Positions 1 to 64,000 of a stretch of DNA of 64,000 nucleotides are shown piece by piece. The notes under the pieces were generated by a model. That model saw only the letters and a list, made by a program, of their open reading frames with translations. It was not told the origin of the DNA and did no database searches. Each line of letters opens with the position of its first letter. Within the stretch, counting starts at the first letter, position 1. The position numbers were made by a program, and so were the translations under genes. The DNA is from Xiphias gladius (taxonomy: Eukaryota > Chordata > Actinopteri > Istiophoriformes > Xiphiidae). The stretch is from contig NC_053402.1 of NCBI RefSeq assembly GCF_016859285.1, positions 21,120,556 to 21,184,555 of the forward strand, written 5' to 3'.

Positions 1-1244
1 AAAAACCACGATTTGGCAGTTGGGTGGGAGTGGTACTAAGAAGTTCAGTCCCAAGTCTGACTGCCGCTAAAGGTGCTTCTGCTAACTATTGAAGAGGGTG
101 AATACATATGCAACCAGCTGTCTTGTGTTTTATATTTGGGCTTAATCTGGATCCATTTGTAGAGACTTGTTTTCCTTGTGGCGTTACAGGGAGACATTTT
201 GGAAATTTCCCTTAGCTCGTTGCTAGCTTTCAGAGAGTTAAACGAAAAACAATGTCAGTTTCAGTTCTGTGTTCAAACGTTTGCTGCACTTCTTGATTAC
301 ACCCTACATCACGTCTGGGCGTAGTCAAGTTCAGAAAATAAGTCGATTTCCCATAAATGTTGGGGTATTCCTTAAGAGAGTTTTCTGTTGAGTAGTGTCA
401 AAAAGCCCTATTTCATCCACTTTGGTTCATTTTAAAACAGTAAAACATGAAAAAGGTCAAAGGGGGGGTGAACACTTTATAGGCACTGTGTCTTTTAACG
501 TAAAACACAGGTAAGAAACAAGCTCAGAAATTTTCAAGCAAAAATAAAAAAAAAAAAAAAAAAAAAAAAAAAACGACATTCATAATGGCTTGATTTTTTT
601 CCTGAAAAAATACCACCTCTTTAAGAACCAAATGATAAAATCTACATCAAAAATTGAGGAGAGAGAGAACAAAGCGACAATGTTCTGGAAAAACATATTA
701 AAGGAAACATTCTGAAGAGTGCAATTTTTCAGTGCCCCGCACACCCCCCCCTTCCTAAAGTGATCCCCCATACTATGTTCTTTGGCTCTCTAAAGCCTGT
801 TCACAACTCACGCCACCTGTCTTCAACTAATTACCAGAACAACAGAACAAACACTGGAGGGTTATTCATTACCCTTGACAGTAAAACTCTAACTTTAAAC
901 CACTGAACCTGCAAATCAAGATTGAAACCAGCAGCAGAAATGTTCATGACATCACCAAACCAGTGGGATGCTGTTTTTGGCATCATGTCAGCGGCCGGTG
1001 CTGTGAGATGACCATCACAGCGGGGAGGGAATGAAACAGATTTTGGACATAAGGGCAGGGTCCCTTCATGAGTACAGATCACCGACGCAGCAACATAAAG
1101 TGGGTGAGTGTGAAATGGATGAGGCAATGCAGGGGCTCCCTCTGGTGGTGGGAGGAGAGCAGGGTTGGCACAGTGGCAGAGCTCCCTGGACTCTTGGCTC
1201 AGCTCAGCGCTGCTCAGTTCGTCTCAGGACGACATTGGCCCGTT
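1..1244 (-). other. ubtf 3' UTR and downstream flank
   Basis: This stretch lies 3' of the ubtf stop codon on the minus strand. I see no credible coding exon in it. It holds a pure A run at about 547-573. I could not place the ubtf polyadenylation site with confidence, so the boundary between 3' UTR and intergenic DNA is not resolved. Confidence 0.6.
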
Positions 1245-4200
1245 TCAGTCCGAATCAGAGTCTGACGTCCCTGGTGAATTCGACTCGCTGCTGCTGTCCT
1301 CTGACTTGTTCTCCTTGTCCTCCGCCTCATCATCATCTTCATCCTCCTCCTTCTTCAAATTTGATAAAAAAAATAATAAAAATAAATAAATAAATAATAA
1401 AAATATGCAGCACAAATCAATATTAAGTCATTACCCCTGTGGGTGTCCAATGAGAAATGTCACTCACGTCATCATCGTCATCCTCATCGTCTTCATCATC
1501 CTCGCTGGATGAGTCTGCTTCAGAGGAAGCTTTCTCCTGCTCATCGTCCTCGTCTTCTTCGTCCTCATCGTCCTCCTCTTCCTCCTCCTCCTCCTCCGTG
1601 TCCTTTGGGAAGAGACATTTATCAGGTATGGCTAACACCATGAATTCACACACAGCTTATTTATGGGACTAAGGATACGAATGAGAAGAGTGTGCGCTCA
1701 CAGATTTCTTGGACTTTGCCTTGGGGCCTCCTGGTTTTGCTGTTGTTCTCCTTTTCTGAAATGTCAAAGGGGATAAACATTCATTTAAATATGTCGAAGA
1801 AAAAGATACGAGAAGGGGGGAAAAAAATAATGGAAGTACTGTGCTGTAAATTTTCTCTGACAGTATGTAACACAATAACTTTAACCATGACAGGAAAATG
1901 ACTGACTTACTTGTGAATTATATTCTTTGTAAGTGTTTCTCTCTTGTGAAGACAAACTCTGTGGAAGGATGGAAGTGTATGTTAGATAAGAAATTTTCAG
2001 TAGATAATTCGTGGCTTATTTTTCCCCTTTCATACAACCAGTCCTTACAGCGAGCCACTGTTCCAGTTGGACTTTATACTGCCTCTGTTTCTCCTCAGCA
2101 ATCTTCTTATAGCGGTCCTTGTCCTTCAGCGGTAATCTCTGCCAGCGGCTGCCGATCTCAGCCATCCGCTCTTTCATCGGGAGGTGATTTAGCTCTCCGT
2201 TGGACAGCATTTCCTGAGAGAACTTCTGATATCCATTTCTAGAGTCAAAAGCGGGGGGATTAAAAAAAAAAGAATATCTAAATTTTAGGCTTTCAGTACC
2301 TTACTAACAACAAGCAGCACGGACGAGTTGGATGTTACAAACTTACGATGGTGGTTTCTTGGGTTCACCCTCAAACTTCATCTTCTTCCCTGAGGCAATG
2401 GCAGCAGCAGGTGAGCGCATCTCACACAGGTCTCTCTGTTAAGCACAGACAGGTCAGTGTTTAGCTCTCACTGGTACTGTATACAGATGTTAGGGAGTCC
2501 TCCTGGACATTGACAGTGACAGTGATACCTCATATCTTTTCTGGTCCTCTGCTGCCTTTTTGATCCACATGATCTTCTCTTTTTTCTCCATGGTGCTCCA
2601 AGTTGCTTCCATTGCTTTCTGTGCCTTTGGCCGGTCGTTCTGCAAAACAAGAGATTCACGTTAAATGTGTTTATAGTGTGTATGTACGTTAGTGCTTTTA
2701 AATGTATTTTGCAGCACTTCTGTGACAGCATCATACAACTGTAGTTCATTATTAATTGTAGTGCGATTGTTGGGTTTTCTGCTATTCTCAATTTTTTAAT
2801 CCATTCAAATATTACAAATTCTACTGGACATACTGTCAAATAGAGACTTTGTTTTATATAGTAAGACAATATATACAGTGCATATACAAAATATACATCT
2901 TTTATTCTAGATTTTAGACTATGAACTAGTGCCAGAGACTGAATGATGACACCTGGTGGTAAAAAGATAAACATTAAAAACACATTAAATGAATTCATGC
3001 ATGTATACCAGAGATCTGCTTCTGCCTGTCTTTGGTCATACATGTATACTCAAAATACACAAGTGAAATTTTAGTATCACATGTTGAACCAGTGTTTAAA
3101 TTGTAAAAAATTTTTCACACTCCACAGATCCCATCTAATGGTACCTGCACTGACAATGGGACAGTGACACTTGATTGCATCACCGGTTTACAAGTTTTAA
3201 CTATGATAGGAAGATTTCAGAAAGTCAAGCCTCTGGCATAACTTCCAAATTTGCAAAGATGACCCTGAAAAATTGAGTGCAAGATTCGCCAAAGGAAACT
3301 GGCATATGACAAATCTACAACGAGTTTGAAAAATCACCTGAAAACTGTAAAGTAACAGCTTAGCCGTCTGGCAACTGCTAGAATTTTATTTTTCTATTAT
3401 GGCTGAGGTTACTGCGGCCTGCATGCTACCAGATTGCCCCACACTCTCCTTTCGAAGCTTCAAATATTCACGGGTAATTCTCACTGGAGCTCCAAAGCCC
3501 CAAAAACGGTATTCTGGACAGCCCGGCAAAGCTACCCGTTTTATTTTAGAAACCAGGAGTCATGTGTACCTTAAATCTGGCCAGGTAGTCTCCTATGACA
3601 CTCTGCTGCCAGATGTCCTGAGCATTCTTGGGTGGGTCTGGCAGACGACTACGGTCTTCCTTTTCCTTCCTCTCTGACTCTGCCTTCAGGACCGTTTCTA
3701 GGCGTTTATACTTCTCCTAAATGACCAAGACGAAGAGACAATCAAAAAATGCATTGGAAAATTAAATTACCAATCATGCATACAGTATCAGTATGATTTG
3801 GCTCCAGTTACCACTCTACTAGCCTGATATTTCTTCTGCAGTACATTACATTCCGTTGACTGGTTACCTTCTTTTTATCTGGAAGTTCATTCCACATACG
3901 TGCCAGCAGTCTTGTGAGTTCACTGTCAGAAAGGTCTGATCGCTCCTGCTGCAGTTTGGGCCGTTTTTCCTCAGAGAAGATGAACATGGCTGAAATGGGC
4001 CTTTTGGGTTTCTCTGGATTGGCCTGCAGATTTCAAAGCAAAAACAATAATCAGAAAATGATCTGATATTTACATGCAACGCTACACATAAAATACCCTT
4101 AATTTTCCTGATAAAATTGTATCATGATCAAAGTGGCAAAACAAAAACAAAAGTTAAACTGGACTGGAAATCGTAGTCTGTATCCGAGCAAATGTGAAGA

Positions 4201-6941
4201 GTGCAACCACCTCCACAAACTGGCTGTCTGTTGCTGTACACTCAGTCTTACCTTTGCCTTAGGGCTTTTCTTTTTGGAGGCAGGGCTGTTGGCTCCACTG
4301 CCTCTCTTAAGACCTATCTTATCCTCGCCCAGGACCCGCTGCTGCTCCTCCACCGACAAACTCTACGGATGACCACACATAAGAGAGAATATAAGTCAGA
4401 AACTCCTACAGAAAAACGCATAGCACACAAATGGAAAACACTAATGGCTGTGATGTGAAAACTGAGCACGGCAAAAACACAAATCAAAAGAGAAATAAAA
4501 CAATGAGACTTACACTGAGAAATCTGTTCATCTCAATTTCATACTCCTTCTTTCTCTAAAAAAACAAAAATTACATTATTAAGACTGAGCTGAACGACTT
4601 GCTTTTCTTATCCGATATGCCACGATCCTGAACTCACCTGTTCACAGCGCTTCTGATAGCCGTCCTTCTCATTCTGTTTCAGCAGCTTCCACCGCTGGCT
4701 ACACATCACCATACGCTCCGTGCTGGGTACGTCCTTCATGCTCGACATCAGCTCCGCGCAGAACATCGAGTAACCATTTCTGAAAGCATACCCGCGAAAA
4801 GTTTCGTCTAAATAACTCTCTCGTCGGGGCAGTGGCCTACAACCAGGATCGTTTTGATGGGTCAGCAGTGTGTTTTTAGGCATGACTCACGGTGGTGGCT
4901 TGTCAGGTCTGCCGTCAGATTTGTCCTTCAGGTGCCTCTCAGCCTTGGTCAGGGTGGACTTTACGATATCCCCTTGGGTCATGTTTAACTCCGGGTGCTG
5001 CTGTATGTACTCCCGCATTGTCTCCTGGAATATTGACAGGACACAAACGGTTAAAATGGAGGAAAATACTTCTCTACAGACACTACACTTTATCATCATT
5101 GTAAGACTCTGATGCAACATATCGCCGTCGTCGTAGTCTCACCTCGTACTGTTTCTGCTGCTCCAGGGACTTTGTGATCCATTTGAGTCTTTTTTTGTCA
5201 GACAGCTGTGTCCACTGTTTGCCAAGACTGTCCTTAATGTCTTTGGTGGTCGCCTGGTGTCAAACAGCAAATATTAAGATCCGTAGTACCATTGTTTAAG
5301 ATGCTGTATTTTGTATGTTGTAAATGCCTACACTCACATCTGGGTGTGTTTTGAGGAAGGCCTTCTTTTCATGGTTGTACCACAGCTGCTGGGGTGTCTT
5401 GGGCTTCTCTGGAACATTTGACCCTTTCTTGGTCATGCTCTCCACAAGGTCCGGGTGTTCTTCCCTACATTTGCACATCATAAACCAGACTAAGCAAAAT
5501 TATCCTCCTTACATATGCTGGAAGAGCAGGCCTAATATCCCCAGTGTCAGTGCTACATTATAATGAAGACTAGTAATAAGTAATCTCACCTGAACTTCAT
5601 CATACTTTGCACAAATGCTTCTTTGTCTCTTAAGAAGTCTTCAACATATTTTTTCTGTAGAAAAGAAAACAATGTTTTATTAGATTTATTTATTTTTTTT
5701 TAAACCGTATCAAACAGTACCACAGTCCTCTTAAGTAGCTGTGGCTTTTGTTTTTGACTGACCTTCTTTTTGTCAGGCAACTCCCTGTACTTCTTGGAGA
5801 GGATTTTAGTTAGATCTAGGTTGCTCATCTCAGGGTGCAACTTTGCGTATTTGGCCCTCTTTTCCATGAAGAAGCGGAAGTATGGAGTCAAGGGCTTCTT
5901 GGGGAAATCTGGATGTTTCTGTATATCATGGAGACGAAAAATGGGAGTGAAAAATCTGAGTTTTATTCATAAACTGCCAGTCGTTCATTAGTCAAGCAAA
6001 ATGTATGTTTCAACTCACCTTTATTTTCTTGCCCTTGTAAGGGTTCTTGATGTAGTCTTGAGCATCAACTATCAGTTCTGTTAAAGTCCTGAATTTACGG
6101 ATCTGTGGTTAGAGCAGAAAAATAAAACACATAAGCTAACTGGAGCACTGAATTGGACTTTTAGCAGACAATAAATTCGACTGTCTCACAATCAATATGA
6201 ATATCACTTCAGCGGACTCACCTCTTTAGAGACCTCCTGCCACTTCTGCTTACACATCTCTGCTGTGAAGGCATTGAAGGCCACCTTCTGCCAGTCAAGG
6301 TGGGACTCTGATGTTTTGTATTTAGTCAGGTCTTTCTGAGGCAGGGCCACTTTCATGGCCTCCAGCAATTTTAAAAGGTCATCCTGCGCCCAAACTGTCA
6401 TGGTGCAAAGACAACAGAAACAAACAAATATAATAATTAATCGAACGATTAACACTTACAACTCTCTGCTGTCTTAAATATCTGACTTAAATAATTAATA
6501 TCAAAATACTCGTCAATAACTTATGACCAATTAACCGATTAATTATTTCAGCCCTAGTTGAATTATCTCCCCCCTAAGGGAAAGGGGAAGGGGAAGGGAA
6601 AAAAAAAAAAAAAATCACTAAGTGTTCCTATAGTAACTTAAGATTGTGCCTTTCTACTTTCTAGGATGTTTTTATGCTCAAACGAAAAACATCAATATTA
6701 TTGGTATAGGGAGTTCAGCTCAAAATGTATTATAGAACAAATGCAATTAGTTTTTGGTCGTTATAATAAAAGATAGTTTTACTATTATTAGGAAGAAAAT
6801 TTTTTTATATATATATATAAAAATATATAAATATATATAAATATATAAATAAAACAAATGAGGGGAAAGTAAAACATCCCACCTTGGTCTTGGGTGGTTG
6901 CCTCCATTTCTCCATTCATTTGTGGTTTTACGGTCTTGTGT
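1245..6941 (-). CDS. ubtf: ubtf: upstream binding transcription factor, Pol I (UBF)
   Basis: UBF is a nucleolar HMG-box protein that binds ribosomal DNA and, with SL1, activates RNA polymerase I. Coding exons on the minus strand: 6919-6883, 6394-6222, 6102-6019, 5918-5763, 5654-5590, 5464-5338, 5253-5143, 5024-4891, 4779-4638, 4555-4514, 4362-4252, 4023-3868, 3716-3570, 2639-2529, 2435-2347, 2238-2049, 1958-1911, 1755-1702, 1602-1468, 1352-1245. All have GT/AG borders, and together they give 2220 nt, a 739-residue protein plus stop (human 764). The start MNGE matches the human N-terminus. Box 1 contains [16 protein letters not shown], box 3 [10 protein letters not shown], and box 6 [19 protein letters not shown]. 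The C-terminus is an Asp/Glu/Ser tail ending SDSDSD. The exact acceptor of the last exon (1352 or 1349) is uncertain, as either keeps frame. The exon starting at 6941 also carries 22 nt of 5' UTR. Confidence 0.96.
5143..5253 (-). CDS. ubtf: ubtf 37-codon cassette exon in HMG box 2 (UBF1/UBF2 switch)
   Basis: This exon is exactly 111 nt with phase-0 borders on both sides, so skipping it removes 37 residues (about 215-251) without a frameshift. It encodes the core of HMG box 2, from [14 protein letters not shown] to LEQQKQYE. In mammals the UBF2 isoform lacks 37 residues of HMG box 2 at the equivalent place (about 221-257) and is a poor Pol I activator. Conserved length and phase suggest that the same splice choice is possible here. 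That the exon is really skipped in this fish is inference. Confidence 0.85.
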
Positions 6942-7329
6942 CTACAAAAGACACACAAAAAAAAAAAAATCAAGTCATCAAACGTGATGTCTCACAGTAG
7001 CATGATCTTTAATAGACGACTACAATACAATCCTTAATGTGCAGGCTCACAATTAGCTTCTCCACCAGTAAGTCTTTATTATTATTAAATGACAGGATTT
7101 TATGATAAGGCCAATTTTTATCTGTGTAATATCCACACGATTGGGTTTGATTTCTCAAAAAGGGCGTCTAGTCTGTGATATAAAAGTAATCCTGATGTTT
7201 TCAAGTGGTGGAATTCAAATTTGCCTCTGGATAATGGTTTATGTTCATTACACCGCCCCTTAAACGTTTACGCTACATGGTGAGACATAGGCTATTGCTT
7301 GTGACGGCTTCAAATCTCAAATAACACTG

Positions 7330-7960
7330 CGGAGGGCTTCAACTAGCACGACTAGCTACGACAACGGGAGTCTCCGTCGAGCAAATTTCGCCAGCCGGAA
7401 TCTGGCGTATTAGTACTGTCCTTATCCCACAAACAAAAGTACCGTGGACACACAGGAGCGACCATTTTCTCGCCCGGTCCGCTCGGTAATGGAGGATTTT
7501 CTGTCGGAGCGGAGGTTGGGGAGGATCCACGGAAGGAGGAAGCGAATGGACGTGGACGGACGGGCAGCTGTAGGCGACCAGCTGACCACGGACGGGGGAT
7601 CTGCTTTCGGTCTCCGACGAGGGGGAATGGTGGCTTGGAACCACTGCAGCCAAATGCGCCACTCGGCAGAGGCGCCTCATCACCGTTGGACGCGGATCTA
7701 GCTCCGCCATGCAAACCCATAATCTTCTCGCCAAATGTTCACCCGGGCCGGAGCCAGGAAACCAATATAATATTCGCTTACAATTAATAAATGTGATCGA
7801 GGGGGCGTTTACAGGCCGTTTTATTCGTTTTTCTGGCGTGTCTTATTGGGATTTAAGAGCAAAACCTAGTGCATTCTTCAGCGAGGCGTAGCCGAACTGT
7901 GCTCCAATGATGGCGGCTGCTCGTTGTTCATCGTGTCCTTGATGGCCCCGGCTCACCGTG
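7330..7960. promoter_or_regulatory. CpG-rich segment upstream of the ubtf start codon
   Basis: This is a GC- and CpG-rich block about 0.4-1.0 kb upstream of the first ubtf coding exon, in otherwise AT-rich DNA. It fits a promoter CpG island or a non-coding first exon. I saw no strong minus-strand splice donor inside it, so an exon here is not proved. Open reading frames in the block have no recognisable protein. Confidence 0.4.
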
Positions 7961-8569
7961 GCGTCCACGGTGTGACCTAGCTGCATTAACACTGTCGATA
8001 TCGCCATTTAATGTTGCCAAAGAGCTGGCGTAACGTATATCAGGAGCCGTTAGGAAAACAGATACGTTAAAATTTCATTATATTTACAACATATGGACGA
8101 TTAAAAATGGGGAGCTGATGCATTACATGGCCAAGGGCAGCTTGGCACATCAAAGGAAGATTGAAGTGGGCATTTTCTCTTATATATTTATAGTCATACC
8201 GTTTAAAATGTCAGCATTTAGTACAAAAATTAAAAGGTTTTTAATATTTAATAATATCCAGTTTCATAGAGGGTAGACCCGGACCACATGAACGTTTCAA
8301 GTCATTTAACAGTTATTTAACGGCTAAATGTTTAACTACCGTTAAAACTTGGTTAAATTTATTACAGACTAAGCCGAGCATTGGAAGGAAAAAAAAAAAA
8401 AAAACAAAACAAAAACAAGTGTTAACAAATCGATATAATGTCCGAGATAAATTTCGTGGTGGTGGGTTGGAAGGAGTTGCGGAGGCACAGGAAGAAAGAA
8501 GAAAATGGAAAATATTTTTAACGGCCAAATGTTACAGCCTCGACATTACTTGACGGGAGAACGTATTTT

Positions 8570-9790
8570 AACGGTAGCTATTAACGTTTTCCGCTACGGC
8601 ACCGCGCGGTTAAACGGTACCGAAATTGCAAGTCGATGCTCCTAAGGAAACATGTTAACATCCGAGGCTGAGTAGCTTCACTGGCGCGACAAAACAGCTC
8701 CAGGTCCGCCATGCTTCAGCTCTGCTCTACAAGGAAACCTACCGTGACAAGGTCCAATGGCGCACTGCAAACGGAGAAAACGGAGCTTAAAACTAAAGCC
8801 AGGGCGTTGCAGACTCCCTTCCCTCGGCCCAAAAGCACATATGCGAAGACAAGAAGGCGGGTTCTCCGAGCTCGGTCGTCGGTGGTTCTGGGCTAGTCAG
8901 TGAGAGAGAGAGGGGGAGAGAGAGGGCGAGTCTCTGCACGGTGAGATATTAAACCGAGATCCCTGATGGCTAACCGAGAGAGGCGGCTGGCTGTTCCGCC
9001 AACAGCCGCATGGAGGTCTCGGCGCGGAAACCACCGTTAATGCCCCCCACGCAAATAACCCGGTTACAGCACGCATAGTCGAGTTTCGATGGCGGGAATT
9101 AGCATAACACGGTCGCTGGTTGTAATTTTATGAAAATATCACATTTACCTCCGGGGTCTTATCCAGTTTCTTCCCCGCCGTAGAGGACAAGAAATTCGGG
9201 TATGGCCGACCTCGTCTGTACCGTGCCACAGCGGTTGGTTTATTTCGCTACTACAAAGAGCCTACCGACCGAGGCGGTTTTAAAGGAAAAAAAACAACAA
9301 CAAAAAACATTGAAAATGTTTGGTTTTTTTTTCTGGTTGTAGTAGCTTATTTTGGTATATTTACCGCGTACCCCCGCCGTATTATGAAACCGAGCGGCCG
9401 TTGTGCTGGCTTACCTGTCTCTCGGCGTGAGCCTCGGCGTCGTTGTGGAGGAAGAAGGGGAGGGTTGAACGATAGCCAGCACTGCGCCGTCGGTCCCGGG
9501 CTCCAGTCCCCGCAGAGATGGTCCTTCCCCCCCGCCTCCATCTCTCTCGCCGTCTCCCTCCACTCAACGCGCAAGCAGCCCTTCTCCATCCAACCATTTG
9601 GCTATTTCGCTACGCCGAGGCAGCCGACCTTTTTTTTTTTTTTTTTTTTTTACCCCCCGATCTCGCACCGTCGTTTCTGAACGCAACCGCGGGAGATTAT
9701 TTCTACTCCCGGAGGCCGACCGTGCCTGATCGCCGTCCGCACTTTGTAATATTTTATCGGGTAGCTGAAAGTTTCATGAGAGCCGAAGCT
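8570..9790 (-). promoter_or_regulatory. CpG-rich region with probable ubtf non-coding first exon(s)
   Basis: A second CpG-rich block contains several good minus-strand donors: CAG|GTAAG with the exon ending at 9415, GGAG|GTAAA near 9150, and CG|GTAGGT near 8740. Human UBTF has a non-coding first exon, so these are the best candidates for the 5' UTR exon that splices to the acceptor at 6942-6943. More than one donor suggests alternative first exons. A T run lies at 9631-9651. Confidence 0.45.
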
Positions 9791-9799
9791 GTGCGAATG

Positions 9800-10050
9800 A
9801 TTGTCTGAATTTAACGCCAATGGCTTCTTTCACATGCTCCCTTAACGTAATGTTATTAGTGAGAATATCTTTTTTTTTTTTTTAAAGAAAAGTTTATAAT
9901 TTTGACTAATCAATGTCAGATTTGCACTTAAAATGCAACTATCTAATGGGTCCACAGGTCAGCCTCCATGCCATGTCACATTGCTCAATTCCTCTTTTAG
10001 CAAAACTGTAAGCGGCTGTTTGACAGCTTCATTTTGGCCCAGCGTGTGTG

Positions 10051-10089
<39 letters not shown>

Positions 10090-12115
10090 TTTTTTCAACT
10101 CCACCTTGTGTGTTTGTGGGCGGAACCCCCGGCCGTCCAATCCAGTCAGTCCGATTCGAGGAAAACAAATGACTTTCAGGGACTCGGCCTTGGTAAACTG
10201 TGCTGCCTTCAGAGGCTGTGGGGGAAACTGGTCGGCTCGCACCAGATGGAGGCACAGACATGGAAACTGTTTGGAAAAAAATTTGTGTCAAATTAAATAA
10301 AAGATGTATAATAAATAATCTGACTAATAACACACAATATATAATTTGACCATATGATTGTGGCATATTGCTCTACATGTTTAAAACTCAGCTCGTCATC
10401 ATGAAATTTTATTTTATCCAGTTTATTTTCAGAATACCCGAGTTTATTGTGGGCTATTTTTTATTCCTTTCCAGCAGTTTTCAATATTAAAAAAAAAACA
10501 ACATTTTTTGTTTAGATGAAAAGTGGCATTAGTGACTACAATCTATTAATTAATGTTAATGAATAAAAAAACGCAGGAATTGAATGAAAAACACCTGCGA
10601 TAAACATTTGACAATGATGAGCTTAGTTTAAAAAATGGTTTGGATTATTTCACAATTCCATGGTTACACTATATATTTTGTCTGTTGTCATTAATTTATG
10701 AATATTTATTTCAGTATATCTTATTTATTTGTATTATCGAAGCTTCTCAGTCTGATTTTCGATGCTCTTTACTTTATCACATCTGATTTAAATAAAGTAA
10801 TTACAAAAATGTACATTTCTGGAAAAAAAATTCTCATTTCACACCAATAGTAGTTAAGTGTATGTCCATGATGTTTTCCAAACAGGAATACCGAGAGGTT
10901 GGAGTTTACTTGATCACATTGAAGGTAGCATGCTACCTAAGTGGCAGGCATCATGGTCCAATTGAACACAGGTTAGAATGATAAAAGTGGGCTGTGAGTG
11001 AAATGAATAAATACTAGATGTTATGTCTTCTGTGGCATTCATGGAAACAAAAAATTTAAAGGCTGTTTTTTTTTATTTTTAGTAAAGATTAAATCCAAAG
11101 CATGTACAGTGTTTCAAGCACACAAACACATGATAGGTAACACAAAAGGCTCAGTAAGATACATTTACAAATAAGTTTTTCTCAGATTATATCATCAGTG
11201 CAACAGTCGGTCAAACAATTATATCTCATCATCCGCTATCTACCCATTACTGCCCATCCCAGTTTATAATCATGAAAGCAATTACACGCTTAAAATCCAA
11301 TCTAAGTGCATTACACATCTCTCGTTACACATTCAAAACAGGTCAACTGAACAGATAAGACCAAGTTTTTAAGTAGACCATACACAATATATGAATTGAG
11401 GCAAACTTGAGTAACATGGCTTGAAACATTTTTGAGAATAAACAGTGGAAAGGCTACTGTATGGACCATAGGCAGGGGTGGTAGTCCCGCGAAAATACAT
11501 TATTTGTGCATGTGTAAAGGGCTTAATGGGTCAAATCTGCTGAATTTAAATAGTGAACATGAGGTAAAGTGAAGTTATATTATTATAACATGGGCAAATC
11601 TACGTTGGCAGCACCGGTAATCACTTTAAAGCTATACTCTAGTCAGGCATTTTTTTAAAAAAAAAAACAAAAACAATATTATCTATGGATTTACCTCACG
11701 TCTTAAAGGAAAATATCTCTCAATACGAACACCTTAAGTAGAAACAATAACGTGAGAATTTTAATGATGGCAAAATTAATGCCACAACAGATGAAAAATG
11801 AAAGTGAAGTATGGAAAATGAGAAAGCATAGGACAAGTAGTAATACGTCTTGATGACAATATGGACTGCATATTATTTTCCTATTGTGGTCACAAATAAA
11901 ATTTCAGCTGCAGGATTATGTATGAATTCTAGAAATGAGAGGTAAATCCCTTTAAAGATAAATAATAATAACAGAACAGTGTGAACCTGTAAAGAGTTGT
12001 TTACAAATACATATTTTCAAAGGCACCTGATATTCGGTTTTCACATAATTACTGGCAATCGAGAACTGAGTTCACTTAAAAGTTTGTGAATTAAATATTA
12101 ATGCTATGGTGATGT
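9800..12115. other. ubtf-slc4a1 intergenic region, includes slc4a1 3' UTR
   Basis: This is the 2.3 kb between the 5' region of ubtf and the slc4a1 stop, both on the minus strand. The slc4a1 3' UTR must run leftward from 12115. A minus-strand AATAAA candidate lies near 11075-11085, which would give a 3' UTR of about 1 kb. A pyrimidine-rich simple repeat lies at 10051-10095. No coding exon was recognised. Confidence 0.5.
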
Positions 12116-15100
12116 TTATGGCAGTGGGGACTCATAGTACACATCCTCCCCAGGTTCCTCCTCAAATGTCACTTTGCCATCATCTGCATCCAGCTGCAAC
12201 ACAAACACATCCAGTTACAACACAGACACCTACGCATCACATAACAGGATGATGTGTGCCTGAGCTCAGGGTCGAGCACAGCACATACAGAGAGGTACTT
12301 ACACATTTCATCTCCATGACAGTGAAGAGCCTGCCGGTCATGAACATGCGCAGTGGGATGGTGAGAATGAGAACAAAAGGCAGAGCCAGAGAGAAGGGAC
12401 TCATCTTCACCAACCACAGGACGGCCAGACACACGAGCTGGATTAGGGTGAAGAGATGCATCCGCAACGTCTTAACCTGCAAATACCAGACGGAGGAGGG
12501 TGTTAGCAGAGGAACTCTGAGTTAAAGACCAATATGAAAAGGCACAAAATGGTAATATATGCTATGATCATTTACAGGGATATTGTCTTAGGCTAATATA
12601 CACCGAAATATAAGGGAAAGTGGGAATTGCTGGACGGGCTGACTGGGCACAGACCCAGGGGCTGAAGAGATAAGGGGCCCATGGGCCAGGACCTATCTCT
12701 AGACATAAGGGTGTGCCACATGAAAATATATTAATGATCAGAGTGAAGTCACAAACTGTATTTAGGGGAGTTGCATACCCTGGTGGCGTAGGCATCAGAA
12801 GGATGGTATTTCTTTGGTGTGATCAGCAGAAGCATCCTGTCCCACATCTGGATTCCGCTCAGAGAGGTGATACCCATGTAGAGGAAGATGCCGAACAATG
12901 CCGTCATGGGAATCATCTTCAGTATAGGTTCCATGTAAATAGAAACACCTAGAAATCACAGAAAAAGAATGATGATTCAGGGAAAATGGCTACTTATTCC
13001 GATCCTGCTGGGTTTGTGTCAGTGCTGAAGACGGCAGCCCTTACCGACCAGGATGGCCACAAGAAAGCCACTGATCCTCTGCTCGATCACCTTCTCAATC
13101 TCTGGTTTCGGGCCCTTGGACATGACAGTGAGAGCATTGGCGTGGGTGACGGATCGCACAGTGGCGGCGCTCAGCCAGGGCACCCCGAAGATAGAGGAGA
13201 TGCCTCCCATGGTGACCAGGATGAGGAGATCAAAATGGAAGCCAGACCCTTTCATCATCTTCCTCTCAGGTTTGCTCACAATCAGGCTGAAGGTCCACAG
13301 AGACCATTGAAAGAAACAACAATTTCTTCAAAATCTTATCTTGATTTCTTGCACTGAGTTAATTAGCTTCACACGAAGTAGACGGTAATGGCATCATTCA
13401 TAGTGTCACTCACGTCGTAATCTGGGACTCGAGGAAGATGAGGATGAAGACGAGCAGTGCAGGCACACAGCAGGCAGCCATCATCCAGATGGGGAAGTCC
13501 TTCTTTTCTCCCATGGGGTTGATAAACCAGCCTCTGGCTTTGGGGTTGGTCACTTCAACTCCTTTTGGCACAACCAGTTTCTACGAGAAGACAGGATGAT
13601 ATTCACTCAGGAGACACACAAATAGAGGCATAACTTTGGCCTTTAGTAAACACTCGTTGTAATTTTGTACTGATTCACTGTGAAGCATACAGGGACAGGA
13701 AAATCAGAGAGGATTGTAACCTGGGATATATTACATACTGGATAAAGGAGCGTAAACTTTATTCATCTTCCTTTTTATCTGTAGGAAATGAGTTCATGGC
13801 AGACAACTAATTAATACCTCAGTATAGACCAAGGTAAATACTAACACATGCATATAGGTCATATGGTTTTGTGTCTGTTGGTGGTTGATTGACTTAGGAA
13901 AAAGATCAAACGAAGGTCATAGTCTACCAACTTACTAATGTGTCAACCCAAACTCTGGACGGACACAAGAAGTTTGAACAGTGTGACGATCATGTCATCC
14001 ACATTCAAGATCTTCTTGATATCATATGGACCAAATTTAGTAAAAAGTATTTACACAGATTACTACAAACAGATTCCCTGCCACCTTATATGAAGGACTG
14101 AAGTTCAAGTTCAATTGCTATGACCGCAACTATGACCCAAAAATAAATTAATAAATAAATAAAACAGCTAAAATTAAATCTTTGGAATTTTTTCGGGCAG
14201 AGGCATTAAAATGGAGTCAAAAGACAAAAGTATCTCGAGTATATGGGCACACAAGCAAATCTAAGTATAAAAGATCTCATGTTGTTCAAAACAAAAGTGC
14301 ATACTACAGGGTAAAGTTTAAATTCAAGAATGTAATTCTTGAATTTAATGGCTCAAAAATCATTGTATTTGTCCTTGATAACTAAACTAAATCCTCCACT
14401 GTAAAATCTGCTCCAAACCATTAAGCAACTGAGATACTCAGTTAATGATATATAATTTTATTATTTTTCCATAGCCTGTGTAAAGTGTGTGTGTTCTACA
14501 TACATTATCTTAATTGCACACAGTATGAGCTTTGACAAACTCTAAGGAAAAAACGATATGAGCAATTTTTTAGAACTGTTTTGGGATACTCTCACAACAC
14601 TTACCTGAGTGTAGGCATCCTCAATGCTGATATCCACAGCGATCATGATGAAAATAGCAATGGGGACGCCGAAATCTCCGATCAAACGACGGATCTAGTG
14701 AGACAGAGATATGATCAATATCACAGGCACCTGCCTGATGGATTTCTCCTACTTCACAAGTCTCATCAAAGCTACACCTTCCCTAGGAACAGAAAGTTGG
14801 TCTTACGGGGCCTGGAAGGTAATGACCATTCTTGAATTGCCGGAGGAAGTATGCGATGAAGAAGCAACCAAACATCAGGCACATAGACAGCAGGGCAGTG
14901 TTGGGGTATGGCCTTTCAATCTCCAGCTCGTGGATGGTTACGTTGCCGTCTGAATGGTACTCGATGTGCTCCGTGATGACTGGGTGGAAGGGGTTGTCCA
15001 GCGTGGTGTTCAGATGCTCGTAGTTCAGAATCAGAGGGTGGGTTTTGAAGATCTGAGCGAGAGGAGAGGAGATGTCAGAGGTAGCAAAAATACAGTGGGA

Positions 15101-18100
15101 CAACACATCAGACGGTGATGCCGTGGAAATGTGATGTGAAATGGATGGAGGGATGAGATGAGGAAACCTTGATGAGCTTATTGAAGGTCTCATAGATGAA
15201 GATGAGCGAGATGAGGATGGAGAAGATTTCTTGGGTGAAGCGGGAGATGAATCGGACCAGGAAGCTGCCTTCCACAGCCACGATGATGATCACGATCACT
15301 ATCAGCCACATCCCCACCCAGATACGACCCACAATGTACTCAATGCCCTGGGACTTGCAGAACTAGTATGGAAATTAACAAAGGAAAATGGATGTTAATG
15401 AAGAAAACATGGCTTTCCAAAGATTGATTACAGGGGTTTTCCCCTCCGATAACTTATACATACAGCGAAAAAAGCTTCCTCAAACACCAACAGTGGTCCA
15501 GAGAAGCCGATGACAAGGACAGGCTGGGCGGCAATAAGACAGAAGATGATACCCTGGATGCTGGTGGAGATCATAAGCTCGGACACACCCATCATTTTTT
15601 CCGTTTTGTCAGCTATGGTCAGACAACAGACAGAATCAGTAGAACTATCAAAGGTCAATCAACTCCTGTCAATGAATTGAGCCCAAGAGATCAGACACAT
15701 CTCTTTATTTGGGACCCTCACTTACACAAAAGTCCTCCAAAAGTGATGGCCGGGGAGAGGGCGGCGAAGTAGATGAAGATGACGGCTGCGAGGACCTGAG
15801 GGTTCAGAGCGTCCGTGTAGTCGCTGATGTAGTGGCGGTAACGGCGCTTAATGTCCCTCACCATCCCACCGAAAGGATAGCCAGTACGGGCCAGAGGGTC
15901 CTCCCTCGGCCCCTCTAGAGATTTGTCAACTGGAAAATCAAACAAATCGAACTGACGTTAATATTGATTACACTAGGTTTGCTTATGATTAGGTTGTTTT
16001 ATAAACCCTTTTATAATTTATCCAGCACAAGTTACATTTGTCTGTTTGTTATGTTTTTATTTTTACTGTTTCCTATGCATAAATGAATTTAAAGACGCTA
16101 CACACGAGGCTTAGAGCCGATCTTCTCAAAATTAAGACCACATTTCTCATTAAGCCGTGTTGGTTCCTTCAGAAAAGGCGGATGTTGCTGCCTGTCCCTC
16201 TTCCAACCCTGTTGCTCAATAAATGTTTTTTTCTCTGTCATTTAGCTGAAGTGGATGCACAAATTTGTTGTTCACATTTTTTAGCATTTAGAGGAAAAAC
16301 AGCCCTCTCTTCCTGTATTGTGCCATAAATAAAGAAAGCAGTTTTTTCAGCAATCCAGCTGCACATCCTCTTTACTTCCACTAACAATGATACCTCAAAA
16401 TCAATCTTTAAAACATTTATAAAAGTGCATGTTTAAGAAGGAAAGGGTCAGGACAAATAAAAAAAAAAAAATCATTGTATTTTCATTTAAAGGACTGTGG
16501 TTTTTGTTTTGTTTTTTCAGCAATTGGAGTGAGGAACTGAAAACTCGTACCATACTCAAAGCTTCAAGAAATTTGTAAAGAAAATTGAATGAACAAATAT
16601 GTGAAAAATGTATGTTGGCACTAGTGTAGCAGGGATAGTAGCTGTAGTTTTAGGCTACTCTACTGTTCTGTTGGGGGTATTGTTTTTTTTGCCGTTGTTT
16701 TTGATTGATGTAGATTTAGTTGATTTCCGTGTTTCGGGGGTAATTCTGTACAGACTGCAATAGATTTCAATAAATTACAGTTAATGTACATAACCAAGAC
16801 ACAGAAGCCTCTCAAACAGAGGATGAAAATAAAATGTGGTTAGGATTTAAAATGCCAGTCTACACTGTTGGACGGCTGTTAGTAGTGTAGAGTACGCTGA
16901 CCTTTGACCCTGTCACCAAATGCAATACGGGAGTCACTGGGGCGAAGTCTGTCGCGCAGCATCTTCTTCTGGAAACCGATGATTGGCTCCAGCATCGCCT
17001 TATCTTGGATCTCAGTGGGAGGAATCACGATGCTGCAGTCCATGAAATCGGCAATGGCATTGGTCAGATCTATCTCAGTCTGGGCCAAGAAGGCTTCCAG
17101 AGAGAACACCTGTCAGAGCAGTGATACAGAAAGCGTTTATTCACCCACGGCAGACACATTAGGCCGCTTTTGACTGGTGCGGCTGTGTACTCTCGCTGCT
17201 GGAGCTACGGGCTGCTGAGCTATTATTTCTCTCTCTCTCTCTCTCTACTTTCTCCTCTCTCTCACCCAGTCAGCCATCAGAGTACCCATGGCTCGCCCAC
17301 TCTCCCTGTAGTCTATCCCGCTCTGGCTGGGGCCCACCAGGACAAAGATGAAGCGGACCGGCACAGGAGACTCCAGGGCAGACTCCATCACCACTGAGTC
17401 GCTCAGTCGGACGAAAGCCACCGCTGGTTTCTGCAGGAAGTCCAGGACACCTATTGGAGACACCAGCTTTTAGCCATATCTCCCCGAGTACTAAATGCGA
17501 AAAACTGAAGACGCATAACTGCATCAGAATGCCATGAACATACCTGAAAGGACAATTGAGGCCTCCATGTTGTCAGAGCTTTCTCTCTGCAAAAATAATG
17601 ATCCAGCAGTACAGTAAGTGACAACTCTGATATGTATGAATACACGAATATGATATTGATGATTAGATTAAATTATTAAAAGTAGATCAAGCTGAATAAA
17701 AACTAGAGAATTATACCTTGTTGGTCACAGAAAATGTCTGCATCTGAATGTCTCCAGAGGGCGTAACCACAGGTCCCTCGGACTGACTGGAAGGCCAAAC
17801 AAAATGAGCATGAAGTATTTTTAAAGCATTATCGTCTTGTAGAAAGAAACAGAGAGACAACGGACCCTGTGGGTTACCTGCGTCTCATGAGGAGAGCCCT
17901 GAGCAGGCCATCCCGGTCGCTGGCACGAATCTCATTCTTGTTCAGCAGTTCGTCAGCCACCTTCTCAGCCACAGCAGACAGACTGCTGGCATTCAGGTCG
18001 AAGATGATGGCCCCTAAGATCACGTGAGGTCGTGTGTTACTGTGGCTTTTTAACTGGTCATTTTCACAGAACCAAAACATGTGGCGTAAACACCGATTTC

Positions 18101-20283
18101 ACTTTCATTTACGGTTCCAAACTCACCTGTGGTCATGGCCTTGCGGAGCTGGATCAGACTCTTGAAGGTGAGATAGGAGACATGAGAAGGACCCCATTTT
18201 CTCGAGGCAGGGTTAAAGTTCTCCTCGTAGCCCACCCAGCGGCCAGTTTCCTGCCAGGTGCTGTCCTGGAGCTCATTCAGCTCCACGTAGGCCTGCGGTA
18301 ATGCAACAAGGCTAGTTAGTGAGGGTAGATGATGGGGATTTACGTCAATGAACTTTTACATCTGATAGAAACTAACTTGAGCGTCCCCTCTTGTGTTGGC
18401 ATTGGTGTTCAGGTTCAGATGAGCTGAAAAAAAAGAGATGAACAAGGGGATTTGTGCACAAATCCGAAAAAGTCGAATCGTCGATAGCTGCATGGACTGT
18501 CAGGTGAACTTACCCTCCGAACCAGTGGGGATGATGATGGCCTCCACAAGTGGCTCATTCTCCTCCTCCTCCTCTTCCTCCCTCCTCCCCTCCACGTCAT
18601 AGATGCTGCTCTGACCGGGAACAGTCCTCATGGAGAAACAGAAACATGAATCGTAACAAGACTGTGGGTGAGCACCGTCCACCCACCCTCCTGCACCCTC
18701 CCTCCGCCCCAGATCTTATAAACAACAGTACCAGGTTTAAAGCAATGCACGTCGGCTCAGATATGGAGAAAAAAATTGGGATTCTTTGGAAAACACATTC
18801 CTATAATCGTGTCTGTAGGTTAAACAAGGGTTAAGTAAAGGGTCTCAGTTCAGATGAAGTTCTCCACCAACGTCAAAATCCTGATATTACTGCTATTCCG
18901 ATCTTGGCCACAAGGGGGCAGGGTTGCTCAACCTATTTCTTATAATGACTTTTGACTGCTCCGTGTAATCGGGACGTGGTGCCCCGAGATTAGACCCTTA
19001 GGCACCTTTACACACACGAGCTGTTTGTAAGTTGCCTCCGCTCCCCCCTGGTCCCCCCTAATGCCTCATCACATGCCCCGCACCGCAGGGAAGTTACGGT
19101 ATTTATCGGCTTCGGACTAAAATAAAAACGCGTGGATATATCGACATCCAGGTGGTTTGATACAACTGTTTTTCAACAGCAAACAAACTGCAAAGCAATC
19201 AATGTCCATAATTAAAAATCCACAATCCAAGGTGGCTGTACCCTGATTTAGAGATACTTTGGTAAATGCTCAGTATTCTATCAGTTGTGATGGGGTCAAT
19301 GCTTGTATGACGTGACCGTGGACATTTTTTTTAGTCCCAGCATGACTTGAGCTCAGCCTAATCCTAACCTTAAATCTGCATCAATTACTTCCCTTTTATT
19401 TTATTTATTTACTGGCCACTTGGGGGCTGTTAACACAGCACTACCATCCTACACAGTTGCTGTGGCGAACGTCTCAGCAGACAAGTGCCTATTCAGACTT
19501 CTAGCTGACATGGAGCAACATTATCATTCATTTGGATTCATGTTCCTGGCCTCCCGACAAATGTAAGTCCAATATTCAATCTGTTTTAGCTCTGTTGTGG
19601 TATGCAACTCCTGAGGGGAAAAAAACCGGCTCTCTGGCCGGTAAATGATCCACTGTGCTCGCCCAGCTCGTCGTTCATCGTGCAGACAGAGAGAGACCTG
19701 TCTGCTGTGTGTGGTGCTGGGCAGGTGGTGCACAGTGGGGGTTTTCACTTTATTTCCAGCTGCGTGCCGCTGCTAAATCAAGACAGTAAAGTTACATGCC
19801 CTAAAACCGAGAAAAAGAAAAAAAAAAAATAGCTGAAAGAGCCTAAAATGCTCCATTGAGCCAAAGGGAACTACAGACTCAGTCATGGTTCTCTGTTGGT
19901 TCATTACTACATGACACCCCTTTCACATTACATAAACTTATTTGACAAACTGTTAAAAGAAAATTTAACTACCCTAAACTTGGACCAAAACATAACCACT
20001 TGATTGGAGGAACTTGTTTTTTTTTTGGGGGGGGGTACAACCTAAGATTGCTCCTAGGACATGCTCGGTTCAGGGCAAGAAAGACCCATCACCATGTCAC
20101 TTGTCAGAAACGGGATGCAGGATTTCAGTGTAAATACCCAGTGGCAGAGGAATGCATGGGCAGCCTGCACGGGTAACGGTGTGACGACTGCTTAAACAGA
20201 ATGACTTCACAGAGGGAGAGAACTCACAGTCTAACCGGAGAGGGGAAGGCCGAGTCGTTATCTTCATATGACATGTCACTGTC
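12116..20283 (-). CDS. slc4a1a: slc4a1 (band 3 / AE1 chloride-bicarbonate exchanger)
   Basis: AE1 exchanges Cl- for HCO3- across the red-cell membrane and anchors the cytoskeleton through its cytosolic N-terminus. Coding exons on the minus strand: 20274-20228, 18626-18514, 18423-18377, 18292-18127, 18013-17878, 17786-17717, 17586-17544, 17450-17266, 17109-16902, 15929-15726, 15612-15464, 15362-15168, 15052-14807, 14694-14605, 13580-13414, 13286-13045, 12948-12779, 12476-12303, 12193-12116. They total 2730 nt, i.e. 909 residues (human 911), with consistent phases. Residues 1 to about 340 are the cytosolic domain and the rest is the membrane domain. The stilbene-reactive lysine (human K539) is in NKLIK at about residue 521. 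The proton-cotransport glutamate (human E681) is in IFLESQITT, followed by VSKPERK. VKTLRMH carries the K851 equivalent. The C-tail [13 protein letters not shown] holds an acidic LDADD motif. The start was chosen at MSYEDNDS in a small exon. Upstream non-coding exons were not located. The a/b paralogue suffix is assumed. Confidence 0.96.
14318..14348. repeat. short perfect inverted repeat in an slc4a1 intron
   Basis: Arms of 14 bp at 14318-14331 and 14335-14348 are exact reverse complements separated by 3 nt. The intron around it (13581-14604) is AT-rich with no other recognised feature. No function is claimed. Confidence 0.7.
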
Positions 20284-22105
20284 CTAGACAAGGGGGAAAA
20301 GTTCAAAAAGAATTAATCGATGGATGTTGGATGAAAATGGAGTGATGAAGAAAAAAATACTTCACGCTGCAAGTTTTATTGACTCCACAGTGTCCATCAA
20401 TGGCCAATTGAGATCATGTTCAACAAAATTAGAAGCAGAAGTCAAAAGAGAGCTTTCTGGGTAAACAACTGTGGAGCTTTACTATTGCAATAAACCTTGC
20501 AGCAAGTTTAAAGCTTAGCGCTCTACATTTTTAGAATTTAGTGTCAGTACTAGAGCGAAGATGTTAGATGAGGAGACGAGACCAACCTCCTCAAAGCTGA
20601 AATTGTTTTCCATTGATGTTTCTCAGATGTTGAATCGTCTGTCCTTGAACTCACTGCTTCTTTTGAGCATTCCCTGGGACAGAAATGAAATGAATGAACA
20701 TCGAAAATGTAATAATCATGTCAGAGACGTCAACGTTTTCCTTAACCAATTAGAAATAACCGCTGAAGCACTGAGGACCAGTAACATCAAATTGTAAATC
20801 TATAGCACCTATAGCATCCAAAGTAGAGGATTTGTGACAAATGTATATCGGAAAATCATACATTATTCCGTTGTCAACCAATCAGAGTGCTTGTACTATC
20901 GAAGAACAGGCTTCTTGGCCACTACAGAAACCAATAATGCATTCTTTGAGCCTCCTTGAGGCACCTTCGATGAAGATACCGCCATCTACCGTCACCCAGC
21001 TGCTCTGAGTCTGTCTGCGGAGCCGCGGCTCAGCACAGATAATCAATCAGCCGTTGAGAATGTGAACTGCGTTATATTTTAAATAGAAGACGTACAGAGC
21101 CTTATCTTTAGGTTACACCCTTCTCCAACCCGAAACTACTGCTCTCTACAGTAAACTACAGTAATATAAACTGTCGAATTTAAGCAGAATTACATGAGAA
21201 TATTCCTCTTAATACTAAAAGATATGCTTGTTTTTCAAGCATATCTTGCATAGGGATTTCACAAACAGCTGACCAGGCTCGGCAATTTTTCTACAAAATT
21301 GGTCGAGCGGGTCGAGAAGCTTCAGCTGAAAACAAAACGTCTCACTGTTACACATTTCTATTTTCCACTGCACAAAACCAGATAAGGAATGATTAATAGT
21401 AATGCCTTGAAAAAACAATTTACAGATATGGCCAATGCATCTGAGCAAATTCTGCTGATGAATATTAAAAGGACATTGCTGTTTAGTGGTAACAATTCTC
21501 CACCCTGTAACTCTGAGAATACACAGATATTTTTGCACAAAGCCAAAACAAGCAGGAGAAATATTTCTGAAAATCCAACAAATTATTAAAATCCTCACTG
21601 GCTGTTATTTTCCAAAGATGAGACTCCCACTTGACCTTGACCTCAAATGATTTAAAAAATACTTGAAACATCTTTACGGAAAATGCAAAAAAACAACAAC
21701 ATTTTGTTTGTAAAGGCTAACTTTGGTTTCCCAGAAAAAAAGCTCAAGAAAATCATTTAGACTGAACTCCCACCCTTATCTTGTAAACATATTAAAGGTT
21801 AGAATATGATGCTCCCCTCTCAGGGTGCATCAGATATCCATCTTGTTTGACCTCTACCCTCTAGTCCAGTAGTGCCATAAAGTGTGTCTGACCCCTGTCC
21901 GGAGAAGGTCACACCCCTACCCGCATGCAGGTACTCCCACCTGGTCTCCAGCACTGGAAACAGGACGATCTCCGTTCTGTCAGCCTATACGAGCCTGGTG
22001 ATAAAGTGAGCCAGGACAAGTAAAAAAGACGAGTACAGCGAGACAACGAGAGGAGCAGGAACACCCACAGGAAACTACGTCGACCCTAAGAAGTGCTGCG
22101 CCCCA

Positions 22106-22142
22106 CAACCCCTCTGGTTGCTCCGCAACCTTTCGGGGGTTG
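22106..22142. repeat. GC-rich imperfect hairpin upstream of slc4a1
   Basis: CAACCCC..GGTTGC pairs with GCAACC..GGGGTTG around a 3-nt loop, with a small internal mismatch. It stands in the region where slc4a1 transcription is expected to start. No function can be assigned from sequence. Confidence 0.5.
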
Positions 22143-23479
22143 GTGGAGATAGGGCCTGTGTCACTGACAAAATCGCCCTATCAGTCAGGAACACCTTGAC
22201 ACGGGGATATCCCAGCCCTAGTTTGTCCGCTCCGCCCTCTCAGTGTGAATACAAGCGACGTTAAGGAGAACCTGTACGGACCAGCCGCCTGAACCCTATC
22301 CAGTCTGAGGGGAGCACAGGGGGTAAAAAGAGTAGAGAAGGGTGCAATGTACGGTATCAGGAGGACAGCATCCTACTACGTCATCTTGTTTATCTTGTTA
22401 ACATACTGGGGATTCCCTTGCCAAGGGGGGGGGGGTTAGTTCCTCTCCCCTTGATCATCTACAGGAAGGTGACTTGATAGACACATTAAACTTTTTTCAT
22501 TTCAGCCCCGAAGCTCACTTGGTTTGTCTCTAGTGCATGGGGCATTCTGGCAACAGGGCGTGACATCTTCTCCGGCTGAGTGGCGCGTGGATGCTGGCCG
22601 CCTAACCCGTTCTGATGACAGATATTGACACCGGGATGCGGGGCGGACGGGTGAGAAGGGGGAAAGCGTCAGAGGTTAACACAAACAACGAACCTCGAAC
22701 AAAGCAAAACCAAAAAAAACACTGCTGTCGGTGTTTACAGGTTCGGCAATGGTGCTTCCGTCAAAGAGAGAAAAACAACAAAGCAGCGTATTTGATTTGA
22801 TTTGACGGATTTTTATACAGAGGTGAGCACCTTTTTATTGTTGAGCTGCCCTGTAACTCTTTAAGGCTACCGCCTTCACACGTTTTTTTGTGTCGGGATC
22901 AAAGGGCAACTCGAGCAGGTTAGCATTGCACCGCTGTAGATTTTAGAGAGGGACGTGAGAAAGAACGCAGCCAGCGGCTTCACGCGATTGCCCTCGCAGG
23001 GATAAACGGTTGCGCTGAAAATTCCGCTGAGCTGCATTAATGGCAATTACAACAAAGTTCTTCTGTACCATTAAGGACGGGTGCGCAGCACGGAAAACTG
23101 ACTGAGAAGAAACCAAAGAACCCAGCACACTGTTGCTCACTTGTACTCGTTTTATTGCTAATTAACAACGTGAGCATAAGTTGTCAGCATGGCGCAGGAT
23201 TGTGTGGTTTCCTTGCGCAAAAAAAGAGAAAAACTGCACACTGACTCCCCTCTCTCTTTTTCTAGCTGCCCCTGTCAAAGTTTGGAGAAAGTTGGTTCAA
23301 CGCACCTAATGAATCTCTCGACTCAAAATATCTAGAAATTGAAATTCCCGTCGGTTGTAGGAGCAGACTCTGATCTCCTCGAGTGACCATCAGTTAATAG
23401 CGAGGAATATCTAAGTTGCATTCTTACAGATCTCAGTGCAGCTTGCTATACCTTCGACCAATGGTTACCCACGTTTGTG

Positions 23480-23720
23480 TTTCAGGAGGTAGGGCGGGTC
23501 ACCCCCCGTACTGTAATTTGCAGGGTTGGCGGTTTGACCCCCAGCTCCCTTGGTCCGCGTGTCGAAGTGTCCTGGGGCAAGACACCGCACCCCTGAGTGT
23601 GCTGGCGACGGGTCCGGCCAGCGCCTTGCACGGCAGCTCCGCCACCACTGGTGTGCGTGTGCCTGGGTGAACGAGAGGCAGATTGTAAAGCGCTTTGTTC
23701 TTTAAGGTAAAAAGAAAGCA
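23480..23720 (+). mobile_element. tRNA-derived SINE
   Basis: The element has a B-box-like GGTTTGACCCC followed by the tail I know from percomorph SINEs: TGTCGAAGTGTCCTGGGGCA, then GCCTTGCACGGCAGCTC, and AGCGCTTTGTTCTTTAAGGT at the 3' end. SINEs are non-autonomous and were mobilised by LINE machinery. This copy is diverged. The family name is not given because I could not run a repeat search. Confidence 0.65.
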
Positions 23721-26699
23721 CAGTGAGTACAGACTATCTATCTTGCGACCCATTAAAATCAGGTCTACTTGTTACCCCTCAACAAAGACTGTCATTTTAG
23801 TGTGGACACGAGTTGTGAGCAATTCAACCCTAAAAAATAAATAAATATTGTAATCTTGAATTCGTTGGATCACCTCATGACTCCTCAGATTTATCTTGTG
23901 ACCCCCTAGGGGGTCCTGACGCACTGTCCGGGGACCACAGGTGGGGACAACGGTATTCTGTGTCGGCCACTGTTAAGCGATGTCACCCCGCACTTTCAAC
24001 GAGGCCGTGCGACTCAGCGGGACGTCAGCAATTAGGCTGCATGGATGAAACAGTCTATGGCCGCACATACATGTTATCCACATTACACACACACGTAAAA
24101 GAACACGTGCAGTTATGCGTACTTCAACACAACAAGGCCATTGTGTGGAATTTTTCTGCGTGTCACACGAATTCCGAAAACAATTCCCTAAAGCATAAGA
24201 GGCTTTCTTCAACTCCGGCGGGATGTGCCGCGGGGTTTCGACACGGGGTCCAACTTCCTTTCCAGTTTACACCTTCGCACTCAGTCACCAAACCTCCGGT
24301 GTGCTGCGTGCCATTCGAGTTTCCGTTTCCCATGAGCTGGAGGATGAGCCCGAGGTGCTGGAACTGATGAGGAAATAAGGAAGGAACGGATACGTTGCTT
24401 GTTTAGGGAAGTTTCCTCAAAGGCATTAGGAAATCACATAATGATACCACAGCGTTGTCCCTTAAAATAAAGCGTCACCACATCCTCCCTGAAAAATATC
24501 ACAGTATTTAAATCTGCCACATTACATAGGCTTAAAAACTTAGAATGTGACTGTTGAATTATTGCGTGAATAGCAACACGGGGTCTGTGAGTGTGGGTGT
24601 ATTGTACGCATGAGGAAACTCACTGTAATATATTCAAACAATTAAAACAACTAGACTGAGAGCAATGCTGCAGCCATGGTCGCAGCCCTGTAATTGCACG
24701 CCCACAGCAATTAGAGTACTTTGCTATGCACAGCCGAGGCTCTTGGGAATGTCGTAATCGTGACATGTCATAAACCAAGGCAATGGACAAAGTGAAATTT
24801 TGACCCGGGGGCGACGTTAGATGATGAGTGTGTGTCAAAGTTGTTAGAATTTGTCTTGATGGCACCGTGAATGTCTCTGCCAAATTTCATGGCAACTCGA
24901 GACATTTTGATAAACCCCCCCCCACAAAAAACCGCCAACCTCGTGGTTCACATACTGAAGTGCTGCGACCCCACCACGGTAATACTTGCCACACAGAGAA
25001 AATACATACGTACACCGCACAGTGACAGACAGTGGGGCCCAGCTAAAAAAACACTGCGGCACGGGACTGTTATCACCAGTTGTGCGAGCTATCTGCTGTG
25101 CCCATGTGTCTCAACATACAGTGTACAGACACTCCCAGTCTCCGCATGGCACCTTCTGAATCTTCAGTTTGAACACAATATTTGGAGGGAATTTATAGGA
25201 ACACAAAACAGAAGGTAGCGGACTGAGATAAAGAGACAGTTCCAGATCCTGTTTTTTTTAAAAAAATGGGCAAATTGACGGAGCATATAATCGATAGAGT
25301 AACTCATACCAACAGAGTTTAGAAGAATACAACATGGAGGCACCTGTGTGTGAAGCACCAGACATGTGCACAGGGTGTGATTTGGACTTTGGCAAGAACC
25401 TGCGACGAGAAGAAGACCAGAAAAAGATGAGAAGGAAATCTAATTGGCGGAAATACATCATGACATGTTTGCCAGTGTTGGTAGAGTGAAATGCTGCGGA
25501 GTCATTTCAAATGTCAGTCCACCAATGACACGCCACCAAATTCACACGGCTACAGTGCCCGTCAAAAACTGCTCGACCATTCGCTGCGTGTTCTCATGTT
25601 TTGTCGTCTTGTGACGTTGAATCGAAGTAGAAAAGTAGATAAAGAGCCTTTGATGTCAAATTAATCCAAATTAATTACAAATACTAAATACTTGCTTAAA
25701 GTATTCACCCCCTTACTAGTAGGATAGAGCTCAGTCATCACTGGTGAGGCCGGTCGAAGTCACATAATTAGTTAAATGGAGATCAACTGTGTGTAGTCTA
25801 TTGATTTAAATACACGTATACCTATGTCTGGAAGGTCTGACTTGAATACTGTTTATAGGCACTGTACGTTTTCATACAGTCTCATCGGAGGGCTAACTTC
25901 AAGGCAGCACAGATGGGCTCTATCAGCGTCACAACAAGCAGGCTGCCTGGAGTTATCACTGAGAGCCAGAGCCGGAGCCAGCACCCGGGACCCACCTAGT
26001 CGCAGTGTAACACGCTAAACTACACGACATACCATTCATCAACACCTAGTAAATGCAGTCCTGGGTCATTGTAACTTCATTTCGGCAAAACGGAGAAGCC
26101 AGTTTGACCAATATTACAATTATTCAAGTCAGAATACTAAAACGTGCTTATTCTTTATAGACTTTATAGACAAAATCACACACGTTTCGAGTGGTTAATA
26201 TTACTCGTAGCATGTATTTGCAGTCTGAATTGTAACTAAGTGCTACAAACTGCTAAAAATCTTGTTCATTTACTGCATAAAAGTCAATTTAGAGAACAAC
26301 AAAATTCAAAAACACCCTCAAGGGTTGTAGGCTTTTTTTTTCAGACCACTTATACTTATGTCATTTGAATTCTCAAATGTCACACTACTTGACTTAAGTG
26401 TGACACTGTCCCCTTTTTGAACTTGGGAGATGCCACAGAGGCCAAGTACTGAAGACGGAAGTCTTTCTTGAATGTGGCGCCCCTTAGTGTAAACAATGAG
26501 GCAGAAAACTGCATGGCTACGTCTCAATGATTGATTCATTTTGTTGGTCATGCCTATCATGGTAAAGCTCAGCCTGATGAAGTTGAACCAGCTGCAACCA
26601 TAACCTACTCCGTTTTGTAATATTGAAAAGTCATGAAGTTTTTTTTTGTTGTTGTTTCCCCAGCGGTGAACCACAGATTTATTTAAAAAACAAAACAAA

Positions 26700-27690
26700 A
26701 CAAATAGTAGTTCATAAATAATTTACCAAATTGCTGAACAGCACGACTTTAAAGTTCGACTTAAATCTTTTTATTGTCTGCGATGTCAGTATCTACGCAG
26801 GCGCAGAGGGGAACCTAAAGCATAAAACAAAAGAACTTGTCACGCAGGCTGTCAACATAACAGAGTCATGTCATGTCAACTAACAGTGGATATCACCCAA
26901 AGGAGCAGCTCTGCGCTAGAGCTGCACACCATCGCCACATCCAGGTGGGAATTCTTAGAAAGTAGGTGTGTGTTGGTAAACAAGATCTAAAACAGATTTC
27001 TGCACCCAACTATGAAGTAATCATGCGCATGGTCTCTACAGTGCGTTGAGAACAGGAAGACACGCCGTGGTATCATCAAAAAGTGACAAACAGCAGCGAT
27101 TAAACAACCATTACCTTTATTTAAAGTCTACAGTTTGGAAATCGGAGTTAACAAACCAGGATGATTCGTGGAAAATGAGCTGACATCCAATTAGTGAGAG
27201 CTGACAGACCAGTGGGTGGTGGTCTTCAGAAGCACTGCTGATGATTGCTCTAATACCCGACCAGTTTAAATAACAGAGGAGCTTAACATGGGGGGGGGGA
27301 AACAAAAAACAACAACACAGGAGAGCAGCGGATTCAGACAGGATACTAGGCAGCAATACAGCTACTCATTTAAATGGTTTTAAAATAATCCAATTTGATA
27401 TGTATTAACAACAGAAAACTTCTGTAAGTGTAATGTCGCATTCAACTACCAAAAATTATATTACATTGCTTCGCCATCCACCACCTGGTTTTGTAAACAG
27501 TGTTTGAAATAATTATCCGCTCTCATAAAAATGCTTTTTTAACAGCTTATTCAGCACAGAGCGCGAGAGACAGAAACCGCTAGTATCCATTATGCTTTAA
27601 ATGTAATTGAAAGTGCTTTGTACTGTCCTTGCATTCACTTAAAATTGTTAATTTCATGTGAGATGAATAAACAAAGACTTGAAGAACAAA
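26700..27690. repeat. tandem duplication, left copy (unit about 1005 bp)
   Basis: This copy is nearly identical to 27706-28692, offset by 1005-1006 bp, with a 1-bp indel in a G run. It includes a minus-strand AATAAA (plus TTTATT) at about 27116-27121. The right copy carries the same signal next to the selenoprotein gene, so this copy is probably a duplicated piece of that gene's 3' UTR and terminator region. The junction between copies is an AACAAA-type simple repeat. Confidence 0.85.
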
Positions 27691-27705
27691 ACAAAACAAA
27701 ACAAA

Positions 27706-28692
27706 ACAAATAGTAGTTCATAAATAATTTACCAAATTGCTGAACAGCACGACTTTAAAGTTCGACTTAAATCTTTTTATTGTCTGCGATGTCAGTATCT
27801 ACGCAGGCGCAGAGGGAACCTAAAGCATAAAACAAAAGAACTTGTCACGCAGGCTGTCAACATAACAGAGTCATGTCATGTCAACTAACAGTGGATATCA
27901 CCCAAAGGAGCAGCTCTGCGCTAGAGCTGCACACCATCGCCACATCCAGGTGGGAATTCTTAGAAAGTAGGTGTGTGTTGGTAAACAAGATCTAAAACAG
28001 ATTTCTGCACCCAACTATGAAGTAATCATGCGCATGGTCTCTACAGTGCGTTGAGAACAGGAAGACACGCCGTGGTATCATCAAAAAGTGACAAACAGCA
28101 GCGATTAAACAACCATTACCTTTATTTAAAGTCTACAGTTTGGAAATCGGAGTTAACAAACCAGGATGATTCGTGGAAAATGAGCTGACATCCAATTAGT
28201 GAGAGCTGACAGACCAGTGGGTGGTGGTCTTCAGAAGCACTGCTGATGATTGCTCTAATACCCGACCAGTTTAAATAACAGAGGAGCTTAACATGGGGGG
28301 GGGGAAACAAAAAACAACAACACAGGAGAGCAGCGGATTCAGACAGGATACTAGGCAGCAATACAGCTACTCATTTAAATGGTTTTAAAATAATCCAATT
28401 TGATATGTATTAACAACAGAAAACTTCTGTAAGTGTAATGTCGCATTCAACTACCAAAAATTATATTACATTGCTTCGCCATCCACCACCTGGTTTTGTA
28501 AACAGTGTTTGAAATAATTATCCGCTCTCATAAAAATGCTTTTTTAACAGCTTATTCAGCACAGAGCGGCGCAGAGACAGAAACCGCGAGTCTCCCTTAA
28601 GCTTTAAATGTAAGTGCAACTGCTTTGTACTGTCCTTGCATTCACTGAAAATTGGTAATTGCATGTGAGATGAATAAACAAAGACTTGAAGA
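27706..28692. repeat. tandem duplication, right copy (unit about 1005 bp)
   Basis: This is the second copy of the 1-kb unit, immediately 3' of the selenoprotein gene on the minus strand. Most of the unit is virtually identical to the left copy, but about the last 120 bp (28565-28685) differ at many sites. The plus-strand TTTATT at 28121-28126 reads AATAAA on the minus strand and is a likely poly(A) signal for the selenoprotein mRNA, giving a 3' UTR of roughly 950 nt. Confidence 0.85.
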
Positions 28693-28838
28693 ACAAAACA
28701 AAAACCAAAAAAAAAAGGAGGCAGTTGGAGAATCCCAGGCAATGTGGTTGTCGGAAAATAAAAGTGAGCTCCCTCCAACTCCCCGGCAACCCTTCTGCGA
28801 CATCTTCTCCCCGTCTCCGTTCCTATGAGGAGGGAATT

Positions 28839-28904
28839 CCAGGAATGGATTCATCATACCACAGCCGTTCACATTTTAGGCCATAGTAATCATTAACAGC
28901 CTGG
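28839..28904 (-). promoter_or_regulatory. SECIS element of the selenoprotein W2-type mRNA
   Basis: Read on the minus strand, this folds as a eukaryotic SECIS. Basal helix CCAGG/CCUGG (28904-28900 with 28843-28839). Core AUGA at 28893-28890. Then 12 nt, then unpaired AAAA at 28877-28874. ACUAUGGCC pairs along its full length with GGCUGUGGU (with G-U pairs). The 3' core UGAU is at 28856-28853. The spacing from AUGA to the apical AA is typical. It starts 162 nt after the stop codon, inside the 3' UTR, where SBP2 binding would direct UGA recoding. It was identified by eye, without an energy calculation. Confidence 0.9.
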
Positions 28905-29065
28905 AGAACCACTATCGAAACAGAGAGAGGAGCCAGACGGCAGAGCAGAGTCTGGCGACCCGCATCAGGGAAAGTCGCAAGCCTGTGTGGGGAAGAGTGG
29001 GGTAAGCCGGAGGTGGCACCGGCCCGTCTCCATGCTGCTGGTGTTAAAGCAGGACGGAGGGGGGT

Positions 29066-29892
29066 TTACATGATGACGCACGGCGCACGGCTTTTGGTGA
29101 TCTTCTGCACAGGTTTCCCATCGACGGCATCCTGGACTGCATTCATGACCTGTGGCAGGAAACAAACAAAAACAAAAACAACCCCCCCCCCCATAAATCA
29201 GAGACTGTCAAGGCTGTGATTTATGTTTCCACGGGCAGTTTGTGTGAGAGTGTGTTACTCACATCATCCTCATATGGGAAGCCGCCAGTCTCAAGCTTGG
29301 AGAAGACCAGCTGCCCGTTGATTACAATCTCAAAGCTGCCTAAGACACAAAAACAAAAGGAGTTGAGTCAGGACCCCCCCCCTCGCTCGCTTTCTGGAGT
29401 GATCTTAGCACGAGTAATACGTGCCTTCGCATAGAAGGTCAGGCCAGACGAGCACGGCCTGGGTCGGACTTGAATTACTTGCTCTACCAGCTGAAATAAC
29501 ACTTACCTGATCTTCCCACGAAGCCCGAGACGTCCGCATCGGGGAACTCACCCTTGACAACAAGGGCGAGCTCCTGATAGCGGGGCGCGTATCCTCATGC
29601 ACCACTAGACGGAAACAAACAAGCAAACAAAAACAAAAAAAAACAACCTGTTTTAAAAGCTGCTGGCAGAATTTCTGTGGTTCCCGAGGCTGAAACCGGC
29701 GCCGCCCCGTCGCTTCGGCTCAGCTCGGCTAGTGAGCTAATGATGCTAATGGCGGCTAATATACCGACCGACTTTAAAGGGAGACTTATGGGACGGACAC
29801 GGGCACGAGTTAGCTCGAAACTTACATGAAACGAAAACGAGTGTAATAAAAACACACAAGTACCAGTATTCGACTCTAATTGTCACCCCCAT
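29066..29892 (-). CDS. selenow2: selenoprotein W2-type protein (Rdx family, MIEN1-like), UGA = selenocysteine
   Basis: Four minus-strand exons, 29892-29864, 29604-29507, 29339-29263 and 29149-29066, give 95 residues plus TAA. Exon 1 ends in TG and exon 2 begins with T, so the junction reads [18 protein letters not shown]. The TGA at 29597-29595 is codon 13 and forms the CxxU redox motif (C10, U13) of the thioredoxin-like Rdx family. The middle, [20 protein letters not shown], is close to mammalian MIEN1, whose motif is CxxC. The C-terminus PCVIM is a CaaX prenylation box, as in MIEN1 (CVIL). A SECIS lies in the 3' UTR. A normal ORF finder stops at the TGA and misses the gene. Fish SelW2 is known to be the Sec-containing relative of MIEN1; the exact paralogue (2a or 2b) is not settled. 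Likely a membrane-associated thiol oxidoreductase. Confidence 0.94.
29435..29500 (-). other. degenerate tRNA-like fragment in selenoprotein intron 2
   Basis: On the minus strand TTTCAGCTGGTAGAGCAAG resembles a tRNA D arm/A box, and ATTCAAGTCCGACCC follows almost at once like a B box/T arm. There is no anticodon arm, so it cannot be a functional tRNA. It is probably a SINE head or tRNA pseudogene remnant lying within a few bases of the exon 2 donor. Confidence 0.4.
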
Positions 29893-29904
29893 CGCTTCCG
29901 CTTC

Positions 29905-29905
<1 letters not shown>
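29680..29905. repeat. duplicated segment A, copy 1 (contains selenoprotein exon 1)
   Basis: This is nearly identical to 32145-32370, offset by 2465 bp, with one clear difference (GGACACGGGCACG here, GGACACGTGCACG there). It spans the end of intron 1, the exon 1 donor and the start codon. Confidence 0.9.

Positions 29906-29909
<4 letters not shown>

Positions 29910-29943
<34 letters not shown>
29910..29943. repeat. CTG/CAG trinucleotide repeat beside the selenoprotein start codon
   Basis: A run of about eleven CTG units on the plus strand reads as CAG on the minus strand, 18 nt upstream of the selenoprotein ATG. In the frame of that ATG it reads as GCA (alanine) codons. The second copy of exon 1 at 32.36 kb lacks the repeat. 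Confidence 0.9.
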
Positions 29944-29944
<1 letters not shown>

Positions 29945-30354
29945 GCTGATGATGATGATCCACCGGCCGTTGCACCAGTGCGGAGGTCGGTTTCGTGTGG
30001 CGTGTTAGTTTCTTGTGTAAGGCTGACCCGGAGGGCGGGGCGGAGTTTGCAAGACAGCGAGACATCAGTCACACCGGAACTAAAAATCAAAGCGCAGACA
30101 CGTAACCGTGTTAAATATCCTGCAGCAAATTGTTTCGGTCCTCGGTCCTGGGTCACATACAGTTGATTATTTTTATTCTATTTTATTTTTTTAAATCTAG
30201 AAATACTGACACGGGTCGAGGTCCGGTGTGACATGAGGGACGCAAGCGGTTTGAGAGCCTGCTAGGCTGCGTCTGTCCGCTAGTGCAGACCCACCGGTTG
30301 ACTGTCAGGTCTACAGCACTGAGACCGTCTCCGTCCCCGCGCCGCGTCGCTCAC

Positions 30355-32035
30355 AAGTTCCCCTGAGTACGCGAGTGACGAAAATCTGATCACGAAGCCT
30401 TACCGCCGGTGGGTCGGCCCGTTACTGGAAAAACCCCATCCTCGACTGGGGTTTTACAAATACCCGATCCATTACTACTGAAGCCCTGCTGATAAACGAT
30501 GTGATCGGTCGGCGTAATCCCGGGTACGGTGTGAAGCACGCCAGTGCCCACGTACCACACAAGGTGGGGGCCGTCGCCTTCATCTACAAGTCTCATCCCA
30601 ATCTAACCTTCAAGCTGGATTCAACTTTTCCACTCTTCCGAGGCCCTTGTATTAAATGTCACATTGGTAATAAAAGGTCAAGTCGAGTTGACCCCGTGAA
30701 AGAAGCGTTGGAGGTTCATCAAGTGGAACTGAAGTGCAGTCTGATGCCTTCAGCGTGATGCTGTGTGATGTGTCTCCCGTGGTTAGTGAGCTGAAAGTGA
30801 GCCGCCATATTTGATAGATGAATAGCTACATAAAAAAAAAAGATAAAAGAAAACTGCTGATGGTGGGGCCTACAATGTGTCCATAAACGGTCCCCACATC
30901 TTTTCAGACTCTCTTTGGATTTTCCGTGTTCATTTTTTCCAAAGGTAGTGATCTTGAAAAGCCCCTTCAAACCGCTGGCCAAGAGATGGCTTTGGGGGGG
31001 GGGGGTTTCCAACAGGGCAACAGCTGTGCTGCCTCCCCGTCGACAAATTTGAAAAACGATGCATGTTTTCATGCAGAAAGTTGGGCGCTGTTGGGTGTCG
31101 GATCAGGGGGAACAGTACCAGCCGATAAAACAAAAACACAGCTTGGGACAGCCACTGACGTGAAGGGCCGATGCCAACGGACACGCGAAAGATACTGTTG
31201 CTGAGGTGCCCCCAATGGTTTAAACCAACCCCCATCCCTTGGGGCTTGGCCCCCGGTCACGTTCAAGCAGATATATGATGACCAGTGAAGGCGGCAGCGC
31301 TGCAATGTAAAAAAAAACAAACTCTACTACAAGGAAAAGTCCTGCATCACAGGTGGCACCCAAAAGTTCCAATAGCAAAATGCACGTAAAGTATCCAAAG
31401 TAAAAGTAGTCATACTACAGAAAAAGCGGCCCCTGTAAGTTTTGTACTCTTATGTGTTATTTTACTTGATTATTTTTTTACTGATTAAATAGTTGTGAGT
31501 AGCATCAAGCTGGAGCTAATTTGAAGCAGCTCACATACACTGGATGTATTTTACAGGCTCATTGTGTTTTCTGTGTAAAATCTTAATATTTAAAGAAAAG
31601 TAGTAACTTGTAGTGGTCAGATGAACGTAGTAGAAAAAAAAAAACTGCAGTGTTTCCATCTGAACTGTAGTGGAGAAGAAGATCCGGGTAGAAAAGGAAA
31701 GACCCCGGTGAAGCAGCAGCAGCACCTCGGACTGATGCTGAGGTTGAGTTCATTTCAACCCCGGCACTACCTGATCCAGCAGGAGCCCAGTGATCGTTAT
31801 GCACCAAACCCACCTGCTCTCATGCTTATTTTATTCCGATTGTTTGTTTGTTTTTCCTCGTTTCTTTCCAAATTCAATGGCCCACGGTTGTACAGTCAAT
31901 TTTTTTTTAATTTCAGAGTCAATCTGGTCAGTTTCAGCCCGGTGTTGAGAAGCAGCCTCGGAGTGTTTTGACAGACTGAACCGGCTCCCTGCCGCCCGCC
32001 TGCAAAGAGAGGGTGTGTGCGGCATTTATCACTCA

Positions 32036-32076
<41 letters not shown>

Positions 32077-32135
32077 CTCTCTCTCTCTGCGTTTTCTCTT
32101 CGGAGCGGACTGTCGACCCGCTGCCGAGAGGCGTT
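30355..32135. repeat. duplicated segment C, copy 1 (about 1.78 kb)
   Basis: This aligns with 32372-34150 at an offset of 2016-2017 bp, with only scattered substitutions and small indels in mononucleotide runs. I recognise no gene in it. It contains a G run near 30995, a stretch near 31340-31460 resembling a known AAGTA-rich percomorph repeat, and a CA repeat at its end (32036-32073). Confidence 0.9.
32036..32073. repeat. (CA)n microsatellite
   Basis: An uninterrupted CA dinucleotide run at the end of segment C copy 1, followed by a CT run. Segment C copy 2 has the equivalent run at 34053-34092. Confidence 0.95.
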
Positions 32136-32144
32136 GTGTGTGCG

Positions 32145-32370
32145 GTTCCCGAGGCTGAAACCGGCGCCGCCCCGTCGCTTCGGCTCAGCTCGGCTAGTGA
32201 GCTAATGATGCTAATGGCGGCTAATATACCGACCGACTTTAAAGGGAGACTTATGGGACGGACACGTGCACGAGTTAGCTCGAAACTTACATGAAACGAA
32301 AACGAGTGTAATAAAAACACACAAGTACCAGTATTCGACTCTAATTGTCACCCCCATCGCTGCTGCTTCT
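32145..32370. repeat. duplicated segment A, copy 2 (second selenoprotein exon 1)
   Basis: This copy carries an intact duplicate of the 29-nt coding exon 1 (ATG at 32357, GT donor after 32329 on the minus strand) and its splice-site context. It encodes the same first nine residues. It lies upstream of the other copy on the minus strand, so it could act as an alternative first exon spliced to 29604. It lacks the CAG repeat and the 29.94-30.35 kb sequence present in copy 1. Confidence 0.88.
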
Positions 32371-32371
32371 G

Positions 32372-34051
32372 AAGTTCCCCTGAGTACGCGAGTGACGAAA
32401 ATCTGATCACGAAGCCTTACCGCCGGTGGGTCGGCCCGTTACTGGAAAAACCCCATCCTCGACTGGGGTTTTACAAATACCCGATCCATTACTACTGAAG
32501 CCCTGCTGATAAACGATGTGATCGGTCGGCGTAATCCCGGCACGGTGTGAAGCACGCCAGTGCCCACGTACCACACAAGGTGGGGGCCGTCGCCTTCATC
32601 TACAAGTCTCATCCCAATCTAACCTTCAAGCTGGATTCAACTTTTCCACTCTTCCGAGGCCCTTGTATTAAATGTCACATTGGTAATAAAAGGTCAAGTC
32701 GAGTTGACCCCGTGAAAGAAGCGTTGGAGGTTCATCAAGTGGAACTGAAGTGCAGTCTGATGCCTTCAGCGTGATGCTGTGTGATGTGTCTCCCGTGGTT
32801 AGTGAGCTGAAAGTGAGCCGCCATATTTGATAGATGAATAGCTACATAAAAAAAAAAGATAAAAGAAAACTGCTGATGGTGGGGCCTACAATGTGTCCAT
32901 AAACGGTCCCCACATCTTTTCAGACTCTCTTTGGATTTTCCGTGTTCATTTTTTCCAAAGGTAGTGATCTTGAAAAGCCCCTTCAAACCGCTGGCCAAGA
33001 GATGGCTTTGGGGGGGGGGGGTTTCCAACAGGGCAACAGCTGTGCTGCCTCCCCGTCAACAAATTTGAAAAACGATGCACGTTTTCATGCAGAAAGTTGG
33101 GCGCTGTTGGGTGTCGGATCAGGGGGAACAGTACCAGCCGATAAAACAAAAACACAGCTTGGGACAGCCACTGACGTGAAGGGCCGATGCCAACGGACAC
33201 GCGAAAGATACTGTTGCTGAGGTGCCCCCAATGGTTTAAACCAACCCCCATCCCTTGGGGCTTGGCCCCCGGTCACGTTCAAGCAGATATATGATGACCA
33301 GTGAAGGCGGCAGCGCTGCAATGTAAAAAAAAAAAAACTCTACTACAAGGAAAAGTCCTGCATCACAGGTGGCACCCAAAAGTTCCAATAGCAAAATGCA
33401 CGTAAAGTATCCAAAGTAAAAGTAGTCATACTACAGAAAAAGCGGCCCCTGTAAGTTTTGTACTCTTATGTGTTATTTTACTTGATTATTTTTTTACTGA
33501 TTAAATAGTTGTGAGTAGCATCAAGCTGGAGCTAATTTGAAGCAGCTCACATACACTGGATGTATTTTACAGGCTCATTGTGTTTTCTGTGTAAAATCTT
33601 AATATTTAAAGAAAAGTAGTAACTTGTAGTGGTCAGATGAACGTAGTAGAAAAAAAAAAACTGCAGTGTTTCCATCTGAACTGTAGTGGAGAAGAAGATC
33701 CGGGTAGAAAAGGAAAGACCCCGGTGAAGCAGCAGCAGCACCTCGGACTGATGCTGAGGTTGAGTTCATTTCAACCCCGGCACTACCTGATCCGGCAGGA
33801 GCCCAGTGATCGTTATGCACCAAACCCACCTGCTCTCATGCTTATTTTATTCCGATTGTTTGTTTGTTTTTCCTCGTTTCTTTCCAAATTCAATGGCCCA
33901 CGGTTGTACAGTCAATTTTTTTTTAATTTCAGAGTCAATCTGGTCAGTTTCAGCCCGGTGTTGAGAAGCAGCCTCGGAGTGTTTTGACAGACTGAACCGG
34001 CTCCCTGCCGCCCGCCTGCAAAGAGAGGGTGTGTGCGGCATTTATCACTCA

Positions 34052-34094
<43 letters not shown>

Positions 34095-34148
34095 CTCTCT
34101 CTCTCTGCGTTTTCTCTTCGGAGCGGACTGTCGACCCGCTGCCGAGAG

Positions 34149-34150
<2 letters not shown>
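32372..34150. repeat. duplicated segment C, copy 2 (about 1.78 kb)
   Basis: This is the second copy of the 30355-32135 segment. It ends at a GAGAGGCG motif where the sequence changes from the selenoprotein-side flank to the GT repeat and then the GIMAP-like first exon. The duplication breakpoint therefore lies between the CA and GT repeats at about 34.15 kb. Confidence 0.9.

Positions 34151-34181
<31 letters not shown>
34053..34181. repeat. (CA)n and (GT)n microsatellites at the duplication breakpoint
   Basis: CA repeats occupy 34053-34092 and GT repeats 34151-34181, separated by about 60 bp. They are in opposite sense, so they could pair as a fold-back. They mark the right end of the tandem duplication. 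Confidence 0.9.
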
Positions 34182-34370
34182 TGACGGCTTTTTTTTTTTT
34201 TTTTTTACGGGGCAACCTTCGGACTCGCAGGCACATAAAACGGCCAAACCTCTGCTCAGCGTTGTCCGCCTTCTTTCTTCAACACCGGGGGGGACGCCGA
34301 CGTGACAGGGAAAAACCTGATGTGTGTTTCGACATCTGACCACTCACTCACTGACAGGGCAGAATGGGAG

Positions 34371-34955
34371 ATGGCGACCAGTGAGCTGTCAGCGTGTAAG
34401 TTTTTAGTTCCCGGTGTCGTACGTTAACCGCATTACTTCCATGGTTACGGATTTTCAGTTATAAAAGTTACTGTTATGAAGGAACCAAACTACTACTTTG
34501 TAATAGTTAAGTAGTGGTCACCAGTGTCTTATTTCCAATGCCTTGATACTGTATTTCTAATAGAGTATATAAGAATTGATTTATTTGGGATCTTTTTGGC
34601 CATTAGATAGTTTCCTCCTGATCATTTTCGTGCATTGTGCGTTTTACTGATCAGCCCGGGATTTATTGCCGTTTATAACTGTCGGAGCATTCGTTTGAGT
34701 GTGATATGGTTTAGTGGAGAAGGATTTAAGCTGATGTTATCATTTGTTTAATTAGTTTTAAATAGAATCAGATCAGTGTAATTTGTTATAGTTTCACGTC
34801 ATATTTCGGGCCTAATGTACATTTTTTAGGGCAGTGACTAGTTATTATTTTCATTATCAACTTATTTGGTTATTATTTTCTCAATTTGTTGATTAGTTAT
34901 TTTGTCTATAAAATTTTCAGAAGACTGTAAAAATGGCCATTATAATTCATCATAT

Positions 34956-35008
<53 letters not shown>

Positions 35009-38000
35009 TTTTTGACCAACAACTTAAAACACAAAGATTCTCAATTTACTTTCATATAAGACCAAGAAAACCAGCAAATCTTTAGATTTCAGAAACTTGA
35101 ACAGGTGAACTTTTGCTTAAAAATACTTAAATGATGAATCTATCAGCAACAAAGATGATGCACGTCAAAGATATTAAAATTTAAAGATATGCAATTGACT
35201 TTTGTAAAAGACAAAGAGACGCACCAAATATTCACATTTACGGAGCTGAATCCAGTGAAATATTACCGTTAAAAAATGATGACTTTTAACAATGTTGTAT
35301 ATTATGATATTCAAACTCAAAGATATTCAGTTTAACGGACTGAAACCAGTGACTTATTTGAATTTTTGCTTTTAAAAATGCCTTAAAAATGGATTATAAA
35401 CACTATTGCCAATTAAATTGACAACTAAATAAATTGAGTAATTGTTTCAGGTTTACATTTTGCCCACTGTTTGCTCAGGGTATGAATGCACTTTATATGT
35501 TCCTCCTAAAAAATGCATCAGCCCATTTGAACAAGAAGTTTGATTTTAGGCACTGTAGCTCTAATATTAACCCTTCTCTTCCTTGCTTCCTCTCTTCCTC
35601 CTGCTTTACTGATGTCCTCTTCTTTTTTAGGGGACGGCTGGTGTACTTCGCAGTTAAAGATCGTCCTCCTTGGTGGCAGGAACTCTGGCAAGAGCTCTGT
35701 GGGGAACTTACTCCTGGGGAAAGAGGAGTTTGTCACCAAAGAGAGGACGTCCTGCTCCCGGAGGCTGGGCAAGGTAGCCGGGCGGTGGCTCACAGTGGTG
35801 GACACTCCCGGCTGGTGGTGCGACTTCGGCGCTCGGGACACATCTGAGCTGGTGAAGAGGGAGATCGTAAGTGGCGTCTCCCTGTGCTCACCGGGCCCGC
35901 ATGCGTTGCTGATCACCGTCAAGGCGAGCTCGGCCTTCTCCGAGAGGCGCCGGCGGGCTGTGGAGGAGCACGTGGCCCTGCTGGGCAAGAGGGCGTGGAG
36001 TCACTGCCTGGTCGTCTTCACCTCTGCCGACAGGTCGACGCACACAGAGGCAGAGGAGCGTGTGCAAGCAGGGGGGGGGGCTCTCCGCTGGCTCAGCGAG
36101 AAGTGCGGTCGGAGGTGTCACAGTGTTATGCTGAGCGATGACACCGAAGCCACCGAGCTGCTTGAAAAAATACAGAAACTTGTCACGGAAAATGGAGACG
36201 GCGTGTTTGAAATGCAGGAGGGCATTTCACAGGCGACTGCGGAGGAGACGAGAAGAGTGGCGGAGAGAGCTCAGCGGAGGTTCCTGAGAATGAGAAAACA
36301 CAGATCTCTCATGCAAGGTGAGTGAATTATTATGTTGCTGTTGCTGCAGCCATATAAAGCATCGGCTCCCTGTGTCAAAGAACCGTTCCAAATATGACGG
36401 AAAAAACGGCTCTGCTGCAGGCCACACACCTATACACATCTAGTTTGAAGGGCAAGGCTGGTGATACTCTACAGTTTTCTTACCGTCACCAAATCCCTCT
36501 CACTTCTTTCGGACTTCCCTACCATGTCCATGGCACCCGTCACCAAGTCTACTTGTCCCTGAAGATGTAAACCTTTGGAAACAGGTCACAAATATACATA
36601 GTTTCATCCCTAAAAAGGCTCAGTAATTTCCCAAACACAGCTGGACACTGAGGTTTCTAGCAAAGTCAACTGAAAGAGGAGGCGTTTGAATTTTTTTCAA
36701 GCCGAGGATTAATCCACATTCGGTGCTCTAGTGGATCCGTCCTGCAGCAGGACATTGTATGTGGGGCTGAGTCAAAATAAACTACATGTTCGTGTGTTCA
36801 TGGTCCTGAAGGAACTAGTCAACCAGTGCAACAGTGCGGCCTAACGATGTGTTTTAAACCGTTTCTGAGCTCTTATGGCACAGAGGAATAAGATATCAGG
36901 CTTATGGTGCACAGACAATACTTGTTAGTTGGATCAGGTCATTGTTGGTTCTGTTTTTTTCATGTTTTTTGTTGAAAATAATAAAACACCTTTTACTTTT
37001 GGACGGAACCAGGTTAGCCGTTTCCCCGTTCCTCTAGTCTTGATCTAAAGCTACGCTAAGCTAACAGGCTGCTGGCTCCGGCTTCATGTTACAGGATACG
37101 AGTGTGATTCTCATCTAACTCTCATTAAGCAAGCAAACAAAGCGTATTTCCTAACACGTCAAACCGTTCCTGTAACCTAGACGGTTTCTAGCGGTTTCTT
37201 GACCTGCAAGTCATCAAATCAGCACAATGTAGAAAATACCATGAATATAAGTTGGAATAAACACCTAAGCTTTTTAAAAACCCTCCTTCTGCTCTGTATT
37301 TCTTTCCCTCAGAGAGGTTGCGGCCCATTACTAATATCAGGATTGTGTTGGTGGGAGCAAAGGGTTCCGGGAAGACTTCGGCCCTGAATACAATCCTGGG
37401 CAGAGACGGCAACCGGCCGCTGGGGAGAACAGCTCAGTGTCGGGCTGGACAGGGAGTGGTGTTTGGGAGACATGTGACTGTGGTGGACACTCCCGGCTGG
37501 TGGATGAACTACTTGTGTGACGAGAGTACCGTCTTCGACAAGAGGGAGATGGTGTTCGGTCTGTCCCTCTGCCCTCCTGGGCCTCATGTCCTCCTGCTGG
37601 TGATCCGCATGGACAGAGCCTTCAGCGAAACCTACAGGAGAGCAGCGCAGGAGCACCTCCAGCTGATCAGCGCGGGCATCTGGAGTCGGGTCATCGTGCT
37701 GTTTGGCTTCGGGGACTGGCTGGCAGGCACCACCGCTGAGCAGTACATCGAGAGTGAGGGGGAGCCCCTGCGGTGGCTCGTTGAGAGATGCGGCAACAGG
37801 TATCACGTTCTGAACAATAAAACCAAAGGAGATGGATTTCAAGTCAGGGAGCTGATTGGGAAGATCGAAGAAATGCTGGCTGAGGGCACCAGCTGCCAAT
37901 ATTACGAAATAGAGAGGGATGTGATGGAGCAGCTGGAGGCGAAGATGAGGAGAGAGATGGCGAGAGCCAAGGAGAGACTGATGAAGAAGGAGAAACAAAG

Positions 38001-40093
38001 GCAGATGGCGAGGGCTCAGCTGGGTGAGTTACCTACATGTAAAAGTGATAAACAATGTCAGCATGATATTGTTTCACTTATTTGATAAACAATATTCAGT
38101 TTAGTTTTTGAGATGTTCTTTTCTGTTTTGGACGTAGTTAAATCGGAAAGAATTAGTCTGCCATGTTTCTGACAGATCTGTAAAACTTCTTTCCAACAGA
38201 GAAGCTCAACCCTCTTTCAGAAATGCGGATAGTGCTTGTGGGTGGCGGGAAAACAGGCAAAAGCTCATGTGGAAACACCATCTTGAGCAGAGAGTGCTTC
38301 GACACAGAGACCCAAACCACTTCCTGCGCTGAAAAACGAGGCCAAATTAGCGGCAAGATGGTTACAGTTCTGGACACGCCAGGCTGCTTCTCCGTGACCT
38401 CTGACCTCCTCACGGCTCCCTCATCCTGTGCTATCCTTCTGGTCGTCAATGTGAGCTCCGCATTCAAAGATACCCACAGGGAAAGCTTGGAGAAACAGCT
38501 GGAGGCCGGAGGAGGCCAGGCGTGGAGTCGAGCCGTGGTCCTGTTCAGCCACGGTGACTGGCTGGGCGACACGAGCGTCGAGCAGCGCATCGAGACTGAA
38601 GGAGAGCCGCTGCGGAGGCTTGTTGAGAAGTGTGGGAACAGATACCACGTCCTGGACAATAAACAGCCGGGAGACGGACGTCAGGTTAGCGAGCTGATCG
38701 GGCTGATGGAGGAGATGCTGGTTGACGAACGGCTGGGAGTTCTTCACAGAGGTGATGGGTGGAAAAGTGTTTCTGCAGCGCAAGAGCAGGAGCCGGACGC
38801 TGTGAGGCTGTGTAAAAAAGAATTAAAGGCGTCCTGTGACTGTAAGTAAACCTGAACTCAAAATTGTAATGATCTTTATATATATCTATATATATCTAGA
38901 GATATATCCTGGCTTGTGACCGCTCGTTGACAAGTGGTCACAGGAAACTGCATCCACATGGTCACAGAAAATATAAACCTAAATGAGTTATATGAAATAG
39001 TATGTAATCATATAGAACATTTAAAGAACATGCACAATGTCATCCTGTTCTTATTAAAACAGACAACAGAGAAGTGTACAACATACAGAATACGTAGCAC
39101 ATACAGTACAATAAAAAAAAAAAAAAAAAAAGGCATATCAGGTGCAACATGGGGAAGGATCGAAAAAAATCCGGTTTATGGTGTAAACGATAAGGTAGCC
39201 CTCTCTGTAAAGGAGAGATAAGCTGAAACATATCTTAGGATGGGTGGAGGCGGTTGTTAAAGGATAGGCTGGAATTTTTATAGCTCACGTGAAATCACAT
39301 CAGTGTTGTTATTTCCTTTACAGTGACTGAATCAGCCACTCCCACGACACAAACTTCACCAAACTGCTCGGAAGGCGCAGATGCTGGTTGTCAGACGGTG
39401 GCGGTGCCAGCAGAGAGAGCGCGAGGACGGACTGGACTCACCACCCTGGACAGAGACGGCTTCATGTCCGTCTTAACCTCTGTGCTCTCTGGAAAAAAAG
39501 GACTGAGGTGGATCGCCGCAGGCCAACAGAGCTTCACGGCAAATCTACCCATCTGGTTCCCTGCTGATGACCCTCACGGCAGAAGGAGAGTGAACGATGA
39601 AAGCCAGGTGCGCCCGTATTCACCCACACATCCCACAGTGCTTTTAGTTTTACCTCAAACACAGAACGGAGTGCTCGCAGAGGGAAACCTTATTAATCTG
39701 GAGTCCCTTCGCCACCCGGCCCTGAGGGATGGGACCCTCAGGAGGCTCACTGAGCCTGGAGGCCTGCAGCAGCTGATCGACCAGTGGGGCGACAGCAGCC
39801 TGGAGGAACTGGAAGCCTTCATAGACGCGTACTTCGAGATGGTTTGGGAACAAACGGCGGGGCCATCTCGGCCGACTGCGCCCGGCTCTCCTGCCACGGA
39901 GCAGGACGCTGCGGTCGGGGAGGCTGGAGAGGAGGAAGTGCTCTCGTCCATAGACAGGAAACTCTCAAAGCTGGAGCTCCTTGAGGAGATCAGGAGCGAT
40001 TTGGCGAAGCTGAGGGAGAGTCTGGAGCACAGCTGGAAGGCCATACAGGAACTCAGAGACAGAAGTAAACAAGACCCCAATAGTACATATTGA
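34371..40093 (+). CDS. GIMAP8-like protein with three AIG1 GTPase domains and an unidentified C-terminal module
   Basis: Five exons, 34371-34395, 35631-36317, 37313-38023, 38200-38841 and 39324-40093, total 2835 nt and 944 residues. Every intron is phase 1. Exons 2, 3 and 4 each encode one AIG1-type GTPase domain. P-loops are GGRNSGKSS (about 23-31), GAKGSGKTS (252-260) and GGGKTGKSS (489-497). G3 is DTPGW, DTPGW and DTPGC. The AIG1 conserved box RWLVERCGNRYHVLNN is clear in domains 2 and 3 and weaker in domain 1. Charged helices follow domain 2. Exon 5 (689-944) has no AIG1 motif; it has a roughly 130-residue hydrophobic/charged segment and a terminal coiled-coil-like helix (LELLEEIRSDLAKLRESLEH). 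GIMAPs are membrane- or organelle-associated GTPases mainly of immune cells; mammalian GIMAP8 also has three G domains. The start MATSELSA was chosen because its phase-1 donor fits exon 2. The first exon is short and less certain than the rest. Confidence 0.88.
34953..35000. repeat. AT-rich microsatellite in GIMAP-like intron 1
   Basis: A near-continuous AT dinucleotide run followed by a T run, inside the 1.2-kb first intron of the GIMAP-like gene. Nothing else was recognised in that intron. Confidence 0.9.
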
Positions 40094-40239
40094 TGCAGGG
40101 GAAATCAGGAATGAAAGACGGAGGAAGTCAGACAGTATCCATTGTAACTGCTTTTTCAAGTTATATGTATTTTTGACCAGTTTACGTTAAGAAGTCACAA
40201 AACATCATATCTTTGACTGAAGAGGCTGCAGTTTTGCAG

Positions 40240-40340
40240 CGGTGGAAAGTAATTACCCGTAAGTACATTTACCCAAGGACTGTACTTACGCACAAATTTG
40301 AAGTCCTTGAAGTACTTTACCTGAGTATTTCAATCGTCTG
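40240..40340. repeat. fragment of a common percomorph AAGTA-rich repeat
   Basis: GGTGGAAAGTAATTACC, AAGTACATTTACCCAAGGAC and GAAGTACTTTACCTGAGTAT match a short, very abundant repeat that I know from percomorph genomes. It lies about 150 bp after the GIMAP-like stop codon and may be within its 3' UTR. The name and class were not determined. Confidence 0.55.
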
Positions 40341-40453
40341 CCTATCGATACTTCAAATCATCAGGCAAATATTGCACTAGTTTATTTGACAACTTGAATT
40401 TTGTGCAGATTTGCATTGATGCATAATATAGTGAATTATGATATATTATAATA

Positions 40454-40505
40454 GGTTGGTGAGATTAGATAAACCTTTGCTGAAGTTTATCTAATCTCAC
40501 CAACC
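40454..40505. repeat. perfect 21-bp inverted repeat (hairpin)
   Basis: Arms 40454-40474 and 40485-40505 are exact reverse complements with a 10-nt loop. It stands about 360 bp downstream of the GIMAP-like stop. It could be a transcribed hairpin in the 3' UTR or the footprint of a template-switch event. Arm length and loop are short for a typical miRNA precursor. Confidence 0.85.
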
Positions 40506-41049
40506 AACCACCTTTGTAGTGTTGTTATGGTATTTATCCACAAGGGGGAGCTCTTGCCTAAGAGTGGGACATGCATTTTGTTGTATGCTTGCGTCCACTG
40601 ATCCACCAGACTTCACTTGTTTCTGTCAGAAATCTTGAGGTAGATTAAATGAAGTGAGTTTGATGGTTAGTTACCTCCGTGGCACCGCATTGCCACATTG
40701 AAGAAAGGAAACTCACTTTGCAATTACATCAAACCCAAATGTGAAAAATCTTAAGTTTTTTTGATGAGATTCCTTTAGCTGTTTGTGTGTTGATCTAATT
40801 GAGCGTGTACTCTGTGGTGGTCTTGTTCTCGATTAAATGGTGTTTCTGATACTTTCCCTATCTGATTTACATATGCAGTAGAGTACACAGAGAAGCAGTG
40901 GAAATGAACAGCGCCCCGGGCAGCCTTAGCACAACCCTGGCATGGTTTTAACAGCAATTAGAAATGAGATTACGTGAAGAGGATATGGCAACCAAAACAT
41001 TACACCCATATGTATTTGTTAAATATGTCATTCCTAAACTGTGGGCATT

Positions 41050-41320
41050 AATCTGCTCTTAAAAAAACAGCCTCCAATCTTGTGGGAAGGTTTTCTAGAA
41101 GCTTTTGAAACCCGGCTGCAGGGATCGGCTCCCGTTCAGCCACAAGAGCGTTGAGCGTGATGAGCATTATGGGCTCGGCTCTCAGTTGTCATTGCAGTTC
41201 GTCCCAAAGGTGTTGGATACGGTTGAGGTCAGGGCTCCGTGCAAGCGAGTCAAGGTCTTCCACATCAAACTGAGAAAACCATTTCTTTATACGCACCCCT
41301 GCATGAAAAGAAAGCATGAA
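41050..41320. mobile_element. relic of a Tc1/mariner-type DNA transposon
   Basis: The sequence matches, in order, segments I know from a common fish Tc1-like element: CAGCCTCCAATCTTGTGGGA, then GGCTGCAGGGATCGGCTCCC, CAGCCACAAGAGCGTTGAG, GTCCCAAAGGTGTTGGATAC, GGTTGAGGTCAGGGCTC and AACCATTTCTTTATACG. It is heavily mutated and has no open transposase frame. The related copy at 57.76-58.10 kb supports a family call. The class assignment is from memory and needs a repeat search. Confidence 0.5.
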
Positions 41321-43029
41321 ACAAGAAGCTTGAAGATTGGGAGGTTGGAAACCGGTCAATAATTATTAAAAAGACCGTAGAACAAGGTGTGGCATCTTAC
41401 AAAGAGGTTTAACCACAGCATTCTTCAAAATACCGTTAAGTGCCTGTCACATATGATAAATTAGTAATATTCAGATGTAGGTCCCAGAAATGCGCAGAGA
41501 TCTTTAAAAGGTTTAGATGGTACGATATTTCAAGTCAGATAGCCTCAAAATTTTTTGAAAACAGAAACTATCTGGGAATCATTACAAGAATTTGGCAACA
41601 CGAGGTCTGTGGAAGTAACCGAGGATGATGAACTTAAAAATGTGCAGACGGAGGTTATGAACTCATGGAAGTCGTCATGTGCGACCCAAGGCGTTGTAAT
41701 GTTTGGCCTCCGGTTGGAAGCGCAGTAGGGGTGTCCAAATAGTGTAATACTGAAAACACAGCTTGAGGAGAGGATCTCTGTATTATGAAAAAAAGAAGCA
41801 AGATAAAGGATCGAAATAAAAAAGAGAAAACTTTTTTTTTTTTTTTTTTTTGGTTAAATTAGAGCTGCTGTGCGAAGACCACGGTTTAGGTGTTAATAAT
41901 AGAGACAGAAAGTAACCCGAAGACCGTATAACTAACAATGGAAGGGAAAGTGGAAATGTGGATAATTGTTTCTCTGATAACTCCCTCACCTTTCCTATTG
42001 AATGATTCTCTGCTGCCTGGCAGCTTCTTTCACAAGCCTTAAAACCTTGAAAGGTTGACATTAGCCGCGTTCATCTGTGCAGGGGACTCTACATGCACCT
42101 CTTCTTCCAGTTTACAGCCAAACGCACTCACCTCCAGGAATATGACAGTGGTTAAAAACAGGGAGTCAATCCAACCTACCATTTTCTTTGTAGAGTAAAA
42201 TGGAGAATCTGTGCCGCTTCCATTCAAAGCCTTTTTTTTTTTTTTTTTTTTCAGGATTTATCAAGGGCTTTCAAGCAAGTCACAGACACAGGCACATACT
42301 ACTGCAGAATTCAGAGGCTAATAGGGCTCTGGCAGAGTAAACACTGTGACAGTCCACTGCTGTCAGGGCTGATTTTTAAATCCCCGCAAATAAAAAGGTA
42401 CGGTAACGTCAGGAGGCAGGTGGCAGTTTTTCTGATTTAGGTGAAGTGGTTTGATCTAGTTTGCTGTTTCGGATGTGTGTACAAATGCGAAACAGTGAAA
42501 TATCTGAACTCTGAAAGCATCAATTTTCTATTTTTAGGTGTTTCTGCGCGCCACTCTGATGTGTGCATTCCCCCTCCTGCAACATCGCTGTGTTTCCATC
42601 CCTCTGATTAAAGCTGCATTGGGCAACTTTGCAAGTCAGGGACTCCACGTGGCAGTGACATAGATAGATAGATAGAAAGATGGAAAACTGCTTTAAAAAT
42701 TCAAAACTCAACAACCGGGTATCATGTAAAAGTGGTGTCAGCAAACTGACCACAATCTGCTTGCATTGTGGTGCTTTGTACTTTTGATTCACTGCAGTTT
42801 AGGAGTTTGGATTTTTGCAGTTTGAGTGTTGTTTAGCTGCTCCCTGTGACCAGAGAGGAGTGAAAGAAAATACGCACGGTAAGTCAAATTACATAGCAGC
42901 TCAAATTTTGCCTTTCGAAGTCAAAAACAATAAGAGTCAATCTGATTATACACTGGGTCAAAACTAGGATATAATGAGTTAAAGTGTGCCAGCAAGTGCC
43001 AGCAGCTCTTCAAGGCTCTTACTTACACA

Positions 43030-43440
43030 CAGCTGTGTTTTGAGCTAAATGCTAACATTAGCATGCTTATATGTTCCCAGAGACAACGCTGACCTGCCGG
43101 TGTTAAGCTGGAGTATAGTGTTCACCATGTTCACCATCTTAGCTTAACGTGTTAGCACGCTAACTTTAGCTCATTAGCACTAAACACAAACTGGACAAAC
43201 TTCCAGGCAATCCATTGAGACATTTCATTAAAAACTGCAAATGTCAGCCTCATGGCTGAGAAAAGACATCGGATCACCGAGGTAGTAGTACGATTCATCG
43301 TCTGGGTACCACGAATGTTCCCAGACAAAAATTCACGACACACCATGGAATAGTTGTTGAGATACAGTACATAAAATTTGGGACAAAAATGGAGGTTCCG
43401 ACGGACGCTGCCATCCCTCGAGCCACGCCACTAGCATGGC
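43030..43440. repeat. high-copy percomorph interspersed repeat
   Basis: This contains CTAACATTAGCATGCT, AGCACTAAACACAAACT and CATCCCTCGAGCCACGCCAC, a string of motifs shared with 46590-47120 and, in part, with 51690-51770 and 52220-52520. It is a widely dispersed fish repeat rich in TTAGCATGCTAAC. It has no coding capacity. Confidence 0.6.
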
Positions 43441-46400
43441 TAACTTTTAAAGTCAAAAGAGATGATAAGTCATATTTTGGTCCTTCTTAGTCAAATGGGA
43501 AACTTAGCCCAAAAACTGTGCGATAAGTCAATTATTTATTTATTTATTTCAAGTTAAAAAAGTGAAAATTTTGCCTAGGTTAGTGTCTTCAGAGTAATGT
43601 CAGTTTAAATTTTGACCTAAAAAAGTCATAATTTTGACTTAATATCTCTTAATTTCGACATACCGTGGTTACGTTCATGTTTGTTTGGCAGGATTGGGCT
43701 TCTTCAAATAATAAGTGCAGGCCTCCCGGACTCAAAAAACACACATTTTATTTATCTGGGATCTTATCTGGTACACTTACTCGCTGTGTGATTAATAGAA
43801 TAGGTGCATTTTTAAATTAAAAACAGTTTCTATTGAAGCTTTATCTTGGCTCCTATCCTCCACAGCGTTGTTTTACTCAGACAGATAATCCTGGTCTCAA
43901 ACACAAAAGCTCCCACAATGTTGTGATAACTGTGGTAGAAAAATCTCAATTGTGGGAATACAGGAAAGGGACGGGACATTTCGAAGATGGACTTACTGGA
44001 GGCATAATAGCAAAGGAGTGATTTGTAGGCAATCATGGTTTATTTATCTCTGTCGGTCTTCATCTAGAGTCTTTCTCTTTTTGCATAATACCTCTTTGAA
44101 TATCATTAATCCTTCAGTCCCCTCTCCCTGCTGTCTTATCATCTATCTTCCTCTGTTGTCAACATGTCATCCCTCCTCCTATTCTCCTGCTGCTCATTTT
44201 CTCTCTGCCTCTTCTCTCTCTTCTATCTCCCCATGTCTTTTCTCTCGGCTGTCCCATTCTTTCTGCAGTTCTTCACCCCGAGGTCTCCCCTCCTTCTCTC
44301 AAATCAAGTTGTGAGTGCTCAGCCCTCCCCGTTCATTAGAGGAGTTCTGCAGGAGGAAGCACAGGAGAAATGGATCTCCCCTCTCCCTCTCTCCGTCACG
44401 GAGGCTGTTCGGGAGACAATTCTGAGCCCACATCCATCTCCATTAGTGGGACAGTGCAGGGACCGGCACGACCCCCCACCCGCCGCCCTGTATCATGTTT
44501 CACTGCCTGCTATTTTTCCAGGTGGAAAAAGAAAGCCAGGCAGAGAGATGGGCTGAGGCTGGGGACAGGGATGCAGAAAAGGGTAGAGACGGATGATTTA
44601 GACCCCATGTAAAGGAATCGTCCATCTCTGCTTCCCTTCATGCTCTCAGCCCCGGGGGGGTGGTGTCTGGGACACGGTACAGTGTTGACCAGTGCACCTC
44701 AGCCGGAGGACTGAACTTGTCTACCCTTTCCAGCCCATAAAATAAGTCTACATAACCTCACAGTGATAGAGATTTCAAATACAGATTTTAGGCTAAAATT
44801 GAGGATATAGTACAGAAACAGCTGTATCAGATGATCAGGCCAGGTCATGGTTGTGTGGTACAAGTTAATAAGAATTTTAGTTACAGTCACCGAGGCTGAA
44901 ACTTAATTTAGGTCAAACCTGTGATAAAGAACAGAGAGAGGCTTTGGCGATGCCGCAGGAAATGTGGGCACTGAGTGTATTCAAGGGATTATATTTCTGA
45001 AAAGTAGGAAAATCTTCCTCTTAAAGCTCCAGTTGTGTCAGTTTCACATTTACGCCAACAAGAATTTCCAACCAGAGCGGTTATTAAAGTGTAACTTCAC
45101 CCCCAGCCCTGAGCCTAACTCCACTCACTACGTAATTTTGAAAAATGCAATCCACCAGGCCAATGCCCATGCCAAAGGGCTCCTTTGGAGGCGGATGTCT
45201 TTCGCCCTCCATGATCCCCGGAAGCAGACAACAGTGAGGTGGAGGACTGTGGTGGTCCAGAGCCATATCAATTCAAGCTGTTGACTCCAGCCCCAGTAAA
45301 GCCGGAGCTCTTGGAGCCGAGCATGTAGTTAAAATAGCACTAAGATGTGTAGCTTCACAAAGCCTACCTATTGCTGTCTTACTTACTTTTTACTGTTTAG
45401 GGATTTCATCAGGGCAGATGATGTCTTCAAATTTTAAGTCATGTCCTTAGGGACTGATAAAGCCTTTGGATCCCCAGGAGGAGCTGGAGAATGGGGCTAG
45501 GCAGAAAGAAGTCTGGGCTACCTTGCGATGGAGAACAGATGGACAGATAGATGGATGTAAGTCAATTCAAGTCTTCATTGGTTTTGTCTCAAGTAGTTCC
45601 AGTCTCACTGCAGTCAAGCCAGCTCCGATTCCAAACCATTTTCCATCAAGGAGGCAGGGGGCATTAATGTGGGAGCTTCTGACCTCGCAGAGACACCATT
45701 AGAACGTCACATTTAGCCTGTGGGAACAATTTCGCTGGAATGGTGCAAGAATAGTCTGAATAAGTCCAGGCTTAATGTATGGAGGTGATGGAGGAGCGTG
45801 TGTCAGAAGTAAATGAGGTACATTTGGCTTCACTGCCACCTGGCCCAGACCAGAACAAACTCGCACACATGAACACACATGCCCAGGACTCCCCTCTTCC
45901 ATCTTCCCGAATTCACATCTGTCATTGTGCCACATCAGGATATGCCAGGTCAGGGAAAACCTCAAGGGCAAAGTTCAGGAAACAATTAAGGGAAATAACT
46001 GCACACTAGTGGAACGAAATTCCAGCTCCATTTTGAATATGTGTCTGTTTCTCAGAAGGTCCCAGTCTTTAAATCATTAACCTCACGACTGGAGACCACG
46101 AAAGAGGAAAAACAACACAGTTGTATGTGAAAAATATAGACGACATCTGCTTTGCAAGTGGCTATTACAAGTGCTATTACAGAGAGGGATGAGAGAAGAA
46201 CCCCCTGTAAATCAATGGAGGCTTACTTGGTTTGTGGTTTGACCCTGAAGTCAATTTCACCTTCAGACATTTAGCTCCCAACGACGACCAACGAGGCAGA
46301 ATACTTTCACAGCATTTTATCACTGCAATATGTCAGTAGCACTTAAATAAGATATTTTTAATAGAGAATCTAAACATCTCTGCTCTTACAGCATAACCCC

Positions 46401-46589
46401 AAGGGAATGCACCGCAACAGATGATTACTGTGGCAATATGGTTTGGACTTAAACATGAAAACAATGAATTGAATAATTTTTTTCAGATTTCACTGTGTTT
46501 AGAAAAAGTGTTTGCCAACCTGGAGACCTTGGTCACGAGGACCAGAGATGAACTGATATCAGGATTTTAGCCAAGCTAGCAGCATGGCT

Positions 46590-47120
46590 CCAAGGATGGC
46601 AATGTTGGTCATCTCACCGCTTTGGTCCAGCCTGAACTATCTCAACAGCTACTGGATGGATTGCTGTGAATACACACATTCGTGGTCCCCAGGGGATAAA
46701 GCCTAATGACTTTGGTGATCCTCTCACTTTTCCTGTAGCACCACCATGAGGTTGAAATTTATAGTTTTTGATGAAATATCTCAACAACGATCGGATGGAT
46801 TGCCATGAAGAGTGTAATAACTCTGGCGATCCTCTGACTTTTCATCCAGCACCATCGGTCAGGTCAATCCTTTTCTTTGTCCGATACTTTGACAAATGAC
46901 TAAATACATGCAAAACTAATGACATTCTCCTCAGCCTCAGCTGTACTTTGTGTTTAGTGCTAACTAGCAAATGTTAGCAATGCTAACATGCTAAACTAAG
47001 ATGGAGAACATGGTAAACATTATACCTGCTAAATGTCAGCATGATATAATTATTGTTGGGAGCATGTTAGCATGCTGACGTTAGCATTTAACTTGAAGCT
47101 CTACTGTACCTAGGTAAAGA
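46590..47120. repeat. high-copy percomorph interspersed repeat, longest copies
   Basis: GATGGATTGCTGTGAATACA, GGTGATCCTCTCACTTTTCC, TGATGAAATATCTCAACAAC and GATTGCCATGAAGAG occur in order. TTTGTGTTTAGTGCTAACTA and TAGCATGCTGACGTTAGCAT follow. The internal motif series is repeated, so two copies may be joined. Orientation is opposite to that of the 43.0-43.4 kb copy. Confidence 0.6.
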
Positions 47121-48694
47121 CTGATAGAGTGCTAGCATGGCAGTAGACTCTTAGTCTTGTTTCAACTTTCAGTGGGTTTTGAGTAGTGTTTCCCAGCCTG
47201 GTGGCCCTGTTCAAGTGGTCGATAGATGAAATCAGATCAGGTTTTTCTCTAATCTGTATAATACACTGAACAGTTTCATCTCTTCATGCACCTAAATGAA
47301 ACAATCTCATGAGCGAAAAATCGCTTCATGGTTGAACTGCATTCAAACATAACCACGAACTGAGGAGTAATAAGTAGCTTCGTTGTTTCATTTTAAGGTG
47401 TTACAAGGCAAAAAGATTGGGAACCACTGGTTTAAAGGCTATGGGTTTGGTGCATGTCTTTATTTGCATTTGTATCACATTAACATATTAATAGAAGTTA
47501 TTTCATACATGGCAGGATCCATGAATTTAGTCTGACACTGATACAGTCTTTAACATTATAATTGGATGGCTGACCTTAATTGTCTGTAGCTGTATGACAC
47601 TGCAGCCATTGGTCTTTTTTCCAAAGAAATAAATGCATGGTTGAGTGGAGGAGCCTTAGCTCTGTGGCTTGAATGACAACAGCATAAAGGGATATAAAGA
47701 GGTTATTGGGATGCAATTTGTGTAACCGGGGATATGCGACGGTGCTTGCTGGAAATCGAGATAACGGAAAAAAACAAGAACAGGAAAGAAAACCAGACGA
47801 ATGAATACAGATTTTATGTTTAGAGCCAAGAATGATAGAAAACGTGCACATAGACTCATGTATAAGCACACATAAATTCATGCACGCAAACACTGTGAGT
47901 GTTTATTTTGTCTCTGTTGAGGATTTCCAGGACATTAGCAGCCAGCCATGTACGCTGGTTGAGTGAACATGACTGGCCCCCACAAGTTCACGTTCTTTGA
48001 TCGCTGCCGTTGAGACGAAAAGCAGAACGGAGGGGGAAACACAACATGACCACACACCTAACAAACAAATATACAAACACACACATGCAGCTATCGTCCT
48101 AACGTGCTATGGCATGCAGCAATACAATACATTCAAGATGCGGAAATACTGAAATGTAGATTCACCTGGATTCACGTGCACAAAAAGTGTTCAAGCATCT
48201 AAATGAAAGCCTTCATTACTCAATATTATCTAATAGTATTGAGCTGTTGGTGGAAGTCTGGAGCTCAGGAAGATCACATTCTGGAAAGTAAAGGATGCTT
48301 GGAGGAAGGCAGAGGAACAGGATCAGGTTATCTAAGATTGCTATTCAATACCGTCCAACCAGCTAATCGCATTACTTCCCTTTCTGTGCCCGGCTGTCAA
48401 TATTCATCCTCGGGCTGCTCTCAGTCAACAGCTCACCATCTACTGCCAGCCCCTTTCCCCTCCTCTTTGCTCTTAACACCTCTTTCCATTTGTTTGGATC
48501 TCTCTCTCGGCCTCTCTTGCGCCCCTCTCGCACGAGGTTTGCCTCCTTCCAGGTGCTCAAGAAGTCAAATATCTGTGGCCTATATGATCCCAGGATGCTC
48601 ATGCAGACCAAAGGAGGAAAGACATTAAGCTCCTTTGATCCTAGGACATTATGCCTGGATGAGACAAAATGTGCGCGAAGCAAGTGAAATGTCT

Positions 48695-48747
48695 CCGTCT
48701 GCAGGGGTATTATGTAGATGTTCTCTACATAATACCCCTGCAGACGG
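48695..48747. repeat. perfect 24-bp inverted repeat (hairpin)
   Basis: Arms 48695-48718 and 48724-48747 are exact reverse complements around a 5-nt loop (TGTTC). There are no mismatches, unlike most pre-miRNAs. It lies in the gene desert and is not flanked by an obvious transposon. Confidence 0.9.
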
Positions 48748-51700
48748 TATTATTATGTCTATTTGCGCAAATAACCAGTATACAATTGCGGTTCTCTACA
48801 TTGAATATATTTGAATCACAATTTGTGTATCATAACTATAGCTTTTCTGATTGATGCCGCGGGAACAGCACTATTTATCCACCGAAGTGCTTGATGCACT
48901 CTCGAAGAGCAGGGAATAGTTTCTCTATAGCCATCAGGATTTAAAATCACGCAACACCATCAATCTTCCATCGCCTTCACCTTACGTGAAGGAGCTCATC
49001 CATTTGGCTGATTATCGTGGTTAGCTGAAGGGCCACCGTGAAGAGGACGGAGAGGAGTAAGGCCAGAAATAGGTCACTGGAAACTGAATTTGAATCATTT
49101 ACAATAGAGTTTGAGTTGCTCAACTTGAATAATTAAAAAAAAAAAATGGAATCTGAAGAGCGTAATTTGAAATTTAATCCATTAGCTTGGGGGTGAATTT
49201 TAATAAACTTGAAACTGAATGTAATATTATGAAATTTATTTAATTTGCTCTGAAACTGTGTTTGACCCTGACTGTGATTCAAATTCATTTTTCCTAATGT
49301 TTGTAGTGACACATAGTTCTGCCCGTAGAACAGCAGGTAAGATAGCGGATAAGAACTACCGCTTTCGATTACAGCGAATCATGAATGGTTTTATCTGAGG
49401 CAGTGCTTCACTTTGCTTACAGGAAAACTTAAAAAGTTATTACTTACTGGTGAAGGATGCTCTCGAAACCATTTTGTAAATGTGTCTTTATAGTCATTTT
49501 CAACAAGAACAAAATGATTAAGGCAATAATTCAGACAATTGCGCACTAAAATTCGAAAGTTAAATTTGAAGTAGTCCCTTGGGATAAGTAAAAGGAAAGA
49601 AAATAAAGAGAGCACAATCAAGAGGTCATCTATTTCCCTATTAAAGTACAGTCAAAGCATCATTCAGCTCAGTTGACAGTATCCAACTGCTTCACCATTG
49701 TACTTCTCCAGAAAACTGCAAAGAAGTGTGGTAAATTTTTCAAACCTTATCGAGCTTGTTCCTTGTAAAACAGCGGGTGGTGTGAAAGCACGCGGGTAAT
49801 TTCGGTTTCATCTGCTCAGGTTTTTGGGATATCTCGCCGACTGTCTCGGAGATTTCTGCTGTCACCTGAATACTATGCGATTAAATTTTGGAGATAAGAA
49901 TTTGTTTGTCGCGTTTAAAGCATTCAAAAATGAAACGTGAGCAACTCAATAGGAGATTTTCTTTGCAGAGCCAGTTCAGAATAATCCACAGACACTGCTG
50001 TCTGCTGTTTCCCCCCCTTTCTGAAACTCCTTCTTACTAATGTCCCTATTCTCTAATCTCAGAACATTACTGTAAATCCAGATTTGCTGCATGGCCAGAC
50101 AACATCTGCACAACATTGTCTTTTTGTAATTTGGGCCAGATGATCCTCGATTTCAATTGGTGTCAGTTATTCACCTGAATGAAATGACATTTTTCTGACA
50201 CCGATCAAATGATCTGTTTATTTCTTTTTGACTGAAGACACTTGTTTCTAAAGCTGCGGTGGAAACATCTGAATTATCTCACCTTTTCCCCTCGTGCCAA
50301 GATAAATCATTTCAAAACTAAACAATGAAATGAAATGAGTTGTTAAGGTGGACATTTTTTGCGGTGAGTGTGTCGGCAAAACGACTTGTATACACTTTCC
50401 TGAGCATCACCTGTGTAAACACAACCTGTCTCCTGCATCTTGCAGCTTCTGGTTCCCAGGTACATCAGGGCCATCTGTTCTGAGGGGGTCGCATGTTTTA
50501 CAACCTGCAGCTTTCGTGCTGCTGCCTCCCCACACAGTGACAGCAGGGGATCCAAGGGTGAATAGGGAGGCGAACGTGCTCGGACCACCAGCCATGTGGA
50601 GAACAGAAACAGGGAAGAGCATTGAGGGCTTTTTTTTCTTTTTTTTTTTCTTTTACGACTCTCCAGGAATGTAATGGTGCACCTGCTCTGTGATACCATC
50701 CTCTGTATGTCTCTGTCTGGATTTATCAGGTATGAAAGGATCGGTGTTTAGTGTCTGTCAATGCTGGGTCACTGTAGACACACTGAACCATCTCAGGAGC
50801 AATATGAGAGCGACTCACGTTCTTTACTGCACCTCTGCTGCATCCTGCGGCTTTCTGGGAATCCAACCAGGACACATGGGCTTTCCGACATGATATGGTC
50901 ATCCTGCACGTGTGGACCAGGGCCATAAGTACCGCTCAGGTGGGGGTGCTTGTGTAGGACCTGTGATTTAAATTTAAACTGGTAATACTTTACAATTGGG
51001 TGCACATAAGCCTGAGTAGTAACTGCCCAACAAAAATGATCAGTTATAACTGTTATTATGATGGCCAGATACTTGCCAAACATGACCACTCATTTGCTCT
51101 CACTCAGTGATGCTCCCTGAACAAAAAGCATGGGCATATCAAATGGCATTTGTTTAAGACTGATTATAGTCTAGATTATTGCTTTAGAAGTTGCGGTCCC
51201 GCTGCACACCAGTCCTCTGGATGGTTTTCATTTCTGCAGGAGATAAGAGAGTTTTTTTGGCAAAGACAACACTTTCCACAATGAGAAAAGTTGGATGCAA
51301 AATGTGTTTTTCACTCCAAAACACTTTTTACACATGCAGAAATAAAGGATAACCTCTGGAGATCTGTTGTGCAGTTGTGCTGGAACAAACAAACTTTTCA
51401 CTCTGGTCGGAATTATTGTTCTGATTCGAAGAATAACTTAGAATAAAAACACGGAAGAGGAAATTAATAAATTGAGAGTTAGGTATTGTATAACAGCAGA
51501 ACCAGATTTTTTTTAAATGAGATTGCCTAGCCCCGCAGCACCAATTTTGCTGTGTGAAGCTGGAAAATAAGCCAAGGTCCCAATATTGGTCATGCATGCC
51601 ATGGGCCTGGAAGGGTTTTACGCTTGTCACTGGGAATGTAGGACACAAGGCAAAGGGACTCTACCGTCATGCTAGTGGTTCTGTGAGGGTGCTCCGAACT

Positions 51701-52219
51701 ACATGTTAATGTCAGCAAGCTAACACGCTCAAAATGACAATACCGATAAAGTAATATGCTGATGTTTACCGGGTAGAAGGTTGACTGTGGTCTGTCACTT
51801 CTCAGTAAACAGCCAGGACTCAAATGCACAACTCTGAGACAAAAATAAAAAGTTCAAACAGTTCACGCTTTACTGGAAGTTGTTGGCTAAGCAAAGGCAA
51901 ACAAAGGGGCCAAGTCTGTAGTCCAGGCTTGGTTCAGAAACAGGCAGGCAGGAATGGCAGCTGAACAGATCCAAAGGGGGGCAAGTAAAAAGGTAAAGTC
52001 CAACAAACAGAAATATGGTCAAGCAGGAAAAATAACAATAAAAAAAAAAAATGCTGGAATGCAATGGCAGAAATTGCACAACTGACAATCTGGCAAGGGA
52101 TGAATGAAACTAGGCCAGTATAAATACTGAGTGAGTAAATGAGGGAATGAGGACCAGATGAGCAGGTGGGTGTGGGGGCTTGGGAATGGCGGAGATGGCT
52201 GGGGTTACTGCAGGACAGG

Positions 52220-52530
52220 CGGGAGTGGCAAGACGTGACGTGACAGGAGCTCACTAGATGAAAAGTCAGGGAAACACCAAGGTCATCAAAGTTCATTCTG
52301 CAGGGAACATGAATGTGTGTACCGAATTTCGTGGCAATCCCTCCAACAGCTCTCAAGACATTTCACTCAAAACCACGACTGTCATCCTTGTGTTGGCGCT
52401 GGAGGAAAACCCATAGGGTCATTAAAGTCAGTGGGATTTATTCTCCGGAGACCGTGAAGGTCTCGACCAAATTTCATGGCAATTTATCCAACAGTTGTTG
52501 AGCTACTTCAGTCGGGACCACTAACATTGC
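52220..52530. repeat. high-copy percomorph interspersed repeat, two diverged segments
   Basis: GAATTTCGTGGCAATCCCTC at about 52323 and CCAAATTTCATGGCAATTTA at about 52469 are two versions of the same motif about 146 bp apart. The same motif also occurs at about 24879. The flank CAACAGTTGTTGAGCTACTT is typical of the family. A partial copy (TCAGCAAGCTAACACGCT) lies near 51713. Confidence 0.55.
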
Positions 52531-54724
52531 TAAAACAGGAGTTATCATAGTACATATGAACCAATGACTAGCTGACACATAGTATTTTGCAGTCCGTTCC
52601 CAGGTAACTTTACATTTTCTACTGCAGTATTCAGGCCTTTATTCAGATTTGATCAGTCAGGAGCTACTTGGTGCTTTTTGTTCACTGGCATTTAGGTCCT
52701 GATTTAATCCTTATTTGCTCCTTGGAAACTCCGCAGGAATTTGTGTAATGTATTGAAAAACGGTCGTGCTGTTAATTCTACTTCAGCTCTCTGATGTCTG
52801 CCTCCAACTTGGCATCCCATGCGAGCTTTTGGCTGCAGGGCGTCTCTCCTGCTCCTTCACTAATGCATGTTGGAAGTGTATGGCTGAACACAATGCTTTG
52901 AACATCCAAGCACAACAGATGAGAGGGAACCTGCGTGATGAAAAGTCTTCAGAGTCTGACTCTCCGCTTGGATTTTGTGTTTCAACGAAATTGCTCTTGA
53001 ACTCAGACAGAAAACTCTGGCTCTGTAAAAAAATGCATAGTAAACATGAGTCACTGAAGCACATTGCCCCGGGGGGACGTTTTCTCTCTCACAAACACAG
53101 AAACACACCCTCCTTATGGAAGTAACAGAGTTACTGTTCAGAGGATCCAAACGCAGTGGAAGTCATTAATTACTCACCTACTGTAATTAGCCGACAAGCT
53201 AATTTCTGCTAAACTAATTCTCTGGGCACTTCTCCGAGTGAAAAGAGACAGTAAAAAAATGTTAGCCATTCCTCTAAGAACCTGTTACACAGCCTGAAAA
53301 CTTGTGCCAAAGCTGGAAGACTTCATTTTTTAAAAAAATGTATTGGCAAGAGATGTTGTTCATTGTAGGGAAGCCACAGGAAGGAGAAGCCACTAGCACC
53401 ATGTTATTGGCCAAAAACTCAGGAGCATTGATTACAGCTTGAGGCAGTTTTGGGTCAAAAAGGAACCCGGAATTTTAAGTTCAGAATGCTCAGCTGCCAT
53501 TCATAGTCTCTATTTTACATCAATGTACGGGGACGTTTTTCTCGGAAAATTTCCCTGGCTCCTGCTGCAACATGCTGTAAAAAGGTCAGTGAAATGGCTC
53601 CGATGGGATCCTCATTTTTGCTCTTCTCTTTGAGCCTCTGAGACATGAGCTTGAGGTTCAGGGTGTAGGCGACCTTTCGGAGCTAAAGTTGATCAAGGAA
53701 AAAAAAAAAACCACAACCATGAATACGACGGCGTAAAGACAGCCAGCCAGGAGAAAAGTCTGCGTCCCCCTGCAGCCTTGGCTCGGCTCCAGCTCTCACC
53801 ATTTACCTTTCGTGATTTATATTTTCAAACGATTTGTGAGGGGCGAATAAATCCCCTCCTCTGTGCTGAGTGGGGACTGTAATTTTTGTGTTTAGATGTG
53901 TAAGCGGTCACAGGTGATGCGCTATCCTGCTGTACTTGGCAGTGTTTTCGAAACACATGTGGCTTCCACCCTCTCGACTCAAAACGCCTCCCCCGGGAGT
54001 TCGCTCAAAGCATGCTGGGACATACATTCACACTGAGGGCTAGCACGCCTCTTATATCCGCCCCGATCTGTCACCTCCACCGCACCAGGATAAGAAATCA
54101 CCGCGTTTTTGTAACCGCACACCAGGGTCGCATCATGTGTATTTTATAAGATATGCATTGAAGAGAAGAAAAACATTTCCGCAGTTTAAATATTTAGCGT
54201 TCTCCTTTAGATCTCAAGCCACATTTATATATAAAAAAAAAAGTGGTGTCAACATGGATAATACTTGTCTTTCTCCTGCAATCAGGATGTGAACGACAGC
54301 CAAGAAGTGACTGATTATGTTTTATTCTTTACCTGCATGGCCAAAAAACCTTCTGCCAAGTTAGAGTTTGACCAGACCAGCGCAAATCCAGTCAGTTTTC
54401 ATGTAGAATCAGCCCAGAATCAGAAATCACGTAGAGTACCTACTATCCTTAGGCAACACCAGGATTAAGGCAGGCAATTAAAACACGTAGAGTTTTCCTA
54501 AATACAAATTAAATGTTTGAAGGTTGACCAACATTTAGGCAGTGACATGTTTCGTTGTTTTGGCTCTGTACTCTAGAACATATACGGAACCAAAACGAAA
54601 CAACGACGGCGATTAAACACCTGACTTTGCACTTTAACTCGAGGCTGCCTGAACCTAAATCGGAGGAACCGTCTGTGAACTCAAAACTTTGGGGGAAGTA
54701 TGTAGGTAAAGAGCCACAGTTCCT

Positions 54725-55335
54725 ACACTGTTCATGGGCAGGTACTACTGTTGTAGTGGTACCCACTCGTTACATTCAAGATTTTAAGAAAAAACGATTG
54801 AAATTATGTGGTAGGTAAAAATAGCTCACAAACTGAGGTCAGTATCCGTATGATTTTCCTAGAAAGACCAACAAAAAGTCTTAATATAGCTTCCTCATGG
54901 CTTCTAACTGCCATACACTATAGATCCTGCTTGGTAGTCATTGAATATTCATTTAATTGATGTTAAAGGTTCATGCTTACCTGTGGCTTTCAGCTGCACT
55001 GGAACCTCATTAGTTTTTGTGTGTCAAACTGAAGCGACGAATAACAAATAAAACTCCCCCGCTAGAAAATGTCACCGACTCAGCAGTTTTACTTGAAAAC
55101 ATATTTCTACGCTAATTTGCACAGACCGGACCCGTAAAATAAAGTGACTTATTGTGGCACATTTTCTAGCTCACCAACAGTTAAGAACTTTTTTTTTTTT
55201 TTAGTCTTTCCAGGAAACTCTAATGGATACTGACGTCTGTTTATTAACTATTTTTCACTTACCTTCTACATAACTTCATAGGTTTTCTTAAAAACTCAAA
55301 TATAACGAGTGGGTACATAATTACTGCAGCAACTA
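54725..55335. mobile_element. fold-back / MITE-like element with long imperfect terminal inverted repeats
   Basis: The left arm (about 54725-54880) and right arm (about 55183-55335) are roughly three-quarters identical as reverse complements. Shared blocks include TACCCACTCGTTA, TTTTAAGAAAA and GTCAGTATCC, in the same order in both arms. The spacer of about 300 bp holds a shorter inner inverted repeat, GCTAGAAAATGT at about 55061 and ACATTTTCTAGC at about 55159. No transposase is encoded. Confidence 0.6.
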
Positions 55336-55618
55336 ACACTTTCACCACTTCCCTTATAATTAGCACAAAATTGTATAGGCGTGTCTCGCAAATATCCTGG
55401 TAATTTACAGCCGAATACCAACTTTTTTTTTTCAGGGAATGATGGGGAAAAAGTTTCCAGAGAGTTCCGCTGGAAAATACGAGAGCCCTTCAATTACGTG
55501 TAAACACATTGTCAACTGCCGAAGAAAACCTACTACTGCAGTGATGAAACATCTTTTGAAAAAGTAAGATCAATCAGATGATTATCTCGTATGGCCAAGT
55601 TAAACAGCGGCAGAAATA

Positions 55619-55621
<3 letters not shown>

Positions 55622-55690
<69 letters not shown>
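55622..55690. repeat. (CA)n microsatellite, about 34 units
   Basis: The longest dinucleotide run in the window, beginning CACGCACACA and then uninterrupted. Confidence 0.97.
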
Positions 55691-55692
<2 letters not shown>

Positions 55693-56613
55693 AAAGGAGA
55701 TCTAATTTGGTTTTTGCAGTTACAGAAAGTTAGATTCGCTCTGAGGGGACCTGCGGTTAAGTTTTATAAGACCTGGAAGCCATTCATCACCCATGTTGAG
55801 AATTGCAACTCATCACATCACATTAGCACAGTTTGTTTTCTCCTTTTTTCTTATTTTTCATTAAAAAAAAAAGTGTGTCGCTGGGTGGGAGGGCGGAGGG
55901 TGAAGGGTGCTATTGTTAGTGTTAAATAAGAAGTGTCCAATAAAGAAATAAACAAAGCTGGGTTTCAGGGAACGCCGCCATGAGCTGCCCTTGTGTTGCT
56001 CGCCGTAGCAACCTCCGCCGCGCGGCAGGCCGTCTTCTTCGGGATCGTATTTTATTAGTGACCTTGCAGACTGACATGGCATTTCCTTTTGCTGACTAAT
56101 CACATGTGCTGGAAATGTGATACGCACAGAGAAAAAAAAACAAAACACGTATCCTACCAAAGGCGCTGTCAGCACGTATCATTATATCCATTACGCTACT
56201 AATATAGAGCTCACATTCAGAGGACATTCTTCTATTTCTGGCTGTCGGATGGGTACATTTCATCGGGGAGTTGTTGTACATCTCTGTTACACCGTTGTTA
56301 GAGGTCTGACAGTAAAAACAACACGGCTGCAGAGTGTTTATATCAATTATTACCATTTTCCGATAGACGAATTGGAGCTTTACAGGGGTTTTGCCCAGAC
56401 TGTAGCGATGATAGACAGTAAATACCGGATTCAAAGGGCTCAACGTGTGAATGCAATATCAAAGAGGGCTGCATTGATGGAGGAGAGTCCAGTCAGAGTC
56501 ACCAGAATGGGGGTTGGTCAGAGGTGCCGCAGGGGTGATCTCAAAGGGGGATGTAGGAAGTGGGAAAGCTGATCGATACTGGAGAGCATTCGGGTCTCAA
56601 CAGTGTAACTAAA

Positions 56614-57306
56614 TCACCCTGGAGCTGCTGGTGGTGGTTGGGGTGGTGGTGGTGCTGCTGCAGGTGGTGGTGGTGGTGGTGCTGCTGCTGCTGCTTCAGG
56701 GGCATCGGCCTCTGCGTCCCCTGAGCTGAAGATCGGTGTGGAGAGGGTGGAAGCGGCAGGGTCACGAGGATCACAGAAGAGGAGCTCGGGAAAGGTCTGA
56801 AGCGGATAAAGCGGTGACAACAACAACTGCTTCATCCCCACATTGTCTTGGATCAATATCCATCACCGCTGGTTTTCCTCAAGTGTAAAGGTCCCTCAAA
56901 GAGCATCCAACAGAATTAGAATACTTAAACCTAAACGTCTCACCGAATTTATTTTCCACTTGACGGAAAAAAAATGTATGTATCTGTGGTGCAGCAGCAG
57001 CTCTTTATGGATGGATGTGATTCGAATCTCAACAATCCTCAAGGTATTCCGCGGGTTTTCCAAAACGTGACTCACACTGCAGTCCACATCCAGCTCTTCA
57101 ACAGAACGGCTACGTAGTGTACATAGGGTACAGCGGGGCGCGAAAAACCCAAGAGCACGATCCAGTCATCACCATAAAAACGAGAAAAGAAATGTGTTCT
57201 GATAAAAAAGGAATAAAAATGTGTGTTATCATATTTCTGTAAACTCACTTTTGAGCACCACAGACAGGGGTTCACGGAGCACATCTGTCAGTGAAGAGTC
57301 TCCACT
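56614..57306 (-). CDS. candidate 3' part of an unidentified spliced gene
   Basis: Three possible minus-strand exons share a consistent frame: 57306-57249 (acceptor TTGCTCTTCCCCAG, donor GTGAGT), 57095-57076 (donor GTGAGT) and 56796-56614 (acceptor CTTTATCCGCTTCAG, stop TGA). The joined reading is SGDSSLTDVLREPLS, then KKLDVDCS, then TFPELLFCDPRDPAAS and a polyalanine/polyproline end encoded by a GGTGGT-type repeat. I do not recognise the protein. Upstream exons were not found. The repeat-coded end could make this a chance frame, so confidence is low. Confidence 0.3.
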
Positions 57307-57754
57307 CTGGGGAAGAGCAACCTCATCCCTCACTGTTGAGCTCAAGATCATCACGCAGGTCTTGAGTGAGATCAGCTGCCGAGCTGGGCTCAGCTGGGTC
57401 GCCCTCTTGTGGTACGTGAGGATCGCGTGCCCTGCACTGCCTTTTGGACAGTGAGCCGGCTGAGGAATTGGCCCGGTAACAAAAGCGGTTGTTTTGCTTT
57501 GCCGCAAACTCAGAGTCACAAAGATTTGTTTTTTTTTTTTTTACAACGGTTCCATCAGACTTAGAGAGACATACAGTAAAACGACTGACCGGAGAAATGG
57601 AAACACCTTCTGTCCGTGCTTGTTTGTGAGTTGACCCAATTCCTTAGGACAAGTTCCGGGGCTTTGTGGTGGTTTTGCCACAAACGACAAACCTTTGGCC
57701 CAGTGTCAGCAACCAAATCAGAATTTAGATTTTACGACGAAGGGGCACGGACCA

Positions 57755-58100
57755 CATGGCCAAAAGTGTGTGGACACACATGACATCCATATGTGGTCGT
57801 TAAACTTTTTTTTCTCCAAATGCATTAATCTGCTGCTGTAACAGCCTCCAGTGTTCGGATTTCAGGCTTTTTTTTCTTTTCTTCTCTCCACCAGATTTGG
57901 TCCCCTGGCTGCGGGGATTTGTTCCCACTCAGCCTCAAGAGCATCAGTGAAGTCGGCCACTGATGCTGAGCGAGAAAGTGCCGGACGGGGTTGAGGTTTA
58001 GGTCTCTGTGCAAGGCCGGTCGAGTTCTTTGACACCAAACCGGGAGACCCGGGGACCTGGGGGAGTCGGAAACAGCAGGGGGTCTTCCCCCAAAACTACT
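57755..58100. mobile_element. relic of a Tc1/mariner-type DNA transposon, with terminal end
   Basis: ATGGCCAAAAGTGTGTGGAC at about 57758 matches the terminal sequence of the fish Tc1-like element recognised at 41.1 kb. GGCTGCGGGGATTTGTTCCC, CTCAGCCTCAAGAGCATCAG and GGGTTGAGGTTTAGGTCTC follow in order. It is diverged, without an open transposase frame. Confidence 0.5.
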
Positions 58101-58362
58101 GCCACAAAATATTACTGTACAGTAGGATGCAGTGTCAAGACTCCCCTTAATTGCGACTAATGGCAAATGCGTGAAAAACGAACCAAAAGTAGGCTCCGCG
58201 GGTGTTGGACTGCTTTAGGCCACACAGTACGCGAGGAAGACGGGGCAGGGGGGGGGGGTAACGTTGCCGCATGTGTCAGACATTAATGCTGGTCCCTTAT
58301 AGTGAATATTAATCATTTTTATGTCACTTTTGCGATCAAGACCTCACATGAGATGAACGCAG

Positions 58363-58396
<34 letters not shown>

Positions 58397-58569
58397 GGAG
58401 CAGGTTGTATAGCTTTACTGCAGGAGTATCAGGGGTAATAAAGCCGAGGGTGGACGTGCCCCCTCTCTCCTCTCCTCTCTCGCCTCCTCCGCAGTGCACT
58501 TGCAGCTGAGCAGCACTCCGGACAGGACGGTCTCCTCCTCCTCCTCCTCCTCCTCTTCCTCTTGGTGGG

Positions 58570-58604
<35 letters not shown>
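58363..58604. repeat. GA and GT microsatellites in the ngfr upstream region
   Basis: A GA run at 58363-58397, a TCC/CTC run around 58531-58560 and a GT run at 58573-58604 lie 230-470 bp upstream of the ngfr start codon. They are in the probable promoter or 5' UTR. Confidence 0.9.
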
Positions 58605-58605
<1 letters not shown>

Positions 58606-58833
58606 CTGGTGCGTCTCGCGGCGGTGGTCTTGAGGCGAGGGGGGCGTGGGTGCAGTCGCATCTGACTCCAGTCCCGCGGTCCCGGACAGACGCGTGATGG
58701 TGCGGACCCGCGGAGGAAAACCTGCGCTGCTGGGATTAAAATGAGCACTCCCGCTGAGCGGCTCTCCTCCTCCACATAGCGCTGCCGTCTCCGCACTAGA
58801 TCTGTTGTATGTGATTCCAGCAGGCGACGCAGG
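58430..58833 (+). promoter_or_regulatory. probable ngfr promoter / 5' UTR region
   Basis: The 400 bp before the ngfr ATG are GC- and CpG-rich compared with the AT-rich desert to the left, as expected for a CpG-type promoter. I could not define the transcription start. Confidence 0.4.
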
Positions 58834-60652
58834 ATGACTACTACCTTACCGCTGGTGGTTTTGTGCGCTTTGGTAAGTAGTCTGCGCTGGATTATCCCTC
58901 TAATACTCTATCAGGAGTGTTAATCAGTCTTTAGTGACCTTATGCACTTTGGGGTTTTATTTCTTAAAGATGTCCTTTCACTGTAGTCTTTCCACATTGT
59001 TCCTATAATATTCCTACTGGGGTTTAGATTCTGTCAGAATTTATAGAGACATTGTATTTGCTGTATTATTCCCATGACAATCCTGCAGGGACTTTTGGAG
59101 TGAGTTTTTCTTGACCTCAGAGTTCTCCGCGGCATCTGTAATCTTCTGTGTGATGGCTGTGATATTTCTATGATATACATGGCCGAACGTGTACTGTATT
59201 GTTGCTGTGGTGTTTCCCTCTAAAATGGCCCTATTAGGGGGACAGATGTGATGTTCTTCCTTCCTGCTAAACACGCAGGTGCTGCATGTTGCTAAACACC
59301 AACTGATTTGCATGTGATATTTTGCCACGTTATATCATATTGCCTCCAGCTCTGCACACACACACACACACGCACACACACCTCCCTCCTGGTTTTCATC
59401 CAGGGAGGAAAAGTTAGGCAGTGCTGCTGGGATTACTTTATGGGAAATTGAAATTTCTGCTTCACGTTGGGCTGCATCCAGGCATCCAGGAGCAGGCTGC
59501 TGACAGGCGCCTTGGCCCAGACTTTAATAGTACTAATGAGTAAAAGTAATTTATTTCCACTGTTTAGTTTATCTTTGGGGATATTTAGCTCTTAAATTAA
59601 GAAGAAATAAAGATGCCGCAGCTTCTTGTCCGAGATGAGCTGGAAATTGTTTGGCTGATTTGGACAAAAAAAACATGAGGCTCCTCTGATAAAGTGAAAA
59701 AGTTGATTATGGAGGACGGTGGTGATAAAGTGCAGAGCTGAGGGGCACATCCTCCCAGCTTTCTGGTACGTTCGCAGCAGCTGGTCTAATTGGGTTGTGC
59801 AGCTCAGTCATCAAGTGAACAGCCCTGTATGTGAGGGGACACTCTGTTGTTACAGCTGGTTTAAAGGGTGGCGACGGCTGGGCGCACGTTGGTAAAATTA
59901 AATTTAGAAATAAACTCTCAAATTGACCACGAAATTGGGGAGAGTACAAGCCAGGCATATCAAAGCCGGGTCACCGGACGTTTTTGTGCGTGTTCTCGCT
60001 GCTGGTGAACAAATTTCCCACCGCATTTGCCGTTAATCTGTGCTCGAGCTAAGGGATATTCCAGGGAGGTGTCACGGGAAAGGGAGATGGTGCGGCAGTC
60101 AGGGACATGAGTGTCTGCTCCGTGGATTCAAGACGGGAACTATTTCGAGGTCTTGGGCTGCATCCAAAATTAATTTTTTTCAGGGAAAAATGTGACTGTC
60201 GCCCTGAAAATATACTCAAGTACAACCTGAGGTTCGTAGCAGAAATGTCGAGATCACAGGCTGTAAAGTCAGGAGAAATGTACGGGCAGAGAAATGCACC
60301 TCGAGAGCAAAAAGTGAAATGACAGAAAGGGGGAAATATTGAGCAAGGGGAGCGAGAGTGAGGGAGAGAATGAACGCTGGGACAGCAGAGAATGGAGGGA
60401 AAGAGATTGATTTGATCTCCTCAGCAAATGTGAATTAAGTTGAAATGAGCTTTTGTTTCTTAAATAATAAAAGCCACAGGACACGAAAGTCGTCCAGTGA
60501 ATGATTTTCTTCATTCTATATCATCTGGATATAAAATCCTTTTATTTAACATTGTTTAGACAGCAGCGAAACAAGCCTCAGTTCCCTTGCCAGTAAAGCT
60601 GCGTGGCATTTATATTAGAGAGGATAGAGACAACATGCAACAAGAGAGGAAG

Positions 60653-60683
<31 letters not shown>

Positions 60684-61376
60684 TGATAACTGGAGTAGAT
60701 TAGACAGATCAGTCCACGTGAGGGGGAAGAGTTCATTGTGCATGCAAGAAATTTAAATCAAATCATACATGGAAATACCGATGTGTCAGGAAGAAAGAGA
60801 CCACATCAAATACATGCGTATTTACAGTGCAATGGCTGCGTGCTGCAGGTATTTAAAGGTGACATTAACACATACAAATTAGGACAGTTCCATATAGAGA
60901 AGCCTAAAGAGTCTTATGATCTAATGCAAACCCAACTTTATCGCCTTCGCTGTGAATCCAGTGAGAGTTCAGGTTTGCTTTGTGTATGAGTACTATTCCA
61001 TTAATCCCTCAGGGACCAAAATCTGTTGACACAATCCCAGTCTGGGGAAACCTGTCTTCGATTTGGGCACATAAAACAAGTACCCACTAGGTAAACCATT
61101 AAACTGTAGTATTAAGGCTTGCGTTTTCCTTAAAGTTAGGATAAGTCGATGCAATCTCCTCCTAAGTTACAAAAGGTTGTGCCTCTGTCTTTGGGAGAAA
61201 CAATTTGAGTTTTAGACGTTGGGGGAATTCTTGCAGCAAAGTCAGAGGATGAAGTTTTTCTGAAGAAGAATTTAGAGTTAAAATAAGACTTCGGGTAAGC
61301 GTGCACGTCATGGTTAAAGTTAGGAGATAGGTGCTGGGGAAGGCATTATTCCAGAGAAAAGTGGAAGTATAGGCGT

Positions 61377-61408
<32 letters not shown>

Positions 61409-62013
61409 TCGGAAGCAGAGGCTGACGTTCACGGCTACTCTCACCTTTAGACAGTAATTAGGACGGGCATGTGAATAATGTCGTGCACACATGATTTCAC
61501 GGTTCCTGCCTCGGCTGGAGCATGTTGTAAGTTTACTATTAGAGCTGATGTGCCTTCAGGAGAATAATTAAGGCAGTTTATATAACTGGCTTGTTCAAAG
61601 TGTGTCTAATATATGTGGAGACAACATGATTTATGATGAATCCTGATAGCAGTTGGATTTAAGGAACAGGTTGGGCAGCTGGCAGTAATTTTCATCAATT
61701 TGTTGTGCCGTGTATGTTTAAGCCACGGCTGCCCTGTGCTGCGTGTGTTTGTATGTGTGTGAAAGTTTGTGTCTGCTCTCCGGGAGTTTGTGTGTGTGTG
61801 TGTGTGTGTGTGCCGCTCTAACTTACTGTACTGCCGTCCCGGTGTGCCAGGTGGCGTCAGTGGGGGCGTCTAAGAGTGAGCGGGCGGTGCTGCTCCCCTG
61901 CGACTCCGGCCAGTACACCAGCGACGGAGAATGCTGCAGGGAGTGTCCACCTGGAGAGGGAGTGGTGAAGAAGTGTGGTGCTACTCAGACCGTCTGCGCC
62001 CAGTGTTTGGACA
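58834..62013 (+). CDS. ngfr: ngfr (p75 neurotrophin receptor, TNFRSF16), exons 1-2, 3' truncated by the window
   Basis: p75NTR is a type I membrane receptor of the TNF receptor superfamily; it binds neurotrophins and signals through a death domain. Exon 1 (58834-58872) encodes a hydrophobic signal-peptide start, MTTTLPLVVLCAL, and ends at a GTAAGT donor in phase 0. Exon 2 (61851-62013, phase-1 end) encodes the first cysteine-rich domain: GECCREC, then PGEGVVKKCGATQTVCAQCLD. This matches the mammalian GECCKAC, LGEGVAQPCGANQTVCEPCLDS. The remaining cysteine-rich, transmembrane and death-domain exons must lie to the right of 64000. Which teleost paralogue (ngfra or ngfrb) is not settled. The 3-kb intron between the two exons holds only microsatellites and unremarkable sequence. 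Confidence 0.92.
61374..61401. repeat. (GT)n microsatellite in ngfr intron 1
   Basis: An uninterrupted GT run followed by a short GA run. Confidence 0.95.
61790..61812. repeat. (GT)n microsatellite just upstream of ngfr exon 2
   Basis: The GT run ends about 40 bp before the exon 2 acceptor, between the expected branch-point region and upstream intron sequence. Confidence 0.95.
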
Positions 62014-64000
62014 GTGAGTAGAGATTTCGTTGTGCGCATCTTCTTCGTATATGCATGTGCACTGAACTGATCAAACTCAGTTCGTTCGATTCAAAAGAGT
62101 TTAAATTAAGACTGTCAACTACTGTTGATTCTGGTCAAATCAAAGAAAAAACAGTGGTACCACTTTCAAAAGTTGTTTTTTTAATGTCTTATAACTAATC
62201 TCTAATATTCTGTAAGATTAGAAAAAAAGGATTTACTAACTATCAGTAAAAGGATTACAACTAAGATGTCATTTAATTCATATATTCATATTGGAACAGT
62301 AAAATTTATGGGGTAAAAAAATATCTCCCTTTGGCAAATCACTTAATCTCATTGTCAGTTTAAAGAGCTTATTTTTCCTACTAGAAGTTAAGAACAGACA
62401 GATTATTGAAATAGTGTAAAATAACATCAGCTTAAGTCAATGAAAGCTCGGGAACAAGTTGAGTTACATAAGTAAAATGATCCCACCTCATTTTCTGGCA
62501 TTATTTTTCATAAAGCGTTTTTGAAAGGTTCCTCATCACAAAGTGTGATCAAAACATTCTGTCATTTTCTTTGCTTTTTTGCTCTGAATGGCAGCTCAGG
62601 CCCCGAGCTCCAAACCAAACGATCGTCAAAACCAAAACGAACCGCTATTGTCCGCTTTGTCCGTTTGTCTGATGTGTCTGCTTTTCTTTTATTGAGAGTC
62701 CGGAGAAATAATTCAAGCAGGAATTCATATGTTTGACGCATGTAAGTGGGTCCAAATGTGTTTGCTTACAGCTCTGCTCGGGCTGTGACTCATTAGCACT
62801 CACTCTACAGAGCAGAGCTGGGAGAGGAGCCAAACACCGCGACATCACCAAGAAGAAGAAGAAGAAGAGGAAGAGGAAGAGGAAGAGCCAATGCTACAAG
62901 CGAATGTGTTCCTCTCAATTCATGGGTCGTTTCTGCATCGTGTCCCCGCAGCTCTCTTTGCCCTTTAAGATGTTGGTCTGTAACTTTGTCAGAGCGCGAT
63001 GTAAAAATGTCAAAGTATAGGTCACAAGCGTCACCACATACTTCAGGAGGAGCTGGGGAACTGCGACGAGACAAATCTATCGCACCTGCAGGTTTGAGTC
63101 TCCACACTGTCACCTTTTCCTACCAGTTTGGGGCTTTGCAGTGAATCGCAGAAATTCAAAATAAGCCTTTTTTAAATCATCAATCTTCAACGGACTGCAC
63201 TCTCTGTTGAACATGGACTGCATTAATCCATCTTGACGACATGTGTAAACACCGGCAACGATGGTGCCTGTAAACAAGAACCGCTAAGTCTTTTAACATC
63301 TAAACCTCATCCTGTGCAAAGCGGAACACAATAATATCAAATGGAGGTTATTATGTGGGACATGATCAAATCCTGGAGGAATTCTTGCAGACTGACAGGA
63401 ATGCTTTTTGTCCAAACAAAACAAATTCTCTGATTATCCTTGAACTCGTGAACTTCTTTGCACAACTGATGCTTATCTCCGTGTTGTGTTATGTTATTAA
63501 GGTCCGGCTCAGGTCAGTCCTGCGAGTTCACTTCACATAAGCCGACTCTGTCAAACAAAGTCAACGTTAGAAGAGCTAGAGGCGTGAAATTAAAAAGGGT
63601 GTCAGTGGACGACATTGTTAAAAATCCAGTCGCACCAGTGAGAGAGCGAGCAGAGTAATTAACAGTCATCATGAAGCAATGCATATGAGTAGAGGTGCCT
63701 GGGGTCTGTAGAGAAGCACAGCGCGGCTTCATGAATGTCTGGACTGTGTCTTTGCTCGGACGTGATGAGGAATTTGTCCTGCGCGTCATATTCCTGCCGG
63801 AAAACGTCGGCGGGCGACGTGTGGATGGTAAACCGCGGCCCCATTTTCTTAGAACGTGAGCTGCCGGCGCTTTGGGACTGTAGCTCTGATGAGTGTTTTT
63901 TTTTTCTTCACCACCTCATCCCCCACCCCTACACACCAGCAAATCCCACCAGCCCTTTGTTGAGTCTCCTCTTTTCTCCATCCTGTACTCCATGCTCGCT
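62014..64000 (+). other. start of ngfr intron 2
   Basis: No further ngfr exon is visible in these 2 kb: I searched for the Cys-rich repeats expected in exon 3 and found none. A GAAGAA/GAGGAA purine tract lies at about 62850-62888. Confidence 0.6.

Follow-up and report, generated by a model that had tools for sequence, protein, structure and literature searches.

Among the closest described relatives of the gene reported here are selenoprotein W2 (SelW2) and MIEN1, the latter known under the older name Rdx12. Selenoprotein genes are easily overlooked in annotation, since their UGA codon looks like a stop. The available part of PMC3316567 describes SelW2 (in 2012) as a selenoprotein with a CxxU motif in bony fishes, frog and elephant shark, regards the Rdx12 of tetrapods as a remote homologue with Cys, and lists the copies SelW2a, b and c for fishes; the Sec codon of pufferfish SelW2c has turned into CGA (Arg). 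According to the available part of PMC6738349, MIEN1 is prenylated by GGTase-I at a C-terminal CAAX motif (CVIL) and is anchored at the plasma membrane.

We analysed a 64,000-nucleotide stretch of Xiphias gladius DNA (the window, in whose numbering all positions are given), which almost certainly contains a functional four-exon selenoprotein W2 gene (SELENOW2; Rdx family) with a UGA that would be decoded as Sec. On the minus strand of the window, from 29892 to 29066, four exons with GT-AG at every intron join into a frame of 95 codons, in which the TGA at codon 13 is the sole in-frame stop. The features of the coding region are as follows.

29864 to 29892, minus strand: coding part of exon 1, MGVTIRVEY plus the TG of Cys10; donor gtactt
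29507 to 29604, minus strand: exon 2, from the T of Cys10 through G, A and the predicted Sec13 to G R S; acceptor tctag, donor gtaagt
29595 to 29597, minus strand: UGA, predicted to be read as Sec13 in a CGAU motif; the column is Cys in the family comparison (4 alignments, of 10 matches)
29263 to 29339, minus strand: exon 3; acceptor tcttag, donor gtgagt; matches Pfam Rdx on its own (1.2e-5)
29066 to 29149, minus strand: coding part of exon 4 with the TAA; C-terminal CVIM (CaaX-like), aligned to the last residue of MIEN1

The original prediction had joined 29864 to 29604 to obtain TGT GGT GCA TGA, and every position that it gave is correct on the minus strand, with the TGA at 29597-29595. Exon 1 ends in ...TAC TG, followed by GT, and exon 2 starts at 29604 after ...TCTAG, so that the junction yields C10-G-A-UGA13, the proposed CGAU form of CxxU, near the N-terminus and with the UGA at codon 13 of the joined frame. 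Also as proposed, exons 2-4 stay in phase up to a natural TAA (29068-29066), giving a 95-residue product with no further in-frame stop. The Sec codon itself had been placed at the splice junction, and this part does not hold: the codon that intron 1 splits (TG/T) is that of Cys10, while the Sec codon occupies bases 8-10 of exon 2, the UGA starting 7 bases into the exon. The span 29507-29604, offered as the extent of the feature, is real but covers exon 2 alone. Exon 1 is short, with 29 coding bases (29892-29864), and its donor (CTG/gtactt) is one that we do not take to be a strong match to the consensus; in comparisons with PDB sequences, its residues 2-9 align to MIEN1 and residues 1-9 to mouse SelW.

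Probes from exons 2, 3 and 4 each occur once within the window, as does a probe from the SECIS-like hairpin described below. A tblastn search of the window with the product found no second SelW2 gene body: it returned the four exons, which as self-matches have no bearing on family membership, and a second exon 1, all remaining rows having E values of at least 0.63. Among the neighbouring genes, three AIG1/GIMAP GTPase frames lie on the plus strand at 35531-38849 (Pfam AIG1 2.4e-28, 3e-30 and 1.4e-28), and an SLC4 anion-exchanger exon lies on the minus strand at 14783-15289 (Pfam HCO3_cotransp 2.6e-10, with AE2 and band 3 among its PDB matches). Taken by themselves, the SelW2 gene and these neighbours point most probably to a teleost, and less probably to a frog or shark.

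For joining, exon 4 was cut as 29149-29068, base 29068 being the T of the TAA. For profile and structure-sequence searches, the product was entered with Cys in place of Sec13. The full product matches Pfam Rdx (PF10262) at 3.8e-20 (72.3 bits against a curated cut-off of 22.6) and NCBIfam TIGR02174 (SelT/SelW/SelH) at 2.1e-23 (82.4 bits against a cut-off of 34.2), in agreement with the Rdx-family identity originally proposed. The search of solved structures gave 10 distinct sequences at E values of at most 1, with alignments for 4 of them. The best match is human C17orf37/MIEN1 (PDB 2ljk; 1.8e-29), gapless over residues 2-95, and the second is mouse selenoprotein W (PDB 2npb; 1.7e-8, residues 1-65). 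Six more sequences, SelW-related bacterial proteins among them, follow at 6.2e-5 to 0.029, and two further ones (E 0.33 and 0.87) are at chance level. A scan of prokaryote contigs for relatives of the product yielded 136 pattern stretches, none of which was confirmed.

These comparisons bear on whether unrelated open frames have simply been joined by chance. Exons 2 and 4, scanned singly, match nothing in Pfam, as such a join would allow, but the MIEN1 match runs without a gap across all four exons and is decisive. Because of this match over residues 2-95 (1.8e-29), together with the Pfam Rdx match of exon 3 alone (1.2e-5), we do not regard the joined frame as a chance product, the probability of which is practically nil. 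The matches to the family profiles and to MIEN1 show that the frame belongs to a genuine gene before as well as after the TGA. At the TGA itself, where a stop in the family alignment would have counted against the original prediction, the relatives carry Cys (in the 4 alignments among the 10 matches), and the frame is conserved on either side, the arrangement by which selenoprotein genes are recognised. The proposal is supported: a selenoprotein of the Rdx family, its position 13 being U, gives the best reading of the sequence.

Within the family, the product resembles MIEN1 (C17orf37, Rdx12) both in the gapless alignment and in having a C-terminal CaaX (CVIM here, CVIL in MIEN1), and differs from it in having a Sec codon where MIEN1 has Cys (CGAU against CEPC); the 2ljk chain carries 23 extra residues ahead of the aligned part, some of them perhaps an expression tag. 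Mouse SelW shares the GAxGY around the active site and an Rdx-type sequence, but its match is far weaker and stops short of the CaaX tail. With the SelW2 proteins (SelW2a/b/c) that the available part of PMC3316567 reports from fishes, frog and elephant shark, the locus has in common a SelW-type sequence with CxxU, here as CGAU in a MIEN1-like product and accompanied by a SECIS candidate. As a working definition of SelW2, set here from the available part of that paper, we took a sequence closer to Rdx12/MIEN1 than to SelW1 that nevertheless has a Sec codon, and this is what we find (1.8e-29 against 1.7e-8). The gene fits SelW2 because it is MIEN1-like throughout but carries CGAU.

Since the nearest solved relative is MIEN1, with Cys at the column in question, one might instead suppose a MIEN1 gene of the Cys type, in which the UGA arose from a Cys codon (UGC/UGU) through a private mutation or is an error of sequencing. 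The surroundings of the codon speak against this, reading CGAUGY here and GACGY in the aligned mouse SelW, where MIEN1 has CEPCGF. In such a gene there would, moreover, be no reason for a SECIS to be present, and SelW2 of fish carries Sec (PMC3316567, available part). We consider a Cys-type gene extremely unlikely, and retain SelW2 as the identity of the locus.

The original prediction did not include a SECIS element. We identified a candidate in the 3' UTR, 173 nt 3' of the stop codon.

28838 to 28906, minus strand: candidate SECIS, with a lower helix UCCAGG/CCUGGA, a core of AUGA (from 28893) and UGA, a 10-bp upper helix and a 12-nt apical loop, UAAAAUGUGAAC

Its elements follow one another in the order AUGA-UUACUAUGGCC-UAAAAUGUGAAC-GGCUGUGGUA-UGAU. 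All 10 pairs of the upper helix are standard, counting 3 G-U pairs; the U that directly follows AUGA stays unpaired, and the apical loop carries AAAA. Both helices, upper and lower, are present in the MFE as well as the centroid structure. The 69-nt stretch has a folding z of -2.31, with 6 of 200 shuffles folding as well, and a 91-nt stretch around the candidate has a z of -1.57 (12 of 200); these scores are modest. A GA/GA core, a helix and an unpaired apical AA are thus found both by pattern and by fold, with a pattern chosen post hoc and with no Rfam SECIS match: at gathering level, Rfam matched nothing of any kind in the whole window, and in 28400-29070, up to an E of 10, its four matches include no SECIS family and are all below gathering scores.

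When the two strands of the window were scanned with a SECIS pattern that tolerates at most one mismatch, the 28838-28906 hairpin was the single hit. None of 40 simulated windows contained a perfect helix of 10 bp or longer, while tolerating at most one mismatch gave a mean of 0.825 hits per window, close to the single hit in the actual sequence. The chance estimate is optimistic because the pattern was written after the candidate had been spotted by eye; the candidate owes its weight to its position behind a matching gene. In the predicted mRNA, the distance from the UGA to the SECIS core is 421 nt, which lies inside the range of 207-5207 nt given for mammals in the available part of PMC3316567 and exceeds the minimum of 51-111 given there. 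A tRNA search of the window, conducted with the bacterial code, found none, a result without bearing on the Sec reading. About 120 bp downstream of the candidate lies a tandem duplication (26687-27706/27693-28715, overall 26687-28715), with a period of about 1.0 kb, 98.4% identity and AACAA-type repeats at its borders.

A further tandem duplication, which includes exon 1 together with about 1.8 kb upstream of it, affects the 5' end of the gene.

29676 to 34161, no strand assigned: tandem duplication, with copy A at 29676-32142 and copy B at 32141-34161; the identity is 99.5% in 1,791 aligned bases and 98.3% in a further 231
32329 to 32357, minus strand: coding exon 1 for the second time, with the same letters as 29892-29864 and the same donor after it
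29907 to 30354, minus strand: 448-bp segment of copy A that copy B lacks; as BLAST places the gap, it starts with GTGAGC and its last letters are AG; most of a (CAG)n repeat lies inside it

The end of exon 1 at 29864, as originally proposed, holds, yet it is not the only choice, because the identical copy at 32357-32329 encodes the same residues. The 448-bp segment ends 14 bases upstream of the ATG, and its exact gap placement is uncertain because of the CAG repeat. Copy B resembles a version from which an intron of the 5' UTR has been taken out, yet the beginning of the following intron and about 1.8 kb upstream are still there. The difference may reflect a deletion with one end inside the CAG tract, the gain of an intron by copy A, or haplotypes placed end to end in the assembly; likewise, the duplication as a whole may be recent or may represent two haplotypes that the assembler laid end to end. 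The triplet repeat itself (CAG/GCT, 29900-29948, about 16 units) lies directly upstream of the SelW2 ATG and shares its frame, where it reads as consecutive Ala codons; this open frame contains no upstream ATG.

A 5' region that is duplicated, or possibly misassembled, is also a point in favour of a recently inactivated copy, in which the UGA, by default a stop, would be just that, leaving a pseudogene or a 12-residue peptide. Against this, the 95 codons contain neither a frameshift nor another stop, GT-AG is intact at every intron, the UGA falls on the Cys/Sec column of the family, and the SECIS candidate has both its core and its apical AA. The SelW pseudogenes treated in the available part of PMC3316567 are without the SECIS GA, which is kept here. 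We therefore judge inactivation to be very unlikely, and a functional SelW2 gene remains the reading that we adopt.

In the expression of such a gene, splicing of the pre-mRNA would bring the four coding exons together in one mRNA. The selenocysteine machinery includes SBP2, eEFSec and Sec-tRNA. When the ribosome reaches the UGA at codon 13, the 3' UTR hairpin, which follows about 420 nt later, would recruit this machinery, and Sec would be inserted. The predicted product is a 95-residue oxidoreductase of the thioredoxin fold, with CxxU as its presumptive redox-active site. Its C-terminal CVIM would probably be prenylated, and the protein would thereby be held at a membrane, on the cytosolic side.

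The C-terminus of the product, CVIM, has the form C-aliphatic-aliphatic-X of a CaaX motif, and since the product ends in this way, prenylation and membrane anchoring like those of MIEN1 are likely. By analogy, the CVIM tail is probably prenylated as CVIL is in MIEN1; a terminal Met in a CaaX favours farnesyl over geranylgeranyl. Whether the protein would be a lipid-anchored selenoprotein, with a Sec redox site on a CVIM-prenylated protein and Sec chemistry kept at the membrane in the way presumed for the Cys chemistry of MIEN1, we consider an evenly balanced question. No prenylated selenoprotein is reported in the available parts of PMC6738349 and PMC3527542 or in the literature searched, which lies mostly outside subscription journals.

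The exon structure, the family match and the SECIS candidate account for what looks like a broken reading frame. No new kind of gene is added thereby, as the kind is already known from the SelW2 of bony fishes, of frog and of elephant shark (PMC3316567, available part). If, however, SelW2 is prenylated like MIEN1, a selenocysteine enzyme would be placed at a membrane.
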